Part shown: one piece after another, positions 1 through 64,000 of the stretch | Layout: every line of letters starts with the position of its first letter | How positions within the stretch are numbered: position 1 is the stretch's first letter | Assembly (NCBI GenBank): GCA_943787435.1 | Contig: CALSMK010000008.1 | Coordinates: 62,001-126,000 of the forward strand | Reading direction: 5' to 3' | Origin: an uncultured Flavobacteriales bacterium | Lineage (GTDB): Bacteria > Bacteroidota > Bacteroidia > Flavobacteriales_D > Sanyastnellaceae | DNA length: 64,000 nt | Made by a program: the position numbers and the translations under genes | Notes under the pieces: model-generated | The model's database searches: none | Told to the model about the DNA's origin: nothing | The model's input: the letters and a program-made list of their open reading frames with translations, nothing else

Positions 1-1704
1 TGCGCCACTTTCTTGCCGCCAAAAGGGTTTCCCACCACCCAATATGACATGGTGGTTGCAGAGGACTTGGCGCTCCACAAATTCGACATCCTCTCCCAAC
101 GCGGCCTGGCCAAAATCAAAGACGCCCTGGACCTCATCGCCGAAACCGACCCCGATGCCCACATCGACATCCATGACATGAAACGGTTCAAGGCCGATCC
201 ACGGGTGCAACACCTGTTGCGCGAAGCCGAGGCCATAGGATGCTTCTATGTTGAGTCACCAGCCATGCGCATGCTCATGCGCAAACTCCGGGTCGACGAC
301 TACTTGGGTCTGGTTGCCGCCAGTTCCGTCATCCGCCCAGGCGTGGCGCGAAGTGGCATGATGCGCACTTACATAGAACGACACCGCTTCCCCGACCGGA
401 GGCATGAAGCCCACCCCATCCTCTTGCAAATCATGCCAGAGACCTATGGGGTGATGGTCTACCAAGAGGATGTCATCAAGGTCGCCAACCGGTTCGCCGG
501 GCTTGATCTTGGGGAAGCCGATGTGCTCCGGCGCGGAATGTCCGGGAAGTTTCGGTCCAGGGCAGAGTTTCAAAAGGCCAAGCAAGCCTTCTTCGACAAA
601 GCCAAGGAAAAGGGACACCCCACCGACATGGTCACCGAAGTATGGCGCCAAGTCGAAAGCTTTGCCGGCTACGCATTTGCCAAGGGCCACTCGGCTTCAT
701 TTGCCGTCGAAAGCTATCAAAGCCTCTTCCTCAAGGCGCATTGGCCCCTCGAATACATGACCGCCTGCATCAACAACTTTGGTGGTTTTTACCGCACGGA
801 GTTTTACGTCCACGAAGCCCGACTGCTCGGGGGAAGCATCGCCGCGCCGTGCGTGAACAGCGGCGGCTACCGGACCCGCTACACCGGCGGTACAAAAACC
901 ATCACCCTGGGGTTCAACTTGGTCAAGGGAGTGGAAGGCGAAACCGCAGCCACCATTGAGCGAGAACGTCGCCAAAATGGTCCCTACCACAACATCGAGG
1001 GCTTTGTTCGGCGAACCGGAACCGGACTGGAACAACTGCTCACCATCATTCGCATTGGCGCCTTCCGTTGGACTGGCCGGTCCAAGCAACAGCTTCAATG
1101 GGAAGCCCACTTTCTCCTAGGCCACCTGCCCAAGCGCTCCCCAACGGCCGACTTGTTCCAAGAACAGGACACAACCTCTGCCCACCACACACTGAACGCC
1201 CTTCCCCAGCTGTCCGGCGGTACAGAGGAGGACGCGTACGACGAAATTGAGCTCCTCGGGTTTCCCCTTTCTTCTCCATTCGGGCTGCTCACTTCAAACG
1301 CAAAAGACCAAGCGAATGCCGGCATCCCCGCGCGTGCTCTTCCAGAATTCATCGGTCGGAACGTCGCCATTGCCGGATACTTGGTGACCGTCAAAGAAAC
1401 CTCCACCGTCAAAGGCGATCGCATGCTGTTTGGGTGCTTTGTGGACCGCGAAGGCCTGTGGATTGACACCGTGCACTTTCCACAAGTTGCCTCTGCCTTT
1501 CCCTTTCGAGGACGCGGCGTCTACCTGCTCAACGGAACCGCAAAAGAAGAGTTTGGGTGTGTCAATGTGGAGGTCTCCTCTATGGAAAAACTGGACCTCA
1601 TGCCCGACCCTCGCTACGACGAAAGCACACCTTCAAAACTGCGGCCATCGGGCAGCCGACACAGAAAAGTTCCTCAAGCCAGGCGACTTCCCAACGCCTC
1701 TTAA
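1..1704 (+). CDS. dnaE: DNA polymerase III alpha subunit family protein, C-terminal part (5' end outside window)
   Basis: The reading frame is open from base 1 and ends at TAA 1702-1704, so about 567 C-terminal codons of a C-family replicative-type polymerase are present. Visible are the thumb and fingers region (IGCFYVESPAMRMLMRKL, VIRPGVARSGMM), the VESFAGYAFAKGHSASFA helix-hairpin region, and a C-terminal OB-fold starting near RNVAIAGYLVTVKETST. The PHP and palm regions lie upstream of the window. The short C-terminus, ending soon after the OB-fold, resembles the shorter DnaE2/ImuC-like alpha subunits used in translesion synthesis more than the long main DnaE; this subtype is inference. 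It ends 15 bp from the convergent TonB receptor. The frame is clean, unlike the genes from 4.1 kb on. Confident family call, uncertain subtype. Confidence 0.85.
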   Translation, partial: CATFLPPKGFPTTQYDMVVAEDLALHKFDILSQRGLAKIKDALDLIAETDPDAHIDIHDMKRFKADPRVQHLLREAEAIGCFYVESPAMRMLMRKLRVDDYLGLVAASSVIRPGVARSGMMRTYIERHRFPDRRHEAHPILLQIMPETYGVMVYQEDVIKVANRFAGLDLGEADVLRRGMSGKFRSRAEFQKAKQAFFDKAKEKGHPTDMVTEVWRQVESFAGYAFAKGHSASFAVESYQSLFLKAHWPLEYMTACINNFGGFYRTEFYVHEARLLGGSIAAPCVNSGGYRTRYTGGTKTITLGFNLVKGVEGETAATIERERRQNGPYHNIEGFVRRTGTGLEQLLTIIRIGAFRWTGRSKQQLQWEAHFLLGHLPKRSPTADLFQEQDTTSAHHTLNALPQLSGGTEEDAYDEIELLGFPLSSPFGLLTSNAKDQANAGIPARALPEFIGRNVAIAGYLVTVKETSTVKGDRMLFGCFVDREGLWIDTVHFPQVASAFPFRGRGVYLLNGTAKEEFGCVNVEVSSMEKLDLMPDPRYDESTPSKLRPSGSRHRKVPQARRLPNAS

Positions 1705-1719
1705 CCCCCCCTAAAGAAA

Positions 1720-4146
1720 TCAGCGGCCGAAGGCCCAGCGCACCCCTGCATACACGTTTCGCCCAAAAATCGGGGCGTAAACGATGGACGCATCAAACGA
1801 TGGGTTGTCAGCAGCATCCAGCGACCCTGGCTGCGCTCCTGGAGCAATGATTGGGTCAGCTTGGCGGTAATTGGTCACGTTTTCCACGCCCACATAAATC
1901 TGCTTGCCCTCTCCAAAGTTGCGGCTCACCTGAATGTTGCCTGTCACAAATGTGGGGGCGTAATCAGGGCGGTGATATGCGACTGGATTCCCCTCGACAG
2001 CTGTCATGGGCAGACGTTGCGGCCCCGTGACTTGAAACGTGACATCCGACCGCCACTGCCTGCCTTTGTCGTCTGGCTTGGTTCCATGCGCCACTGTCAC
2101 AAACCCGCGATGTTGGGCCACAAAAGGGTCCTGTCGCAGCCCCGCAAAATCACCATAGTCACTGCGTGCATCCACAAAGCGATACGCCACCGTCACATCC
2201 ATTCGCTTGGTCCAGTCCCACCAAAATTCGGCTTGAATGCTGCGAGACTGACTCTCTCCCTGCCTTACCCTTGCTTCTCCCGGTGTATCGAGGTCCACAA
2301 ACACACGGTTTGCAAAATCCACCCTATAGCCATCCAAGCTGAAGCTCGCATCTCGGTAACCCAAGGCAAACTTGGTCAGCAGGTTGAGGCCCATATTCCA
2401 ACTCTCTTCTGGGTTGAGGCCCCGGAACCCATCCTCAGCATTGGCATTGGGAAACGCCCAAGTGCGGTTGGACGCCCAAACACCAGCAAACTCGGCCAAT
2501 GGAACAGAAGTGCGCCAACCTCTTCCAGCGGCCAATTTGACCGTCATGGCATCGGTGATGGACCACCGTGCATTAAGCCGCGGCGAAACAAAAACACCAA
2601 ACGTGTTGTGCACGTCAGACCTCAATCCCAAGACCATGTCCCAACGTTCGCGCTTCACATTCCACTCCATGAATGCGCCCGTGGTGATCTCCTCTCGCTC
2701 GATCCGGTTGGTCTCCAAAGTCAGCATTGAGTCCGCAACAGGAAATCCGATTTCGCGTGGCACCGTCTCTCCATAGCGGTCCAACTTCCCCGTTACGCCC
2801 CAAACCAAATCGTCACCCCGTCCGGTGGGCCGCTGGTACAGCACGTTGGCTCTGGCAAACGTCTGCTCGGCGATGTAGCCCCGATTCGGACCAAACTGCA
2901 ATTCTTGATTGTGGTTGCCCAACATGATTTGACTGCCCAAACTCCGGCCTTCCTCATTGGGAAAAACATACCCGGTTTTGGCCGAGGCCACAACGCGGTC
3001 CACGCGCTGATCCGCCATCCATAAACCCTCAGAACCCGCATCAAAGAGCGGCAACTGCCCTGCTGATTTGTCCTGAGAAATCACGGTTACAGCATACTCT
3101 CCACGCAGGCCACGGTCGCCGACATACTTCCAATTAGAGCGCAGAACGAGGTCCTTAGACAACGCGTTGTCTTGAAAACCATCCCCGTTGCGATCATTGA
3201 TTCGGTCCGACCATTCCCCGTGTGTCAGAAGCGCTGACTTCCATTTCCTAGAGACTTTGTGGCTGCTGACCGTGTTGATTTCGTAACGGCCCGCGCGGTT
3301 CAGAAAGCCGTTGATGATGAGCTTCTCTTTCAAATCGGCATTGCGCAGGGCTACGTTGATTTGACCGGTCATGCTTTCATGACCCAGCGTCACCGACCCT
3401 GCTCCTTTTCCAATGTGGATTTGGTCCACCCATTCTCCAGGAATGAATTTCATCCCTTGCAAGATGTTGAGGCCACGCGCACCCGGCATGTTGTCGAACA
3501 TGATTTGGGTGTACTTGCCATCCAAACCCAGCATGCGAATCTGCTTGGTGCCTGTCACCGCGTCTGTGAAACTGGCGTCAACGGCTGCATTGGTCTCAAA
3601 TGCCTCGCTCAGGTTGCAACATGCCGCCCGGCACAACTCGTTGCGGCCCAAAGTTTGAACCACCAGCGGGTCCAACAAGCTCACTGACGTTGTGGGCCCT
3701 TTTGCCACCACTTCAGCCTCGCTCAACTGAAAGCCCTCGCCCAATGGAATTTCCACAAAGTCCTGACCAATGAAGGGCAGCTCTGCCCTTTCTAATCCAA
3801 TGAAACTGGCCACGAGCGTATCGCCCACTTTGCCTTGCAGCCTGAAGAACCCGTGCGAATCTGTGGCCGTCCCTTGGCCTGTGCTTTTCCAAACAACGTA
3901 AGCTCCGGGTAGGGCTTCCCAATTTTCTTCTGCACGGCCCTCTTCTGCCGAATGATCGTGGGATGAATGGTCCACCGATTGCTTGGAAAACACCTTCCCC
4001 CGAACAGTACTGGTCTTCTGAGACCACGCTTGACCAAAACTGAAAATCATGGCGACCAAGACGGCGCCACGGATCCAAAAAGGGGCCTTGACTCGATTCA
4101 ATTGAATCGCCCCATCAACGGTCATCGTCGTCATGATCATCATCAT
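1720..4146 (-). CDS. TonB-dependent receptor, probably metal-related
   Basis: 808-residue outer-membrane receptor. A signal peptide follows Met8 (MTVDGAIQLNR, then a hydrophobic stretch to AWSQ), so Met8 at 4125 is a credible alternative start. Next come a carboxypeptidase-regulatory-like domain, interrupted by a His/Asp insert (SSHDHSAEE), then a plug domain (LGLDGKYTQIMFDNMPG) and a C-terminal beta barrel ending GVRWAFGR. The plug carries a Cys cluster (CRAACC). The gene lies directly downstream of a small HMA-domain gene, with an ATGA overlap in the present reading. The neighbour, the His-rich insert and the Cys cluster suggest uptake or export of a transition metal; the substrate is inference. 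It converges on the polymerase gene with a 15 bp gap. Length is normal and the frame intact. Confidence 0.88.
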   Translation of the reverse strand: MMMIMTTMTVDGAIQLNRVKAPFWIRGAVLVAMIFSFGQAWSQKTSTVRGKVFSKQSVDHSSHDHSAEEGRAEENWEALPGAYVVWKSTGQGTATDSHGFFRLQGKVGDTLVASFIGLERAELPFIGQDFVEIPLGEGFQLSEAEVVAKGPTTSVSLLDPLVVQTLGRNELCRAACCNLSEAFETNAAVDASFTDAVTGTKQIRMLGLDGKYTQIMFDNMPGARGLNILQGMKFIPGEWVDQIHIGKGAGSVTLGHESMTGQINVALRNADLKEKLIINGFLNRAGRYEINTVSSHKVSRKWKSALLTHGEWSDRINDRNGDGFQDNALSKDLVLRSNWKYVGDRGLRGEYAVTVISQDKSAGQLPLFDAGSEGLWMADQRVDRVVASAKTGYVFPNEEGRSLGSQIMLGNHNQELQFGPNRGYIAEQTFARANVLYQRPTGRGDDLVWGVTGKLDRYGETVPREIGFPVADSMLTLETNRIEREEITTGAFMEWNVKRERWDMVLGLRSDVHNTFGVFVSPRLNARWSITDAMTVKLAAGRGWRTSVPLAEFAGVWASNRTWAFPNANAEDGFRGLNPEESWNMGLNLLTKFALGYRDASFSLDGYRVDFANRVFVDLDTPGEARVRQGESQSRSIQAEFWWDWTKRMDVTVAYRFVDARSDYGDFAGLRQDPFVAQHRGFVTVAHGTKPDDKGRQWRSDVTFQVTGPQRLPMTAVEGNPVAYHRPDYAPTFVTGNIQVSRNFGEGKQIYVGVENVTNYRQADPIIAPGAQPGSLDAADNPSFDASIVYAPIFGRNVYAGVRWAFGR

Positions 4147-4487
4147 GGTCGTCGTCGTGGCCGTGGTCGTGGCTCGTGGTCGTGGCCGTGGTCTTCATGG
4201 CTCTTCTGATGCTCTGAACATCCCGAGCACCCATCTCGATAAAGACAACACGCATCCAAATCGCCATAGGCTTCATCACTTGCGGTGAAGCGATCCGTAT
4301 CGTGACCAGCTTCGGCCACCAATTGTTGGATTCGTTCCTCTGAAATTTTCTTGGGCTTGTAGACCACAATGGCCTTCTGCTCGAACTGATCCCATTCGGC
4401 AGCGCGGACGCCAGAAACGTCCAATGCCCCAATGATTCTGTCTTCGCACATGGGACAGCACCCTTTGGCCGTGAACTCAGTCTTCAA
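4143..4487 (-). CDS. HMA-domain heavy-metal-binding protein (ends probably frameshifted)
   Basis: As read, a 114-residue frame starting at TTG 4487, with a heavy-metal-associated ferredoxin-like fold: TEFTAKGCCPMCEDRI holds a CxxC-type metal site, followed by VVYKPKKISEERIQQLV. More Cys residues follow (DACCLYRDGCSGC). The C-terminus in this frame is HEDHGHDHEPRPRPRRRP, while the -1 frame over the same bases reads a His/Asp-rich tail (SHDHGHDDDHDDDHDDDD) ending at 4115. Upstream, an ATG at 4552 begins a signal-peptide-like stretch (MRF, LIILGLMGF, then SGVALGQGSLKTEF) that joins this frame only across two shifts, one at the A7 run 4541-4547. The true product is therefore probably an exported metal chaperone with a His/Asp tail, spanning about 4115-4552. 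It precedes the TonB receptor, suggesting joint metal handling. Confidence 0.7.
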   Translation of the reverse strand: MKTEFTAKGCCPMCEDRIIGALDVSGVRAAEWDQFEQKAIVVYKPKKISEERIQQLVAEAGHDTDRFTASDEAYGDLDACCLYRDGCSGCSEHQKSHEDHGHDHEPRPRPRRRP

Positions 4488-4616
4488 TGATCCTTGTCCC
4501 AGCGCAACGCCTGAGAAACCCCATCAACCCCAGAATGATCAAAAAAACGCATTGTGCAATATAGCCCTTGCATCAGGCAGTTGATGTAGGAATCCCGCTA
4601 AAAGAAAACAAACATG

Positions 4617-5372
4617 TCAATCCCCGCTGACCTGAGACTTCAAGTAATCCCGGTTCATGCGAGCAATGTTGTCCAAACTGATTCCCTTGGGACACTCGAC
4701 TTCGCAAGCTCCAGTATTGGTGCAGTTTCCAAAGCCTTCTTTGTCCATTTGATCCACCATGCGTTGGACACGAGCCATGCGCTCAGGCTGACCCTGAGGA
4801 AGCAAAGCCAATTGGCTCACTTTCGCAGAGGCAAACAGCATCGCCGAGGCATTCTTACATGTCGCCACGCAAGCGCCACAACCGATGCAAGTGGCTGCAT
4901 TGAACGCCTCATCCGCAGCTGGCTTTGGAATGGGTATCGCGTTTCCATCCAGTGGATTTCCAGAGCTGTTCACGCTCACGTAACCACCGGCCTGTATGAT
5001 GCGGTCGAATGCACCACGGTCCACGGCCAAGTCCTTGACCACCGGGAAAGCCGCCGCCCTCCAATGGCTCGATGTAAATCGTTTCGCCATCCTTAAAGCT
5101 GCGCATGTGCAACTGGCAAGTCGTCGTCTTGCGGTTGGGTCCATGCGCCTCGCCATTGATGAACATGCTGCACATGCCACAAATGCCCTCGCGGCTACAG
5201 TCGTGGTCGAAGGCCACCGGGTCCTGTCCGTCCCGGATGAGCTGGTCGTTCAGCACGTCCATCATCTCGAGGAAGCTCATGTCATCGGTGATGCCCGATC
5301 ACCGGGTAGGTCTCCATCCTCCCCTCTTCCTGCGGCCCTTCCTGCCGCCAGATCTTCAACGTGAAAGTCCAT
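4617..5372 (-). pseudogene. sdhB: Succinate dehydrogenase iron-sulfur subunit SdhB, broken by three 1-base shifts
   Basis: Iron-sulfur subunit linking SdhA flavin to the quinone-reducing membrane anchor. Start ATG at 5372 (MDFHV), stop at 4617-4619. Three extra bases, at 5357, 5293 and 5043, break the frame; skipping them gives one uninterrupted protein of 250 residues, the usual length for the Bacteroidota type. In order: N-terminal MDFHVKIWRQEG and [18 protein letters not shown], the [2Fe-2S] ligands in [13 protein letters not shown] and TTTCQLHM, then the [4Fe-4S]/[3Fe-4S] motifs [15 protein letters not shown] and [15 protein letters not shown], ending KSQVSGD. All cluster ligands are intact, which argues for sequence error rather than gene decay. 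Last gene of the sdhC-A-B operon, 26 bp after sdhA. Confidence 0.85.
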
Positions 5373-5398
5373 GCTTTCGAATCGTATCAGGTTCCGGA

Positions 5399-7433
5399 TT
5401 ATTTGTAACTGCGGGTCTTCAATTCGACGTTCTCGAACTTCAGCTCCTCCTTGTGGTGGGTCGCCTCCGCTGGCGTCACCGGTATACGCCCACGCGCTCA
5501 CGTGAGCATGTCCCTGCGTCATCCCGCAGGGCCTCGCCTTCCGGCTGTCTGGTACTCCTCGCGGAAGTGGCCCCCACAGCTCTCCTTGCGCTCCAAAGCG
5601 TCCTTGCACATCAGCTCTCCGAGCTCCAGCAAGTCTGACACACGCTTCCTGCCTTGTCCAATTCAGGGTTGTAGCGGTCTCCGCCGTCCGGGACGCAAAC
5701 GTCCTTCTCGAACTCCTCGCGCAAAGCCTGAATGTCTGCAATGGCTTGCGTCAATCCTTTCGCATTGCGCGACATCCCACATTGGTTCCACATGATGCGG
5801 CCCAACCTGCGGTGGAAATCATCCACGGGGGTTTTGCCCTTGCCATTAGCAGCTTGGCATGCGATCAGACACCGCTTTTTCTGCCGCCTCAAACTCAGGT
5901 GTTTCCGTCGAGATCTCCCCTGTCCGGATGTCATCCGCGAGGTAGTCGCCAATGGTGTACGGCAAGCACAAAGTATCCATCCGCCAAGTCCCTGCATCAG
6001 CGCCGAGGCGCCGAGACGGTTCGCTCCGTGATCGGAGAAGTTGGCCTCCCCACAGGCGTACAAGCCGGGGACCGTGGTCTGCAAGTTGTAGTCCACCCAA
6101 AGCCCGCCCATGGTGTAGTGCACCGCCGGATAAATGCGCATGGGCGTCTTGTACGGGTTGTCGGCCGTGATCTGCTCGTACATCTGGAACAGGTTGCCGT
6201 ATTTGGCGCGTCACAGCCGCTTCTCCCAACTCGCGAATCTTCTCTACTGAAGGGGCTGGAATGCCCTGAACCTTGGCCTCGGTGCGGCCGTAGCGGTCAA
6301 TGGCACTGGAATAATCCAAATACACAGCCTCGCCCGCTTGATTCACACCAAACCCGGCGTCGCACCGCTCTTTTGCAGCGCGGCTGGCCACATCCCGTGG
6401 CACCAAGTTGCCGAAACGCTGGATACCTGCGCTCCAAGTAGTAGTCCCCTGGCTCCTCACGCACATCTGTAGGCCGCATGCGTTCCCTTCCGAATCGCTT
6501 CTACATCCGATTCGTGCTTGGGCACCCAAATCCGGCCGTCGTTCCTCAAGACTCAGACATCAAGGTCAACTTGCTCTGGTACTCACCGCTCACCGGAATG
6601 CACGTGGGGTGAATCTGCGTGTAACTGGGGTTGGCCATGTAAGCTCCACGGCGGTGGGCCTTCCAGGCAGCAGACACGTTGGAGCCCATCGCATTGGTGC
6701 TCAAGAAGAACACATTTCCGTATCCCCCACTGCACAATCACAACAGCGTGGGCGCCGTGGCGCTCCACCTCTCCGGTCACCAAGTTCCGGGCAATGATGC
6801 CCCTCGCTTTTCCATCAACGGTCACCACGTCCATCAACTCGTGACGGTTGTACATGGTCACTTTGCCCTTTGGAAATTTGACGGCTCAAGGCACTGTAAG
6901 CTCCGAGCAGCAACTGCTGACCCGTTTGGCCTTTGGCGTAAAACGTGCGGCTCACCTGAACACCGCCAAAAGAACGGTTGTCCAACATGCCACCGTAATC
7001 GCGGGCAAAGGGCACGCCTTGGGCCACGCATTGGTCGATGATGTTGGTGCTGACCTCGGCAAGGCGGTGAACGTTGGCCTCGCGGCTGCGGTAGTCCCCT
7101 CCTTTGATCGTGTCATAAAACAAGCGGTAGACCGAGTCTCCGTCGTTCTGGTAGTTCTTGGCGGCATTGATGCCCCCTTGGGCCGCGATGGAGTGCGCAC
7201 GCCGCGGGCTGTCCTGAAAGCAGAACGCCTTGACGTTGTACCCCATCTCAGCCAGGGAAGCCGCGGCTGAGCTGCCGGCCAATCCCGTCCCCACGACAAT
7301 CACATCGATGAGGCGCTTGTTCGACGGGTTCACCAGCCGAATGTTGTTCTTGTGGTGGGTCCACTTATCGGCCAGTGGTCCCTCCGGCGTCTTCGCGTCG
7401 AAGCGCCACGCTGTGCTCGGGCATTTCAGTCAT
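5399..7433 (-). pseudogene. sdhA: Succinate dehydrogenase flavoprotein subunit SdhA, broken by many frameshifts
   Basis: Catalytic FAD subunit of complex II, oxidising succinate to fumarate. Fragments in all three frames line up in order. ATG at 7433 leads into [16 protein letters not shown] after an early shift. Then come the FAD Rossmann motif [33 protein letters not shown] (site of covalent FAD attachment in the family), [16 protein letters not shown], then [13 protein letters not shown] and [67 protein letters not shown], and C-terminus HHKEELKFENVELKTRSYK with stop at 5399-5401. The span of about 2035 bp (about 678 codons) fits the Bacteroidota type. I count at least eight frame changes. 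The conserved motifs are undamaged, so this looks like an indel-rich sequence stretch over an intact gene. Confidence 0.85.
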
Positions 7434-7454
7434 CGCTTCTCGCGTTGCGCCGAA

Positions 7455-8172
7455 TCAGGCCTGGGTGATATACAGGTACACGACAATGGCCGAGAACAGC
7501 ACGGGCACCACCACGCTGAACGCCTTGCCCAAGGCCACCCATGATTGGCAGTGAACCTGGGGATGTCGCAGTCCCATCGATTGAAATCCGCTGGAGAAAG
7601 CCATGCCACAAGTGGAAGCCCAACGCAAACTGCCCCAGCAGGTAGAGGCCAATGGACGGCAACGCAAGGCCGTTGAGTTCGGATGGTTAAGAACGGCGGC
7701 CACCACGGTGTACAGGTCCTTCATCCATGTCCCTCGTCGTAGGGTCCTCCATGGCCACCGTCTCCAAAGTGCATCTGCCACCAGAAGTTCTGCATGTGTG
7801 TGACCAAGAAGACCAGAGACGATGGTGCCCAGCATCATCATGTTCCGGCTGCTCCACCCTGCATTGGTGGAGGCGCCGCTCCATGGCATATCGCACGGGG
7901 CGGGCTTTTCTGTTTTGGATGGACAACACAATGCCATCCGCCAAGTGAAAAAGCACCGCGAAATACGTCAAGTAAGACAAGCACCTTCACCGCGGGAAAC
8001 GTGGTCATGAACTTGGCGTACTCATTGAATTTCACGCCGCCATCAGAGGCTGCGGTAAAAGCTGAAGGTTTCCTGCGAGGTGTCCCGCAAGGAAGAGACA
8101 GAGGAAAAGCCCTGTCGCCGCCATGGCATACTTCTTGGCGAGCGACGACTTGAGGATTCCGTTTTGGGCCAT
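7455..8172 (-). pseudogene. sdhC: Succinate dehydrogenase cytochrome b subunit SdhC, frameshifted
   Basis: Single-polypeptide membrane anchor (type B complex II) that binds heme b and quinone. ATG at 8172 begins MAQNGILKSSLAKKYAMAAT, followed by the first membrane segment (GLFLCLFLAGHLAGNLQLL). The frame then shifts near 8035 into FNEYAKFMTTFPAVKVLVLL, shifts again through the MSYLTYFAVLFHLADGI region, and later reads MKDLYTVVAAVLNHP, SIGLYLLGQFALGFHLWHG, FSSGFQSMGLRHP and the last helix, ending AIVVYLYITQA with TGA at 7455-7457. The family-typical HLWHGF segment carries conserved His. The span of about 239 codons is normal. First gene of the operon, 21 bp before sdhA. Several indels, no loss of recognisable segments. 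Confidence 0.8.
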
Positions 8173-8234
8173 CTGGTGCACGTTCAAACGCTGGACAACT
8201 CACTGTCTGCCGTTCTGCGAATTTACGGCCCGAG

Positions 8235-8262
8235 GGCGGGGGCACAACTGCGTACCCCCGCC
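8235..8262 (-). terminator. GC-rich hairpin downstream of ssb, candidate terminator
   Basis: Perfect 8 bp stem GGCGGGGG / CCCCCGCC (8235-8242 and 8255-8262) with a 12-base loop, 18 bases past the ssb stop on the minus strand and upstream of sdhC. There is no clear U-tract on the minus strand, so it may be a weak or factor-dependent terminator, or a leader structure of the sdh operon. Confidence 0.4.
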
Positions 8263-8280
8263 TACACGTGACCAAATTCG

Positions 8281-8629
8281 TCAGTCAGGTTCTTGAGGGA
8301 CCCTGTCGAGCATCAACATCTCCTGCGTGACGATTTCTGCAGCTACCCGTTTCTGGCCCTGTTTGTCCTCATACTGCCGGTAGACGAGGCGCCCTTCAAT
8401 GGCCACTTCACTGCCTTCGAGAGAGTACGCGGTCATGATCTCAGCAAGCTGGCCCCAAGCGATGACATTGTGCCATTGGGTGGCTTCCGTCTTCTCGCCT
8501 TGGGCGTTGCGGTAAACCTCATTGGTGGCCAGCCTCAAGTGGCCTTGACTTTGTCCCCGTCGAATTCAATCCTTCGGGATCTTGGCCGAGCCGGCCGATG
8601 AGCAATACACGGTTGCGGAGTGCATTCAT
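8281..8629 (-). pseudogene. ssb: Single-stranded DNA-binding protein, frameshifted
   Basis: SSB OB-fold protein. ATG at 8629 reads MNALRNRVLLIGRLGQDPEG, the standard N-terminus. The frame then breaks near 8563 and again near 8543. The middle (EFDGDKVKAT) lies in a second frame, and from about 8538 the third segment reads RLATNEVYRN, TQWHNVIAWGQLAEI, LEGSEVAIEGRLVYRQYED and ends MLMLDRVPQEPD at 8281. Inserting one base at each point restores about 116 codons. That is short for a replicative SSB because the long acidic tail is missing, but a short SSB of about 115 residues is common as a second copy in Bacteroidota. It lies between a hairpin (8235-8262) and a divergent gene starting at 8749. 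Confidence 0.8.
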
Positions 8630-8748
8630 ATGTTGTGTGGGGATTAAAGTTCGCCGCCAAATTGAGGGTTGGCCTGCGCATTCACCCCCCTCTTTGTCCC
8701 CGGTTTCGCTCGTGTGCCGGCCTCGTTTGTTCTCGTTAGCTTCGAACC

Positions 8749-9387
8749 ATGCGCCACCATACTCACCACGCTCTCGTTCCGTTGCTTTTGCTCCCTCTGC
8801 TGGTTCTGACCGATTTAACTGCACAAGCCCAATCCAGCATTTGGGTAGATGTGGTCCCCATGACCCGACGCTTGTTGGGGTCCGCAAACGAAGATGTTCA
8901 GCTGGGCATTGGCTGGAGTTCAAACACTGAGACCAACGGCTGGCGCGCATTGGCTGGGGTCAGCATGGAAACCCGATTAGAAGACAACTTTGGCACTGAA
9001 ATTCAAACCAACAACCGCGACCTCAGCCTCCGGTTGGGTCGCCGCTGGAGACGGGGCGACAATGAACCCCCTAAAGCCTGCTGGATCCACATGGGCTTGG
9101 ATGCGGTGTTTAGTCTAGAACACATCGGCTCCAGCTCCACCAACGTGGATTTCACCTCCACCAACAACACCAACCTGATTCAATCGGGGTTCTCCGGGGT
9201 TTTGGGCATTTCCTGCCGCATCGCAGAAGGGTTTCTGCTCGTCACAGAAGCCCGCATGGACGCCCTTTATGTGTCGGAAACCACCAAAATATCTGACAGT
9301 TTCGGAGGAGACTTTAGCAGCGCTAGCTACGGTTGGTCCAGTCAACTCACCCCACCACTTCAATTGATGCTGGCCTTGCGTTTGTGA
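8749..9387 (+). CDS. Exported hypothetical protein, outer-membrane beta-barrel-like
   Basis: 212 residues, starting with a signal peptide (MRHHTHHALVPLLLLPLLVL, cleavage probably after AQAQ). The remainder alternates short amphipathic strands rich in aromatic and Gly residues (LGIGWSSNTETNGWRALAGV, LRLGRRWRRG, SGVLGISCRIAEGFLLVTEA) and ends LQLMLALRL, a pattern expected of a small outer-membrane barrel. I recognise no named family. It is the one undisturbed frame inside the indel-rich 4.1-11.4 kb stretch. It is divergent from ssb (119 bp between starts) and 44 bp upstream of the cytochrome c peroxidase, which could be co-transcribed. Function unknown. Confidence 0.65.
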   Translation: MRHHTHHALVPLLLLPLLVLTDLTAQAQSSIWVDVVPMTRRLLGSANEDVQLGIGWSSNTETNGWRALAGVSMETRLEDNFGTEIQTNNRDLSLRLGRRWRRGDNEPPKACWIHMGLDAVFSLEHIGSSSTNVDFTSTNNTNLIQSGFSGVLGISCRIAEGFLLVTEARMDALYVSETTKISDSFGGDFSSASYGWSSQLTPPLQLMLALRL

Positions 9388-9431
9388 ACGGTGCAACCCG
9401 TTCCATCCCGATGGAGTTAACTTCATGACCC

Positions 9432-10655
9432 ATGAAGGCCCCACTGACCCCACTTCACGTCTCTGTGTTTTTGCTGACAACAGCCTTGTTGGTCGTCGCA
9501 TGCACCCCAAGCGAGAGGCTGGAGCCATTGCGACCCTCACTTCCCGAGGTGACCCCGTCTTACAGGACAGAAGTCGACCCGATCTTCGGCATTCAATTCC
9601 CCTCCGAATTGGAGGCCCCCAACCACGACCAGCGGGCAGAGCTCGGTCGCGTGCTGTTTCACGACAGGATGCTCAGCCAAAACGGCGCAGTCAGCTGCAA
9701 CTCCTGTCACTTGCAATCCCATGGTTTCGCAGAACCCAAAGCCTTGAGCCTGGGCCTGCGCCGAGAATTGACAGAGCGCAATGCAAGTCACTTGGTGAAT
9801 CCCGGAAGTCAATTCGCCTTATTTCTGGGATGGCCGAGCAGATGACCTGACCACACAGGTCACCATGCCCATCGAAAACCATGTGGAAATGGGCTTTCGC
9901 AACTGGACGATTTGGCTTCGCGCCTGGCTCAGCTCGACTATTACAGCCCCTGTTCACAGCCGCATACGGCGACCCAGAGCCCAGCTTGGAGCGCATTCAA
10001 GACGCCCTCTCTACCTTTTTGCGTTGCATGGTCTCCTGTCACTCGCCAGCCGACGAGGCCTTTGCTGAGGCGATGGATGAATTTTGGGATCCTTGGGGAG
10101 TCCAACGGAACCCTCACCCTCAACGGCCTTTCCTCCCTCGAAAAACAAGGGTTCGAACTTTTCCATGGCAAGGCCCAATGCGCCAATTGCCACGGCGGCC
10201 CGCATTTCAATGGTTGGGGAATGGATTTCGCAGACATCGGTTTAGACGCCAGCACAGAAGAACCCGACCCCAACGCATCAACAACTTTGGTGTTTTTTGG
10301 TGTTGGGGGCCCACAGCCATGAAAGTGCCTTCCTCTGCGAAATGTGGCACTCACCGGACCTTACATGCACGATGGCCGTTTTCGAAACCCTCGACGAGGT
10401 TCTGGACCACTACAGCCATGGCATCCAAGACGTTCCCACCCTTGACGGCCGATTGAGAAATTGGGACAGTTTTGGGGGGACGAAATTTTCATCAGCCCCA
10501 TCTGCACGTTGGATGGCAATGAAGCGCCGCACCTGTCAGGTTGAATTTCTCCCCTTCGGAACGCGCTGCGCACTCAAGGCCTTTCTCCACAGTCTCACCG
10601 ACTTCAATCTTTATCCAAGACGAACGGTTCTCAAACCCATTTACCACCATCATGA
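9432..10655 (+). pseudogene. Di-heme cytochrome c peroxidase (CcpA/MauG family) lipoprotein, frameshifted
   Basis: ATG 9432 gives a lipoprotein signal (LLTTALLVVACTPSERL) and then HDQRAELGRVLFHDRMLSQN and the first heme-c motif CNSCH at 9696-9710. The frame changes near 9830 (DDLTTQVTMPIENHVEMGF) and again repeatedly: SLERIQDALSTFLRCMVS, the second heme-c motif CANCHGG at 10179-10199, ALTGPYMHDGRF plus TLDEVLDHYSHGIQDVPTLD, and finally AFLHSLTDFNL and DERFSNPF. All hallmarks of a bacterial di-heme peroxidase, which reduces periplasmic hydrogen peroxide using cytochrome c electrons, are present in order but in different frames. The 3' end is uncertain because of indels; one frame stops at 10653-10655, overlapping the next start. 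Probably an intact gene over an error-prone sequence stretch. Confidence 0.8.
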
Positions 10656-11422
10656 AACACCTTTACGCTGCTTCCTCGCCTTGGGCATCACTTTGTCCAT
10701 GCGGGCCAAACCCCATTGACCGAGGCCGTTGACTTCACCGTGTCACTGACCTCGACGGCAACGAGCACACACTCAGCGAATACCTCGACGCCGGCAAGTA
10801 CGTCTGCATCGATTTCTTCGCCTATTGGTGCGGCCCTTGTGCAGCCCACGCCCCCTTCTTCACCGAGATCTACAACACTACGGTTGCAATGGCGGCGACG
10901 TCATCTTCATGAGCATGGAGTACGAAGGAAGCTGGGACCAAACCCACGACTTCGAAGTGGCCAATGCCGGCGACAACCCCGCCCCGCCATTTCCGGTGCT
11001 GAAGGTGGCGGCCTCGCCGTGCACGGCGATTACAGCATTGCCGCCTACCCCACTTTCATCTTGATCGATCCCGAGTGGAACATTGTGGAGCAGGACATCT
11101 GGCCCATGAACGTCGAAATCCTCGATGAGGTGCTGCAGTCCTATGGACTGGCAGCAAATGACCTGTACTTCCTCCGTAGAGGATGTCGCCACCGTCTCCA
11201 TCGAGGCCTGGCCCAACCCCGCCAACGACGCCCTTCAAGTAGAGGCAAGCCCGGGAACCCGCTTGGCCTTGCTCGACTCTGCTTGGCCGTGAGGTCATGG
11301 CCATCCAAGCCCTGCACAACCGCACCGTCCTGGATCTCACCACGGTGCCTGAAGGCAGCTACCTCCTTCGGGCCACACTCTCAGAAGCGACCGAGACCCG
11401 CAAGGTCATCGTCCGCCACTGA
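10652..11422 (+). pseudogene. Secreted thioredoxin-like (TlpA/AhpC-type) protein with T9SS C-terminal sorting domain, frameshifted
   Basis: ATG 10652 starts a signal-like segment (MKHLYAA, then LALGITLSMRA after a shift). The next segments are VTDLDGNEHTLSEYLDAGKY and VCIDFFAYWCGPCAAHAPFF, with the thioredoxin WCGPC site at 10826-10840. Then follow GGDVIFMSMEYEGSWDQTHD, HGDYSIAAYPTFILIDPEWN with the cis-Pro element, and WPMNVEILDEVLQSYGL. The C-terminus is a type A T9SS sorting domain: VSIEAWPNPANDALQVEA, LLDSAGREVMAIQ, LTTVPEGSYLLRATLSEATE, ending KVIVRH at 11422. At least five frame changes separate these pieces, as in the neighbours. Expected to be a cell-surface or secreted disulfide or peroxide-reducing protein. 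It overlaps or abuts the peroxidase, suggesting a joint extracellular redox function (inference). Confidence 0.75.
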
Positions 11423-11445
11423 GCCCTAGCGGCCCACTATCTTCG

Positions 11446-11477
11446 CGCCGCCGTTCCTGCTTCTGGGTTCGGCGGCG
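11446..11477 (+). terminator. Candidate intrinsic terminator before gltX
   Basis: Perfect 8 bp GC stem CGCCGCCG / CGGCGGCG (11446-11453 and 11470-11477) with a 16-base loop, followed by TTTCATTTA. It sits 23 bases past the stop of the thioredoxin-like gene and 23 bases before the gltX start. Confidence 0.5.
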
Positions 11478-11500
11478 TTTCATTTACAGCGGTTTCCATC

Positions 11501-13048
11501 ATGTCTCAGCCCGCATCCGACCGACCCATTCGCGTTCGATTCGCACCCAGCCCCACGGGCCCGCTCCACATGGGCGGTGTGCGCACAGCTTTCTACAATT
11601 GGCTCTTCGCACGTCGCCATGGCGGCACCTTCATCCTTCGCATTGAAGACACCGACAGAACCCGATTCGTAGAGGGGGCAGAAGCCTACATCGAAGAGGC
11701 GTTGGCCTGGTGTGGCATTTCCCCCGATGAAGGGCCCTCCAACCCCGGTTCCTATGGGCCCTACCGCCAGAGTGAAAGGGGTTCGCTGTACGCGCCCATG
11801 GTACAGCTCCTGCTCGACTCAGGTCACGCGTACCGCGCTTGGGACACCCCCGAGGAGATTCAGGCCAAGCGCGACGCCGCCGAATCGTCCGGAACCCCAT
11901 TTCAGTATGACGCAAGCAGCCGCAGCACCATGCGGAATTCGATGTCGCTCAGCACCGATGAAATCGCCATCCTTGATGCTGAAGGCGCACCCTATGTCGT
12001 GCGGTTTAAAATGCCCGCCAGCGAACCTGTGACCTTCACCGACGCCATCCGCGGCGCGGTCACCATCGACACCGGCGTGCTCGACGACAAGGTGCTCATG
12101 AAGGCCGATGGGCTGCCCACCTATCACCTGGCGAATGTGGTGGACGACCATGAAATGGACATCAGCCACGTGATCCGCGGCGAGGAGTGGTTGCCCAGTG
12201 CTCCCCTGCACCAGCTGCTTTACCGCGCCTTCGATTGGACCCCACCCACCTTTGCCCACTTGCCCCTCATCCTAAAGCCGACCGGCAACGGCAAGCTGTC
12301 CAAACGAGATGGCGACAAAGGTGGCTTCCCGGTCTTTCCGCTCCGCTGGACCGACCCGGCCACAGGGAGCGAAATCAGCGCTTACCGCGAATCCGGTTAC
12401 CTGCCAGAGGCCTTCATGAACATGCTGTTGCTGCTCGGCTGGAATCCTGGAACAGAGCAAGAACTGTTCTCCCTGGACGAAGCGGCCAAGGTGTTCGACC
12501 TGGACCGCGTGATCAAGAGCGGGGCCCGGTTCAATCCCGACAAGGCCAAGTGGTTCAACGAGCAGCACCTTCGCTCCACCCCGGTGGCCGACCTCGTGCC
12601 CACAGCACAAGCTTTGTTTGCCGGCGAGGGCGTCGGCTACACCGCCGACCAGACAGCCACGGTGCTCGACATGATGCTCGAGCGCATCGTCTTCCTCGGC
12701 GACCTCAAGGCCGCCACTTGGCTGCACACCGCCCCCACCGCCTTTCCCGAGAAAATGCTGAAAAAGCGCTGGAAGGACGATACCGACGGCATCCTCAACG
12801 AGCTCGCAGCCGAACTCCGCGCAGTAGACCCCTTTGAAACGGACCCCATCGAGACCGCCTTCAAGGCCTTCCTCGAGCGCAAGGAACTCGGCTTTGGCCA
12901 AGTCCTGCTGCCGTTCCGCATCGCCTTGACCGGCGAAGGCGGCGGCCCGTCCATGTTTGCCTTTGCCGCCTTCCTCGGCAAGGAGGCCACCCTCGACCGC
13001 TTGGACCAAGGGATGAACCTCATCGCACAGCAACGCGCCGAAGCATGA
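11501..13048 (+). CDS. gltX: Glutamyl-tRNA synthetase
   Basis: 515-residue class I aminoacyl-tRNA synthetase charging tRNA-Glu. The N-terminal Rossmann fold carries the HIGH-equivalent PSPTGPLHMGGVRTAFYNWL and the LRIEDTDRTR loop. The KMSKS-equivalent is KLSKRDGDKGGFPV, and an all-helical anticodon-binding domain makes up the last third. Length is typical. The start ATG is the first Met and fits the family N-terminus. It overlaps folB by 4 bases (ATGA), so the two are translationally coupled. This is the first long clean frame after the indel-rich stretch. Confidence 0.96.
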   Translation: MSQPASDRPIRVRFAPSPTGPLHMGGVRTAFYNWLFARRHGGTFILRIEDTDRTRFVEGAEAYIEEALAWCGISPDEGPSNPGSYGPYRQSERGSLYAPMVQLLLDSGHAYRAWDTPEEIQAKRDAAESSGTPFQYDASSRSTMRNSMSLSTDEIAILDAEGAPYVVRFKMPASEPVTFTDAIRGAVTIDTGVLDDKVLMKADGLPTYHLANVVDDHEMDISHVIRGEEWLPSAPLHQLLYRAFDWTPPTFAHLPLILKPTGNGKLSKRDGDKGGFPVFPLRWTDPATGSEISAYRESGYLPEAFMNMLLLLGWNPGTEQELFSLDEAAKVFDLDRVIKSGARFNPDKAKWFNEQHLRSTPVADLVPTAQALFAGEGVGYTADQTATVLDMMLERIVFLGDLKAATWLHTAPTAFPEKMLKKRWKDDTDGILNELAAELRAVDPFETDPIETAFKAFLERKELGFGQVLLPFRIALTGEGGGPSMFAFAAFLGKEATLDRLDQGMNLIAQQRAEA

Positions 13049-13410
13049 CCGGTCACCGCATCGACGTCCTCGGGCAACGGTTCTTCGCGCACCACGGCTG
13101 CCTGCCGGAGGAGGCCATCATCGGCCAGGAGTACCTGGTGGACGTGCGCATCTGGGTGGACTTAACCCCCAGCGCCGAATCCGACGACCTCGCCCAGACC
13201 GTGGACTATGTGGACGTCCACAGGATCTGCGCACGGGAAATGGCCATCCGCTCCAAGCTCGTCGAGCACGTCGCCGGCCGCATCCTCAAGGCCCTCCGCG
13301 CCGAGCTCCCCCTCACCGATACCATCGACCGCATCGAGGTAGAGATCACCAAGTTCGCGCCACCCATCGGAGGAGACTGCGACCGCATCACGGTTGTCCT
13401 TCAGGGATAA
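13045..13410 (+). CDS. folB: Dihydroneopterin aldolase
   Basis: 121 residues. FolB converts 7,8-dihydroneopterin to 6-hydroxymethyl-dihydropterin and glycolaldehyde in folate synthesis. Family signatures: VLGQRFFAHHGCLPEEAIIGQEYLVDV near the N-terminus (conserved Tyr/Phe-x-x-HG and later Glu), TVDYVDVHRICAREM, LVEHVAGRI, and VEITKFAPPIGGDCDRITV at the C-terminus. Full length for the family. ATGA overlap with gltX. A 122 bp intergenic region follows. Confidence 0.93.
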   Translation: MTGHRIDVLGQRFFAHHGCLPEEAIIGQEYLVDVRIWVDLTPSAESDDLAQTVDYVDVHRICAREMAIRSKLVEHVAGRILKALRAELPLTDTIDRIEVEITKFAPPIGGDCDRITVVLQG

Positions 13411-13436
13411 CCTCTGTCCCATTCTAAATCAATTCC

Positions 13437-13452
13437 GATGACAAAAGTCATC
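13437..13452. repeat. Short inverted repeat after folB
   Basis: GATGAC-AAAA-GTCATC, a perfect 6 bp palindrome 26 bases after the folB stop. It could be a weak terminator or an operator for the downstream gene at 13533. The 13411-13532 gap is otherwise AT-richer sequence with no gene. Confidence 0.3.
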
Positions 13453-13532
13453 GCCCGGACTTTACTGAGTTCAGGCAACTTTCATGACTGAGCATCGTCA
13501 CATTTCTACTGGATTCAAGCTTCTTAATTTTA

Positions 13533-14645
13533 ATGGCCATGTCCATTCTCTTTAACCCGCACTCATCGCACGCTGTCAAATTCATCATGTCCATCGTACT
13601 GGTCATGGCCTCGGTGACCGACATGACTGGCCAAGACGACTGTCCCTATGACCTGAATGGCGATGGCGTCACTGCGGCCAATGAACTGCTGTTCTTCTTG
13701 AGTGACTACGGAGTTGTCGGCAACACAGACTACGACTTCAACGACAACGGATTTCGGGATTTCGAAGATGCGCTGATGCTCTCTCGCCATCTCGGCACCA
13801 ACTGTCCGCAAGCCGAGGTCCAAGCAACGACTGGAATCATCTCCGGCCTCCTCATCGAACCTGTGGACACCCTTCAGCAGGAGCTCTTCGACGCCAACGA
13901 CACCATCCCCGCCGGCGCCATCACCTACCGGCTCTACGCCGTGGTCAGCAACCCAGAGGTCACCGTTGTCGGCGTGTGGGGCAACGCGGAATTCCCCTTG
14001 ACGCTCAACGCTCCCGATGGATTGTTCTTCTCGTCACTTCAGACTTCCGACAACAGCTATTTCGCATCGAACATCTCGCCCGTCTTTTTTCCCATTTTCC
14101 CTACCTATGACCGAGCGTCTTGGTGGACCTTGAACCATGCACCCGGGGATGAGTTTCAATACTACCAGCCCCTTGGCAGCACTGCCGATTTCATGGACGA
14201 TATGGATGACGGTTCCATCCAGTTCGATGCCGACATGGGGGACGGTTGGTTCGTCTATGACTACATCAACACGTCCATGGAATTGCCAACAGCATCCAAC
14301 CTGAAATTGCTCGGGCAGTTCACCACGCTGGGCCAATCGGGCATCTGCGGGCAACTGAACCTGGAAATCCGCACCCACTTTGATGGAGAGCCCACCCAGT
14401 TCGAACAGGCCTACGGACTGACCTTCTCCACTCCTGGTGCAGACAGCCCCTGTGAATCCCTTTCCCCTTGTCCCGAAGGAGCCGACCTCGATAACGATGG
14501 CTTCATCGGAACTTCGGAAGTCCTCCTGATGTTGGCCGCGTTTGGCGATGTCACCACGGACCTGAAGACCTCAATGGCGATGGCATGGTCAACGTCAGCT
14601 GACATCCTGCTCTTGCTCGGGTCGTTCGGGATGGTCTGCGACTGA
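13533..14645 (+). CDS. Secreted protein with dockerin-like calcium-binding repeats at both ends
   Basis: 370 residues as read. A signal-peptide-like segment (FIMSIVLVMASVTDMTGQ) makes Met at 13587 an alternative start. After it comes a dockerin-like double repeat (CPYDLNGDGVTAANELLFFL, then DYDFNDNGFRDFEDALMLS), then a beta-rich middle domain of about 200 residues that I cannot assign. The C-terminal repeat pair begins EGADLDNDGFIGTSEVLLML. The last repeat is split: one base is missing near 14563 and one extra occurs at 14600, so the frame reads TSMAMAWSTSA where the other frame reads EDLNGDGMVNVS before rejoining at DILLLLGSFGMVCD. Corrected, both C-terminal repeats are canonical. It abuts convergent scoB with no gap. 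Function unknown. Confidence 0.75.
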   Translation: MAMSILFNPHSSHAVKFIMSIVLVMASVTDMTGQDDCPYDLNGDGVTAANELLFFLSDYGVVGNTDYDFNDNGFRDFEDALMLSRHLGTNCPQAEVQATTGIISGLLIEPVDTLQQELFDANDTIPAGAITYRLYAVVSNPEVTVVGVWGNAEFPLTLNAPDGLFFSSLQTSDNSYFASNISPVFFPIFPTYDRASWWTLNHAPGDEFQYYQPLGSTADFMDDMDDGSIQFDADMGDGWFVYDYINTSMELPTASNLKLLGQFTTLGQSGICGQLNLEIRTHFDGEPTQFEQAYGLTFSTPGADSPCESLSPCPEGADLDNDGFIGTSEVLLMLAAFGDVTTDLKTSMAMAWSTSADILLLLGSFGMVCD

Positions 14646-15299
14646 TCAGAGCTGCATCTCCGGCACTTCGGCAGGCACAATCAGCGTTCCGGCCGTTGCG
14701 GCCTGGATCTCCGCTACGGTCACGCCTGGCGCCCGCTCCACAAGGTGGAAGGCGCCTTCCCGGATGTCAAGAACGGCGAGGTTGGTCACCACCCGCTTCA
14801 CGCACGCCACTCCAGTCAGCGGCAGGCTACACGCCGGCAGCAGCTTTGAGTCGCCGCGCTTGTTGGTGTGCATCATGGCCACCACGATGTTCTCGGCCGA
14901 GGCCACCAGGTCCATGGCGCCGCCCATCCCCTTGACCATGCGGCCCGGGATTTTCCAGTTGGCGATGTCGCCGCCCTGGCTCACCTCCATGGCGCCGAGC
15001 ACCGTGAGCTGGACGTGCTGACCGCGGATCATCGCAAACGAGGTCGCGCTGTCGAAATAGACCGCGCCGGGCAACGCCGTGATGGTCTGCTTGCCTGCAT
15101 TGATCAAGTCCGCATCGACCTCCGCCTCCTTCGGGAAGGGGCCCATGCCGAGGATGCCGTTCTCGCTCTGGAATTCCACGGAAATGCCTTGGGGAATGTG
15201 GTTGGCCACCAGCGTCGGAATGCCGATGCCGAGGTTCACGTACCAACCGTCCTTGAGTTCCTGCGCGATGCGCCGCGCGATGCCGTTCTTGTCCAACAT
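14646..15299 (-). CDS. scoB: 3-oxoacid/acetate CoA-transferase subunit B
   Basis: 217 residues, the beta subunit of a family I CoA-transferase (succinyl-CoA:3-ketoacid type). Seen: IARRIAQELKDGWYVNLGIG, the catalytic-Glu motif SENGILGMGPFP, GGAMDLVASAENIVVAM and the C-terminal EVPEMQL. The enzyme moves CoA between an acyl-CoA donor and a ketoacid or carboxylate; the substrate is not determined. Its partner scoA lies 2.8 kb upstream on the same strand, separated by two sulfotransferase-type genes, instead of adjacent as is usual. The start at 15299 lies 55 bp from the previous stop as read, or 3 bp if the sulfotransferase continues in its alternative frame. Confidence 0.92.
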   Translation of the reverse strand: MLDKNGIARRIAQELKDGWYVNLGIGIPTLVANHIPQGISVEFQSENGILGMGPFPKEAEVDADLINAGKQTITALPGAVYFDSATSFAMIRGQHVQLTVLGAMEVSQGGDIANWKIPGRMVKGMGGAMDLVASAENIVVAMMHTNKRGDSKLLPACSLPLTGVACVKRVVTNLAVLDIREGAFHLVERAPGVTVAEIQAATAGTLIVPAEVPEMQL

Positions 15300-15354
15300 G
15301 GGTCAATCCAAATGTAACGCCCGCTCCATGAGCCGGCTGTAAAGGGCTTCTGCG

Positions 15355-16686
15355 TCAGCCTTTCGCTGCGCATCCACCGGTTCGTTCACGGACCGCTTCC
15401 GCTGATGTGGCTCCATTTTCGGTTGCCGCGCCTTCCAACTCTGCCTCCGCCATGACCGCCTGCAAGACTTCAACAGGGCGCCCGCTCCACATCTCATGGG
15501 ACACCCACAACATGCGGTGCTGATCCACCTTCAATGCATGGGTGTAGAAGTCCATCCAACGGTCCAGCCAATAGTCCAGCGTATCGGGATCGCCCGCTAC
15601 CTGAGCTTGGGGTTCAAACCGAAAGGGCTTGTGGCCCAGCCCAAATTCGTGGTGGGCCAACCAATCCATGTAGGTCTTAACGAAGGGGTCCTTCTCTTGC
15701 ATGGCCGTGTAACGCCTCTGCATCGCCAGCAGCGACGCCGCATGCACCATCGGCTCCCGGAACATCATGACCACCACAAATTCCCGGTTCAGCTTGCGCA
15801 GCCCCGGATAGCGCAACAAAGCGTTGTTGTTTTTGGCGAGGTACGTCTTGCCCTCTTGGCGAACGAGGCCTTGGTAATCCAAGTACGCACGGTGTCCATC
15901 CGCTCCCATTTCCAATGGAATCAGCGCCGACTCTGAGATGTAACCATCGCCTGTGGCCCATCGGAAAAACGGCTCCTCCAGCGCCTCTGCCGAGGTGGCT
16001 CCAACCAGGATACCGTCACCGTGGCTGCGCTCTTTCAATTCGGTCGACTTGGGGGCGTGAAAGCGGGCCCAAGTCCCGGGCGCCAATACAAACGGCATGT
16101 TGCCGTAGTGGAGGCTGCTGAACGCTTCTGTTTCGAGCAGCCGCTGCATCAGGCTGGTCGTTCCGGCCCGAGCCAATCCCGTGACCAAGACAAACTTCTC
16201 CTGAGGCTGGCCGCCTTGTTTGCGCCACCTTTTGACCTCGCGTTCGTGCAGCCTGCTGTGCAAATTCGGGTTGTCCAAAGCCAACCGGTGCAGCAACTGG
16301 TTCATGGGCGAATACGCCAAAGACCGGGGTTTGCCTTTGGGGTAAATCAAGCCGAGGGTGCCGCCCACAGAAAGGGCAATCAACCCCCCAATGCTGCCAA
16401 AGGCAGAAAGGTCTACCTCTTGGCCTCGGGCCAAATCAGCCGCCGCAGGAAAAGCCAGCATGACCGCCACAGATGCCCCTGCCCACATCAAGAATTGAAG
16501 AAACGACACCAGCACCCGGGCGGTCTGGTTTTCCAAAGCCTCTAGTTTTTCGTCGCCGTCGCCGGGTTCCAGCATGCCATCCACCAGGCGGACGCTGTCT
16601 TGGGCCAAACCGTAAAGCACGCCGAGTCGGCTGCGCAACAGCCAAAAAGCCAAGTGGCCCCCCACGAAAATGAGGATGTACACCAT
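15355..16686 (-). CDS. Membrane-anchored sulfotransferase family protein (C-terminus probably frameshifted)
   Basis: Start chosen at ATG 16686 ([18 protein letters not shown]), overlapping by one base the upstream stop; 443 residues as read. The N-terminal third has a membrane helix, a spacer, then two more hydrophobic segments (VLVSFLQFLMWAGASVAVML, IGGLIALSVGGTLGLIY). The sulfotransferase domain begins at FVLVTGLARAGTTSLMQRLL, matching the 5'-phosphosulfate-binding loop of PAPS-dependent enzymes, with later VVVMMFREPMVHAASLLAMQ as the 3'-phosphate-binding type segment. The last 26 residues (ending GGCAAKG) look unnatural. The adjacent frame gives NEPVDAQRKADAEALYSRLM to a stop at 15303, 3 bp before scoB, so a one-base indel near 15380-15415 is likely. 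The acceptor is unknown. Confidence 0.75.
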   Translation of the reverse strand: MVYILIFVGGHLAFWLLRSRLGVLYGLAQDSVRLVDGMLEPGDGDEKLEALENQTARVLVSFLQFLMWAGASVAVMLAFPAAADLARGQEVDLSAFGSIGGLIALSVGGTLGLIYPKGKPRSLAYSPMNQLLHRLALDNPNLHSRLHEREVKRWRKQGGQPQEKFVLVTGLARAGTTSLMQRLLETEAFSSLHYGNMPFVLAPGTWARFHAPKSTELKERSHGDGILVGATSAEALEEPFFRWATGDGYISESALIPLEMGADGHRAYLDYQGLVRQEGKTYLAKNNNALLRYPGLRKLNREFVVVMMFREPMVHAASLLAMQRRYTAMQEKDPFVKTYMDWLAHHEFGLGHKPFRFEPQAQVAGDPDTLDYWLDRWMDFYTHALKVDQHRMLWVSHEMWSGRPVEVLQAVMAEAELEGAATENGATSAEAVRERTGGCAAKG

Positions 16687-18146
16687 CACTCGACCGGAAA
16701 GGAAGGCAGGACCCGGGTCCAGTTGGGCAGGTGGTGGTGGCCTTCGTGATGAGCCGCATGCACACCTCGGTATTCCACACCATTGGGGCCGAGCACCCAC
16801 AACACACCAGAATTCTGCTCTTCCAGGAACCAACGGCCTCCGGGCAGGGCCTCCTGAAGGCCTTCGCTGAAGGTCATGATGCCCTCATCGGACATGGTCT
16901 CCCTCAACAGCGGCGTGAACGACCCTGTGGCCAAGTCAAACAAGGTGATTTCGCTGTGGTAGTGCGCCAATTCCAGCTGGTCCTTGGACACAGGGTACTT
17001 GTGCGCTTTGTTGGTGTAAACCCCCTTGTTTTCTTGGGTGTTGTTGTTGAAAATGGCCAGCGTGCTGTCGTTGACAATGTCCACGTCATGCTGCGCGGCG
17101 AGGGGGCCGTCAATGACCCGAACCACATCCCCAGTGGAAGGCCGAAACTGAATCACACATTGCAGGTTTCGAAAGCTGAGAAACAGGTCGCCTTCTTGGA
17201 AATGGTCTGTCGTGGTCAAGGCCGGTTGCACATCGTTGAGGTGAAGGGGGTCTTGGGCATCTCCAGAACGCAGCACCAAGTGGTCCAGCCCGCTGTCCTT
17301 CAGCATCTCCGCCATGGAGTGTACCTCCAAAATGTACCCTGTCTCTGCATCGATGCGGGCCACACTGTTGTCGAGGAAGTTCACCGTTTTGTCCCCCATC
17401 ACATACCGCCCCCGATAACCGATGTGCCGGCCGCCCCGTTCCCATTTCATGGCACACACCCACAGGTCTCCGTTGGCCGCGCGGTTGATGGCATGGTGGA
17501 AGCTCAGGCTGTCCTGCCGCCACATGAGGTTGGCCGCAGAATCCAAGCGAAACAAGGGCGCGCGGTTGGTGATGAAGCTCACCACAGACTTGCCTTCCAA
17601 AAGCAACGGGTGATGGATGCGGAAATGGGGCTTCAGAGGACCGATCGAGTCCGGCAAAACCCATTGGTGCAGCTCCTCATTGTTTCTCAGGTTGCGAACG
17701 GCCAAAGTGCGTCCTTCTGACCCATTCGAGTACACCGTGAGCGTGAGCAAGTCGTCTTGCAAAAGGTTGATCGGCTCGAAGTCCTCAGGCGTGGGAACAA
17801 ACGTTTGGGGCAAGGTTTTGACCTCCTCCACGGATTGTTTGAAGAGGTCTGGAAACCCTGACAAGGCCTCCACAAAGCCATTGGCCACACCAAAGTCCTT
17901 GTCCTTCTTGGCCCTGTGCTTGGACATCCAGCCAAACACCGAAAGCACACTCAGCAAGACCAGGGCCTGCAAGGCCACCTTCACACCCCACTTCCCCTTG
18001 CCTTCACCGCGCAGGAATCGCTTGACCCTGAGCCACAGGATGAAGCCGACAGCCGAGACGACGATGCCGCCAATCAAGATGACCACCAGCGCGCCAATCG
18101 TGACGCCTCCTCCTGGACCGATGTATCCAAACATGTGGGACATCAT
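16686..18146 (-). CDS. Arylsulfotransferase (ASST)-family membrane protein
   Basis: 486 residues. Two N-terminal membrane segments ([20 protein letters not shown], then [17 protein letters not shown]) precede a large beta-propeller-like domain. Features suggestive of the ASST family are [50 protein letters not shown] and a His-rich C-terminus ([19 protein letters not shown]). Classical ASSTs transfer sulfate from phenolic donors without PAPS through a transient sulfo-His. Which His would serve here cannot be settled by eye. The ATG overlaps the scoA stop (ATGA), and the stop overlaps the next start, so the gene is locked into the scoA-to-scoB operon. The role is inference; ASST-like propellers can have other functions. 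Confidence 0.7.
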
Positions 18147-18844
18147 TTCTGGTTTACCGTGCGCTGTTCAATGCGTTTCTCAAACGACTCGCCTTGGAAA
18201 ATGCGCTGCACAAATATGCCCGGGGTGTGGATTTGATTGGGGTCCAGCTCTCCCACCGGCACCAGCTCCTCGACCTCGGCAATGGTGATGCGTCCAGCCA
18301 TCGCCATAGGCGGGTTGAAGTTCTTGGCCGTCGCTTTGAAAATGAGGTTGCCCGCTGTGTCGCCCTTCCAGGCCTTCACAATGGCGAAGTCCGCCGTGAG
18401 GGCCGTTTCCAAAATGTGGGGCTTGCCGTTGAACTCCCGGACCTCCTTGCCTTCGGCCACTTCTGTCCCGTGCCCGGCTGGGGTAAAAAACGCAGGGATT
18501 CCAGCTCCGCCTGCACGGCAGCGTTCGGCCAGCGAACCCTGAGGAATCAAATCCACCTCCAATTCACCCGACAGCATTTGGCGTTCAAACTCATCGTTTT
18601 CGCCCACATAGCTCGAGATCATTTTGCGAATCTGCTTGCCTTGAAGCAGCAGCCCCAATCCAAAGTCGTCCACCCCTGCGTTGTTGGAGATACAGGTCAG
18701 ATCGGTCACGCCGAGGCGCACCAGTTCTTGAATGCTGCATTCTGGAATGCCGCACAGCCCGAACCCGCCGAGCATCAGGGTCATCCCACTTTCTATTCCC
18801 AAGCAAGCCTCTTGAACGCCGGCTACTGATTTGTCCAATGCCAT
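18143..18844 (-). CDS. scoA: 3-oxoacid/acetate CoA-transferase subunit A
   Basis: 233 residues, the alpha subunit of a family I CoA-transferase. Motifs: [16 protein letters not shown] (GGFGxxGxP signature), [55 protein letters not shown] and [18 protein letters not shown]. Full length. It starts 6 bp after the PBP1A stop and overlaps the ASST-like gene by 4 bases. The expected immediate neighbour scoB is displaced to 14646-15299. CoA-transferase activity needs both subunits, so the intervening two genes should be co-expressed with it. Confidence 0.93.
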
Positions 18845-18850
18845 GATGTC

Positions 18851-21329
18851 TTATTCGAATAAGTCCTCGTCATCGTCTGTTGCCCCTCCTCGAAAGTCCA
18901 TGCCACGTGTGGCCAAAACCTCCTTGCAAGGCACCGCTACTGAAGCCCCCTCAGGCGGCCTAAAGTCCTCTGCCAACAGACCCACTTCGCGGTCCGCCAG
19001 CGCGTCTTTCATGTAAAACCCAAAAATGGGCAGGGCAGTATTGGCCCCTTGCCCCTTGGTGGTGGTCGAAAACCGAACGGCAGGATCCGATGCCCCCACC
19101 CATACCCCCGTCACCAACTCCGGCGTCAATCCAATGAACCATCCATCGGCGTTGGACTGGGTCGTCCCTGTTTTTCCGGCCAAAGGAATCTTCAGTCCGT
19201 CATACTCCCTTTTCTCCAAGTCCATGCGCAAACGAATGCCCGTACCCTTGGTCCCCAACTCCTCATTGTAAGCCCCATCGACTACGCCTTTCATCATTTC
19301 GAGCACCCGGTAAGCCGTAGCCGCGTCCAAGCCCTGCTTGATTTCGGGCCGCGGCTCATAAATGGTGTTGCCCCGCTTGTCTTCGATTCGGCGAATGATT
19401 CTTGGTGCGTGCCACACCCCTCCACCGGCAAACGTTGCATTGGCACTGGTGACCTCCTGAAGGGACAATTCAGCCACGCCCAATGCAATGGAGGGCACTG
19501 CGGGGATGTCGCTTTGAATGCCCATGGCATGGGCCAGTTCCACCACCCGGTCCACACCGTAATCCTTGATCAACTTGGCCGTGACCGTGTTCATGGAATT
19601 GGCCAAGGCATATTCCAAAGTGACCATTTCTCCGTAGGCCAAGTCGCTGTTTTCGGGACACCATGGATCCTGACCATCTGGCATCTCAATGCACGTTTTT
19701 TGGTTGGGCAATTCCGTGCAAGGGTCCAGCCCCAAGCGAATCGCCGTGGCGTATACAAAGGGCTTGAACGTGGAGCCCACCTGACGCCGGGATTGAATCA
19801 CATTGTCGAACTGTGACCACTGGTAATCCAAGTCTCCCACCCATGCCTTGATCTCTCCGTTCTGGGGGTCAATGCTCATCAAGCCTGCGTGCAAAAGGGT
19901 CTTTTGATGTCGAATGCTGTCCATGGGAGAAATCAAAGTGTCCACCCAACCGCTCAGCCCCATGATCCGGGTTTGAACAGGCTCTTCAAATTGCGCATCG
20001 AGGGCCTTGCGCGAAATCACCGGCCAGGCGTGGCCGCATCCTCCCTTACCTGGACGACACACATGCACTCGGTTTCCCGCACTGTCTTGCTCTGCGATGT
20101 AAAAACCAGGTCGCTCGCATTCAGGGCACTCCTTGCCCATGGCCAACCGATACCTGCGGCTTTGCTCCACAGCCCGCTTTAATATGCGCCGCTGCTCACT
20201 GTCCATGATGTCCGGACTGAACGGCCACCCTCTTCCAGTGGTCCGCTTGAGGTCCCGCCAGAAGTCATCCTGAAGCTCCCCGCGAATGTGCCGGTTGGCT
20301 GCTGCCTCTGCATACCGCTGCAGGCGACTGTCAATCGTCGTGTGAATCACAAGTCCGTCCCGATACAGGTCATATGCAGCGCCATCGGCCTTGGCAATGC
20401 GGTATTCCCCTTCTTCGTTCTTCTCGTTCAACAATGCCTTGACGTCTGAACGGAGGCGTTCGCGAAAGTGAGGCGCAGGGCCCTCATCGTGACTCACCCG
20501 CTGAAAACTGAGTCCAAGGGGCAGGGCATTTAAACTGTCCTGGTGGCCCACCGGAACCACTCCGTATTTGACCATTTGAGAAATCACAGTGGCCCGGCGT
20601 TCCAACACCAACTCCGGCCGCCGCAAGGGGTTGTACAAGGCGCTGTTTTTAAGCATCCCAACCAGCATCGCCGACTCGTGAAGCGCCAAGGCGTTCACCG
20701 ACTTGCCGAAGTACACTTGAGCAGCACTTCGGATGCCCACCGCCTGATTCAGAAAGTCATAGCGGTTCAAATACAGCGCAACAATTTCGTCTTTGGTGTA
20801 TTGCCTCTCCAACCGGGTGGCAATGATCCACTCTTTGGGCTTTTGCAAAACTGCCCGCTCAAAAAACCCAGTTCGGTCATACCTCTTGGTGAACAATTGC
20901 TTGGCCAACTGCTGGGTGAGTGTACTTCCGCCCCCTCTCTTTCCCAAGAATGCAATGGCCCTTGCCAAACTCCGAAAGTCAACACCGGTGTGCTCTCTAA
21001 ATCGAACGTCTTCGGTACAAATCAATGCTGCCACCAACCCCTGTGGCAAGTCTGCATAACGCACGTCGGCCCTGTTTTCTCGGTAAAAACTCCCCAGTTG
21101 AGCGCCATCCACAGCATAAATGCGGGTGGCCAAGATCCGTTTTGGGGTTGGCCAAAGTCTGGGTGTCGGGCAACTCCGAGGACGAGGCCAGGGCCAACAA
21201 ACCCGCGAGCCCAAGCACCGGGGAGAGCAAGGCCAGCCAAAGCAACAAGCTGGGGCCTACAAAACGGTCTTTCAGCGGCTTTTTGGCTGCCTTTTTTCGT
21301 GGATTCTGGGGCTTCTTGGTGGCTGGCAT
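18851..21329 (-). CDS. mrcA: Penicillin-binding protein 1A, bifunctional peptidoglycan synthase (frameshift near N-terminus)
   Basis: Class A PBP. ATG at 21329 gives a basic cytoplasmic tail (MPATKKPQNPRKKAAKK) and membrane anchor (SLLLWLALLSPVLGLAGLLA). One extra base near 21130 then shifts the frame, so the long frame from 21214 begins with an artificial leader and becomes real at ATRIYAVDGAQLGSFY. GT51 glycosyltransferase: ALICTEDVRFREHTGVDF with the catalytic Glu, GGGSTLTQQLAKQLF, and KDEIVALYLNRYDFLNQAVG. Transpeptidase: SxxK in VGSTFKPFVYA, SxN in NSMNTVTAK, KTG in AGKTGTTQSNADGWF. Between the two lies an insert with Cys residues (CPECERPGF, VCRPGKGGCGH) that could form a zinc site. First gene of the compact scoA/ASST/sulfotransferase/scoB run. 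Confidence 0.9.
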
Positions 21330-21445
21330 GGGTGTGAAACGGACAAAAAGATCGCTTCCGCACCGGCAAGATGCCTCCAAAGGGTGGAAAAGGCGTTAAA
21401 AATGACCCCGGACCAAGCGGAGGTGTAGCTTTGCCCCTCTACGCC

Positions 21446-22843
21446 ATGGAAGTACTCGTCAAAGCCGGTCAATTCATTCTGAGCCTTTCTTTTTTGATTG
21501 TGTTGCACGAATTGGGCCATTTCATTCCCGCTCGGTTGTTCAAGACCCGGGTCGAGAAGTTTTTTCTCTTTTTCGACATCAAAGGGGCGCTCTTCCAGAA
21601 AAAGATTGGCGAAACCGTTTACGGAATTGGCTGGCTTCCTTTGGGGGGGTACGTCAAAATTGCGGGAATGGTGGACGAATCCATGGACAAGGAACAAATG
21701 TCCAGAGACCCCCAACCTTGGGAGTTCCGTTCCAAACCGGCTTGGCAACGTTTGATCATCATGTTGGGTGGCGTCACCGTGAACCTCATCCTGGGCGTGG
21801 TCATTTACGCCATGATTTTCTTGGTCTGGGGCGAGCGCGACCTCAGAATGGACCAGCTTCCCTACGGCCTCTCGTTTTCTCAACCTTTGGAAGAGGCTGG
21901 TCTTCAAGATGGAGACGTGGTTTTGTCTTTGGGCGGAGAACCTGTGACCCAAACCCAAGACTTTCAACGCTTGGTATTCGGGGGGCAAGTGACTTCTGCC
22001 GAAGTCCTGAGGGACGGCACAAAAGAAACGTTGGACTTCCCTGTTGAACTGGGTCAGGTGCTCGTTGACCGCAAAGACGACATGCCCAAAGGAGGCGCGC
22101 CATTCAGCATCAACATGCCCACTTTCGTGGAGCGTGTCATTCCCGGTTCTGGAGCCGAAGCGGCCGGACTTCAAGTTGGAGACCACATCGTGGCCATTGA
22201 AAACCAACCCACTCCCTACTTCTCTGACTTGGTTGAAACCTTGGCAAGCTATGCAGGTCAAACTGTAACATTCAGCGTGTCTCGTTCTGGAGACATGACC
22301 ACCGAGACCGTTGAGTTTGCGCAGCCTATGCCCGCAAGCGATGGCATCATCCAACTGATTGGCGACGTCGATGACACTGGAAAACTGGGATTCATTCCCA
22401 ACGGATATGAGTCTTTGGATGGTTTCCAATTCATCGAGCGCAGCTACGGTCCCGGCGAAGCCTTGACCGCTGGGGCAGAAAAAACCGCCTCAACCCTCAA
22501 CAACTATGTCTCCTCTTTGCGATTCCTGTTCCGTCCAGGTGGATCAAAACAGCTTGGAGGTTTCCTTACCCTAGGCAGCATTTTCAGTCCTGAATGGAAC
22601 TGGAGAAGCTTCTGGAACATCACCGCTTTGCTGTCCATCATTTTGGCCTTCATGAACCTCCTTCCCATTCCCGCGCTGGATGGAGGCCACGTCATGTTCT
22701 TGCTCTTTGAGATGATCACCCAACGAAAGCCCAGTGAAAAAGTGCTGGAGTATGGACAGTTGATCGGCCTCATCATGGTCGGTGGTTTGATGCTGCTGGC
22801 CAATGGCAATGACCTTTGGAAACTCTTCTCCGGACAACTCTAA
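21446..22843 (+). CDS. rseP: RIP metalloprotease RseP (site-2 protease)
   Basis: 465 residues from ATG 21446 (MEVLVKAGQFILSLSFLIVL). Intramembrane zinc protease. HELGH in the first membrane helix gives the two His ligands and Glu, and NLLPIPALDGGHVMFLLFEM in a late helix supplies the Asp ligand. Two PDZ-like segments lie between: QPLEEAGLQDGDVVLSLGGE, and PGSGAEAAGLQVGDHIVAIE. The family cleaves anti-sigma factors and signal-peptide remnants. An upstream in-frame ATG at 21371 would add 25 non-conserved residues and is not preferred. It is divergent from PBP1A with about 116 bp between starts, which holds the promoters of both. Confidence 0.93.
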   Translation: MEVLVKAGQFILSLSFLIVLHELGHFIPARLFKTRVEKFFLFFDIKGALFQKKIGETVYGIGWLPLGGYVKIAGMVDESMDKEQMSRDPQPWEFRSKPAWQRLIIMLGGVTVNLILGVVIYAMIFLVWGERDLRMDQLPYGLSFSQPLEEAGLQDGDVVLSLGGEPVTQTQDFQRLVFGGQVTSAEVLRDGTKETLDFPVELGQVLVDRKDDMPKGGAPFSINMPTFVERVIPGSGAEAAGLQVGDHIVAIENQPTPYFSDLVETLASYAGQTVTFSVSRSGDMTTETVEFAQPMPASDGIIQLIGDVDDTGKLGFIPNGYESLDGFQFIERSYGPGEALTAGAEKTASTLNNYVSSLRFLFRPGGSKQLGGFLTLGSIFSPEWNWRSFWNITALLSIILAFMNLLPIPALDGGHVMFLLFEMITQRKPSEKVLEYGQLIGLIMVGGLMLLANGNDLWKLFSGQL

Positions 22844-22885
22844 AAGTTTGAATTACCTTGTTTGTGTTTGCTGATTGACATTTCA

Positions 22886-23230
22886 ATGGCTCTTTTAGAT
22901 TTAGATCACCTCAAAAACATCGTTGGGAACGACCCCAACTACCTCAAGCAGGTTCTTGAGATTTTTACGCGAAACGCCCCCAAAGACATGGAGGCCTTGG
23001 CCAATGCAGCCAGCAACGGCAGCCACGATCAAGTGGGTTTCTATGCCCACAAATTGAAAAGCGCAGCGGGTGCCATTGGTTACAATACCGCATACGAGGA
23101 CTTCAAGCGCCTCGAAAAAATGGCCAAGGACATCGCTCCTTTAGATGAAATACAGGCCCTCGTAGGCACCATGGCCAATGATTGTGCGGCATGCATGGTC
23201 GACATTGACCGCATCATGTCAGAACTCTGA
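22886..23230 (+). CDS. Histidine-phosphotransfer (Hpt) domain protein
   Basis: 114 residues, all helical. The motif FYAHKLKSAAGAIGYNTAYE contains the phospho-accepting His of Hpt domains (consensus AHxLKGxxxxxG). ATG 22886 (MALLDLDHLKNIVGND) is preferred over the upstream ATG at 22862. Single-domain Hpts relay phosphate between a hybrid sensor kinase and a response regulator; no kinase or regulator lies in this window, so its partners are elsewhere. It is 42 bp downstream of rseP and may share its transcript. Its 3' end overlaps convergent dprA by 12 bases. Confidence 0.85.
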   Translation: MALLDLDHLKNIVGNDPNYLKQVLEIFTRNAPKDMEALANAASNGSHDQVGFYAHKLKSAAGAIGYNTAYEDFKRLEKMAKDIAPLDEIQALVGTMANDCAACMVDIDRIMSEL

Positions 23231-24301
23231 CGGCGGCCTTGTCCACCGCACTGACCGTGTAAAACGATCGCCAGGCCAAGCCCTTACCCACCCCTGCATC
23301 TCGCCCTCCAATAGGGCCCGTCTTGTTGGATTTCTGCCCCATTCTAAAATGGCCACCAACTCGTCAAAAGACCGCGCTACATAAGGGTCCAAGGCTTGCA
23401 TAACAGGAAGTTTTTCGACGACATCAGCCTTGATTTCCCGCTGAGAACCCCAGCCCATGGCCTTGGACAGGTCTTCCGGAAAGTGAAGCAACTCTGCGAC
23501 ATGCTCTTGAATCAAGCGGGCATTTCCTTTCATGCCCTCTGAACACCATACAGGAGAAAGGGCGAATACGCGCCTGTCATAGTCCTGCGCCAACCTCGCC
23601 GTGATCAAACTCCCCCCTGGGTCGTTTGACTCCACGACAACAACGGCTTGAGAAAGACCCGCTATGATGCGGTTTCGCGCAGGAAAAGTGTACCGGTTCG
23701 GGGACGTCCCCATGGTATACTCGGAGACCCAACACCCACCAGCGTCCAGAATTCGATGGGCCAACGCCACATTGGACCGAGGGTGCACGGCGTGCAAGCC
23801 ATGGGCCAAGCATGCCACTGTGGGCACACCTCTTTCCAAAGCAGACCTGTGCGCTTTGGCATCAATGCCATCCGCCATGCCGCTGATCAACGTCCAGTCC
23901 AAATTGGCCATGCCGCCCATCAACCCGCCCACCGCAGAGCGACCCAATGATGACGCCTTTCGCGTACCCACCACAGCCACCGGTCGAGGCCCTGCCAAGG
24001 CTTCAACTCGACCCTTCACGAACAAGACCCACGGCGCATCTGGAATTTGAGCCAAGCCACTTGGGTAGCCTTCATGTCCGCAAATCAAGGCCTGTACCCC
24101 TTGTCGTTCCATCCTTTCTCTGTGGCGCATGGCATTCTCCCTCGCCGAATTCAACAAGGGTCCATCGACACCGCTAAGCCAAGCGCCCAAGCCCGCATTT
24201 CGGACCACCCTCAACATCCCTTTCTGATTGAACCTCGGCAAGTACGATGCGGTGAGCCAATCCAACAACCACGCCTCTGAATTCTGCTCTGTCGCAGCCA
24301 T
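23219..24301 (-). CDS. dprA: DNA-processing protein DprA
   Basis: About 360 residues from ATG 24301 (MAATEQNSEAWLLDWL); upstream Met codons up to 24361 are possible. DprA loads RecA onto incoming single-stranded DNA in natural transformation. The Rossmann-like core shows ICGHEGYPSGLAQIPDAPWV, RPVAVVGTRKASSLGRSAV, ISGMADGIDAKAHRSAL, YTFPARNRIIAGLSQAVVVV and SNDPGGSLITARLAQDYDR. A short winged-helix-like C-terminus follows. Full length. Convergent overlap of 12 bp with the Hpt gene and divergent from the TonB receptor at 24406. No other competence genes are in the window. Confidence 0.92.
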   Translation of the reverse strand: MAATEQNSEAWLLDWLTASYLPRFNQKGMLRVVRNAGLGAWLSGVDGPLLNSARENAMRHRERMERQGVQALICGHEGYPSGLAQIPDAPWVLFVKGRVEALAGPRPVAVVGTRKASSLGRSAVGGLMGGMANLDWTLISGMADGIDAKAHRSALERGVPTVACLAHGLHAVHPRSNVALAHRILDAGGCWVSEYTMGTSPNRYTFPARNRIIAGLSQAVVVVESNDPGGSLITARLAQDYDRRVFALSPVWCSEGMKGNARLIQEHVAELLHFPEDLSKAMGWGSQREIKADVVEKLPVMQALDPYVARSFDELVAILEWGRNPTRRALLEGEMQGWVRAWPGDRFTRSVRWTRPPSEF

Positions 24302-24405
24302 TGGCCTGCCCATCGTCTGTTTGCTTCTCATGGTTGCAACCTGCAACAAACCCCCCGCCAAATGACCTTCACTTCATCGGCGAGGCGAACGGGTTTACTT
24401 TCGGC

Positions 24406-26817
24406 ATGATGTTGCATCCTCCCCAAAACGCCTTCCGCCCCTTTTTGGCCATGGTCTGCCTGCTCTTGTTCGCCTTCATGAATGGCCAAGCGCAGACGGA
24501 TTGGCGTCTCGAGGGCACGATTCATGACGCCACCAATGACCTGGCCCTGCCCGGCGCTTCCGTCTTTGTGAATGGATCCGGCGTATTGACTGACATCGAC
24601 GGTCGATTCGTCTTCACCGGGTCTACCACAGGGCCCGCCAAGGTTCTGGTTCGGTACGTTGGATACATCGAGTGGACGGAAACGTTGCCCGCTTGGACAG
24701 GCCTCAAGTCCATGAACATCGAACTCTCACCCGATGTGGCCAGCATTGGAACTGCCGTTGTCTCCGCGGGCCGGTATGAACAGGACTTGGGAGAAGTCAG
24801 CGTGTCCATTGATGTTCTGCCACCTGAGCTTGTCAATCAAGGGGCACCCACAAGTGCAGACCAAAGCTTGTCTCGAACGCCAGGGGTAACCATTGTAGAC
24901 AGTGAGCCCCAAATTCGAGGGGGAAGCGGATACAGCTTCGGCGCAGGTTCCCGGGTCGCCGTCTTGCTCGATGGCTTGCCCGTCCTCAGCGGAGACGCCG
25001 GCCGACCCACTTGGGGGTTCCTGCCCTTGGAGAACTTAGAACAAGTGGAGGTGGTCAAAGGGGCCAGCAGTGTTCTGTATGGCTCCTCGGCTTTGAGTGG
25101 CGTGATCCAATTCCGAACGGCCTTTCCCGATCCTGAACCCATGACCCGAGTCAGCGTTCAGCACGGCGTCTTCAGCGACCCGGGCAACGGCAGAAAATAC
25201 TGGAACCGCTCCTTGATGCAGAGCAGCACATCATGGCTCCATACGCGCAGGCTCAAGAACGGCGATGGCATCAGCTTTGGTGGACAATGGCTCGGCAGCG
25301 ATGGACACAAGGGGCCGCAAATCGACCCCTCGAGCGGTCTCGCCCACGACCGCCCCTACAACCCATTCACCGTGGACCATTACAATGCGGAGCGACAATG
25401 GCGTGTCAATGGAGCTTGGGACCATGCGCCAAAAGATGGAGGCTGGGGCTATGGACTTCGCGCCAATGCCATCAGTGGCGAAGGCGTGAACACCCTTCTC
25501 TGGGCAAATGCCGACTCTGGGTTCTACGCCGCCACAGCTGGGGCAGACACAAGAACAGTTCAGCGCATGGTCACTGTGGACCCTCACATTGAACGCTCAC
25601 ACGGCGCTTGGAACCACCGCCTCAACGGCCGTTTCCTGAGGTTGATCAATGACAACGACAACGACCAAGGCAACGAATCCACGACCTGGCAAAGCGAGTA
25701 TCAATCCCGATACCGTTCTGAACATTGGACCGCCACAGGCGGCCTCTATGCCCAAGGCACCCGCAGCATTGCAGAGTTGTACGATGCCGGTGTGGGCGAC
25801 TCCATTCACGATGCCTACAACCGCGCCGCTTACATCCAACTGGATATGCAGCCCCATCAGAGATTGCACCTGACGGCCGGAACCCGCTATGAGCATTTTG
25901 AACTCGACAGCGTTTCCACTGGACGTACGGTATACCGAGCCGGGTTGAATTACCGCTTTGGAGAAGCCAGCTTTCTGCGCGCCAGCTTGGGGCAGGGGTT
26001 CCGGTTTCCCAGCATTGCCGAGAAATTCATCCGAACCACAGTCGGGGGCATCAGTGTCTTCCCCTCTCTTGACATCCGTCCTGAATCCTCAAGCAACTTC
26101 GAAGTGGGCATCAAACAGGGCTACCGATTTGGACGTCAAGGACAATGGAAGGGGTTTGTCGATGTCGCTGCATTCCAGCAAGACTTTCAGGACTTCATCG
26201 AATACACATTCGGCGTCTGGGGCAACACAGGAAATGGCCTGCTGGACATCGGGTTTCGCAGCATCAACACAGGTAAGGCCCGGGTGAGGGGCTTAGAATG
26301 GAGCACCATGGGCACTGGAAAAATGGGGGAATGGGACATTCAATGGCTCATTGGGCAGACATTCTTGGACCCTGTTAGCCTGACTCCCGATTCCATTTAT
26401 GCTGAATTCACCGGGGGCAGCACAGGAGGCGTGAGCTACGCATCGACCAGTTCTGACACCACGGGTGGTGTCCTGAAGTACCGCATCCTCAATACGTTCC
26501 GCGCCAACCTTAGCCTGCAACATGATCAAGGGTGGACGTTCGGCTGGAACGGCGCCAGAAACACCACCATCCAAAACATCGACAAGGCCTTTTTGGACAT
26601 TGAAGAGCTCGGGCTCTTGGAGTACGGCTTGATCAATTGGCTCGAAGAAAGGCCCAACGCCCAATGGGTCCATGACCTTCAGGTTGGAAGAAAGTTTGGC
26701 GACCAACACCATGTGGAGCTCATCGTCAGGAACGTGGCCAATTTGAATTACGCACTTCGCCCCCTTGCGGCAGAGCCCAACCGTTTGTGGGTGGTGCGCT
26801 ACACCTTTACGCCTTGA
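24406..26817 (+). CDS. TonB-dependent receptor with carboxypeptidase-regulatory-like domain
   Basis: 803 residues from ATG 24406; the signal peptide (FLAMVCLLLFAFMNGQAQ) supports this start over the open frame from 24301. Domains in order: a carboxypeptidase-D-regulatory-like fold (WRLEGTIHDATNDLALPGAS), the TonB plug (ADQSLSRTPGVTIVDSEPQI, then VEVVKGASSVLYGSSALSGV) and a 22-strand-type barrel ending in an aromatic residue strand (LWVVRYTFTP). Such receptors import large or scarce ligands (siderophores, vitamins, glycans) using TonB energy; no SusD partner is adjacent, so the ligand is not predictable. The stop overlaps the TTG start of kdsB, so these two may be one transcript. Confidence 0.92.
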   Translation: MMLHPPQNAFRPFLAMVCLLLFAFMNGQAQTDWRLEGTIHDATNDLALPGASVFVNGSGVLTDIDGRFVFTGSTTGPAKVLVRYVGYIEWTETLPAWTGLKSMNIELSPDVASIGTAVVSAGRYEQDLGEVSVSIDVLPPELVNQGAPTSADQSLSRTPGVTIVDSEPQIRGGSGYSFGAGSRVAVLLDGLPVLSGDAGRPTWGFLPLENLEQVEVVKGASSVLYGSSALSGVIQFRTAFPDPEPMTRVSVQHGVFSDPGNGRKYWNRSLMQSSTSWLHTRRLKNGDGISFGGQWLGSDGHKGPQIDPSSGLAHDRPYNPFTVDHYNAERQWRVNGAWDHAPKDGGWGYGLRANAISGEGVNTLLWANADSGFYAATAGADTRTVQRMVTVDPHIERSHGAWNHRLNGRFLRLINDNDNDQGNESTTWQSEYQSRYRSEHWTATGGLYAQGTRSIAELYDAGVGDSIHDAYNRAAYIQLDMQPHQRLHLTAGTRYEHFELDSVSTGRTVYRAGLNYRFGEASFLRASLGQGFRFPSIAEKFIRTTVGGISVFPSLDIRPESSSNFEVGIKQGYRFGRQGQWKGFVDVAAFQQDFQDFIEYTFGVWGNTGNGLLDIGFRSINTGKARVRGLEWSTMGTGKMGEWDIQWLIGQTFLDPVSLTPDSIYAEFTGGSTGGVSYASTSSDTTGGVLKYRILNTFRANLSLQHDQGWTFGWNGARNTTIQNIDKAFLDIEELGLLEYGLINWLEERPNAQWVHDLQVGRKFGDQHHVELIVRNVANLNYALRPLAAEPNRLWVVRYTFTP

Positions 26818-27539
26818 AGATTTCTGCCATCATCCCCGCGAGAATGGGGTCCACGCGTTTGCCCGGGAAACCCTTGGCCGACATCGGGGGCACACCCATG
26901 GTCGTGCACACATGGCGCGCCGCGGCACAACACCCGGCGATTGACAGCGCCTGTGTCGCCACTGACCACCCAGAAATCGCAGACGCGGTCCGCGAAGCAG
27001 GAGGCGAAGTCATCCTCACCGCATCCTCTCACTCCACCGGAACCGACCGATGTTTAGAGGCTTGGAAAAAGTGGGGCCGTCAAGGAGCCGTCATCAACCT
27101 ACAAGGCGACGAACCTTTCCCAGAGCCGACCCACATTTCGGCCATTTGCACCGCTCTAAAGTCGGGGCTCACCGATGTTGTCTCTGCCATGCGTCCCGCA
27201 ACTGATGAGGAAGCCAAACGACCGGAAAGGGTCAAAGTGGCCACCAATGAATCCCATCGCGCTTTGTATTTCTCAAGGAGCCCCATCCCCCACGGTGGGC
27301 CGCATTATGTGCACATGGGCATTTATGGATTTGCGCCGAACATGCTCGCCCATTGCGCCGCCCTTCCTGTGGGCCGGCTCGAAACCCTCGAAAAGCTGGA
27401 ACAGCTGCGGTGGCTCGAGGCGGGTGTCACCATCGGCATGGTCAGCGTTAACAGTGAATCTGGGCCGGGCTCCGTGGACACTTTGGCGGACTTAGAAAGG
27501 GTCAGAAAATGGCACGCCCAACAGCCAAAGTCGACCTGA
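26814..27539 (+). CDS. kdsB: 3-deoxy-manno-octulosonate cytidylyltransferase (CMP-KDO synthetase)
   Basis: 241 residues from a TTG start at 26814, where LKISAIIPARMGSTRLPGKP aligns with the family N-terminus (usual MKIIAIIPARxxSTRLPGKPL). The ATG at 26787 would add nine residues and lies inside the receptor gene. KdsB activates KDO with CTP for lipid A inner-core assembly. Further motifs: VINLQGDEPFPEP, VKVATNESHRALYFSRSPIP and GIYGFAPNMLAHCAALP. Full length. TTG overlapping the upstream TGA implies coupling and perhaps low expression. Confidence 0.92.
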   Translation: MKISAIIPARMGSTRLPGKPLADIGGTPMVVHTWRAAAQHPAIDSACVATDHPEIADAVREAGGEVILTASSHSTGTDRCLEAWKKWGRQGAVINLQGDEPFPEPTHISAICTALKSGLTDVVSAMRPATDEEAKRPERVKVATNESHRALYFSRSPIPHGGPHYVHMGIYGFAPNMLAHCAALPVGRLETLEKLEQLRWLEAGVTIGMVSVNSESGPGSVDTLADLERVRKWHAQQPKST

Positions 27540-27591
27540 AATCAGAAAATGGTGCCGCAGTCGAGGTGCTGACCATTACTTTCACACCATT

Positions 27592-28638
27592 ATGCACAAT
27601 CAATCCACCACGGATTTTTTGGTAAATGCCATGCCACTCCTCCTGCATGACCACGATTGCTTGGTCATTCCGGGGCTTGGTGGATTCTTGGCTCATCCTG
27701 TATCGGCCAGATTCGATTCGGACAAAGGCGAATGGATTCCGCCGGGGAGAGATGTCGTCTTCAATCCAAAGTTGACGGTTCGTGACGGCTTGCTCGAACA
27801 AGAAATTCGAAGGGCCACAGGATGTTCAACCGATGCGGCCACCCTCTTGATCGATCAAGAGGTTCAGGCCCTCATGGCCAAGGCCAAAAGCGGTCACCAC
27901 ACCGAACTGCCTGGCTTGGGTAGGCTTTTCCTCCAGGAGGACGGTCAGCTGGGCTTTGCTCCCGAACCCCGCCTTGGCGAGCGCTACGCTTCTCCCGGGC
28001 TGGGTCGCATTCCTTGGCCAGATTTGAAGAAGGAGGAGGCCACCAGCACCACAACCGACGAGGGTCAAAGACCCAAAGTCATTCCTGTTCCAGAGGAGGA
28101 CACCGAGGTGATCAAAAGTCCCTTTGGACCGCAACTGCTCAAAATCGCCGCTGTTTTGGCCTTTCCCATGATGGTGGCCGGCTCCCTGTTATGGAGCCAT
28201 CAAAACAACACAGGGTTCAGCCTTTTAAACCTTTCCGGAACATCGGAACCCGCCCATTTTGCGCCGCGAATTGAAGGAGAAGACATTCGGTTTCCAGAAT
28301 CATCGGAAACTGCAGCGCTTCCTTTTGTCCAAGCCGGCGTTCCCGACCTCGCCCCCAATGCAATCGACGAGGCCACCATGCCCATCCCTGTGCCGCAATC
28401 CATTTCCAGCGGCTGTAGCCACCATGTGATCGCCGGAACGTTCGGCGAAGCTGCGAAAGCTGCGCGTTTGGCTCGGCGATTTGAAGCCTTGGGCTACACC
28501 GCATCCATTCTGCCTGGACCCAACGGAATGCAGCGCGTTTCTGCTGGATGCTTCAACAACTCTCAGGACGCATCTCAATTTCAAAGAGCGATTCGGACCC
28601 GACATGGGTTTGACCAAGCTTGGGTGCTCAAATTTTAA
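27592..28638 (+). CDS. HU-CCDC81/SPOR-domain protein
   Basis: 348 residues. The N-terminal half has an IHF/HU-like bacterial CCDC81 domain pair (LLHDHDCLVIPGLGGFLAHP and FNPKLTVRDGLLEQEIRRAT, then GHHTELPGLGRLFLQEDG). A single membrane segment follows (LLKIAAVLAFPMMVAGSLLW). The C-terminal SPOR domain (CSHHVIAGTFGEAAKAARLA to FDQAWVLKF) is expected to bind denuded peptidoglycan at the septum. The layout (cytoplasmic HU-like part, one helix, periplasmic SPOR) is a known Bacteroidota architecture, probably linked to cell division or envelope; the exact role is unknown. It is 52 bp after kdsB. Confidence 0.85.
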   Translation: MHNQSTTDFLVNAMPLLLHDHDCLVIPGLGGFLAHPVSARFDSDKGEWIPPGRDVVFNPKLTVRDGLLEQEIRRATGCSTDAATLLIDQEVQALMAKAKSGHHTELPGLGRLFLQEDGQLGFAPEPRLGERYASPGLGRIPWPDLKKEEATSTTTDEGQRPKVIPVPEEDTEVIKSPFGPQLLKIAAVLAFPMMVAGSLLWSHQNNTGFSLLNLSGTSEPAHFAPRIEGEDIRFPESSETAALPFVQAGVPDLAPNAIDEATMPIPVPQSISSGCSHHVIAGTFGEAAKAARLARRFEALGYTASILPGPNGMQRVSAGCFNNSQDASQFQRAIRTRHGFDQAWVLKF

Positions 28639-28649
28639 GTGCGAGGGCC

Positions 28650-29309
28650 ATGTCGAAGACCATATTGCCCATCGACTGGACTCCGATTCGTCATGTGGTT
28701 CTCGACTTTGGAGGTGTTCTGTATGACATTGACCATGCCGCTCCGGCCAAGGCTTTTTTTGACTTGGGCTTCACAGACTTCCAAAATTGGTTTGCACATG
28801 GGCATCAATACCCCGTCATAGACGACTTGGAATGTGGACGAATCTCCGACCACATGTTTCTTCAGGTCTTGCAAAGCAGATGCACGCCTGGAACCACTTT
28901 GGACGACGTCAAAAAAGCTTGGAATTCCATTTTGATCGGGTTGCGATCCGACATCATGCCCGTACTGACGGCCTTGAAAAGCCAGTTTGACTTGGTGCTG
29001 TTCAGCAACACGAACGCCATACATGCTCAATTCTTCGAGCGTCAAATCTTAGATGGTATCGGGCGCGATTTCTCGAACGCTTTTCGTCAAATCATATACA
29101 GCCATCGCTTGGGAGAGCGCAAACCAGACCCCAAAGCCTATTTGACTTTGGCCAAAGAACTCGACCTGGATGCCAGCGGCACCTTGTTCATCGACGATAC
29201 GGAATCCAATGTGGTTGGAGCCATTCATGTGGGGTGGCAAGCCACTTTGCACAACCCAAAAGACCGTTCGCTCGGTCAGCTCTTCGCTGACTTGGGGCTC
29301 AAACTTTAA
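28650..29309 (+). CDS. HAD-superfamily hydrolase (YihX-like)
   Basis: 219 residues from ATG 28650 (MSKTILPIDWTPIRHVVLDF); the open frame extends to 28620, inside the previous gene. HAD motifs: I is VVLDFGGVLYDID (DxG variant typical of the YihX/epoxide-hydrolase-N group), II is LVLFSNTNAIHAQFF, III is a Lys in GERKPDPKAYLTLAKEL, IV is LFIDDTESNVVGAIHVGW. An alpha-helical cap sits between motifs I and II. A small-molecule phosphatase, for example for sugar or nucleotide phosphates; the substrate cannot be told. It follows the SPOR gene by 11 bp. Confidence 0.88.
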   Translation: MSKTILPIDWTPIRHVVLDFGGVLYDIDHAAPAKAFFDLGFTDFQNWFAHGHQYPVIDDLECGRISDHMFLQVLQSRCTPGTTLDDVKKAWNSILIGLRSDIMPVLTALKSQFDLVLFSNTNAIHAQFFERQILDGIGRDFSNAFRQIIYSHRLGERKPDPKAYLTLAKELDLDASGTLFIDDTESNVVGAIHVGWQATLHNPKDRSLGQLFADLGLKL

Positions 29310-29360
29310 CGTTCTGCACACCGCAGGCCTCTAAGAGGCAGATGCAGTCTCTTTGGGCGG

Positions 29361-30803
29361 TCAGTGCCACATGCCTTTTCCCGTTGCCGGCTGTCCGGAC
29401 TTGCGGCGTTTTTGCTTCTCTTTTTTGTAGCCCATCTCAAATCCGATTCCGAATTGGCCTTGCCAATGGCCTGACTCCAATGGGTAAAGGAGACCTGGAA
29501 CATTCTGTGCAGAAGCAGCGATGCGCAAGGGACCTCCCCGTAGAGAAAGGCCTGCGCCAAATGACCAAGACTGGTCTCGGAATTGGGCCTGAACATGCGT
29601 CGCCACATGGGTTCCTAGGCGGTGGGTCAGGCCAAGTAAAAACCCATCTGTGCGTCGGTCAAAACGAAATTGGCGGTATGCCATACCCGTGATTTCAATG
29701 CTTTCTGACGGGCGAATCCTAAAACCCAACCTCCATGTTTCTTGAACAGGCGTGCTGAACGCTGGCATCTCATCGCTCTTGCTGTCCAATTCAAAGGCTC
29801 CTTGCAACGAGTCCGCCATGTCACTCGCCCAAGTGTCGAACATCGCAGGCAAAGAGTCTGGAAGACTCAATGAATCAGCACTGGACAGAAGACCCACCAC
29901 ATCCATGCCTTGCAACACGAATTGAGCCGGATCCACTTGTTGTTTGCTGATGGACTTCAACCATCGAATGGACCCCCTGCCCTCCATGGCACCTTCCAAA
30001 GAAAACTTGGGGCTCACGCGCCAGAGAAATCCAACATCAAAGGCCACTCCAGAACCCAAAATCGGCGGCACCCCACCACCGCTGTATGTCAATGGGTCGG
30101 CATTCGACACGAGCGAGTCCAAGTCAACACCAGCAGATTGAACGGCGGCCTCGCCCTCCAAGGTCCAACTGTAGTCCACCGAATCGGTGTACCATGTGGC
30201 GTCAAACGTCTCCGTCTCAAACGCTCCAACCCCATTGAGGATGTGGACCCCCCATCCCAACCAAAACTTCTCTTCGGTAACCATGGCGCCCACGCTTAAG
30301 CTGTGGTCGAAGTAACCTTGAGCATTCAACCCAAAGTCCGAAAAAGAAATCGGCCGGCCGATCATATCCGGATGACCGTTGCCTTTCCAGCCCATGGCAA
30401 AAAGGTCTCGGTCGTAATTGAATTGCTGGTCCCCTACAAAACGGCTTCTCAACCTGAACTCAAACCGGTTTTTGTCTCGGAAAGAAAGCGCAAACAGCGG
30501 CACCTCAGCTCTGAAGCCTATGGTTTCCACAGAGTCCATCCGCTCCAGCATCAAGCTTGGGTCGACCACACCATCTGCACTCATGAAATCATAGGCACTC
30601 GGTCCCGAATGGCTGAATCCGATTTGCGAGCCCGCCAAGCCACCAATCCAAAGCTGGCCCCCTGAAGGGTGCAGCAATGCAGGGTTCGACCACCCCGCTT
30701 GTCCCCACTCTGGCATGCATTCAACTGGACCCAATTGGGCTTGTGCACTCCACACTCCAAAGACCAGCCCCAAACCGATCAGCCCTTTTCTCATCCAATC
30801 CAT
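29361..30803 (-). CDS. DUF5723-like outer-membrane protein
   Basis: 480 residues from ATG 30803 (MDWMRKGLIGLGLVFGVWSA, signal peptide ending AQAQ). The N-terminus (CMPEWGQAGWSNPALLHPSG) resembles the FadL-type or DUF5723 surface proteins of Bacteroidota, and the C-terminal half has alternating barrel strands (ETWRLGFRIRPSESIEITG, GLTHRLGTHVATHVQAQFRD). It ends in a basic tail (KKEKQKRRKSGQ), unusual for a barrel. It starts one base after the stop of the acidic lipoprotein at 30805, so the two form a pair. No biochemical function is known to me. Confidence 0.7.
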   Translation of the reverse strand: MDWMRKGLIGLGLVFGVWSAQAQLGPVECMPEWGQAGWSNPALLHPSGGQLWIGGLAGSQIGFSHSGPSAYDFMSADGVVDPSLMLERMDSVETIGFRAEVPLFALSFRDKNRFEFRLRSRFVGDQQFNYDRDLFAMGWKGNGHPDMIGRPISFSDFGLNAQGYFDHSLSVGAMVTEEKFWLGWGVHILNGVGAFETETFDATWYTDSVDYSWTLEGEAAVQSAGVDLDSLVSNADPLTYSGGGVPPILGSGVAFDVGFLWRVSPKFSLEGAMEGRGSIRWLKSISKQQVDPAQFVLQGMDVVGLLSSADSLSLPDSLPAMFDTWASDMADSLQGAFELDSKSDEMPAFSTPVQETWRLGFRIRPSESIEITGMAYRQFRFDRRTDGFLLGLTHRLGTHVATHVQAQFRDQSWSFGAGLSLRGGPLRIAASAQNVPGLLYPLESGHWQGQFGIGFEMGYKKEKQKRRKSGQPATGKGMWH

Positions 30804-30804
30804 G

Positions 30805-32454
30805 TCAAAGTTCAATTCGGGTGTACAACAAGGCCCCCAGTTGCATCCAGAGGTCCTGGTTCTCTGTGAGACGAACAAAGGCGCCCAAATTGGCGTCAGC
30901 AGTGGCACACCAAGCCTGAACCACCACCCGGTCTGCCAACTTCAAACGGTTGGACCGCTCCCAATCAAAAAAGAAGTCTTGTCGAAATTCTGCAGGCGCC
31001 AAAGGAACGCCCTCTGACGTGAGAGAAGGCATGGTAAACAAAGACAGAGACGATGTCATCAAGCTGTCCAAAACCACTCCGTCTTCATCCAAAAAGTAAG
31101 CCTGTAGGTCCACACCAAAGGGAAAGCCGTTGTTGAGAATCAACCTCAATTCCGCAGAGTCCAATTCGGCCTGTTCTTCTACGCTCAGGGAAAAGTCCAA
31201 CGTGTCTACAAAGTCTACCTGAGAGGCGCGAATGGACAACGGCACCTCGGCTCTGAACTCAGCATCTACAAATCCATCAGCATCCACAAAATTCACCTCC
31301 CCTTCTGCCAGGCCTCCCGGGTTGGCCACAATGCTCAAGCTCAAATTCCAATCCACCGGATCTGCACTGAAAAGGTCCACCAAATTGCTGTTGGTCTCGT
31401 CCACCAGCCAAGAAGACACCGTGGGCGATTGCGAACTTCCATCGGCTTGACCCACGAAGAGACTGGGTTCAGAGGTCTCCAAGCTGGCCAACACAACTCC
31501 CCCAGAAACAGACTCGAAGTCCACCTCCTGCAATGAGGCATTGACACCAAATCCGTTCGTGATCACCAACTCAATGCTGGCCTGCTCCAATTCAATGCCC
31601 GCAGTGGTGAACCGGTCATCAAACAGCGCAAACGTGGTGGTGCTTTCTTCCAAACTGATCTCGTCCTCTCCAAAATCACCCTCCACCCGTTCGAAGGTGA
31701 GCTGATCCATGGTCAATGCCACGGTTAAAGATTCGCCAGGTAAGGCAGTGTGGTTGGGGCTGCTTTGAAGAAACAAGGTGTATGCCCCCGAGATTTCATT
31801 GAGCGCGTCACCCGTATTGTCGGGCAATATTTTCCAACCCGCCAAGTCTTCTGTGACAGAGAAAAGCCCTGTCTCTAACATCTCGGGCGTCCATTCGACC
31901 GACCACGGAATGCCCGTGTTGTCCACCAAATTGGGCAGCCACAATTCTCCCCCTACATCGTCTCCAACATCGGAGGTCAACGTGAATTCCAATTGACCTG
32001 TGGCCAACTCAATCTCCATCAAAACCGCAGCCTCGGGCTGACCCACCACCATTGAGGTCTGTAGCGTATCGGAATAAGTCAACACCTCTCCTGGAGGCAA
32101 AACATTCAATGCTGCCGCCGTGACGGCGTCCAACACAAATTCCTCTTCCTCCAAGACGCTGGGCAGCACCAGCCATTCTTCTGCCAGTGTTCCACTGAAA
32201 ACTTCCTCTTGGACAAACACCAGTTGACCGTTGGGCATGGCCACCACAGGAAGGGAGTCCAAGTTGTCTGTCAAGACCTCCAGAACGTCCCCCAGATCAA
32301 ACCGCGTATCCACCAATGGAACCGCCACAATGGGGGTCCATTCCGGAAATGAAAATTCCTCCGGTGGCTCCTGACAACCCGACCATGCGAGCAAAAGCGC
32401 GAGGAGAAACGTGATGTTGGGCCCAATGGGGCGATGCGCAGATTGAAAAAACAT
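30805..32454 (-). CDS. Acidic surface lipoprotein of unknown function, partner of the DUF5723 protein
   Basis: 549 residues from ATG 32454 (MFFQSAHRPIGPNITFLLAL). The lipobox LLLAWSGC directs lipidation at Cys, followed by EPPEEFSFPEWTP. The body is strongly acidic and built of beta-strand repeats with recurring phrases such as ELVITNGFGVNASLQEVDFE and AELRLILNNGFPFGVDLQAY, about 140 residues apart, suggesting two or more copies of an immunoglobulin-like fold. It is immediately upstream of and coupled to the DUF5723 protein, an association that suggests a lipoprotein-barrel complex at the outer membrane (inference). No catalytic motif seen. Confidence 0.65.
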   Translation of the reverse strand: MFFQSAHRPIGPNITFLLALLLAWSGCQEPPEEFSFPEWTPIVAVPLVDTRFDLGDVLEVLTDNLDSLPVVAMPNGQLVFVQEEVFSGTLAEEWLVLPSVLEEEEFVLDAVTAAALNVLPPGEVLTYSDTLQTSMVVGQPEAAVLMEIELATGQLEFTLTSDVGDDVGGELWLPNLVDNTGIPWSVEWTPEMLETGLFSVTEDLAGWKILPDNTGDALNEISGAYTLFLQSSPNHTALPGESLTVALTMDQLTFERVEGDFGEDEISLEESTTTFALFDDRFTTAGIELEQASIELVITNGFGVNASLQEVDFESVSGGVVLASLETSEPSLFVGQADGSSQSPTVSSWLVDETNSNLVDLFSADPVDWNLSLSIVANPGGLAEGEVNFVDADGFVDAEFRAEVPLSIRASQVDFVDTLDFSLSVEEQAELDSAELRLILNNGFPFGVDLQAYFLDEDGVVLDSLMTSSLSLFTMPSLTSEGVPLAPAEFRQDFFFDWERSNRLKLADRVVVQAWCATADANLGAFVRLTENQDLWMQLGALLYTRIEL

Positions 32455-32537
32455 GCTACAGTGCAATACGTGCAACCGCCCTTTGAGGTTGCAACGAGAA
32501 AAGAAGGTCAAAAAGGTTGACCCCTGAAAACCCTGGT

Positions 32538-34748
32538 TTACTCTGTAATGCCTTCGAGGTCCATCATGAAGGCGTACTCCAAGGCCGTCTCCTTGTAACG
32601 GCGGAAGCGGCCCGACTGACCACCGTGTCCCGCATCCATGTTGGTGAGGAACAACAAAGTGTTGTCGTCGGTCTTGAGCTCACGCAATTTGGCCACCCAC
32701 TTGGCGGGCTCCCAATACTGCACTTGGCTGTCCCAATATCCAGTCGTGACCAAAGTGTTGGGGTAGTCCTGCGCCTTCACTTGATCGTACGGGCTGTACG
32801 ACTTCATGTAGGCGTAGTAGACGCTGTCTTTGGGGTTGCCCCACTCATCGAACTCAAACGTGGTCAGCGGAATGGTCTCGTCGAGCATGGTGTTGATCAC
32901 ATCCACGAATGGCACAGCTGCCACAACGCCATTGAAAAGGTCTGGCGCCTGGTTCATCACAGCACCCATCAACAAGCCACCGGCAGATCCTCCCATCGCA
33001 TAGAGGTGCTCTGGCGAAGTGTACTTCATCTCCACCATCGCACGGCCCACGTCTTCAAAGTCATTGAAGGTGTTCTGCTTTTTGAGCAGCTTGCCATCCT
33101 CATACCACATGCGGCCCATCTCCTGACCCCCGCGGATGTGCGCGATGGCGTAGACAAATCCCCGGTCGAGAAGGGAAAGGCGCACGCTGGAGAAGTAGGG
33201 GTCCATGCTGGCGCCGTAGCTGCCGTATGCATAGAGCAAAAATGGATTTTCACCGTTGCGCTCTACCCCCTTTTTGTAGACCATGCTCACGGGCACCTTG
33301 ACCCCATCCCGCACCTCGACCATGAGGCGCTCAGACGTGTAGTTGTCTGGAGAAAAGTTGTCGTCGATGACCTCCTGCTGCTTGAGCAAGGTGCGCTCTC
33401 CGGTCCGCATGTTGTGGTCAAACGTGCTGCTTGGGGTGGTCATGGAGCTGTAACCAAACCTCAGGATCTCCGTGTTAAAGTCTGGGTTGGAGCGTGTGCC
33501 TGCTGTGTATGCAGGGTCGTTGAACTCCAGGTACTCGTCCATGGTGCCGTCCCAACGCTTGATGCGAATCTGGTTCAAACCCTCCTTGCGCTCTTCAACC
33601 ACCAAGTGGTCTTTAAAGATGTCAATGCCTTCGAGCAAAACGTCGGCACGGTGAGGAATGACCTCTTCCCAATTCTCTTTGGACGTGGCGTCAACCGACG
33701 TCTTCATCAACCGGAAGTTCTTGGCCTCCCAGTTGGTCACGATGTAAAAGTGGTCGCCGTAATGGCTGATGCCGTATTCCAGATCACGCTCGCGCGGCTG
33801 GATCACTTTCCACTCCCCCATGGGGTCATCGGCCCGCAAAACACGGTACTCTTGGGACAGCGTTTGGGAAGTATAGATCACCAAGTAAGCATCGCTCTTG
33901 GAGCGGTACACGCCACAAGCAAACGTCTCGTCCTCTTCTTCAAACACCAGGACATCGTCCTCGACAGGCGTGCCCAAAACGTGACGGTACACTTGGTTGC
34001 TGCGCAGGGTCTGCTCGTCCTTGCGTGTGTAGAAGACCGTTTTGTTGTCTGCTGCCCAGGTCGCGCCTCCGGTGGTAACCGGGATCATATCTGGCAACAT
34101 CTCACCGGTTTGCAGGTCCTTGAAGTGAACGTTGTACTGACGGCGGCTCACCGTATCCACACCAAACGCCAAAATGCGGTTGTCGTCGCTGACACCCATT
34201 CCACCCACGGCGAAGTAGTCGTGTCCTTCGGCCAATTCATTCTGGTCCAACATGACTTCTTCCTCACCGGTGCACTCCTCGTACTTGGTCTCCTCACCTG
34301 CAGGCTTGCGGCAGTTGATGGAATACTCCTTGCCTTCGGTGTAGCGGGTGTAGTACCAATAACCGCGGTCCTTCACCGGAACGCTGCTGTCGTCCTTCTT
34401 GATTCGGCCCACGATTTCATCGAATAGCTTCTCTTGAAGGGGCTTGGTGTGGGCCAGTTTTACGTCGATGAACTTGTTTTCCTCCTCGAGGTAATCGATG
34501 ACGTCCTGCGTCTGCGCATCGGCTGATTCCGCTTTCTTCTGGTCGTCGCTCAAGCGCATCCAGAAGTAGTTGTCGACACGGGTGTCTCCGTGGTCGGTCA
34601 TTTCAAACGGGACTTTCTTGGCCACAGGGGCGGCCACATCATCGTTTTGGGACATGTCTGAAGGGGATTGACAGGCGGTTAAAGAGGCCATGGCAAAAAG
34701 CACCACAAAGGCACCCGCCAAGCGGTCACAGGTCTGAAGTCGGAGCAT
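32538..34748 (-). CDS. ptrB: Oligopeptidase B-type prolyl oligopeptidase (S9A), lipoprotein
   Basis: 736 residues with a lipoprotein signal (FVVLFAMASLTACQSPSD), so placed in the periplasm or on a membrane instead of free in the cytoplasm. The N-terminal beta-propeller (DNYFWMRLSDDQKK to about residue 430) gates a C-terminal alpha/beta hydrolase. The serine lies in AMGGSAGGLLMGAVMN, the His in TNMDAGHGGQSGRFRRYKE, and the Asp probably in TTGYWDSQVQYWEPAKW. LLYAYGSYGASMDPYFSSVR and IAHIRGGQEMGRMWYEDG are typical of oligopeptidase B, which cuts short peptides after basic residues. A 61 bp gap separates it from purS upstream. Confidence 0.92.
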   Translation of the reverse strand: MLRLQTCDRLAGAFVVLFAMASLTACQSPSDMSQNDDVAAPVAKKVPFEMTDHGDTRVDNYFWMRLSDDQKKAESADAQTQDVIDYLEEENKFIDVKLAHTKPLQEKLFDEIVGRIKKDDSSVPVKDRGYWYYTRYTEGKEYSINCRKPAGEETKYEECTGEEEVMLDQNELAEGHDYFAVGGMGVSDDNRILAFGVDTVSRRQYNVHFKDLQTGEMLPDMIPVTTGGATWAADNKTVFYTRKDEQTLRSNQVYRHVLGTPVEDDVLVFEEEDETFACGVYRSKSDAYLVIYTSQTLSQEYRVLRADDPMGEWKVIQPRERDLEYGISHYGDHFYIVTNWEAKNFRLMKTSVDATSKENWEEVIPHRADVLLEGIDIFKDHLVVEERKEGLNQIRIKRWDGTMDEYLEFNDPAYTAGTRSNPDFNTEILRFGYSSMTTPSSTFDHNMRTGERTLLKQQEVIDDNFSPDNYTSERLMVEVRDGVKVPVSMVYKKGVERNGENPFLLYAYGSYGASMDPYFSSVRLSLLDRGFVYAIAHIRGGQEMGRMWYEDGKLLKKQNTFNDFEDVGRAMVEMKYTSPEHLYAMGGSAGGLLMGAVMNQAPDLFNGVVAAVPFVDVINTMLDETIPLTTFEFDEWGNPKDSVYYAYMKSYSPYDQVKAQDYPNTLVTTGYWDSQVQYWEPAKWVAKLRELKTDDNTLLFLTNMDAGHGGQSGRFRRYKETALEYAFMMDLEGITE

Positions 34749-34809
34749 GAGAATCGTGTAATGGACCCCAATATTAGCCCATAGCCCGATGGCCCGACAC
34801 TTCTAATTC

Positions 34810-35076
34810 TTAAAGTGCAGCTTCCTCGGCGGAGAACACCCGAAACTCAAACCGCTCCATGATGGGGTTCGAGAGCAGTTTTTCGCACGCTTCGGCCACC
34901 AGCTTTTCGGCCTCTTCGCGGCTTCCAGCTTCGATGTCCAAGGTGATGTGCTTGCCAATCCGAACATTGGTCAGTTGACCCAGACCCATGTTGGGCAAGT
35001 TGTTGGACACAGCCTTGCCCTGTGGGTCGAGCAATGCGGGCAAAGGGAGAATGTCGATCGCGGCGTGAAATACCAT
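34810..35076 (-). CDS. purS: Phosphoribosylformylglycinamidine synthase subunit PurS
   Basis: 88 residues, somewhat longer than the usual 80. PurS bridges PurL and PurQ and passes ammonia in the fourth step of purine synthesis. The signature ILPLPALLDPQGKAVSNNL and GLGQLTNVRIGKHITLDIEA matches the family, followed by the helix EEAEKLVAEACEKLLSNPIM. purL and purQ are not in the window. It starts 6 bp after the pssA stop, so both are in one transcript. Confidence 0.88.
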   Translation of the reverse strand: MVFHAAIDILPLPALLDPQGKAVSNNLPNMGLGQLTNVRIGKHITLDIEAGSREEAEKLVAEACEKLLSNPIMERFEFRVFSAEEAAL

Positions 35077-35082
35077 GTGGCG

Positions 35083-35955
35083 CTAGTTCGTCAGAAGGGT
35101 GCGATGCAAAATGGCCCCCATCATCGGGTACGAAATTAGGGCAAGGAACAGTCCTGTCGACCCCCCAAATGCAACCAAAAAGACAACCGCCACGATCCAA
35201 GCCAACCGAGCGCCATCCATCCTGCGGTCTCTTCCCCATTCCTTGAGCCCAAATTGCGGAAACCGCGAGGACATCCACAACGGCAGCAATGTGCCTCCAG
35301 CCAATCCAGTCAACCAGAGCCAATCGCCACCTTCACCGCTCCAACCTGCCCACGCCAACAACAAAAGCCCCCACCACAACGCCGAAAACGGCGCGGGAAT
35401 CCCTTCAAAGTCCAAGCCCTCTTTTTCTGGCATGTCGCTCATGGCTTCGCCAGCATAGCGGGCCAAGCGCCAAGCCGCTGCCGGAAGGATCAAGAGTGGC
35501 AATCCCGTGGTCCAGCTGCCCTCCCAAAGCGCCAACCCAGAGAGCGACCACTCCTTCATCAAGGCCAAGCCCACAAACGCCGGAGCCAAACCACCGGACA
35601 CCAAATCCGCCATGGAGTCCAACAAGGCACCCTGTTTGCCGTCTGCACCCATGGCGCGTGCAACCGCCCCATCCAAAACGTCGCACACCACGCCAAAACC
35701 CCAAACAGCCAACATGAGATAAATCCCCATTACACGGCGTTCTGAGACCCTCATGGCCTCCATCAGCCATCCATCAGCACCGATAGATGCGGCCCATTCC
35801 GCCGCTGCCCACCCCAAATCGAACTCAGATGCCGCCCACCATGCCACGAGTGCACCAGCACCCAGGTTGCAGAAGGTCAACACATTGGCCGGCCAAGCGC
35901 GCCATGAAATCGAAGTAAGGCTTTGGGTCTCCACGAACTGAAAATTAATCCGCAT
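35083..35955 (-). CDS. pssA: CDP-diacylglycerol-serine O-phosphatidyltransferase
   Basis: About 290 residues from ATG 35955 (MRINFQFVETQSLTSISWRA); the open frame to 36012 would run to within 3 bp of the tRNA and adds non-family residues. The CDP-alcohol phosphotransferase motif DGAVARAMGADGKQGALLDS continues with MADLVSGGLAP, giving the metal-binding Asp residues. Several hydrophobic segments (LTFCNLGAGALVAWWA, MGIYLMLAVWGFGVVCDVLD, WWGLLLLAWAGW) mark an integral membrane enzyme making phosphatidylserine, the precursor of phosphatidylethanolamine. The serine specificity is inferred from length and the NVLTFCNLGAG start. Confidence 0.88.
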   Translation of the reverse strand: MRINFQFVETQSLTSISWRAWPANVLTFCNLGAGALVAWWAASEFDLGWAAAEWAASIGADGWLMEAMRVSERRVMGIYLMLAVWGFGVVCDVLDGAVARAMGADGKQGALLDSMADLVSGGLAPAFVGLALMKEWSLSGLALWEGSWTTGLPLLILPAAAWRLARYAGEAMSDMPEKEGLDFEGIPAPFSALWWGLLLLAWAGWSGEGGDWLWLTGLAGGTLLPLWMSSRFPQFGLKEWGRDRRMDGARLAWIVAVVFLVAFGGSTGLFLALISYPMMGAILHRTLLTN

Positions 35956-36015
35956 GAAACCCTGCGGCTTCCCTTCCGTATATTTGCATCCCCGCTCAGG
36001 TGGGGAAAACAAAGT

Positions 36016-36086
36016 GGTCTGGTGGCCGAGTGGCTAGGCTCAGCTCTGCAAAAGCTGCTACAGCGGTTCGAATCCGCTCCAGACCT
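36016..36086 (+). tRNA. tRNA-Cys (anticodon GCA)
   Basis: 71-nt cloverleaf. The acceptor stem GGTCTGG pairs with CCAGACC (36079-36085) and is followed by discriminator T, the base expected for tRNA-Cys. The D-arm GCC/GGC, anticodon stem CAGCT/AGCTG with loop CTGCAAA (GCA anticodon), and T-arm AGCGG-TTCGAAT-CCGCT are all regular. CCA is not encoded. A strong terminator follows. Confidence 0.97.
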
Positions 36087-36092
36087 CACAAA

Positions 36093-36122
36093 AAAGAAGC
36101 CCGGTTTTCACCGGGCTTCTTT
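36093..36122. terminator. Strong bidirectional intrinsic terminator
   Basis: Perfect 12 bp stem AAAGAAGCCCGG / CCGGGCTTCTTT with a 6-base loop (TTTTCA), an A-run before and a T-rich run after (TTTCTTTTTAC). It terminates tRNA-Cys on the plus strand and, through the A-run, the GH81 gene on the minus strand. Confidence 0.9.
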
Positions 36123-36146
36123 CTTTTTACGCGGCTTGAGCACGCG

Positions 36147-39101
36147 TCATTCGCAAGACTGGCCAAAGGAGGAAAGGACCAACAGGATGTCGCTCACGCC
36201 AACCAAGCCGTCCAAGTTCACGTCCTCAGGGCAGGACGTCGGGCCCCACAGACAGCTTCCATCGTCCATGGTCGCCGAAGCTGAGTAGTTCTGCGCCTGT
36301 TCGTAGGTGCAACCCGCATTTTCATCGGCGTCGCAAATTCCATTGGCGTTGGTGTCGCTCTGACAATTGCCACCGCAAACGCCCAGGGCATCCCCCTGAC
36401 CACCTTCGCAATCGCAATCGCCTGCTGGAATGTCGCTGCATCCACACTCGTAAATCGCGCCCAATCCGTTGCAAACGCCACAGGCATCTAACAGACCCAC
36501 GCAATCGTCTACGTTGTCGCAGATGCCATCAGAATCCAGGTCTTCCGTGCAGGTGCCGTTGCAATCACCCACAGCATCCACTGCACCGACACAATCGTCT
36601 ACGTTGTCGCAAATGCCGTCTTCATCCAAGTCAGCAGGACAACCGCCCGCACATGTCTCACAGCTTTCCCAGCAGACAGCGGGCAGGGACTCCGCTCCAT
36701 CCACCGTCAACACGCGGTTCACAAACTCACCCGTGGTCAACGTGCAAGATTCTCCTCCTGCAAATTGCTCGGAAACACCCCAGTCGAAGGTGGTGAACTT
36801 GTATTCGTAAAGGCCAGGGGCCCAGTTCATGGTCACGGTCCAAATGCCGTCTCCTTCGGGATCGGCCAACGGATCTGACACCGCACTCCAGCCGTTGAAG
36901 GTTCCCGCCAAGAAAATGGGTCCGTCAGGAGAAGTGGACTCGTTCATGTCCACCGACAGCGTGACCGGAAAGGTGCAAGACCCGTCGTCCACTGTGGCAG
37001 ATGAATTGTAGTTCACCGCATCTGACGCCGTGCACCCACTCACGGTGCCTCCGCCACCACCACCACCACCACCCGCTCCCGCACCGGGACGGGTCGCCAA
37101 CCAGTACAGGGTATTGGTCTTGGTGTTTCCATCGTCATATCCATTCAACTGAGCAGCCTCGTTCCAGGCCGTTTCGGGATCGATCACCGCGTGAGCCATG
37201 TAGATGAAGCCTTTCCAGCCCTCTCCTATGGACGGGTTGTTCAATGCCTGTGCCACCACCGGATATTCTTCTTCGATCCACTCAGCGCGCAACAACTCCT
37301 CGGTGATGGGCGTGTAAGGGAGCATCTGTATGCCGTGAATGAATTCAATGTTGGCCCCAAAAAAAGTCGAGTAATCCACCTTGAGCCCCCACAAAATACC
37401 CACCACTTTGTTGGATGCGAACGGCTCCGGGTAAATGCCTTCACCTGCATTGATCTGCCAGTACTTCCAGGTCGCTCGAAGCTCCGTGGCCAACATCATG
37501 CGTCCAAGGTCTCGGATGCGGTCATCCTCGATGGCCAAGCCATACAGGTAAACACCGTACCATGCGTTGACCGCTTCTGAGCTGCTCTCTTGGTTGCGTG
37601 CGTCGCCAAACTCAAACAACCCGGCTGCCCAAGAATGGCCCACAAACCAGTCTTTGTTCCGCATGTATCCATAGTGCGAATCCACGCCTGATGGCTCTGC
37701 GATGTCCCGAATCAAGTGCATCACCTCATCGCCCCACTCCGCAACCCAAGCTGGGTTGTCCTTCGCCAAAGCCGCGGCTGCATAAATCCAGTAACCGTAA
37801 TGAAAGTGGTGGTCGTTGTAATAGCCTTGACCAAAGGCAGCACTGGGGTTGTTGAGGCCTGAAGCCGAAACCAAGCCGCCCCAGGTCTGATCGTAAACAA
37901 GGGGGTCCCCATTGGAACCCTGAAGCCTCTGTTGGAGGGCAGGTGCGAGCGTGTTTCGATACCCGGCAGCCAATGATGTTTCTCCCAACTCATCCGCAAT
38001 CAAGGCCAACCTGGCCAGCGCCGAAAACTGTTTGCCTCCGAAATAAGTGTCACCCGCCGTGACCCCGAAGTTGACGTCTTGGGCCAAGGCATCCCGGACG
38101 TCTTGCTCCAATTCTGGCGCGATGCCATTGGGCGACTCCCAAGCAATAGAAGTCAAGGGCTCATCCATGGTCCAACTGTCGCCAACCACACCCACCATGT
38201 CTCCTTTCATGGTGTTTCGAGTCAAAGACACCACGCTGGGTGAAGACAACACATCCATGTGGTGAGGCAGGGCCATCATCAGCAATGGGCCAGAGCCTTG
38301 GGTTTCCCAATTGAAAGACAGCTCACCCATGTCTCCGGTGGCCGTAGCAGCAACGTCACCCCCGACAGGAATACGTCCTGAGTGGGCATCCAAAATGGTG
38401 GCTTCACTGCCGCTCTCGCGCACCGCTGCCCGCAACGTTCCTGTGAACGGTCCTGACGCCACCAAAGCCCCGCCAGAAGCACTCAGCGTGATCGCACTCG
38501 ATGCATACAAAATCCAAGTCTGCCCGTTGTTCATGCTGACCTCAAATCGGGTGTCCGTGACGGCAGAAGAAGCCGACCCACCATTCAAAGACGTGATGGC
38601 ATGAACAGTTCCAATTCGCGGGGTCAGGCTATTGTAGTGCGCAGTGACGTAGGCCATTCCCCGCACCAAATTCGCATGCATGGAGCCACTTCCACTGCCC
38701 CAATCCATGCGAACATGCAATGGGCCATAGTCTGTCACCTGCCTAGCAGGAAGACCATTGGTTGCGCCAAAACTGAGGTTCTCCGTGAAATAGGTGAAGA
38801 TGTAATTCTGCTCAACCACTTTGCCCGAAAACCCGAAACGAAGCCCATCACCATGCGCCTGGATCAAGTATGGCAATGCGTTCACCGTGTTGGTGCCTCC
38901 TCCCAAAGCCAAATTCAGCCACCAAGCATTGGTTGGCAAAGGCGTGGACGTGTCACTCCAAAGCCCTGTAGGTGAAAGGCCATGTGACTGCGTCGAAAAC
39001 GAAGGCGAAGCGTTAGAAAGGGGGTCGCCTCCGAGGAGGTTCGCTTGAAAATGTGCGGCCAATGGCAGGGCCGCAAAGCAGAGGAGAAATAAACAACGCA
39101 T
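36147..39101 (-). CDS. Secreted endo-beta-1,3-glucanase (GH81, laminarinase) with TSP3 repeats and dockerin-like C-terminus
   Basis: 984 residues with a signal peptide (MRCLFLLCFAALPLAAHF). Residues about 40-670 form a GH81 domain: PTNAWWLNLALGGGTNTVNA, GQGYYNDHHFHYGYWIYAA (acid Asp region), WFVGHSWAAGLFEFGDARNQ and ESSSEAVNAWYGVYLYG (Glu base region). A poly-Gly linker near residue 677 leads to a GCTxxxAxNYxxxATxDDGSC cysteine module, then a CBM-like beta domain (GPIFLAGTFNGWSAVSDPL, WAPGLYEYKFTTFDWGVSEQ). Calcium-binding TSP3-type repeats follow (DLDEDGICDNVDDC twice), a second Cys module, and a terminal dockerin-like repeat (NLDGLVGVSDILLVLSSFGQ). It degrades laminarin or other 1,3-glucan outside the cell, fitting a marine algal-glycan diet. 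The strong terminator at 36093-36122 ends it. Confidence 0.9.
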   Translation of the reverse strand: MRCLFLLCFAALPLAAHFQANLLGGDPLSNASPSFSTQSHGLSPTGLWSDTSTPLPTNAWWLNLALGGGTNTVNALPYLIQAHGDGLRFGFSGKVVEQNYIFTYFTENLSFGATNGLPARQVTDYGPLHVRMDWGSGSGSMHANLVRGMAYVTAHYNSLTPRIGTVHAITSLNGGSASSAVTDTRFEVSMNNGQTWILYASSAITLSASGGALVASGPFTGTLRAAVRESGSEATILDAHSGRIPVGGDVAATATGDMGELSFNWETQGSGPLLMMALPHHMDVLSSPSVVSLTRNTMKGDMVGVVGDSWTMDEPLTSIAWESPNGIAPELEQDVRDALAQDVNFGVTAGDTYFGGKQFSALARLALIADELGETSLAAGYRNTLAPALQQRLQGSNGDPLVYDQTWGGLVSASGLNNPSAAFGQGYYNDHHFHYGYWIYAAAALAKDNPAWVAEWGDEVMHLIRDIAEPSGVDSHYGYMRNKDWFVGHSWAAGLFEFGDARNQESSSEAVNAWYGVYLYGLAIEDDRIRDLGRMMLATELRATWKYWQINAGEGIYPEPFASNKVVGILWGLKVDYSTFFGANIEFIHGIQMLPYTPITEELLRAEWIEEEYPVVAQALNNPSIGEGWKGFIYMAHAVIDPETAWNEAAQLNGYDDGNTKTNTLYWLATRPGAGAGGGGGGGGGTVSGCTASDAVNYNSSATVDDGSCTFPVTLSVDMNESTSPDGPIFLAGTFNGWSAVSDPLADPEGDGIWTVTMNWAPGLYEYKFTTFDWGVSEQFAGGESCTLTTGEFVNRVLTVDGAESLPAVCWESCETCAGGCPADLDEDGICDNVDDCVGAVDAVGDCNGTCTEDLDSDGICDNVDDCVGLLDACGVCNGLGAIYECGCSDIPAGDCDCEGGQGDALGVCGGNCQSDTNANGICDADENAGCTYEQAQNYSASATMDDGSCLWGPTSCPEDVNLDGLVGVSDILLVLSSFGQSCE

Positions 39102-39185
39102 TTGGTTGTCTCAAGTTAATCTCTCCTGCCCTCCTCATCGCTTGACTTTGGTCAAATACACCCTTGATTTTTGTCATTGGTGACC

Positions 39186-40388
39186 TCAAACCTCCAAAAC
39201 GGCGGCAATGCCCGGCAAGGTTTTTCCTTCCAACCCTTCTAGCATGGCGCCACCTCCCGTGGAGACGTAGCTGACCTTGTCTGCCAATCCAGCTTTGTTG
39301 ACCGCCGCAACGGAGTCTCCACCGCCAACAAGGGTGTACGCCCCCGAATTTGTAGCCGCTACAATGGCGTCCGCTATGCGGTTGGTGCCTTTCGCAAAAC
39401 GATCAAACTCAAAAACGCCCATGGGGCCATTCCACAAAATGGTCTTGCAATCGGCCAACGCTCCTGCAAATTTTTCGCGGCTGTTCTCCCCAATGTCCAT
39501 GCCTTCCCATCCCTCTGGAATGGCATTCGTGGGGTGGGTCTCTTGGGCTGCATCAGGCGAGAATCCATCTCCACACAGGGTGTCTGATGGAAGGTGAACC
39601 TCAATGCCTTTGGCCTTGGCAGATTCCAACAAATCAAGGGCCTCCTTGTGCATGTCCGGCTCGACCAACGATCCGCCCACTTGCCCCCCCTGAGCTTGGA
39701 TGAACGTATACGCCATGCCACCGCCAATCACGAGTTTGTCTACCCGGTCCAACAGGTTCTTCAGCACCGCCAGTTTGGAGCTGACTTTGGCCCCTCCAAT
39801 GACCGCTGCAACCGGCCTTTCTGCATGGCCCAACACGCGCTCCATGGCCTTGACCTCGCCCTCCATCAAAAACCCGAACGCCTTGTCCTCCGGAAAGAAT
39901 TTGGCAATCACGGCCGTGCTGGCGTGCGCCCTGTGCGCCGTGCCAAATGCATCGTTGATGTAGAAGTCGCCGTTCTCGGCCAATTGTCCTGCAAAGAATT
40001 CGTCTCCCGCCTTTTCTTCATCGTGAAAGCGAAGGTTTTCCAACAGGGCCACCTCCCCAGATGCCAAATCTTGGGTCACATCCAAAGCCTCGTCTCCGAC
40101 GCAATGGGACGCAAACTTCACGGATTGACCCAACAGCTGTTCAAGCGTGGGCAAAATGTGCCGCAGAGACAACGCGGCATCTTGTCCTTTTGGACGGCCG
40201 AGGTGGCTCATGAGCACAACACTTCCCCCGGTTTTCAGCACGTGCTGAATGGTGGGCAAAGCGGCGCGAATGCGCGTGTCGTCGGTGACCTCTCGGCTGC
40301 CGTCGTCGGCAAGCTGGGTCATGGGAACATTGAAGTCCACGCGAATCAAAGCGCGGACACCGTCAAAGTTGAGATCTTGGAAAGCCAT
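39186..40388 (-). CDS. pgk: Phosphoglycerate kinase
   Basis: 400 residues from ATG 40388 (MAFQDLNFDGVRALIRVDFN); the frame extends to 40475 without homology. Glycolytic and gluconeogenic ATP-forming kinase. Substrate-binding RVDFNVPM and VLMSHLGRPKG, GGAKVSSKLAVLKNLL, and the C-terminal nucleotide-binding TLVGGGDSVAAVNKAGL and SYVSTGGGAMLEGLEGKTLP are all present. Full length. It is 19 bp downstream of glyQS on the same strand, so probably co-transcribed. Confidence 0.97.
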   Translation of the reverse strand: MAFQDLNFDGVRALIRVDFNVPMTQLADDGSREVTDDTRIRAALPTIQHVLKTGGSVVLMSHLGRPKGQDAALSLRHILPTLEQLLGQSVKFASHCVGDEALDVTQDLASGEVALLENLRFHDEEKAGDEFFAGQLAENGDFYINDAFGTAHRAHASTAVIAKFFPEDKAFGFLMEGEVKAMERVLGHAERPVAAVIGGAKVSSKLAVLKNLLDRVDKLVIGGGMAYTFIQAQGGQVGGSLVEPDMHKEALDLLESAKAKGIEVHLPSDTLCGDGFSPDAAQETHPTNAIPEGWEGMDIGENSREKFAGALADCKTILWNGPMGVFEFDRFAKGTNRIADAIVAATNSGAYTLVGGGDSVAAVNKAGLADKVSYVSTGGGAMLEGLEGKTLPGIAAVLEV

Positions 40389-40407
40389 TTTTCTGAATGG
40401 GATGGGG

Positions 40408-41943
40408 TCAGGAGAAGAGGGTGGACCAACCCACGCGCTCGGCCACACGGGACGAAAGCTCTGAAATGGGCACACGAATTTGTTCCATGGTATCGCGGTC
40501 GCGCAAGGTCACCGCCTGGTCGTCCAACGTGTCGTGGTCAATGGTGACACACAGAGGGGTGCCAATGGCGTCCTGCCTGCGGTACCTGCGGCCAATGGCG
40601 TCTTTTTCGTCGTATTGGACGCTGTGGTCCAACTTCAAACGGTCCATCACTTCACGCGCCTTCTCTGGCAAACCGTCTTTTTTCAAGAGGGGAAGCACGG
40701 CCACCTTTACGGGGGCCAACGCGGGTGGAATGCTCATCACCACCCGCTCGGAGCCATCTGCCAAGGTCTCATTCCTCAATGCACTGGACAAAACCGCCAA
40801 GAACATGCGGTCCAAGCCGATGGAGGTTTCGATCACGTAAGGCACGTAGCTCTCTTCCCGCTCGGGATCGTAGTAACGAAGCTTTTTGCCACTGTGCTCT
40901 TCGTGGGCGTTCAGGTCAAAGTCGGTGCGGCTGTGAATGCCCTCTAGCTCCTTGAATCCCATGGGGAAATTGAACTCGATGTCACACGCTGCGTCTGCGT
41001 AGTGCGCCATTTTAATGTGGTCATGGAAACGGTAAGAGCCATCTCCCAAACCCAAGGATTTGTGCCACTGAATGCGGGCCTCTTTCCAGTATTCATACCA
41101 CTTTCCTTGGTCGCCAGGGGGGACAAAGAATTGCATCTCCATTTGCTCAAACTCCCGCATGCGAAAGATGAACTGGCGAGCGATGATCTCATTTCGGAAT
41201 GCCTTTCCAATCTGGGCGATTCCAAAAGGCAACTTCATTCGACCGGATTTCTGAACGTTCAAGAAGTTGACGAAGATGCCCTGGGCCGTCTCCGGGCGCA
41301 GGTAAATCACACCCGCGTCCCCGCTGACGGCGCCCAGCTCTGTCTTGAACATGAGGTTGAACTGTCTCACGTCCGTCCAGTTGGCGGACCCCGTCTCAGG
41401 ATCCTTGATGCCCAAGTCCACAATCAATTGCTTAACCGCATCCAGGTCTTCCGCGTTCATGGCCGTCTTGAACCGCTCATTGATGCTGTCGATTTCCGCT
41501 TGCCGACGGACGCAATTCCCGTTGGTCTCGCGGAATTGAGCCTCATCAAAAGCGTCGCCAAACTTCTTGGAAGCCTTGGCCACATCCTTGGCAATTTTGG
41601 CTTCAATCTTACCAATGTGGTCCTCAATCAGGACGTCGGCCCGGTAACGCTTCTTGCTGTCTTTGTTGTCAATCAGTGGGTCGTTGAACGCATCCACGTG
41701 TCCCGAAGCCTTCCATGTGGTGGGGTGCATGAAAATGCTGGCGTCCAAGCCCACAATGTTTTCATGCATGCGAACCATCGCGGTCCACCAATAAGACTTG
41801 ATGTTGTTCTTCAGCTCCACCCCGAGCTGGCCGTAATCATATGCCGCGCTCAATCCATCGTAAATGTCACTGGAGGGGAACACAAATCCGTATTCCTTGG
41901 CGTGTCCAATCACGCGCTTCAGGTGGTCGTCCTGTTGGGCCAT
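40408..41943 (-). CDS. glyQS: Glycyl-tRNA synthetase (alpha2 type)
   Basis: 511 residues from ATG 41943 (MAQQDDHLKRVIGHAKEYGF); upstream in-frame codons to 42054 overlap the divergent gpsA and are not family-like. Class II synthetase of the homodimeric (archaeal/eukaryotic-like) kind. Motif 1 region FVFPSSDIYDGLSAAYDYGQ, then YLRPETAQGIFVNFLNVQ, motif 2 QIGKAFRNEIIARQFIFRMR with EFEQMEMQFFV, motif 3 YVPYVIETSIGLDRMFLAVL, and anticodon-binding APVKVAVLPLLKKDGLPEKA. Full length. Confidence 0.96.
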   Translation of the reverse strand: MAQQDDHLKRVIGHAKEYGFVFPSSDIYDGLSAAYDYGQLGVELKNNIKSYWWTAMVRMHENIVGLDASIFMHPTTWKASGHVDAFNDPLIDNKDSKKRYRADVLIEDHIGKIEAKIAKDVAKASKKFGDAFDEAQFRETNGNCVRRQAEIDSINERFKTAMNAEDLDAVKQLIVDLGIKDPETGSANWTDVRQFNLMFKTELGAVSGDAGVIYLRPETAQGIFVNFLNVQKSGRMKLPFGIAQIGKAFRNEIIARQFIFRMREFEQMEMQFFVPPGDQGKWYEYWKEARIQWHKSLGLGDGSYRFHDHIKMAHYADAACDIEFNFPMGFKELEGIHSRTDFDLNAHEEHSGKKLRYYDPEREESYVPYVIETSIGLDRMFLAVLSSALRNETLADGSERVVMSIPPALAPVKVAVLPLLKKDGLPEKAREVMDRLKLDHSVQYDEKDAIGRRYRRQDAIGTPLCVTIDHDTLDDQAVTLRDRDTMEQIRVPISELSSRVAERVGWSTLFS

Positions 41944-42035
41944 ATCAAAAGGGGTCGAGGGTTTGATGGAGTGAACATTGCACCCCTGAGCCCGCAAAAA
42001 TAGGCCTAACAAGCACACCGGCGTACCTTGTGGCC

Positions 42036-43058
42036 ATGGCCGTTCAAGCCCCACCCACAGAGCGCATTGGCATCATCGGAAGTGGAAGCTGGGCGACCGC
42101 CCTCGCCCTGTTGTTTGCTCGGGATGAAATTGCGTCGGAACACCCCGTCAATTGGTGGGTTCGGCGCGAATCCTCGTTGGATCACATTGCCAAAACAGGA
42201 CACAACCCCCTGTATCTGAGAAGCCTGTCTCTCCCCTTGGAACGGCTGAACATGACCACAGACATTCAAGCTGTCGTGGACCAAAGCGACGTTCTGATTT
42301 TGGCTGTTCCAAGCGCTTACCTCGACGATGCACTTCGCGGCAACAAGGTCACGGGGTTGGACAAAAAAATCGTGTTCAACGCAGTGAAGGGACTGGTGAC
42401 CGATGAGCATCACATTCCCGCGCGCTACCTCCACAAAGAGTTGGGGGTCCCCTATGGCCGCATCGGATTGATTGCAGGACCCAGCCACGCCGAAGAGGTG
42501 GCCCGAGAGAATTGGACATACCTCACCTTGGCTTGCTCCAACGAACACTTTGCCAAGGTCATGGCCGATCGATTGAGCAGTCCCTGGCTGAGGACCCACA
42601 CCACCGACGACATTTTTGGAATCGAGCTCGCTGCAGTCCTCAAAAACATCTATGCCGTTGCGGCTGGAATCGCTCACGGTATGGGCCTGGGGGACAACTT
42701 TATCGCCGTTTTGATTTCCAATGCGCTGAAAGAGACGGGACGTTTTCTGAATGCCGTCAACGAAACGTCGCGAGATGTCAGCGCTTCGGCCTACCTCGGA
42801 GACTTGCTGGTCACCGCTTACTCGCCGCACAGCCGAAACCGAACACTGGGAACCATGGTCGGCAAAGGCTATCGCGTTCAAGGTGCCTTGGTCGAAATGG
42901 ACATGGTGGCCGAAGGCTATCCCGCAGCACTGGGCATCCATGTGATCAACCAAAAGTTTGACGTCCCCATGCCTGTTGCAGAGTGTGTTTACCGCATTCT
43001 TCATGAGCGCATCGCACCCTCCATTGAAATGCGCATCCTCGCCGACCGCATTCATTGA
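42036..43058 (+). CDS. gpsA: Glycerol-3-phosphate dehydrogenase [NAD(P)+]
   Basis: 340 residues from ATG 42036 (a GTG at 42030 in frame adds two residues). It makes sn-glycerol-3-phosphate from DHAP for phospholipid synthesis. Rossmann motif RIGIIGSGSWATALALLFAR, KKIVFNAVKGLVTDEHHIPA, GLIAGPSHAEEVARENWTYL, catalytic Lys region FGIELAAVLKNIYAVAAGIA and SRNRTLGTMVGKGY. Full length. Divergent from glyQS (92 bp between starts). Confidence 0.95.
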   Translation: MAVQAPPTERIGIIGSGSWATALALLFARDEIASEHPVNWWVRRESSLDHIAKTGHNPLYLRSLSLPLERLNMTTDIQAVVDQSDVLILAVPSAYLDDALRGNKVTGLDKKIVFNAVKGLVTDEHHIPARYLHKELGVPYGRIGLIAGPSHAEEVARENWTYLTLACSNEHFAKVMADRLSSPWLRTHTTDDIFGIELAAVLKNIYAVAAGIAHGMGLGDNFIAVLISNALKETGRFLNAVNETSRDVSASAYLGDLLVTAYSPHSRNRTLGTMVGKGYRVQGALVEMDMVAEGYPAALGIHVINQKFDVPMPVAECVYRILHERIAPSIEMRILADRIH

Positions 43059-43111
43059 TCTCCCAATTTGCCCGTTGCGGCAACGAAAAGCTTCCCGAAC
43101 TTGTTCTCTAC

Positions 43112-46100
43112 ATGGTGCGCTTGGTCACATCCATATTTCTGCTGTTGGCCACAACCCTGTCGGCTCAGGTCCGGTTTGTGCCCAACAAAGGACAATGGCC
43201 AGCCCATGTCCACCATCGAGCAGAGGTGATCAGTGGCGGGGTTCAAGTCGAATCTGAGGGTTGGACCAGCTGGCAATGGGCCCCCTCTGGAGAAGGCGAT
43301 CATCATGCTGGTTCCAAACGCGGGGTGATGTGGCAGGCCAAATGGATGATGGCATCCCCCATTGACCTGGCCAGTTGGTCGGCGTTCGAAACCGAAGAAG
43401 ACCGGATTCACTTCTACCTCTCCAATGATGCCAGCCAATGGGCCGAAAACGTGCAGCCAGCCAAGCGCATCGAAACGCAGAACCTTTGGCCTGGAATCGC
43501 CCTTCGGTGGCGCGGCACCCGCTCTGGAAATGCCAAATTTGAACTCACCGTTTCTCCAGGAGCCGACCCCACAATGGTTGCGTGGGAATACGCCGGGGTT
43601 CAACCCAAAGTGAGGCCCGATGGCGGTTTGGACCTCATCCATGCCCTGCATGAAGGGCCAGGGTTCAACGCCCAACTTGAGCCGCCATTTGCCTATCAGC
43701 TCTCCTCTGAAGGCGCCATGAAAACCGTGCCTTGTCGCTATCAAGTGCGGGGAAACACAGTCGCCTTGGCCTTGGGTAAACATGACCCAACCCTGCCATT
43801 GGTGCTGGACCCAGAAATCACCTTTTCAACCTATGCGGGATCGACAGGAGACAACTTTGGAACCACCGCCAGCAATGGACCTGGTGGCTCCTTGGTCGGA
43901 GGAGCCGTTGCCTTTGCCCCTGGGTACCCCACCACCGCAAATGCCGTGCAAGAGCTCATGGGGGTTTTCGAGGACGGAATCAGCCACACGGCCCTCACCG
44001 TATTCAGTGACGACGGCAGCAGCCTGTTGTACAGCACCTATTTGGGGGGGCAGCAAGCCGACATTCCGCACAGCCTCGCCTTCAATGAAACCTGGGGACG
44101 CATCGTGCTCTTTGGGACCACTGGGTCCAGTGATTTTCCTTCGACAGCCAACGCCCACCAATCCAATTTGGCAGCAGGCCCAGCCACCGACGTCACCGTC
44201 TATGGAGTGGACACCCAACCCAACGGCGTAGATGCATACTTGGCCAGCTTCAACGCCCAAGACTTCACGCTGGAAGCCGCCACTTATTTCGGGGGAACAG
44301 GAACAGACGGCCTCAACAATGCCACCGGGCTGCGCGCCAATTTTGGGGACAACTACAGGGGGCAAGTGGACATTGGTCCAGAGGGCACTGTGTGGATCGC
44401 CACAACCACAACTTCACCAGACCTGAACATGCCGGGGAGCCCCGCCCATGCTGGTGGCTATGATGCGCTGGTCGCCGGATTTGACGCCGACCTCACCACC
44501 CTGCTTTGCGGGCGCACTTTTGGGGGAAGTGGCAACGACGCCGCGTACAGTGTTGAAGTCGCGCCCGACGACAGCTTCGGCGCTTTTGGCAACCTCGAAA
44601 TGATGGTGGGCGGAGGCACGTCTTCGGCTGATTTGCCCTTGCCTGGAGGCAGCATTCAGCCCGCCCCAGCCGGCAACATCGATGGGTGGATCGCCCAATT
44701 CAATGCCGGTCCCGACGCGCTTACCGTTCAATTTGGGACCTACCATGGCCTGGCCGATTACGACCAAGTGTACTTCGTTCAAAGGGATGAGTCGGGAAGG
44801 CCTTACGCATATGGTCAGGCGCGAGGGGGCATGCCCGCCATTGGCGATGTCTATTCCAACCCCGGCAGCGGTCAATACATCACCTGCTTCCTTCCTGACT
44901 TGAGTGACATCGAGTGGCAAAGCCCCATTGGAACTGGAGGCCCAGGAATCGACCTGAGCCCCACCGCCTTTTTGGTCAGCGACTGCCAACAGGTCTACAT
45001 CAGTGGTTGGGGCGGCCAAACCAATGCCACCGGCGGAACCGCAGATGTGGCAGGCAGCACCACTTTTGGGTTGCCCACCACAGACAGTCCCTTTCAAAGC
45101 GGTACAGACGGCAGCGACTTTTATCTGGCCGTGCTGGCTCCAGACGCTGCGGATCTGGTCTATGCCACCTATTTCGGAGGGCCCTTCTCCAACGAGCACG
45201 TCGATGGCGGCTCATCTCGGTTCGATCAAAATGGCACGGTATATCAATCCGTTTGCGCCGGTTGTGGAGGGATGAATGACTTCCCCTCAACCGACAATGC
45301 TTGGAGCCCAAACAACCCCAGCCCCAATTGCAACATGGGGGTTTTCAAATTCGAACTGGGCAAACTCAACGCCAACATCTCCATCGACGGTCCCGATCAA
45401 TTCTGCCAGGGAGATGAGGTTCAATTCGAAAACAACACCAACGGACCTGCAGCCTTCATCTGGGACTTTGGCGACGCCAACTTCAGCGAAGAAGTTGCCC
45501 CTCTCCATCTGTATGGCATCCCAGGCGAGTTTGAAGTGGAGGTGATTGCCCAAGACACCACAGGTTGCCTTGAGGCCGACACTGCGTACGTTGCGGTCAC
45601 CATCGCACCTGCGGCCGACCCTTCCATTGAGCCTGTTGATCCCATTTGCGCAGGGGAGTCTGTAGAGCTCGTAGGCTCTGGCAATGGCACCCTTTCTTGG
45701 GCTTTCTCCAACAGCTTGAGTGACGTCAATTCGGCCACCCCAACAGCAGAACCCACCACCACGACCACCTATGCATTGACCGATGAAACCCTGTGTGGAA
45801 TCAACACCGAAGAGGTCACAGTCGAGGTGGTAGACATGGAAACCTCACCCAGTGAAGACACCCAAATCTGCTTGGGAGACGGCACTGAACTTTCCGTCAC
45901 CAGTCCCATCCCGGATGCCCCCAACTGGAGCTACGCTTGGAGCCCCACAGCTGGCCTGTCCGACCCCACCTCATCCAACCCCACGGCCACGCCCGCACTG
46001 ACGACCACATACTCAGTTGTCATCACCACAGCAGAGGGGTGCGAACGCAACCATGACATCACCGTTGACGTGGTCCCCGCTGCCCCTGGCGACAACATTT

Positions 46101-47128
46101 ACCCCAACGTGCCCCTGTGCATTGGTCAATCCACCGTCCTCAATGCCGACGATGGAAACACTTGGATTTGGAGCCCCACCGTCGGACTCAACAACCCCGC
46201 CAGTCAGACTCCAGTGGCTGCCCCCACAGAGACCACCACATACTCGGTCACCATTTCCAATTTGTGTGGCGAAGGAACCGATGAGGTGACCGTTGAACTG
46301 ATCGTGCCCGAAGCCTTTGCTGACCCCGGTGGCCAGGTCTGTGCTGGAGAGCCTTTCCCCGTTTCTGCATCCGGAGGCAGCGCTTATCAATGGGTCCCCG
46401 GAAGCCAGGTGACCAACCCTTCGGCTGCACAAACCACAGTCGTCACGGAAACCCCGCAAACCTTTACCGTCTATGTGACCGACGCCGATGGCTGCGTGGC
46501 TTCTGCCGAGGTCACCGTGAACACCTGGCCCAGTCCAGAGGTCGAGGCCGGACCCGATCAGCGACAAGATTGGCTGGAGGCGACCTTCCTTTATGGGTCG
46601 GTTCAAGGCGATGAACTGGACTCCATTTGGTGGACACCTGAAGGCCCACTGTCTTGCTCAAACTGCCTCATTCCAGAGGTGATCCTGCAAGAAAACCAGA
46701 CATTCACGCTGCACGTCATCGACATCCATGGGTGTCGGTCTGCCGATGTGGTCGAGGTTGAATTCAACTACCCCCTCTACGTGCCTTCGGCTTTCACTCC
46801 CGATGGAGATGGGGTCAACGATGGGTGGCGACCGGAGGGCCATTGGTTGAATGGGACAGGCACATACCTGCAAGGGCAACCTGACGCCACCCTCCTTCCC
46901 GGATACCGCGTGGAAGTTTGGGACCGATGGGGGGCTTGCATTTGGGCCTCAGAAGACCCAAGGGCGTATTGGACAGGTGGCGTGGGTGGACCTGGCGTAT
47001 CCTCTGTGGTAAATGGCGTTGGCCAGGGTCAACACCTCGCTCAACCCGGGGTCTTCACCTGGGTGGTTCACTTCCCAACCAGCAAAGGCAGGGAGCGCCG
47101 CACAGGCATGGTCACATTGATTCGCTGA
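43112..47128 (+). CDS. Giant T9SS-exported protein with gliding-motility-associated C-terminal domain
   Basis: 1338 residues from ATG 43112; the signal peptide MVRLVTSIFLLLATTLSAQ fixes the start. The N-terminal 200 residues (RFVPNKGQWPAHVHHRAEVI) resemble the domain of SBBP/DUF7948-type surface proteins. A beta-propeller-like stretch with repeated YFGGxxxD-type phrases follows (TYFGGTGTDGLNNATG, RTFGGSGNDAAYSVEVAPDD, ATYFGGPFSNEHVDGGSS). Then a PKD domain (FIWDFGDANFSEEVAPLHLY) and three or four Ig-like repeats with WSPTAGLSDPTSSNPTATP-type units ending TTTYSV. The C-terminus is a type B sorting domain (YVPSAFTPDGDGVNDGWRPE, VEVWDRWGACIW) ending MVTLIR. Probably a cell-surface adhesin or gliding-associated protein. 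The stop abuts the convergent gene at 47129. Confidence 0.9.
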   Translation: MVRLVTSIFLLLATTLSAQVRFVPNKGQWPAHVHHRAEVISGGVQVESEGWTSWQWAPSGEGDHHAGSKRGVMWQAKWMMASPIDLASWSAFETEEDRIHFYLSNDASQWAENVQPAKRIETQNLWPGIALRWRGTRSGNAKFELTVSPGADPTMVAWEYAGVQPKVRPDGGLDLIHALHEGPGFNAQLEPPFAYQLSSEGAMKTVPCRYQVRGNTVALALGKHDPTLPLVLDPEITFSTYAGSTGDNFGTTASNGPGGSLVGGAVAFAPGYPTTANAVQELMGVFEDGISHTALTVFSDDGSSLLYSTYLGGQQADIPHSLAFNETWGRIVLFGTTGSSDFPSTANAHQSNLAAGPATDVTVYGVDTQPNGVDAYLASFNAQDFTLEAATYFGGTGTDGLNNATGLRANFGDNYRGQVDIGPEGTVWIATTTTSPDLNMPGSPAHAGGYDALVAGFDADLTTLLCGRTFGGSGNDAAYSVEVAPDDSFGAFGNLEMMVGGGTSSADLPLPGGSIQPAPAGNIDGWIAQFNAGPDALTVQFGTYHGLADYDQVYFVQRDESGRPYAYGQARGGMPAIGDVYSNPGSGQYITCFLPDLSDIEWQSPIGTGGPGIDLSPTAFLVSDCQQVYISGWGGQTNATGGTADVAGSTTFGLPTTDSPFQSGTDGSDFYLAVLAPDAADLVYATYFGGPFSNEHVDGGSSRFDQNGTVYQSVCAGCGGMNDFPSTDNAWSPNNPSPNCNMGVFKFELGKLNANISIDGPDQFCQGDEVQFENNTNGPAAFIWDFGDANFSEEVAPLHLYGIPGEFEVEVIAQDTTGCLEADTAYVAVTIAPAADPSIEPVDPICAGESVELVGSGNGTLSWAFSNSLSDVNSATPTAEPTTTTTYALTDETLCGINTEEVTVEVVDMETSPSEDTQICLGDGTELSVTSPIPDAPNWSYAWSPTAGLSDPTSSNPTATPALTTTYSVVITTAEGCERNHDITVDVVPAAPGDNIYPNVPLCIGQSTVLNADDGNTWIWSPTVGLNNPASQTPVAAPTETTTYSVTISNLCGEGTDEVTVELIVPEAFADPGGQVCAGEPFPVSASGGSAYQWVPGSQVTNPSAAQTTVVTETPQTFTVYVTDADGCVASAEVTVNTWPSPEVEAGPDQRQDWLEATFLYGSVQGDELDSIWWTPEGPLSCSNCLIPEVILQENQTFTLHVIDIHGCRSADVVEVEFNYPLYVPSAFTPDGDGVNDGWRPEGHWLNGTGTYLQGQPDATLLPGYRVEVWDRWGACIWASEDPRAYWTGGVGGPGVSSVVNGVGQGQHLAQPGVFTWVVHFPTSKGRERRTGMVTLIR

Positions 47129-48001
47129 TCACCTCAAAATGAGGTCTGTGGTGGCGATGCGATTCCCCTCGTCGACCAAATGCACGGTGTACACCCCCTC
47201 CACAAATGGCTCGGCTGCCGTGAAGAAGATGCACGCTTCCATGCGCTCCCCATTGTAATCCAGCATGCGAGAGGCAGAAGCTGGTTCGCCACTTGGCATG
47301 GCCACAGGGCTCCGGTCTCCGGGTGGAAGAAGGCGCCCGCTCGGGTCCACCACTTCCAAAAACAAGGCCCTTTGGCCCTTCTCCGCAATGCGGTTTTCCA
47401 TGAGGGTAAAGCAGGTCTTGATCATTTCAGCTCGCTTGGCCCTTTTGGTTTCCCTTTGTGAACCCGTGCTCGCTACACGGATGGCCATGGGCATCAGATC
47501 CAAGGCTTGAAGCACCCTTCCCGCCTCAATGATCCCTTCCATGTTTTCTTGGCGGCGCTGCAAATCGGCATTCCGTTCCTCGACTTGCACCACTTGATCG
47601 GCCATGGCATCTCTCTCCTGTTGCAAAGCGATGTTGGCTTGGTTGAGTGAGTCTATGGTCACCACATAGCCCTGCATGATTCGCCTCAACGTATTGGCCT
47701 CTTTTTTGAGTTTGGACACGCTGTAATTGCGGTCGCGCACTTTTTTAATCAAGCCCTCGATTTCACTGCGCTGAGCAGACATCTCGGCCATCATGAGCGA
47801 GTTTTCGGTCTGCAAAGTGTCATAGCTGAAACGCAAGCGCTGCAAATCGAGCTCCATGGCCTCGCGCTCCAGGTTTCCAGACATGATTTCACCAGACTGA
47901 TTGTCGATGGTGGTCCCTTGCTCAGAAACCTGATAACCGAGATATCCTGCAGTCAGGACCAATGCGGCAATGATGATGAGGTATGTAGAACGCTGTTCCA
48001 T
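47129..48001 (-). CDS. Membrane-anchored coiled-coil protein
   Basis: 290 residues from ATG 48001 (MEQRSTYLIIIAALVLTAGY, signal anchor). Residues about 30-170 are a long charged heptad region (ELDLQRLRFSYDTLQTENSL, KVRDRNYSVSKLKKEANTLR, RRQENMEGIIEAGRV), then a compact C-terminal beta domain (QRALFLEVVDPSGRLLPPGD, ACIFFTAAEPFVEGVYTVHL). Conserved-hypothetical look; I know no function. A periplasmic tether or scaffold is plausible from the layout. It is 73 bp downstream of yraN on the same strand. Confidence 0.8.
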   Translation of the reverse strand: MEQRSTYLIIIAALVLTAGYLGYQVSEQGTTIDNQSGEIMSGNLEREAMELDLQRLRFSYDTLQTENSLMMAEMSAQRSEIEGLIKKVRDRNYSVSKLKKEANTLRRIMQGYVVTIDSLNQANIALQQERDAMADQVVQVEERNADLQRRQENMEGIIEAGRVLQALDLMPMAIRVASTGSQRETKRAKRAEMIKTCFTLMENRIAEKGQRALFLEVVDPSGRLLPPGDRSPVAMPSGEPASASRMLDYNGERMEACIFFTAAEPFVEGVYTVHLVDEGNRIATTDLILR

Positions 48002-48074
48002 GCTACGAATGAACGCACCAAAGCACCCGTTTCGCATGGCCCGGAAGAACAATCCCCACATCGAGCCGTGCGTT

Positions 48075-48452
48075 TCAGCGACCTGGCAGCAAGGGATAAA
48101 ATGCCTGCTCGGTGTGAAGGACCCGATGCCCGTAGCGGTTCTTCAACACCGCAATCACATCAAAGCGAACCTCCAGGTGTTTGGCTGGATGCCTCAAAAG
48201 AAAAGCCCGCGCCGCGCGAATCAACCTTTGCTGTTGGGCGGCAGACACCATGCGATGCCAACTGGCTTGAACCGGTTCTGTTCGCGTCTTCACCTCTACC
48301 AAAACCAGCCATGGGCCATCGCGAACCACCAAGTCCACCTCCATTCGTCCCACACGCCAATTGCGGGCCAACACCTCCCACCCCAAGTTCATGACGTGCT
48401 TCAATGCCACCTCTTCTCCCCATCGACCCAAGGTTTGTGTGTGTGATTCCAT
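48075..48452 (-). CDS. yraN: YraN family protein (UPF0102, nuclease-like fold)
   Basis: 125 residues from ATG 48452 (MESHTQTLGRWGEEVALKHV). The UPF0102 family has a restriction-endonuclease-like fold; visible are LGRWGEEVALKHVMNLGWEV, NWRVGRMEVDLVVRDGPWLV and LVEVKTRT, matching the E...D...ExK active-site pattern of PD-(D/E)xK nucleases. RFDVIAVL follows near the C-terminus. Full length. Function is not settled in any organism I know. Divergent from the exported protein at 48550. Confidence 0.9.
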   Translation of the reverse strand: MESHTQTLGRWGEEVALKHVMNLGWEVLARNWRVGRMEVDLVVRDGPWLVLVEVKTRTEPVQASWHRMVSAAQQQRLIRAARAFLLRHPAKHLEVRFDVIAVLKNRYGHRVLHTEQAFYPLLPGR

Positions 48453-48549
48453 GGAGACCAAAGTCCATCGAATGGCCGCGCGACCACCCTACTTTCGCAC
48501 CCAGATGCACGGTTGCCCACTTTTCTTTTGTCCACGCCGTTTGGCCTCC

Positions 48550-49530
48550 ATGGTCCGACATGCCCCATTCTTTTTATTGCTGGGCCTGCTTTTGCTCCCC
48601 TCGGCCTCCCACGCCCAGTTTGGCAACCGCGCCACAGGAAAGGCCATCGGGTGGGTAGAGGCCCCGAAAGGGCAGGGCAAGTGGTATGTCCATTGGGGGT
48701 ACCACAGGGCGGAATATGGCCGGACACAGCTGCGCCTGATCGGTCCAGGCATCGACCTGACTTTTCATGACCTGAAGGCCACGGACATGCCAGCGCCTTT
48801 CGACCCCAAGGTTCACTTGAATCCAGCGGCATTCACCATTCCTCAGTTCAATGCACGAATTGGACGGCGCATCAAAGAATGCTCCACATACCCCGGGGCG
48901 CTATGGATCAGCGCGGGTTGGGACCACCTGAAATACAAAGTCCCCCATGCCATTCATTCCGTCAGTGGAAACATCCAGGGTGCAACCTATGATCAGGCTC
49001 CCTTTGACTGGGCATGGCGCGATTACAACTTTGAGCACTCCGACGGCATGAACTTCATTCGCTTGGCCGCAGAACGGGATTGGACCTTTGGAAAGGCCGC
49101 ACGCACGCGGCAAACCTGGGACACCGCCAACCAGAAATTCCGATGGGGAATTCAAACGGCCGCGAGTTTGGGGGTGGTGCTCTGTGCAACGGATGTGCGT
49201 TGGGAAGGCGTTCGAACCAAGCATTACTGGCACATCAGTGGCTGGGGCGTCAGTGCCAGCACAGGCCTTTGGCTCCAATGGGGGCGTTTGCGTGCGATGG
49301 GACGCATTCAAGCCGGTGGAATCAACATCTCAAACAGCCGATTCTTGGCCTCTCGAGACTTGAGTGGAGAAACCCCCATTGCAGAAGGCACTGAAGCCCT
49401 TTTGCTGGATGCAAGCTCTGCCCGACACGCCATGACCTTTCTCGAAAAAGGCGTCACCCTCGCCTACACGTTTGGACGAAAAGGCGGCACGGGTTCCGAT
49501 GAGCGAATCCAAATCTCACCTTCGCGCTGA
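48550..49530 (+). CDS. Exported protein of unknown function
   Basis: 326 residues from ATG 48550, where the signal peptide MVRHAPFFLLLGLLLLPSAS (cleavage near SHAQ) begins; the open frame runs back to 48361 across yraN but is not coding there. The mature protein has many Trp, Tyr and Gly residues in strand-like runs (WYVHWGYHRAEYGRTQLRLI, LWISAGWDHLKYKVPHAI, GWGVSASTGLWLQWGRLRAM), consistent with an outer-membrane barrel. It ends LAYTFGRKGGTGSDERIQIS PSR. I cannot name the family. 37 bp before the RluB-like gene. Confidence 0.7.
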   Translation: MVRHAPFFLLLGLLLLPSASHAQFGNRATGKAIGWVEAPKGQGKWYVHWGYHRAEYGRTQLRLIGPGIDLTFHDLKATDMPAPFDPKVHLNPAAFTIPQFNARIGRRIKECSTYPGALWISAGWDHLKYKVPHAIHSVSGNIQGATYDQAPFDWAWRDYNFEHSDGMNFIRLAAERDWTFGKAARTRQTWDTANQKFRWGIQTAASLGVVLCATDVRWEGVRTKHYWHISGWGVSASTGLWLQWGRLRAMGRIQAGGINISNSRFLASRDLSGETPIAEGTEALLLDASSARHAMTFLEKGVTLAYTFGRKGGTGSDERIQISPSR

Positions 49531-49567
49531 ACACCCTGCGTATCTTCGCCGGTGACCCTTTGAAACC

Positions 49568-50554
49568 ATGTCCGACAGTCCCCGTTCCCGCAAGCCTAAG
49601 CGCACTGGCCGCTCGGAAGATCCAAGCCGGCGCAAGTCAGAAGGGTCTGGACCCGAAAAGCGGGGCTTCGGCACGCGCAAATCGCTGTCAGACAAGCCCA
49701 AAGAAGATTCGCGTCCAACCCGCGGAAAAGGCAAGACACACGGCAAAGACAATCCGTTTGCAAAAGGAGGAGGCAACGACAGGAGACCCGGAGGCCGTCC
49801 CCAAAAGCCCAAGAAGCGCCCTCCATTGAAGGACCTCGATGCGCCCTTGAGGCTGAACAAGTTCATTGCGAACTCAGGGGTTTGTGTGAGGCGTCAAGCT
49901 GATCTTTTGATCACCGCCGGTGCCGTCACCGTCAATGGAGAGGTGGTCACCGCACTGGGCTCTAAGGTTCACGCCACGGATGAAGTGGTGGTGGAGGGCC
50001 AGCGCATCAAGCCAGAAAAAAAGCACTACCTGCTGCTCAACAAGCCCAAAAACTTCTTGGGGACTGCAGGAGACAAGCAAGGAAGGCGGACCGTGATGGA
50101 CTTGGTCAAAAATGCCACCCGAGAGGTGCTCTTTCCCGTCGACAAGATGGAGCGAATGGACACCGGCCTGCTGCTGTTCACCAACGATCCGGAAATGTCA
50201 GAGCGCCTGCGCGCCCACGGAACCAAAATCCGCCAACTCTTTCATGTGACCCTCCGTCAAAAAATGCGCTCCGAGCATTTGGTGGCCATGACTGAAGGGG
50301 TGGAAACCGAGTCGGGGTACATCAAAGCTTCTTCTGCAGAATTCGTAGACGAGAGCAAGAGCCCAAAAGAAATTGGGGTAGAAATGCACTCCAACAGGCC
50401 CAAGGCATTGGCCAAAATGCTGGAACATCTGGGCTATGATGTAGAGCGCATTGACCGCACCATCTTGGGTCCCTTAACCAAGCGAGACCTTCCGCGCGGA
50501 CATTGGCGCTTGCTGGACCGCGAAGAGCTCAACTTGCTCCGAATGACCCTATAA
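49568..50554 (+). CDS. RsuA/RluB-family pseudouridine synthase-like protein with altered catalytic motif
   Basis: 328 residues. A long basic, low-complexity N-terminus (residues 1-90, rich in Arg, Lys, Pro, Ser) precedes an S4 RNA-binding domain (LRLNKFIANSGVCVRRQADL). The synthase domain follows (YLLLNKPKNFLGTAGDKQGR, RTVMDLV). The family's catalytic motif GRLDxxTxGLLLxTND appears here as DKMERMDTGLLLFTND, so the catalytic Asp is Glu195 (codon 50150-50152) and the Arg is Lys. The later conserved NRxVRRMFEHLGY is SNRPKALAKMLEHLGYD. The C-terminal DRTILGPLTKRDLPRGHWRL is family-like. Either a diverged enzyme or a non-catalytic RNA-binding paralogue. The reading frame shows no sign of indels. 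Confidence 0.85.
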   Translation: MSDSPRSRKPKRTGRSEDPSRRKSEGSGPEKRGFGTRKSLSDKPKEDSRPTRGKGKTHGKDNPFAKGGGNDRRPGGRPQKPKKRPPLKDLDAPLRLNKFIANSGVCVRRQADLLITAGAVTVNGEVVTALGSKVHATDEVVVEGQRIKPEKKHYLLLNKPKNFLGTAGDKQGRRTVMDLVKNATREVLFPVDKMERMDTGLLLFTNDPEMSERLRAHGTKIRQLFHVTLRQKMRSEHLVAMTEGVETESGYIKASSAEFVDESKSPKEIGVEMHSNRPKALAKMLEHLGYDVERIDRTILGPLTKRDLPRGHWRLLDREELNLLRMTL

Positions 50555-50574
50555 ACTCCCTGAATCCACAGACC

Positions 50575-51324
50575 GTGTCAGACAGCCTTGTCATCATACC
50601 CACCTACAACGAAAAGGAGAACATCTCCAAAATGTTGGACACCGTGATGTCGCTGAACCCTTCGAGGGGTGAGGCCTTTGACGTTTTGGTGGTGGACGAT
50701 GGTTCGCCGGATGGGACGGGAGATTTGGTGAGAGAAGCCCAAGCCGCTTATCCCAATCGAATTCACCTCCTGGAACGGTCCGGCAAGCTGGGCTTGGGAA
50801 CCGCTTACATCGCTGGATTCAAATGGGGGCTGTCCAAAGGATACGACTACCTGTTTGAAATGGACGCCGACTTTAGCCACAACCCCAAGGATCTGGAGCG
50901 CCTCAGAGAGGCGTGCATGGACGGAGCGGGTGTGGCTGTGGGATCTCGCTACACCAAAGGCGGCGCAGTTTCCAATTGGCCCTGGCACCGCATTGCCATG
51001 AGCTATGGCGCTTCTCTCTACGTGAACACCATCCTCGGGTTGGGCGTCAAAGACCCCACCGCAGGGTTCAAGTGCTACCAAGCCAAAACCTTACGGACCA
51101 TTCGTTTGGACGCCATCCATTTCATTGGATACGCGTTTCAAATCGAGATGAAATACAACGCCAAAAGGCTCGGATTCTCCATCGCAGAAGTGCCCATCAC
51201 CTTTGTTGATCGCGAACTGGGAACCTCCAAAATGAGCCTGAACATTTTCCGGGAAGCCTTTGTAGGCGTGCTGCAAATGCGGCGCTTTGACATTCGGCCA
51301 GCGGAAGGAACCGCTAAAGCATGA
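50575..51324 (+). CDS. Polyprenol monophosphomannose synthase (DPM1-like glycosyltransferase 2)
   Basis: 249 residues from a GTG at 50575 (VSDSLVIIPTYNEKENISKM), which aligns with the family N-terminus; frames upstream overlap the previous gene. GT2 motifs: LVVDDGSPDGTGDLVREAQA, GLGTAYIAGFKWGLSKGYDY, FEMDADFSHNPKDLERL (DxD metal site) and GSRYTKGGAVSNWPWHRIAM. The C-terminus lacks the membrane domain of bacterial fusion forms. It transfers mannose (or a similar sugar) from a GDP-sugar to a polyprenyl phosphate for protein or envelope glycosylation. ATGA overlap with pyrC. Confidence 0.9.
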   Translation: MSDSLVIIPTYNEKENISKMLDTVMSLNPSRGEAFDVLVVDDGSPDGTGDLVREAQAAYPNRIHLLERSGKLGLGTAYIAGFKWGLSKGYDYLFEMDADFSHNPKDLERLREACMDGAGVAVGSRYTKGGAVSNWPWHRIAMSYGASLYVNTILGLGVKDPTAGFKCYQAKTLRTIRLDAIHFIGYAFQIEMKYNAKRLGFSIAEVPITFVDRELGTSKMSLNIFREAFVGVLQMRRFDIRPAEGTAKA

Positions 51325-52700
51325 GCCACCTTTTCGCAGGCGCCACCTTGGTGCATGAAGGCCAGATTGAAACCGGTGACCTTCTCGTTGAAGGCGGCAC
51401 AATTCAAGCCATCGGTCCTGACCTCAAGTCCCATTCCGACCCGGCCATTGCTTCGGCCGCTCGTTCAGCCACGCTTCACAACTGTGAAGGTCTGCACCTG
51501 CTTCCTGGACTGATCGACGATCAAGTTCACTTCAGGGAGCCGGGGTTGACCCACAAGGCTGAAATCGCAACAGAATCGCGCGCGGCCGTTGCCGGTGGCA
51601 TCACCTCCTTCATGGAAATGCCGAATACGGTCCCGCAATCCCTGACACAGGGCTTGCTCCAAGAGAAGTACAACCGCGCAGAGCAAGTCAGTCCAGCCAA
51701 TTACAGCTTCTTCATGGGCGCCTCCAATGGCAACTTAGATGAAGTGCTCAAAACCGACCCCAAGCGGGTTTGTGGCGTGAAAGTGTTCATGGGCAGTTCC
51801 ACCGGAGACATGCTCGTTGACGACGCCACTGTGCTCGAAGGCATCTTCAAGGAGTGTCCGATGCTGATCGCCACCCACTGCGAGGACGAGGCGACGATCC
51901 GAGCCAATGCCGCTGCCGCCCGCGAGCAGTTTGGGGAAGAGGTGCCCATGGGGCAACACCCCTTGATTCGAAGTGCTGAGGCCTGCTACAGAAGTTCGTC
52001 TCGCGCAGTAGAACTGGCCGCCAAAACAGGGGCTCGGCTTCACGTTCTTCACATTTCCACTGCCCGCGAATTGTCGCTGTTCAACGGCGCCTTGCCTTTG
52101 TCCGAAAAGCGCATCACAGCCGAGGCCTGCACCCATCACCTTTGGTTCACCGATGCTGACTACGCCCAACGGGGCTCCCATATCAAATGGAACCCCGCGG
52201 TCAAAACGGAGGAAGACCGCACTGCCATTCGCGAAGCATTGAAGCCCGGAGGCGCCATTGATGTTTTGGCCACCGATCACGCACCGCACACCGCTTCGGA
52301 AAAGGCCAACTCCTATTGGAGCGCCCCTTCTGGAGGGCCTTTGGTTCAGCACACCTTGTCGGCCTTGTATGAAGGGGTATCACAGGGCTGGCTCAACCTC
52401 ACCGACATTCCCCGTTTGACCGCCCATCGGGTGGCCGAACTGTTCAACATCCCCAACCGCGGCTTCTTGAGGCCCGGTTACGCCGCCGACTTCGTTTTGG
52501 TGAACCCCGCATCGACATGGACCGTAGGACCAGAAGGCATCTTGAGCAAATGTGGTTGGTCCCCTTTTATGGGAGACACCTTTTCCGCTCAAGTGGCGGG
52601 AACTTGGGTCAACGGCATTCAAGTGTGGGACGGCGAGAACATATTGGAACCGGAAGACGGTCAGTCTCCGGCAGGTCAGCGCTTGACTTTTGACAGATGA
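51321..52700 (+). CDS. pyrC: Dihydroorotase
   Basis: 459 residues, longer than the short PyrC class and closer to the multifunctional type. Third step of pyrimidine synthesis. Metal-binding HxR site in LLPGLIDDQVHFREPGLTHK, then GGITSFMEMPNTVP, KVFMGSSTGDM, IATHCEDEATI, LHVLHISTARELSLF, and Asp in VLATDHAPHTASEKANSYW. C-terminal amidohydrolase end FLRPGYAADFVLVNP. Full length. It sits between DPM-like and DUF4296 genes, joined by 4-base overlaps, in one operon. Confidence 0.93.
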   Translation: MSHLFAGATLVHEGQIETGDLLVEGGTIQAIGPDLKSHSDPAIASAARSATLHNCEGLHLLPGLIDDQVHFREPGLTHKAEIATESRAAVAGGITSFMEMPNTVPQSLTQGLLQEKYNRAEQVSPANYSFFMGASNGNLDEVLKTDPKRVCGVKVFMGSSTGDMLVDDATVLEGIFKECPMLIATHCEDEATIRANAAAAREQFGEEVPMGQHPLIRSAEACYRSSSRAVELAAKTGARLHVLHISTARELSLFNGALPLSEKRITAEACTHHLWFTDADYAQRGSHIKWNPAVKTEEDRTAIREALKPGGAIDVLATDHAPHTASEKANSYWSAPSGGPLVQHTLSALYEGVSQGWLNLTDIPRLTAHRVAELFNIPNRGFLRPGYAADFVLVNPASTWTVGPEGILSKCGWSPFMGDTFSAQVAGTWVNGIQVWDGENILEPEDGQSPAGQRLTFDR

Positions 52701-53056
52701 GGGTCAGTGTGCTTCTCTTGGTCTTGGCCACAGCGTCTTTTTCGGGCTGTGATTCAAGGGCCAAGCTCGACGTCCCCGAGTCGCCCAAGGACATGGTCGC
52801 CCGGCCGCAGTTTGTTCAAATTCACGCCCAGCTTCAGCTTCTCGAAGCGGCGCATCGACAGCACATGCTCAAAGGCGACCGGCAACGCAGTCGGGCCCTT
52901 CACCGGGAGAGAATCTTAAAGGAAGCCGGCGTCACGGACTCCGCCTTTATGGCCACCTATGATTGGTGGTACAATCAACCCGAAGCCCTTCCTGGCCTGC
53001 TCGAAGAGGTCCAATCTCACTTGGACTCATTGGCCAGAACCAGCGAGTGGAACTGA
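52697..53056 (+). CDS. DUF4296 lipoprotein
   Basis: 119 residues; lipobox VLATASFSGCDSR. The rest is helical with VARPQFVQIHAQLQLLEAAH and TYDWWYNQPEALPGLLEEVQ, the recognisable DUF4296 pattern of small Bacteroidota lipoproteins. In this phylum it is often found next to pyrC. Overlaps pyrC by 4 bases. Convergent with the epimerase gene, 3 bp apart. Function unknown. Confidence 0.85.
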   Translation: MRVSVLLLVLATASFSGCDSRAKLDVPESPKDMVARPQFVQIHAQLQLLEAAHRQHMLKGDRQRSRALHRERILKEAGVTDSAFMATYDWWYNQPEALPGLLEEVQSHLDSLARTSEWN

Positions 53057-53059
53057 GGC

Positions 53060-54130
53060 TCACGACAGGCTCGACGTGGTCTCCTTCACCACTTCCCGAA
53101 TGGGCGTAAACGCAAACTCTGGAAGCGCCCTGCGCAATTTAGATGTGTCGTATCGGTGCTGACGTCGGGTGTTTCGCGCCAAATCCTTCGTGAGGATGGG
53201 AGGCTTTCTCGACAACACAGACCAAACACTGGCCAACCTCCACCCCAACTCGAGCATCCAGTTTTCCAGCACCTTGGATGGCGGCTCCACACCCATTCCT
53301 TCGGCGACCCACCCCATTAAGTCTCGGTAGGTGACGTTCTCAGAACTGACCACAAACCGTTCGCCAAGGATGCCTTTTTGACCCGCATCTGCAGCCGCGT
53401 CCAGCGCAGAACAGACCGCAATCAAATCCTCTGCCCCCACAAAACCATTGCCGCCTGCAGGGTGGTATTTGCGCCCTTGGGCCGCCCTTCGGTACACCAT
53501 CCCCGAGCTCTCCTCGTAGCGTGCATCGCCCAAAATGATGGTGGGGTTGACCACAATCAATTCCAGCCCTTCGGCCATGCCACGCCACGCCTCCATTTCT
53601 GCAGCATGCTTGCTCACCCCGTATGGAGAGGCCCCTGCTCCGTCTGCCCAATCCGAGCCTTCGGTCACCGTCAAGTCGATCGCCCCTTCTCCAACATGAG
53701 ATCTGCCCAACGCCGCCACGCTGGACATGTGCATCAGTCGCTTCACCCCTGACGCCAGCGCAGCATTGACCACATTGGCCGTGCCCTTCTCATTGACCGT
53801 CTTCAAGGCCGCTTCATCTCCGGGCTTGAAACTCACCCGACCGGCCGCGTGAAAAACCCGATCGCACCCTTCCATGGCCTCTTTCAAAGCCAAGGTGTCG
53901 CTCAAATCAGCTTCTCTCCACTCCAAAGTGCGCCACGCCTCTTCAAACTTTGACCCCAGTTTGTCCCGAAGAAAAACCTGGACCCGCTCTACATTGCTGC
54001 CCTCCCTTCGCAGCGCCACTGTGGGCATCCCGCGTTCCAAGCGCCAAGCCAATCGGTACATTCCTACCAGGCCTGTGGCGCCCGTGATCAACTCAACCGA
54101 AGGGCCATGGCCCTGAATGTGTTCAGACAT
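53060..54130 (-). CDS. NAD-dependent epimerase/dehydratase (extended SDR)
   Basis: 356 residues. NAD-binding GATGLVGMYRLAWRLERGMP, FHAAGRVSFKPGDEAALKTV with NEKGTANVVNAALASGVKRL, and the YxxxK catalytic pair in GASPYGVSKHAAEMEAWRG after MSSVAALG. The extended SDR fold (like dihydroflavonol-4-reductase) acts on a sugar nucleotide, ketone or similar small molecule; substrate unknown. The start ATG at 54130 faces uvrC directly, so the two are divergent with little or no gap depending on the uvrC start. Confidence 0.88.
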   Translation of the reverse strand: MSEHIQGHGPSVELITGATGLVGMYRLAWRLERGMPTVALRREGSNVERVQVFLRDKLGSKFEEAWRTLEWREADLSDTLALKEAMEGCDRVFHAAGRVSFKPGDEAALKTVNEKGTANVVNAALASGVKRLMHMSSVAALGRSHVGEGAIDLTVTEGSDWADGAGASPYGVSKHAAEMEAWRGMAEGLELIVVNPTIILGDARYEESSGMVYRRAAQGRKYHPAGGNGFVGAEDLIAVCSALDAAADAGQKGILGERFVVSSENVTYRDLMGWVAEGMGVEPPSKVLENWMLELGWRLASVWSVLSRKPPILTKDLARNTRRQHRYDTSKLRRALPEFAFTPIREVVKETTSSLS

Positions 54131-54168
54131 TGACGCCGAAGGTAACTTTCACCCATCTTCTCTGCCCC

Positions 54169-55974
54169 GTGGAAGCCTCACCTCACATCCAACGCATTCT
54201 TCAGCGACTGCCAGACCGCCCTGGAGTTTACCAGCACTATGATGCAGAGGGGAAGCTGCTGTACATCGGCAAGGCCAAGAGCCTCAAAAAACGGGTGGCG
54301 AGTTACTTCAACAAGAAGACCTATGAGAATGGAAAGACCCGCCTTCTCGTTCAAAAAATCGCCGACGTTCGATTCATCGTGGTGGAAACAGAGGTGGATG
54401 CTCTCCTGCTCGAAAACAGCCTGATCAAGGAGCACCAGCCGCGCTACAACATCGAACTCAAGGACGACAAGACCTACCCCTCCATCGTCATTCGAAAAGA
54501 AAGGTTCCCCCGGGTGCACACCACGAGAAACGTCATCAAAAACGGCTCAGAATACTTTGGTCCATACGCCTCGGTCAAGACCATGCACGCTGTCTTGAAC
54601 ATCGCACGGAACCTGCATCCAATCAGGAACTGCAAATACGACCTGAGCCAGAAAAACATTGACGCCGGGAAGTTCAGGACATGCCTGGAATATGACATGG
54701 GCAATTGCAAAGCGCCATGTGTAGGCAAGCAATCCTTGGAAGATTACGACGCCGGTGTAGAGGCCATCCGTGAAATTCTGCGGGGCAACATCAAAAACTT
54801 GATTCGCACCGCAGATCTGGCCATGAAAGAAGCCTCATCCAGGTTTGAGTTTGAGGAAGCCGAGGCCCACAAGCGCAAAAAACTGGCCCTCGAAAAGTTC
54901 CAAGCCAAGAGCACTGTGGTGAACCAAAACATCCACAATGTCGAGGTCTATTCTGTGGTCAGTGATCCTTCTGCTGGATATGTCAACTACATGAAAATCA
55001 TGGACGGAAGCATCGTCCATGGCCAAACCATCGAGTTGAGAAAGCGCCTGGACGAGTCCGACCAAGAGCTGCTGGAGTATGGCATCTTGGAGTTTCGAAA
55101 TCGATCACAATTGCACAGCGCAGAGGTGTTCACCAACATTGAAGTGCGCCCCATCATCGAGGGCGTCAAATGGCACGTGCCCTTGCGTGGCGACAAAAAA
55201 CGCCTGATCGAGTTGTCCGAGCGCAATGCCAAGTACACCATGCTCGACCGGCGCAAACAACAGGAACAAGTGGACCCTGAAGCTGCCCAAATGCGCATCA
55301 TGGAAACCCTCAAAAAGGACCTCCACCTCAAGGAATTGCCCGTCCACATTGAGTGCTTTGACAACTCCAACACCCAAGGCACCAACCCCGCTTCAGCATG
55401 CGTGGTGTTCAAGCGGGCCAAGCCTGCCAAATCCGACTACCGGAAGTTCAACATCAAAACCGTACAAGGCCCGGATGATTTTGCGTCCATGGCAGAAGTG
55501 GTTCACCGCCGTTACAAAAGGCTCGTGGACGAGGGAGAGCCGCTTCCACAGCTCATCATTGTGGATGGAGGAAAAGGACAATTGTCGAGTGCTGTGGGTG
55601 CCCTTGAGCAGCTCAATTTGATGGGGAAAGTGGCCATCATTGGCATCGCGAAACGCTTGGAGGAACTCTACTTTCCTGGGGACAGCATTCCCCTTCATTT
55701 GGACAAAAGGTCGGAGTCTCTCAAGCTGATTCAGCGCATGCGAGATGAGGCACACCGGTTTTCACTGGCCCATCACCGCAAACGCAGAAGCGCCGCCGCA
55801 TTGCACAGCGCCTTGGATGACATACCAGGAATTGGCCCGGCCACCCGGCAAAAACTCATGGACGCTTTTGGAACGGCTGACGCCGTCAAAAAGGCCAAGG
55901 AAGAAGCCTTGCTGAAGGTGGTGTCGCTCAAAGTCGCTCAGGCCATCCGGCTCTGGGCTTCAGAGTTAGACTAA
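54169..55974 (+). CDS. uvrC: Excinuclease ABC subunit C
   Basis: 601 residues from GTG 54169 (VEASPHIQRILQRLPDRPGV); an in-frame TTG at 54130 would add 13 residues and touch the epimerase start. The GIY-YIG nuclease domain (GVYQHYDAEGKLLYIGKAKS LKKR) cuts 3' of the lesion. UVR segment FEFEEAEAHKRKKLALEKFQ, then the RNase H-like domain for the 5' cut (HIECFDNSNTQGTNPASACV, LIIVDGGKGQLSSA) and a C-terminal helix-hairpin-helix (DDIPGIGPATRQKLMDAFG). Full length for the family. Acts in nucleotide excision repair with UvrAB. Confidence 0.94.
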   Translation: MEASPHIQRILQRLPDRPGVYQHYDAEGKLLYIGKAKSLKKRVASYFNKKTYENGKTRLLVQKIADVRFIVVETEVDALLLENSLIKEHQPRYNIELKDDKTYPSIVIRKERFPRVHTTRNVIKNGSEYFGPYASVKTMHAVLNIARNLHPIRNCKYDLSQKNIDAGKFRTCLEYDMGNCKAPCVGKQSLEDYDAGVEAIREILRGNIKNLIRTADLAMKEASSRFEFEEAEAHKRKKLALEKFQAKSTVVNQNIHNVEVYSVVSDPSAGYVNYMKIMDGSIVHGQTIELRKRLDESDQELLEYGILEFRNRSQLHSAEVFTNIEVRPIIEGVKWHVPLRGDKKRLIELSERNAKYTMLDRRKQQEQVDPEAAQMRIMETLKKDLHLKELPVHIECFDNSNTQGTNPASACVVFKRAKPAKSDYRKFNIKTVQGPDDFASMAEVVHRRYKRLVDEGEPLPQLIIVDGGKGQLSSAVGALEQLNLMGKVAIIGIAKRLEELYFPGDSIPLHLDKRSESLKLIQRMRDEAHRFSLAHHRKRRSAAALHSALDDIPGIGPATRQKLMDAFGTADAVKKAKEEALLKVVSLKVAQAIRLWASELD

Positions 55975-56009
55975 AGCAAAAACGAAAGGCAGAGCCCTGA
56001 ACTTGGGAA

Positions 56010-56972
56010 TCAATGCGCCTGAATCCACCTTCTGGTGACGAGGTGATTTCGCGTGGCAATGGTCACCAGAAAAGCACCCGAATGGACGTCAAAAAAAGCG
56101 TGCCTCGTGGTGCCCTCGGGCAAGGTCTCCGTATGCAATGGACGACCCAAGATGTCGAGCAGGGAAACTTCGGCTGTGTGGGCCAATGGCTGGTCAAATC
56201 GAAGTTCAGCTCCACCTTCCCTGGGCACCAAATGAAAGTCAAACGCATCGTGCTCAATACCCGATACAGACACTGCACCAGGCAATCGGAACACGTCGTC
56301 TGCCAAGTTGTAGCATACAAGAACCGCCTCTCCGTCTTCTCCGTGGTTGATGAAACCCTCGGCCACTGAAAGCTGGTTGTAGAACCCCAAAACATCCGCT
56401 TCGACATCCAAAATCATCACCCCGTTTTCGATCGAAGCCACCACATCCATCTCTCCAGCTTGGTGGTTGTCATCCCCCAAGGCGTGAACTTGGTGAATCT
56501 CACTCCCGTTGGGGCCAGAATCTCCTTCCAAAGCCACAAAAATGTACCCGGCTGACCAGCCCCAATGCATGCTGGGAACTTGGGGCGCAAGAGGGTGATC
56601 TTGTGGCCACGTCACTGGGTCACTATGGTTGTTTTCCGGGTCTATCCCCACTTTGAACTTCAATCCTTCAACCGACTCCACACCGGAAACCAGACCCAAT
56701 GGATGAACCTCATCCACGAACGCGTCTGCCAGCACGTAAGCCCCATTCAACGGTGTCTCTTGGCCACCATCATGAACCACTGACATGTCGCTGAGGTAGT
56801 ACTCCAAACGGTCAATGTTGACCAACTCGCCCAAAGGGGTCACCAACATTGTGGATGCATCAAATTCTGCTTGACCCGCTTTGTGATCAATGCGCAATCC
56901 AATGGTGGTTTGAGCAAAACCACCCGCCGCTGCGCACAAAAAAGAGAAAAAAGCAAGCAAACGAATACGCAT
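56010..56972 (-). CDS. MbnP-like domain protein with T9SS C-terminal sorting domain
   Basis: 320 residues, signal peptide MRIRLLAFFSFLCAAAGGFA. The mature N-terminal region shows MbnP features: LVNIDRLEYYLSDMSVVHDG, YVLADAFVDEVHPL, GIDPENNHSDPVTWPQDHPL and PSMHWGWSAGYIFVALEGDS, with several His/Met residues. MbnP-family proteins are associated with copper and methanobactin loci, and MbnP-like domains are widespread in Bacteroidota. The last 85 residues form a T9SS type A sorting domain (DFHLVPREGGAELRFDQPLA, VSLLDILGRPLHTETLPEG, GAFLVTIATRNHLVTRRW). So the protein is secreted or surface-anchored. Metal binding is inference. Confidence 0.82.
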   Translation of the reverse strand: MRIRLLAFFSFLCAAAGGFAQTTIGLRIDHKAGQAEFDASTMLVTPLGELVNIDRLEYYLSDMSVVHDGGQETPLNGAYVLADAFVDEVHPLGLVSGVESVEGLKFKVGIDPENNHSDPVTWPQDHPLAPQVPSMHWGWSAGYIFVALEGDSGPNGSEIHQVHALGDDNHQAGEMDVVASIENGVMILDVEADVLGFYNQLSVAEGFINHGEDGEAVLVCYNLADDVFRLPGAVSVSGIEHDAFDFHLVPREGGAELRFDQPLAHTAEVSLLDILGRPLHTETLPEGTTRHAFFDVHSGAFLVTIATRNHLVTRRWIQAH

Positions 56973-57011
56973 ACGGTAAGATAAGAATTTTCAGCGGATT
57001 AGTTTTGCCCA

Positions 57012-58055
57012 ATGGACGAGGAACGCACGGAAATCGGCACTTTAGGAGAATTTGGTCTCATTGCCGAAATCACCAAGGGCCTCAAAGCCAATCGAGAAGA
57101 GACCATCCTTGGGGTGGGTGACGATGCCGCCGTGATCCACCTCAAAGAGGGACACCATGCGGTGATCAGCACCGACATGCTCTGCGAAGGCATTCATTTC
57201 GACCTGAGCTACAGCCCTCTGAAACACTTGGGCTACAAGGCCATCGTGGTCAACCTGAGCGACATCTGTGCCATGAATGCGACCCCCACCCACGTTGTGG
57301 TGGGTTTGGCCTTGTCCAACCGCTTTAGCGTAGAAGCCGTGAAGGAGCTCTACGACGGCATGCGTCTGGCCTGTACCCGTTACAACGTAGACCTAGTGGG
57401 GGGCGACACCACAAGTTCAAAGGCGGGATTGGCCCTTTCGGTCACCGCCATGGGCCAAGTGCACCCCGACCAAACCACCCAAAGGGGAGGGGCCAAAGCT
57501 GGAGACCTTCTTGTGGTCAGTGGTGAATTGGGCGGAGCCTACATGGGCCTTCAGATTCTGGAACGCGAAAAGTTGGTGTTCAAAGAGGCTCCTGGCGCCC
57601 AGCCAGACCTGAACGGACACGAAGAGTTGCTTGAGCGGCAGCTCAAACCAGAAGCCCGAACTGACGTTGTAGAAGAGCTGGCCAAGCTTGAGCTCCTGCC
57701 CTCTGCTATGATTGACATTTCAGACGGCCTGGCTTCGGAGGCCCTTCACATTGGAGCTCAATCTGGTTGTGGCGTGCGTCTTTATGAAGACAAAATCCCC
57801 ATGGCCGAGAAGATGTACGACACGGCAAGGGAATTCAACCTGGACCCCACCATGTGCGCTTTGAGCGGAGGAGAGGACTATGAGCTTCTTTTCACCGTGC
57901 CTCAGGACCGCTTCGAAGACATTCGCAACCACCCCATGTTCTCCATTGTTGGGCACCTCACCGAGGACCAAGATGACCGCACGCTCATCACCCGCAACGG
58001 AATGGAGACCGAATTGAAGGCCCAAGGTTGGGATGGCCTATCAGAGGAAAGCTGA
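57012..58055 (+). CDS. thiL: Thiamine-monophosphate kinase
   Basis: 347 residues. Phosphorylates thiamine monophosphate to the active diphosphate. PurM-like fold: LGVGDDAAVIHLKEGHHAVI, TDMLCEGIHFDLSYSPLKHL and GYKAIVVNLSDICAMNATPT, VGGDTTSSKAGLALSVTAMG, MIDISDGLASEALHIG, and ALSGGEDYELLFTVPQ. Slightly longer than the E. coli enzyme, normal for Bacteroidota. ATG 57012 starts right after an AT-rich gap (56973-57011) shared with the divergent MbnP gene. Confidence 0.92.
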   Translation: MDEERTEIGTLGEFGLIAEITKGLKANREETILGVGDDAAVIHLKEGHHAVISTDMLCEGIHFDLSYSPLKHLGYKAIVVNLSDICAMNATPTHVVVGLALSNRFSVEAVKELYDGMRLACTRYNVDLVGGDTTSSKAGLALSVTAMGQVHPDQTTQRGGAKAGDLLVVSGELGGAYMGLQILEREKLVFKEAPGAQPDLNGHEELLERQLKPEARTDVVEELAKLELLPSAMIDISDGLASEALHIGAQSGCGVRLYEDKIPMAEKMYDTAREFNLDPTMCALSGGEDYELLFTVPQDRFEDIRNHPMFSIVGHLTEDQDDRTLITRNGMETELKAQGWDGLSEES

Positions 58056-58070
58056 CCCTGCTTTTGACAC

Positions 58071-58126
58071 TAACGAACTTTGACATTCGTTATTTAGAAT
58101 CGGTACAAATAGCGACGTTACCTTTG
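58071..58126 (+). promoter_or_regulatory. Putative promoter and operator of the SUF operon
   Basis: The only gap before sufA (58056-58166) contains a perfect 7 bp inverted repeat, TAACGAA-8nt-TTCGTTA, at 58071-58092. Its centre holds TTGACA (58080-58085), followed after 18 bases by TACAAA (58104-58109), a sigma70-like pair. Further on is TACCTTTG (58119-58126), matching the Bacteroidota -7 consensus TAnnTTTG. The repeat overlapping a -35-like box suggests regulation of Fe-S biogenesis. All is inference from sequence pattern. Confidence 0.4.
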
Positions 58127-58166
58127 TACACCATCCCTTGAAAAGGGGGTTTTTAGAGCCGAACGC

Positions 58167-58493
58167 ATGATCACTGTCCACGAGAATGCCCGCGACCAAG
58201 TTCGCCGCCTGATGTCCGAGGAGGGCTCCCCCGAAGGGAGCTTTGTCCGAGTGGGGGTCAAAGGTGGCGGCTGTAGCGGCCTGATGTATGAACTCACCTT
58301 CGACAACAAAGAAGAAGAGGGCGACCAAAAATTCGAAGACAACGGGGTGACCGTTGTGGTCGACAGAAAAAGTTTCCTGTACCTCGTTGGCACTGAATTG
58401 CAGTACTCAGGCGGCCTCAATGGCAAAGGGTTTGTGTTCCACAATCCCAACGCCAACAGAACCTGCGGCTGCGGGGAGAGTTTCTCTATTTGA
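58167..58493 (+). CDS. sufA: Fe-S cluster assembly scaffold SufA/ErpA-type (A-type carrier)
   Basis: 108 residues. A-type carriers receive clusters from SufBCD and pass them on. The three conserved cysteines are in [15 protein letters not shown] and the C-terminal [12 protein letters not shown]. Full length. First gene of the operon, 10 bp before sufB. HesB-family naming varies (sufA, iscA, erpA); the location points to sufA. Confidence 0.9.
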
Positions 58494-58503
58494 TCCTGTT
58501 CAC

Positions 58504-59952
58504 ATGAGCGCCAAGGAAGACAATCCCCTACTGGACGAATTCACCCGAAAGGAATATGAATTCGGTTTCACCACTGACATTGAAGCTGACAAGGTTCCAC
58601 CCGGCCTCAATGAGGACGTGATCCGCCTCATCAGTGCGAAAAAAGAAGAACCTCAGTGGATGCTGGATTGGAGGCTCCAAGCTTTTGAAGTTTGGAAAAC
58701 CATGGAGGAGCCCGATTGGGCCCACGTGAACTATACCAAGCCAGACTATCAGGCCATCAGCTATTACTCTGCCCCCAAATCCAAAGTCCCCTTGGGGTCG
58801 TTGGATGAGGTCGATCCTGAGATGAGGGCCACCATGGACAAGCTTGGCATCTCCACCGAAGAGCAAAAGCGTTTGTCGGGTGTGGCTGTGGACTTTGTGA
58901 TGGACAGCGTTTCTGTGGCCACCTCCTTCAAAGACAAGTTGGCTGAATTGGGCATCATTTTTTGCTCCATGAGCGAGGCCATCAAGGAGCACCCCGACTT
59001 GGTTCGCAAGCACCTCGGGACTGTTGTGCCCGTGAAGGACAACTTCTTCTCAGCATTGAATTCTGCGGTCTTCACCGATGGCTCGTTCTGCTACATCCCC
59101 AAGGGCTCGCGCTGTCCCATGGAACTGTCCACTTACTTCCGCATCAATGAGGCGGGCACCGGACAATTCGAGCGCACCCTGCTGATTGCAGAAGAGGGCA
59201 GCTACGTGAGCTACCTCGAAGGCTGCACCGCTCCTCAACGGGATGAGAATCAACTTCACGCAGCGGTGGTCGAGCTGATCGCCAAAGACGACGCGGAAAT
59301 CAAGTACAGCACTGTACAAAACTGGTATCCTGGAGACGCCGAAGGCAAAGGAGGCGTGTTCAACTTCGTCACCAAGCGCGGCATCTGCGAGACCCGGGCA
59401 AAAATCAGTTGGACCCAAGTTGAAACCGGCTCTGCCGTGACTTGGAAATACCCCAGCTGCATCCTCAAAGGGGACGGCAGCGTAGGTGAATTCTATTCTG
59501 TGGCGGTGACCAACAACGCGCAACAAGCTGACACCGGAACCAAGATGGTGCATTTGGGAGCCAACACCCACTCCACCATCATCTCCAAAGGCATCTCGGC
59601 TGGAAACAGCCAAAACTCATACCGTGGGCTCGTGCAAATGGGCCCCCGAGCGAGGAACGCCCGAAACTTTTCTCAGTGTGACTCCCTGCTCATGACAGAC
59701 ACGAGCGGAGCGCACACCTTTCCGTACATCGAGTCCAAGCATCCAACCGCTCAGGTTGAGCACGAGGCCACGACTTCGAAGATCGGAGAAGATCAAATCT
59801 TCTATTGCCTTCAACGCGGCCTCACCGAAGAACAAGCCATTGGCTTGATTGTGAACGGCTACGCCAAAGAGGTACTGAACAAGCTTCCCATGGAGTTCGC
59901 CGTAGAAGCGCGAAAACTCCTGTCCATTTCACTTGAAGGCAGCGTAGGCTGA
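58504..59952 (+). CDS. sufB: Fe-S cluster assembly protein SufB
   Basis: 482 residues from ATG 58504 ([20 protein letters not shown]); frames upstream overlap sufA. Scaffold of the SufBCD complex on which clusters form. Family features include [60 protein letters not shown] and the C-terminal [20 protein letters not shown] plus [20 protein letters not shown]. Full length. 10 bp before sufC. Confidence 0.96.
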
Positions 59953-59962
59953 ATCCACCATT

Positions 59963-60721
59963 ATGCTCAAGATCGTCAACCTCCACGCCCGAATCGGCGA
60001 TACGGAAATCCTCAAGGGATTGACCTTGGAACTCGGCGCCGGAAAGGTCCACGCCATCATGGGGCCTAACGGCTCTGGAAAAAGCACCTTGGCCAGCATT
60101 CTGGCCGGCCGCGATGAATATGAAGTCACCGAAGGCAGCATCACCTTTGAAGGGGTTGACCTCCTTGAGTTGGATGCCACCGAGCGGGCCGTGGCGGGAA
60201 TCTTCCTTGCCTTCCAATATCCCGTGGAAATTCCAGGCGTCTCCAACATCAACTTCCTGCGCACGGCCATCAACAGCATTCGCGAACAGCGCGAAGAGGC
60301 TCCTTTGTCAGGCAAGGACTTCTTGGCCAAGGTGAAAGCGTGTGCCCAATTGGTGGAGCTCGACGGAAAACTCCGCGACCGCTCAGTCAACGAGGGATTC
60401 AGTGGCGGTGAAAAAAAGCGGAATGAAATCTTTCAGATGGCCATGCTCGAGCCCAAGTTGGCCGTTTTGGACGAGACCGATAGCGGTCTGGACATCGATG
60501 CCTTGCGAATTGTCTCCCACGGAGTCAACTCCATGCGCGACCCCAACCGCAGCTTCTTGGTGATCACCCACTACCAGCGTCTTTTGGACCACATTGTTCC
60601 GGATCACGTCCACGTCCTCGCGGGCGGGCGCATCGTTCACAGTGGCGGCAAGGAACTCGCCCTGGAACTCGAAAAGAAAGGGTACGATTGGATCCTGGAC
60701 GCCCAAGCAGAAAAGGCATGA
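59963..60721 (+). CDS. sufC: Fe-S cluster assembly ATPase SufC
   Basis: 252 residues, ABC-type ATPase. Walker A GPNGSGKSTLASILAGRDEY, the Q-loop region FLAFQYPVEIPGVSNINF, signature FSGGEKKRNEIFQMAMLEPK, Walker B LAVLDETDSGLDIDALR and the switch His in SFLVITHYQRLLDHI. SufC drives the SufBCD complex. Full length. Its stop overlaps the sufD start (ATGA). Confidence 0.97.
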   Translation: MLKIVNLHARIGDTEILKGLTLELGAGKVHAIMGPNGSGKSTLASILAGRDEYEVTEGSITFEGVDLLELDATERAVAGIFLAFQYPVEIPGVSNINFLRTAINSIREQREEAPLSGKDFLAKVKACAQLVELDGKLRDRSVNEGFSGGEKKRNEIFQMAMLEPKLAVLDETDSGLDIDALRIVSHGVNSMRDPNRSFLVITHYQRLLDHIVPDHVHVLAGGRIVHSGGKELALELEKKGYDWILDAQAEKA

Positions 60722-61995
60722 TGGAAACGACCGTCACTCCAGCCACAGCCCTGGCGGAACGGGTCGCCCAAGCCGTCAATCAAGCCGGGTCATGCTCTGT
60801 CCTCGATGCGAGACAAAGCCTGGCCAAAGCCGCCTTGGAGTCTCTGGAGTATCCCACCACCAGGAACGAACGCTGGAAGTACACCAGGGTCGCCAAGTTG
60901 CGTGACCTGCGCCCTGCTTCTGCCTCTTCTCCATCGAACATTCCTCCAGTTCTTGCTGACTTCAACGCCCACAGACTCACGTTTGTGGATGGACAGTATC
61001 AAGGGGGCGATGTCGTGAATGAGTCCGGGGTGTTCATTGGTCCTCTGTCCAAAGCTGCCCAGCTTCAGGATGACCGGATCAAGGCCCTCGACCAAGATTA
61101 CTTTGCCGACAATGAATGGTTTGCGGCCCTGCAGGCTGCCGCGCCTCAGGATGGAGCTTGCATTCTCATTCCCGACGGCCAACGCACAGAACGCCCCATC
61201 TTGGTGCATCACCATTTGACCGCAGGCGACGTGGTGGCCCAACCTCAACACGTGATGGTGGTGGGGGAACACGCCCACGCAGAAGTGATTCTGTGGACCA
61301 CCTGTGACGACCAAGCCACAGGCCTCATGAATGGCGCGCTCACGGCAGATGTGGCCAAGCACGGCCACCTCAGCCTGGAAATCGTTCAAGACGAACAGGG
61401 CTCATCGCACCACATTGCGCATCAGCAGTTTCGTCAAGCCGAGTCCAGCCGTTTGACGGTTCGAACGGCCACGGCCCGCGCCCACTGGCTTCGAAATGAC
61501 CTCCACATTCATCAAGGCGGCCAACATGGACACAGCACCTTCCACGGATGCTACCTGCCCAGCGGCAACACCTTTGTGGACCACCACACTCGGATTGACC
61601 ACGCCGAACCCGACGGACATTCTGACGAACTCTACAAGGGCCTGGCGGCAGACACCGCCACTGCCGTGTTCAACGGCAAAATCATGGTCCATAAAGACGC
61701 CCAAAGGATCGAGGCCTACCAACGCAACGCCAATTTGTTGCTCGGTGAGCGTTCTGGGGTCTACTCCAAGCCAGAGCTGGAGATCTACGCCGACGATGTC
61801 CGGTGTAGCCATGGGTGCACCATCGGTCAGTTTGATGCAGAAGCTTTGTTCTACCTCCGTTCCCGGGGAATGACCGAAACCAAGGCCAGAAACCTGATGG
61901 TCCAAGCCTTTTTGTCTGAAGTCCTTGATGGGTTTCGACCCGAAATTCAACAACACGTCGAGCAGGTCTACGCCGAGCGCCTCGGCTGGAACTGA
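60718..61995 (+). CDS. sufD: Fe-S cluster assembly protein SufD
   Basis: 425 residues from ATG 60718 (a second ATG follows at 60721). Paralogue of SufB that completes the SufBCD scaffold and is linked to iron entry. Shared family segments: LEYPTTRNERWKYTRVAKLR, CYLPSGNTFVDHHTRIDHAE, YKGLAADTATAVFNGKIMVH and ADDVRCSHGCTIGQFDAEAL with FYLRSRGMTETKARNLMV. Full length. The stop TGA shares a base with the tlyA start. Confidence 0.94.
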   Translation: MMETTVTPATALAERVAQAVNQAGSCSVLDARQSLAKAALESLEYPTTRNERWKYTRVAKLRDLRPASASSPSNIPPVLADFNAHRLTFVDGQYQGGDVVNESGVFIGPLSKAAQLQDDRIKALDQDYFADNEWFAALQAAAPQDGACILIPDGQRTERPILVHHHLTAGDVVAQPQHVMVVGEHAHAEVILWTTCDDQATGLMNGALTADVAKHGHLSLEIVQDEQGSSHHIAHQQFRQAESSRLTVRTATARAHWLRNDLHIHQGGQHGHSTFHGCYLPSGNTFVDHHTRIDHAEPDGHSDELYKGLAADTATAVFNGKIMVHKDAQRIEAYQRNANLLLGERSGVYSKPELEIYADDVRCSHGCTIGQFDAEALFYLRSRGMTETKARNLMVQAFLSEVLDGFRPEIQQHVEQVYAERLGWN

Positions 61996-62768
61996 TGGAC
62001 CCCGTTCGACTGGACCGACTTCTCGTCGAACGCAAACTGGTGAGCAGTCGGCCTCGTGCAGAGCGGCTGATCATCGATCATGGCGTCAAAGTTGACGGCA
62101 AAGAAATTCGCAAGCCTGGAAAAAAAGTGGCCCCTCAAGCCACCCTGGAATTGCTGGGAGAAGACCTTCCTTGGGTCTCTCGCGGGGCACTCAAACTGGT
62201 CTGCGCTTTGGACCACTTCAAGCCCGACCTCAAGGGGGCTGTGGTCTTGGATTTGGGGGCGTCAACCGGCGGTTTCACCGAGGTGTGCCTGAGCCGAGGA
62301 GCCCAATGTGTGCATGCTGTCGATGTGGGAACCGACCAGCTGGACCCTGCTCTGCGGGAGGATTCACGCGTATTTGACTTGCAACAAACGCACCTGAAAG
62401 ACTTGACTCCTGAAGGCCTCAATCCCACGCCCAGCGTTGTGGTGATGGACCTTTCCTTCATCTCGTTGGCCCACGTTTGGCCCAAACTTTCTCCTTGGCT
62501 CACCTCTATGGGCTGGGGCATCGCCTTGGTGAAGCCTCAATTTGAAGTGGGCCGCAAACACTTGGGGCGAAATGGGGTGGTCCGCGACCCCTCTGTTCGT
62601 CAAAAAAGCCTGGAAAGGTGCATCGCCCAAGCCGAGGCTGAAGGCTTCCGTTGCTCAGCCCCCATCGACTCTCCCATCGTCGGGGGAAGTGGCAACCGGG
62701 AATTCCTCATTCACTTCTCATGGGAAGGGCCCGCTGAACCTTTACTTCGCACAGCGGTTCCCGAATGA
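61995..62768 (+). CDS. tlyA: TlyA-family rRNA 2'-O-methyltransferase
   Basis: 257 residues. N-terminal S4 RNA-binding domain (RLDRLLVERKLVSSRPRAER, then GVKVDGKEIRKPGKKV), then a SAM-dependent methyltransferase: WVSRGALKLVCALDHFKPDL (K of the catalytic set), VVLDLGASTGGFTEVCLSRG (SAM loop), VVVMDLSFISLAHVWP and IALVKPQFEVGRKH. TlyA modifies 16S and 23S rRNA ribose in other bacteria. It is wedged, with base overlaps on both sides, between sufD and sufS, so it is translated with the SUF genes; no functional link to Fe-S assembly is known to me. Confidence 0.92.
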   Translation: MDPVRLDRLLVERKLVSSRPRAERLIIDHGVKVDGKEIRKPGKKVAPQATLELLGEDLPWVSRGALKLVCALDHFKPDLKGAVVLDLGASTGGFTEVCLSRGAQCVHAVDVGTDQLDPALREDSRVFDLQQTHLKDLTPEGLNPTPSVVVMDLSFISLAHVWPKLSPWLTSMGWGIALVKPQFEVGRKHLGRNGVVRDPSVRQKSLERCIAQAEAEGFRCSAPIDSPIVGGSGNREFLIHFSWEGPAEPLLRTAVPE

Positions 62769-64000
62769 TGATGGCCTCTCTTAACCTGCCCGAACGCATC
62801 CGCCAGGATTTCCCCATTCTTCAACGAAAGGTGCACGGGAAAGATTTGGTGTACCTCGACAATGCCGCCAGCGCACAAAAGCCGTTGGCTGTGATTGAGG
62901 GGCAAAGAGAATACCTGTCGAACTACCACGCCAACATCCACCGAGGTGCTCACCACTTGGCCCAATTGGCCACAGAAGCATTCGAGGGTGCCCGAGGCAA
63001 GATTGCAACGCACATTGGCGCTGCACACACCGAAGAAGTCGTTTTTACCGGCGGGTCAACAGATGCCATCAACCTGGTCGCCCAAGCCTGGGGCAGGGCC
63101 AACCTGACATCGGACGACACCGTGCTGGTCACCCGCATGGAACACCATGCCAACATCGTCCCTTGGCAAATGGTCTGCGCCGAAAAAGGAGCGAAGTTGG
63201 TTCCGGTCAACGTTCTGGAGGACGGAACCCTAGACCTGGACGATTACGCGTCATGCCTAGAACAGCACCAACCCAAAATGGTGGGTTTTGTGCATGCCTC
63301 GAACACCCTTGGAACCATCAATCCTGTGGCGGAAATGTGCGCCCAAGCCAAGGCCGCGGGCGCCCTCACCCTGGTGGATGGTTCTCAGGCTCTCCCGCAC
63401 CTGAACATCGATGTGCAGGCCATCGATTGCGACTTCTATGTCGCCACGGCACACAAGGCATATGGCCCTACCGGACTGGGTTTTTTGTACGGAAAGAAAT
63501 CACACCTGGAGTCCATGCCACCGTGGAGGGGAGGAGGAGAAATGATCGAAAGCGTGAGCTTCGAAGGAACCACCTTCAACGGCTTGCCCCACAAGTTTGA
63601 AGCCGGGACCCCTCACATCTCAGGCGGCATCGCCTTTGGCATTGCCTTGGATTGGATGAACGGCGTGGGCACAGAAAACATCAGCCACCACGAGACACGC
63701 CTGGTGGAACACGCACATGCGGCACTGGGTACATTGAAGGGACTGCAGATCATTGGAACAGCACCACACAAAGTCGGTGTGGTTTCTCTTGTGGTCGACG
63801 GCCTTCACCCCTATGATTTGGGCACCCTTCTAGATGGACAAGGCATGGCGGTGAGAACGGGTCACCATTGCACTGAGCCGCTCATGCAACACCTTGGGTT
63901 GGAGTCCGGAACCCTCAGGATGTCCTTCGCTGCATACACGACCCGAGAAGAAATTGACCGCGCCGTGATTGCCCTCGATCGCGCCATCAACATGCTACGT
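62765..64000 (+). CDS. sufS: Cysteine desulfurase SufS (3' end outside window)
   Basis: Three tandem ATGs (62765, 62768, 62771) precede ASLNLPERIRQDFPILQRKV; 412 codons are open to the window end, so the stop lies just beyond. PLP-dependent class V enzyme removing sulfur from cysteine for cluster assembly. Family motifs: VYLDNAASAQKPLAVIEG, NYHANIHRGAHHLAQLATEA, the PLP Lys in FYVATAHKAYGPTGLGFLYG, and the catalytic Cys in RTGHHCTEPLMQHLGLESGT. SufE is expected further downstream. It overlaps tlyA by 4 bases. Confidence 0.95.
   Translation, partial: MMMASLNLPERIRQDFPILQRKVHGKDLVYLDNAASAQKPLAVIEGQREYLSNYHANIHRGAHHLAQLATEAFEGARGKIATHIGAAHTEEVVFTGGSTDAINLVAQAWGRANLTSDDTVLVTRMEHHANIVPWQMVCAEKGAKLVPVNVLEDGTLDLDDYASCLEQHQPKMVGFVHASNTLGTINPVAEMCAQAKAAGALTLVDGSQALPHLNIDVQAIDCDFYVATAHKAYGPTGLGFLYGKKSHLESMPPWRGGGEMIESVSFEGTTFNGLPHKFEAGTPHISGGIAFGIALDWMNGVGTENISHHETRLVEHAHAALGTLKGLQIIGTAPHKVGVVSLVVDGLHPYDLGTLLDGQGMAVRTGHHCTEPLMQHLGLESGTLRMSFAAYTTREEIDRAVIALDRAINMLR

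Follow-up and report, generated by a model that had tools for sequence, protein, structure and literature searches.

Whether the enzymes that modify rRNA are retained for the modification that they introduce or as RNA-binding factors in ribosome assembly is an open question that is usually approached with laboratory mutants. A locus from an uncultured marine bacterium of the order Flavobacteriales raises this question in the form of an RluB-type protein with a substituted active site. The window that we analyzed is a 64,000-nucleotide stretch of contig CALSMK010000008.1, part of an assembly (GCA_943787435.1) of 2.12 Mb that is 78.5% complete; the ORF of interest, with its frame read from the window, occupies positions 49568–50554 of the forward strand and encodes a protein of 328 amino acids that combines S4 and PseudoU_synth_2 domains. 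We propose, with a probability of roughly 0.6, that this protein has lost pseudouridine synthase activity and has been kept as an RNA-binding protein, most likely a 50S assembly factor. The observations behind this proposal are the active-site substitutions, their conservation and recurrence, purifying selection on the gene, the preserved RNA anchor and substrate hairpin, and the lack of a second rluB. The repeated decay of the active site in this marine bacterium and its relatives suggests that the protein matters beyond its chemistry, probably in ribosome assembly.

Domain architecture and active-site substitutions

The protein begins with a basic, low-complexity tail of residues 1–91 (49568–49840, forward strand, as are all features below), which is rich in Gly, Pro and Ser, contains 29 Lys/Arg and 12 Asp/Glu residues, evolves fast and is presumably disordered. 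The tail is followed by an S4 RNA-binding domain (residues 94–140; 49847–49987), in which the arginine matching Arg17 of Escherichia coli RluB is kept, and by a PseudoU_synth_2 match (residues 153–258; 50024–50341). Both domains pass the respective Pfam gathering scores (46.7 bits against 22.8 for PF01479 and 35.2 bits against 26.8 for PF00849), and the C-terminal LPRGHWR motif (50489–50509), whose Arg and Gly are conserved in orthologues with and without the Asp, is retained, in agreement with the initial annotation, which had described the S4 domain, the fold and the C-terminal end as preserved. In a PDB sequence search, the nearest solved structures were those of RluF, RluB, RsuA and RluE, all of the RsuA family, with E. 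coli RluF (23S U2604; PDB 3dh3), which shares the two-domain build, as the top match (E 1e-26). The NCBIfam model TIGR00093 yielded 86 bits, below its cut-off of 109.3 bits, and the RluF model outscored the RluB model, both scores being far below the equivalog cut-offs. An AlphaFold2 model computed from an alignment of seven close sequences, which is not deep, had a pLDDT of 46; support for the fold of the catalytic domain comes from the sequence profiles.

The alignment with E. coli RluB (23S U2605; PDB 4lab/4lgt) extends over residues 95–325 of the query, spanning the S4 and catalytic domains, and reveals differences at five active-site positions, in addition to the basic 91-residue tail that sets the window protein apart from its E. 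coli counterpart. Glu195 (GAG, 50150–50152) replaces the catalytic Asp110, and Lys193 (50144–50146) replaces the base-flipping Arg108; Phe225 (50240–50242) stands in for the active-site Tyr140, as judged from the alignment together with the literature; and in motif III, Lys279 (50402–50404) and Ala282 (50411–50413) replace Arg194 and its neighbor Arg197, respectively. The initial annotation had correctly recognized the Glu at the position of the catalytic Asp, within the segment VDKMERMDTGLLLFTND, as well as the alteration of the second motif, which reads HSNRPKALAKMLEHLGY in the ORF; Lys193, Phe225, Lys279 and Ala282 had not been named as single residues.

Published mutants of homologues bear on the expected consequences. 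The Arg108Ala and Tyr140Phe variants of RluB retain 0.6% and 2.8% of wild-type activity, respectively, RluA is inactive with Lys or Met in place of the base-flipping Arg, and catalytic-Asp mutants of TruA, TruB, RluA and RsuA are inactive (PMC3919597). By analogy with these mutants, we infer that the window protein is no longer an active pseudouridine synthase.

Locus, conservation and recurrence of Asp loss

Between positions 47129 and 53056 of the window, a gene for a 310-residue protein, yraN, an upstream ORF of 389 residues, rluB, a DPM-synthase-like glycosyltransferase gene, pyrC and a small lipoprotein-like gene succeed one another in an order that is largely conserved across the family. 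In Asp-bearing and non-Asp relatives alike, yraN adjoins rluB, usually followed by the glycosyltransferase gene and pyrC; given this identity of the locus, the change in the catalytic site must have happened in place, and the window protein, which occupies the same locus, is orthologous by vertical descent to the RluB-type 23S rRNA pseudouridine synthase of the order. The window protein, whose top structural match is E. coli RluF, coexists with a separate, intact RluF paralogue (L002, GRLDKPSEG), and the two RluA-like proteins and the RluE-like protein of the same genome keep the Asp in RLD. More complete genomes of the same genus and family likewise contain a single RluB-like gene plus RluF, and the RluF proteins of the same genomes are intact at all six tested positions (RDYRRR) in 11 of 11 cases. 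Compensation by extra synthases in the Glu genomes was considered and rejected, as the numbers of PF00849 genes in Glu and Asp genomes do not differ systematically.

A contig search with the window protein as the query brought up six close relatives; the named relatives are uncultured Flavobacteriales, and 'Crocinitomicaceae bacterium TMED114' falls in the window's genus. Among the 16 genomes of this genus that carry the gene, 15 encode Glu at the catalytic position, with a mixture of GAA and GAG codons across species, and the remaining one encodes Ser (G003, L017). The equivalent of Arg108 is Lys in 14 of the 16, that of Arg194 is Lys in the genus, and that of Tyr140 is Phe in the window species and Tyr in most of the genus. 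The protein core, in which 136 of 237 positions do not vary among 13 species of the genus, shows between-species dN/dS values of 0.02–0.10, at a near-saturated dS that is near or above 1 in most pairs. The incompleteness of the window genome (78.5%) might invite the explanation that the substitution is a sequencing or assembly error, or that a paralogue was mistaken for RluB with an intact copy located elsewhere. The probability of such a mistake is negligible: because Glu is common to 15 of the 16 genomes, Glu195 is not a sequencing error, and the explanation is refuted altogether by this sharing of Glu through differing synonymous codons, by the single RluB-like gene that accompanies RluF in the more complete genomes, and by the numbers of other PF00849 genes, which are not systematically raised in Glu genomes. 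The initial annotation had allowed for Asp reappearing in close relatives and for a second intact rluB, neither of which was found in the same-genus genomes (nor was a second rluB in the window genome), and for Glu being conserved in a clade, which it is.

The loss of Asp extends well beyond this genus. A DNA pattern for the Glu motif matched 48 of 399 genomes of the order, representing 10 of 70 genera (g1, g3, g4, g10 and g12 in the window's family; g29, g36, g54, g55 and g65 in another family), and the control matched none. A phylum-wide sample was searched with no restriction on the codon: among the matches listed, in which same-class rows apparently come first, the residue outside the order was Asp except for Gln, Ser and two cases of Gly, all in family f17. 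These four f17 proteins, from another order of the class (L173, L174, L175 and L176, with Gln, Ser, Gly and Gly, respectively), show other active-site losses as well. The claim of the initial annotation that all RsuA/RluB-type enzymes use Asp is contradicted by the occurrence of Glu, Ser, Gly, Asn and Gln at this position within the class. The compared orthologues comprise 100 proteins with Asp, 50 with Glu, 2 with Ser, 2 with Gly, 1 with Asn and 1 with Gln, counts that include a few repeated or fragmentary rows as well as E. coli RluB, one of the Asp proteins; with these removed, 97 Asp-bearing proteins face 52 others, among which Glu is the commonest replacement (46/52).

When trees were built with the active-site columns left out, the Asp/non-Asp state required 14–16 changes, and well-supported branches hold 10 independent pairs. 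Changes also recur at Arg194 (14), Arg108 (15) and Tyr140 (11), sometimes earlier than at Asp, as in g55, where Asp-bearing sisters already have the configuration KDFNKL. A paired test gave no significant coupling between the loss of Asp and that of the other residues, with too few informative pairs. The best reading of these sequence comparisons is that catalysis would have been lost repeatedly in related lineages with the protein retained. The catalytic residues of RluB thus appear to have been replaced some ten times or more, with strong selection preserving the protein along with its RNA anchor, locus and rRNA target.

Probable roles in RNA binding and ribosome assembly, and alternative explanations

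The equivalent of Arg17, the residue by which the S4 domain of RluB anchors RNA, is kept in all 52 Asp-less and all 97 Asp-bearing proteins, and both sets conserve the NKPK strand, the TND motif and the PRG end. The 23S helix-93 hairpin GAACGTCGTGAGACAGTTCGGTC, with its two uridines, shows no variation among the 32 family genomes that yielded it; seven of these belong to the window's genus, and Glu-bearing genera are represented among the rest. Since the window's own assembly (G000) gave no match to 23S helix 93, the substrate hairpin was read from same-genus genomes. The target nucleotide of the Bacteroidota RluB subfamily is assumed here: Glu135, with which E. coli RluB reads A2602 (PMC3919597), is lacking in the Bacteroidota orthologues, so that the identity of the substrate is uncertain, and a literature search found no papers on rRNA pseudouridines in Bacteroidota.

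Most likely, the S4 domain, the groove and the basic tail would dock the protein on the helix-93 hairpin or on a different stretch of rRNA in the nascent 50S subunit, where it would probably aid folding or maturation with the base left unisomerized, much as catalytically dead TruB and RluD mutants continue to sustain growth. Several published findings bear on this putative role in rRNA binding and assembly. RluB has been detected in pre-50S particles, and the catalytically dead E198A mutant of RlmB stimulates 50S assembly, whereas a dead RluC mutant failed to support it (PMC11194073); growth defects are reversed by dead mutants of RluD and TruB, as cited in PMC7356742.

The prevalence of Glu among the replacements and its conservation within clades imply that the carboxylate may keep a structural or catalytic role; with an acid retained in most events, the pattern agrees equally well with decay and with a carboxylate that is functional or structural. 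It is conceivable, then, that the window protein remains able to form pseudouridine, Glu serving as the acid and the changes in motifs II and III compensating for the longer side chain. The presence of Glu in 46 of the 52 Asp-less proteins, under purifying selection within clades, would suit such an enzyme, as would the order of events in lineages such as g55, in which Asp gave way to Glu after changes at Arg108, Tyr140 and Arg194, and the existence of g3, which keeps every other tested residue. We consider it unlikely nonetheless, because the window's genus has Lys for Arg108 (14/16) and for Arg194 and the window species has Phe for Tyr140, the Arg and Tyr mutants of homologues being nearly or wholly inactive (PMC3919597), and because the Ser, Gly, Asn and Gln found elsewhere are unable to serve as an acid. 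The two possibilities left by the initial annotation thus fare differently: the additional active-site losses favor an RNA-binding factor without catalysis, and a new active-site variant appears possible for clades of the g3 type. We regard it as doubtful that in several clades, above all g3 but also g10 and g29, Glu serves in place of the catalytic Asp in a working pseudouridine synthase; should it do so, the window's genus would mark an inactive stage reached later along the same path. A change of substrate, with the pocket retargeted rather than lost and the protein catalyzing or binding on a different RNA, would be in line with the missing Glu135 and with the higher score of the RluF model, itself far below cut-off; it is improbable in view of the conserved locus and S4 domain and the invariant 23S hairpin, and a protein that lacks several catalytic residues would hardly be expected to act chemically on any uridine.

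A further explanation is that the RluB pseudouridine is dispensable and the gene is drifting toward loss, the remaining protein having no selected function. An E. coli strain devoid of all seven rRNA pseudouridine synthases, RluB included, is described in the discussion of PMC11194073 as having only a very small growth defect. Moreover, a genome of 99% completeness (G033; family f1, genus g18) yielded no RluB match at E<=1e-30, only an RluF-like one, and its two sister species have decayed RluB active sites; rluB is apparently lost entirely in G033, and an RluB-type protein is accordingly not always needed. The two stop codons within the match in G281 point in the same direction. Such early decay is highly improbable for the window protein, considering the low core dN/dS even at near-saturated dS, the presence of the gene in 48 of 50 high-quality genomes of the family, the 136 invariant core positions and the RNA anchor, which none of the 52 Asp-less proteins has lost. 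Our preferred reading, loss of activity with retention as an RNA-binding assembly factor, has to contend with the Glu clade of g3 in which Arg108, Tyr140 and Arg194 are intact, with the dead RluC mutant, with the loss in G033 and with the non-significant paired test.

Two interrupted genes deserve mention in their own right. The RluB match in G281 (L160, G281:C179:1347-2240) is broken by two TAG codons and that in another genome (L060, G071:C10:37252-38145) by one TAA codon; either could be a pseudogene or an artefact of the start region.

Parallels with known systems and informative clades

A natural parallel is vertebrate RPUSD3, a pseudouridine synthase fold that has Gly in place of the catalytic Asp and no detectable activity (PMC12716993). 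RPUSD3 is a eukaryotic member of the RluA family and exists beside a close intact homologue, RPUSD4, whereas the window protein is a bacterial member of the RsuA/RluB family and the only RluB copy of its genome, and the Asp has been lost many times. The dead TruB and RluD mutants (cited in PMC7356742) resemble the window protein, as we interpret it, in functioning without their chemistry, but are laboratory constructs of enzymes that are active in their native form.

Ten species of g3 (L018, L039, L040, L042, L048, L049, L051, L052, L058 and L059) have Glu, yet Arg108, Tyr140, Arg194 and Arg197 are intact (REYRRR). Judging from these residues, an active Glu enzyme should be sought in g3 first. 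In g12 (G027, G092 and G091), with the gene located beside yraN, L019 and L045 have the configuration KEFNAD, in contrast to the ancestral RDYRRR of L046, and the genomes compared are complete or near-complete. This natural pairing of RDYRRR and KEFNAD species would make the question of whether the modification or the protein is what is retained directly testable.
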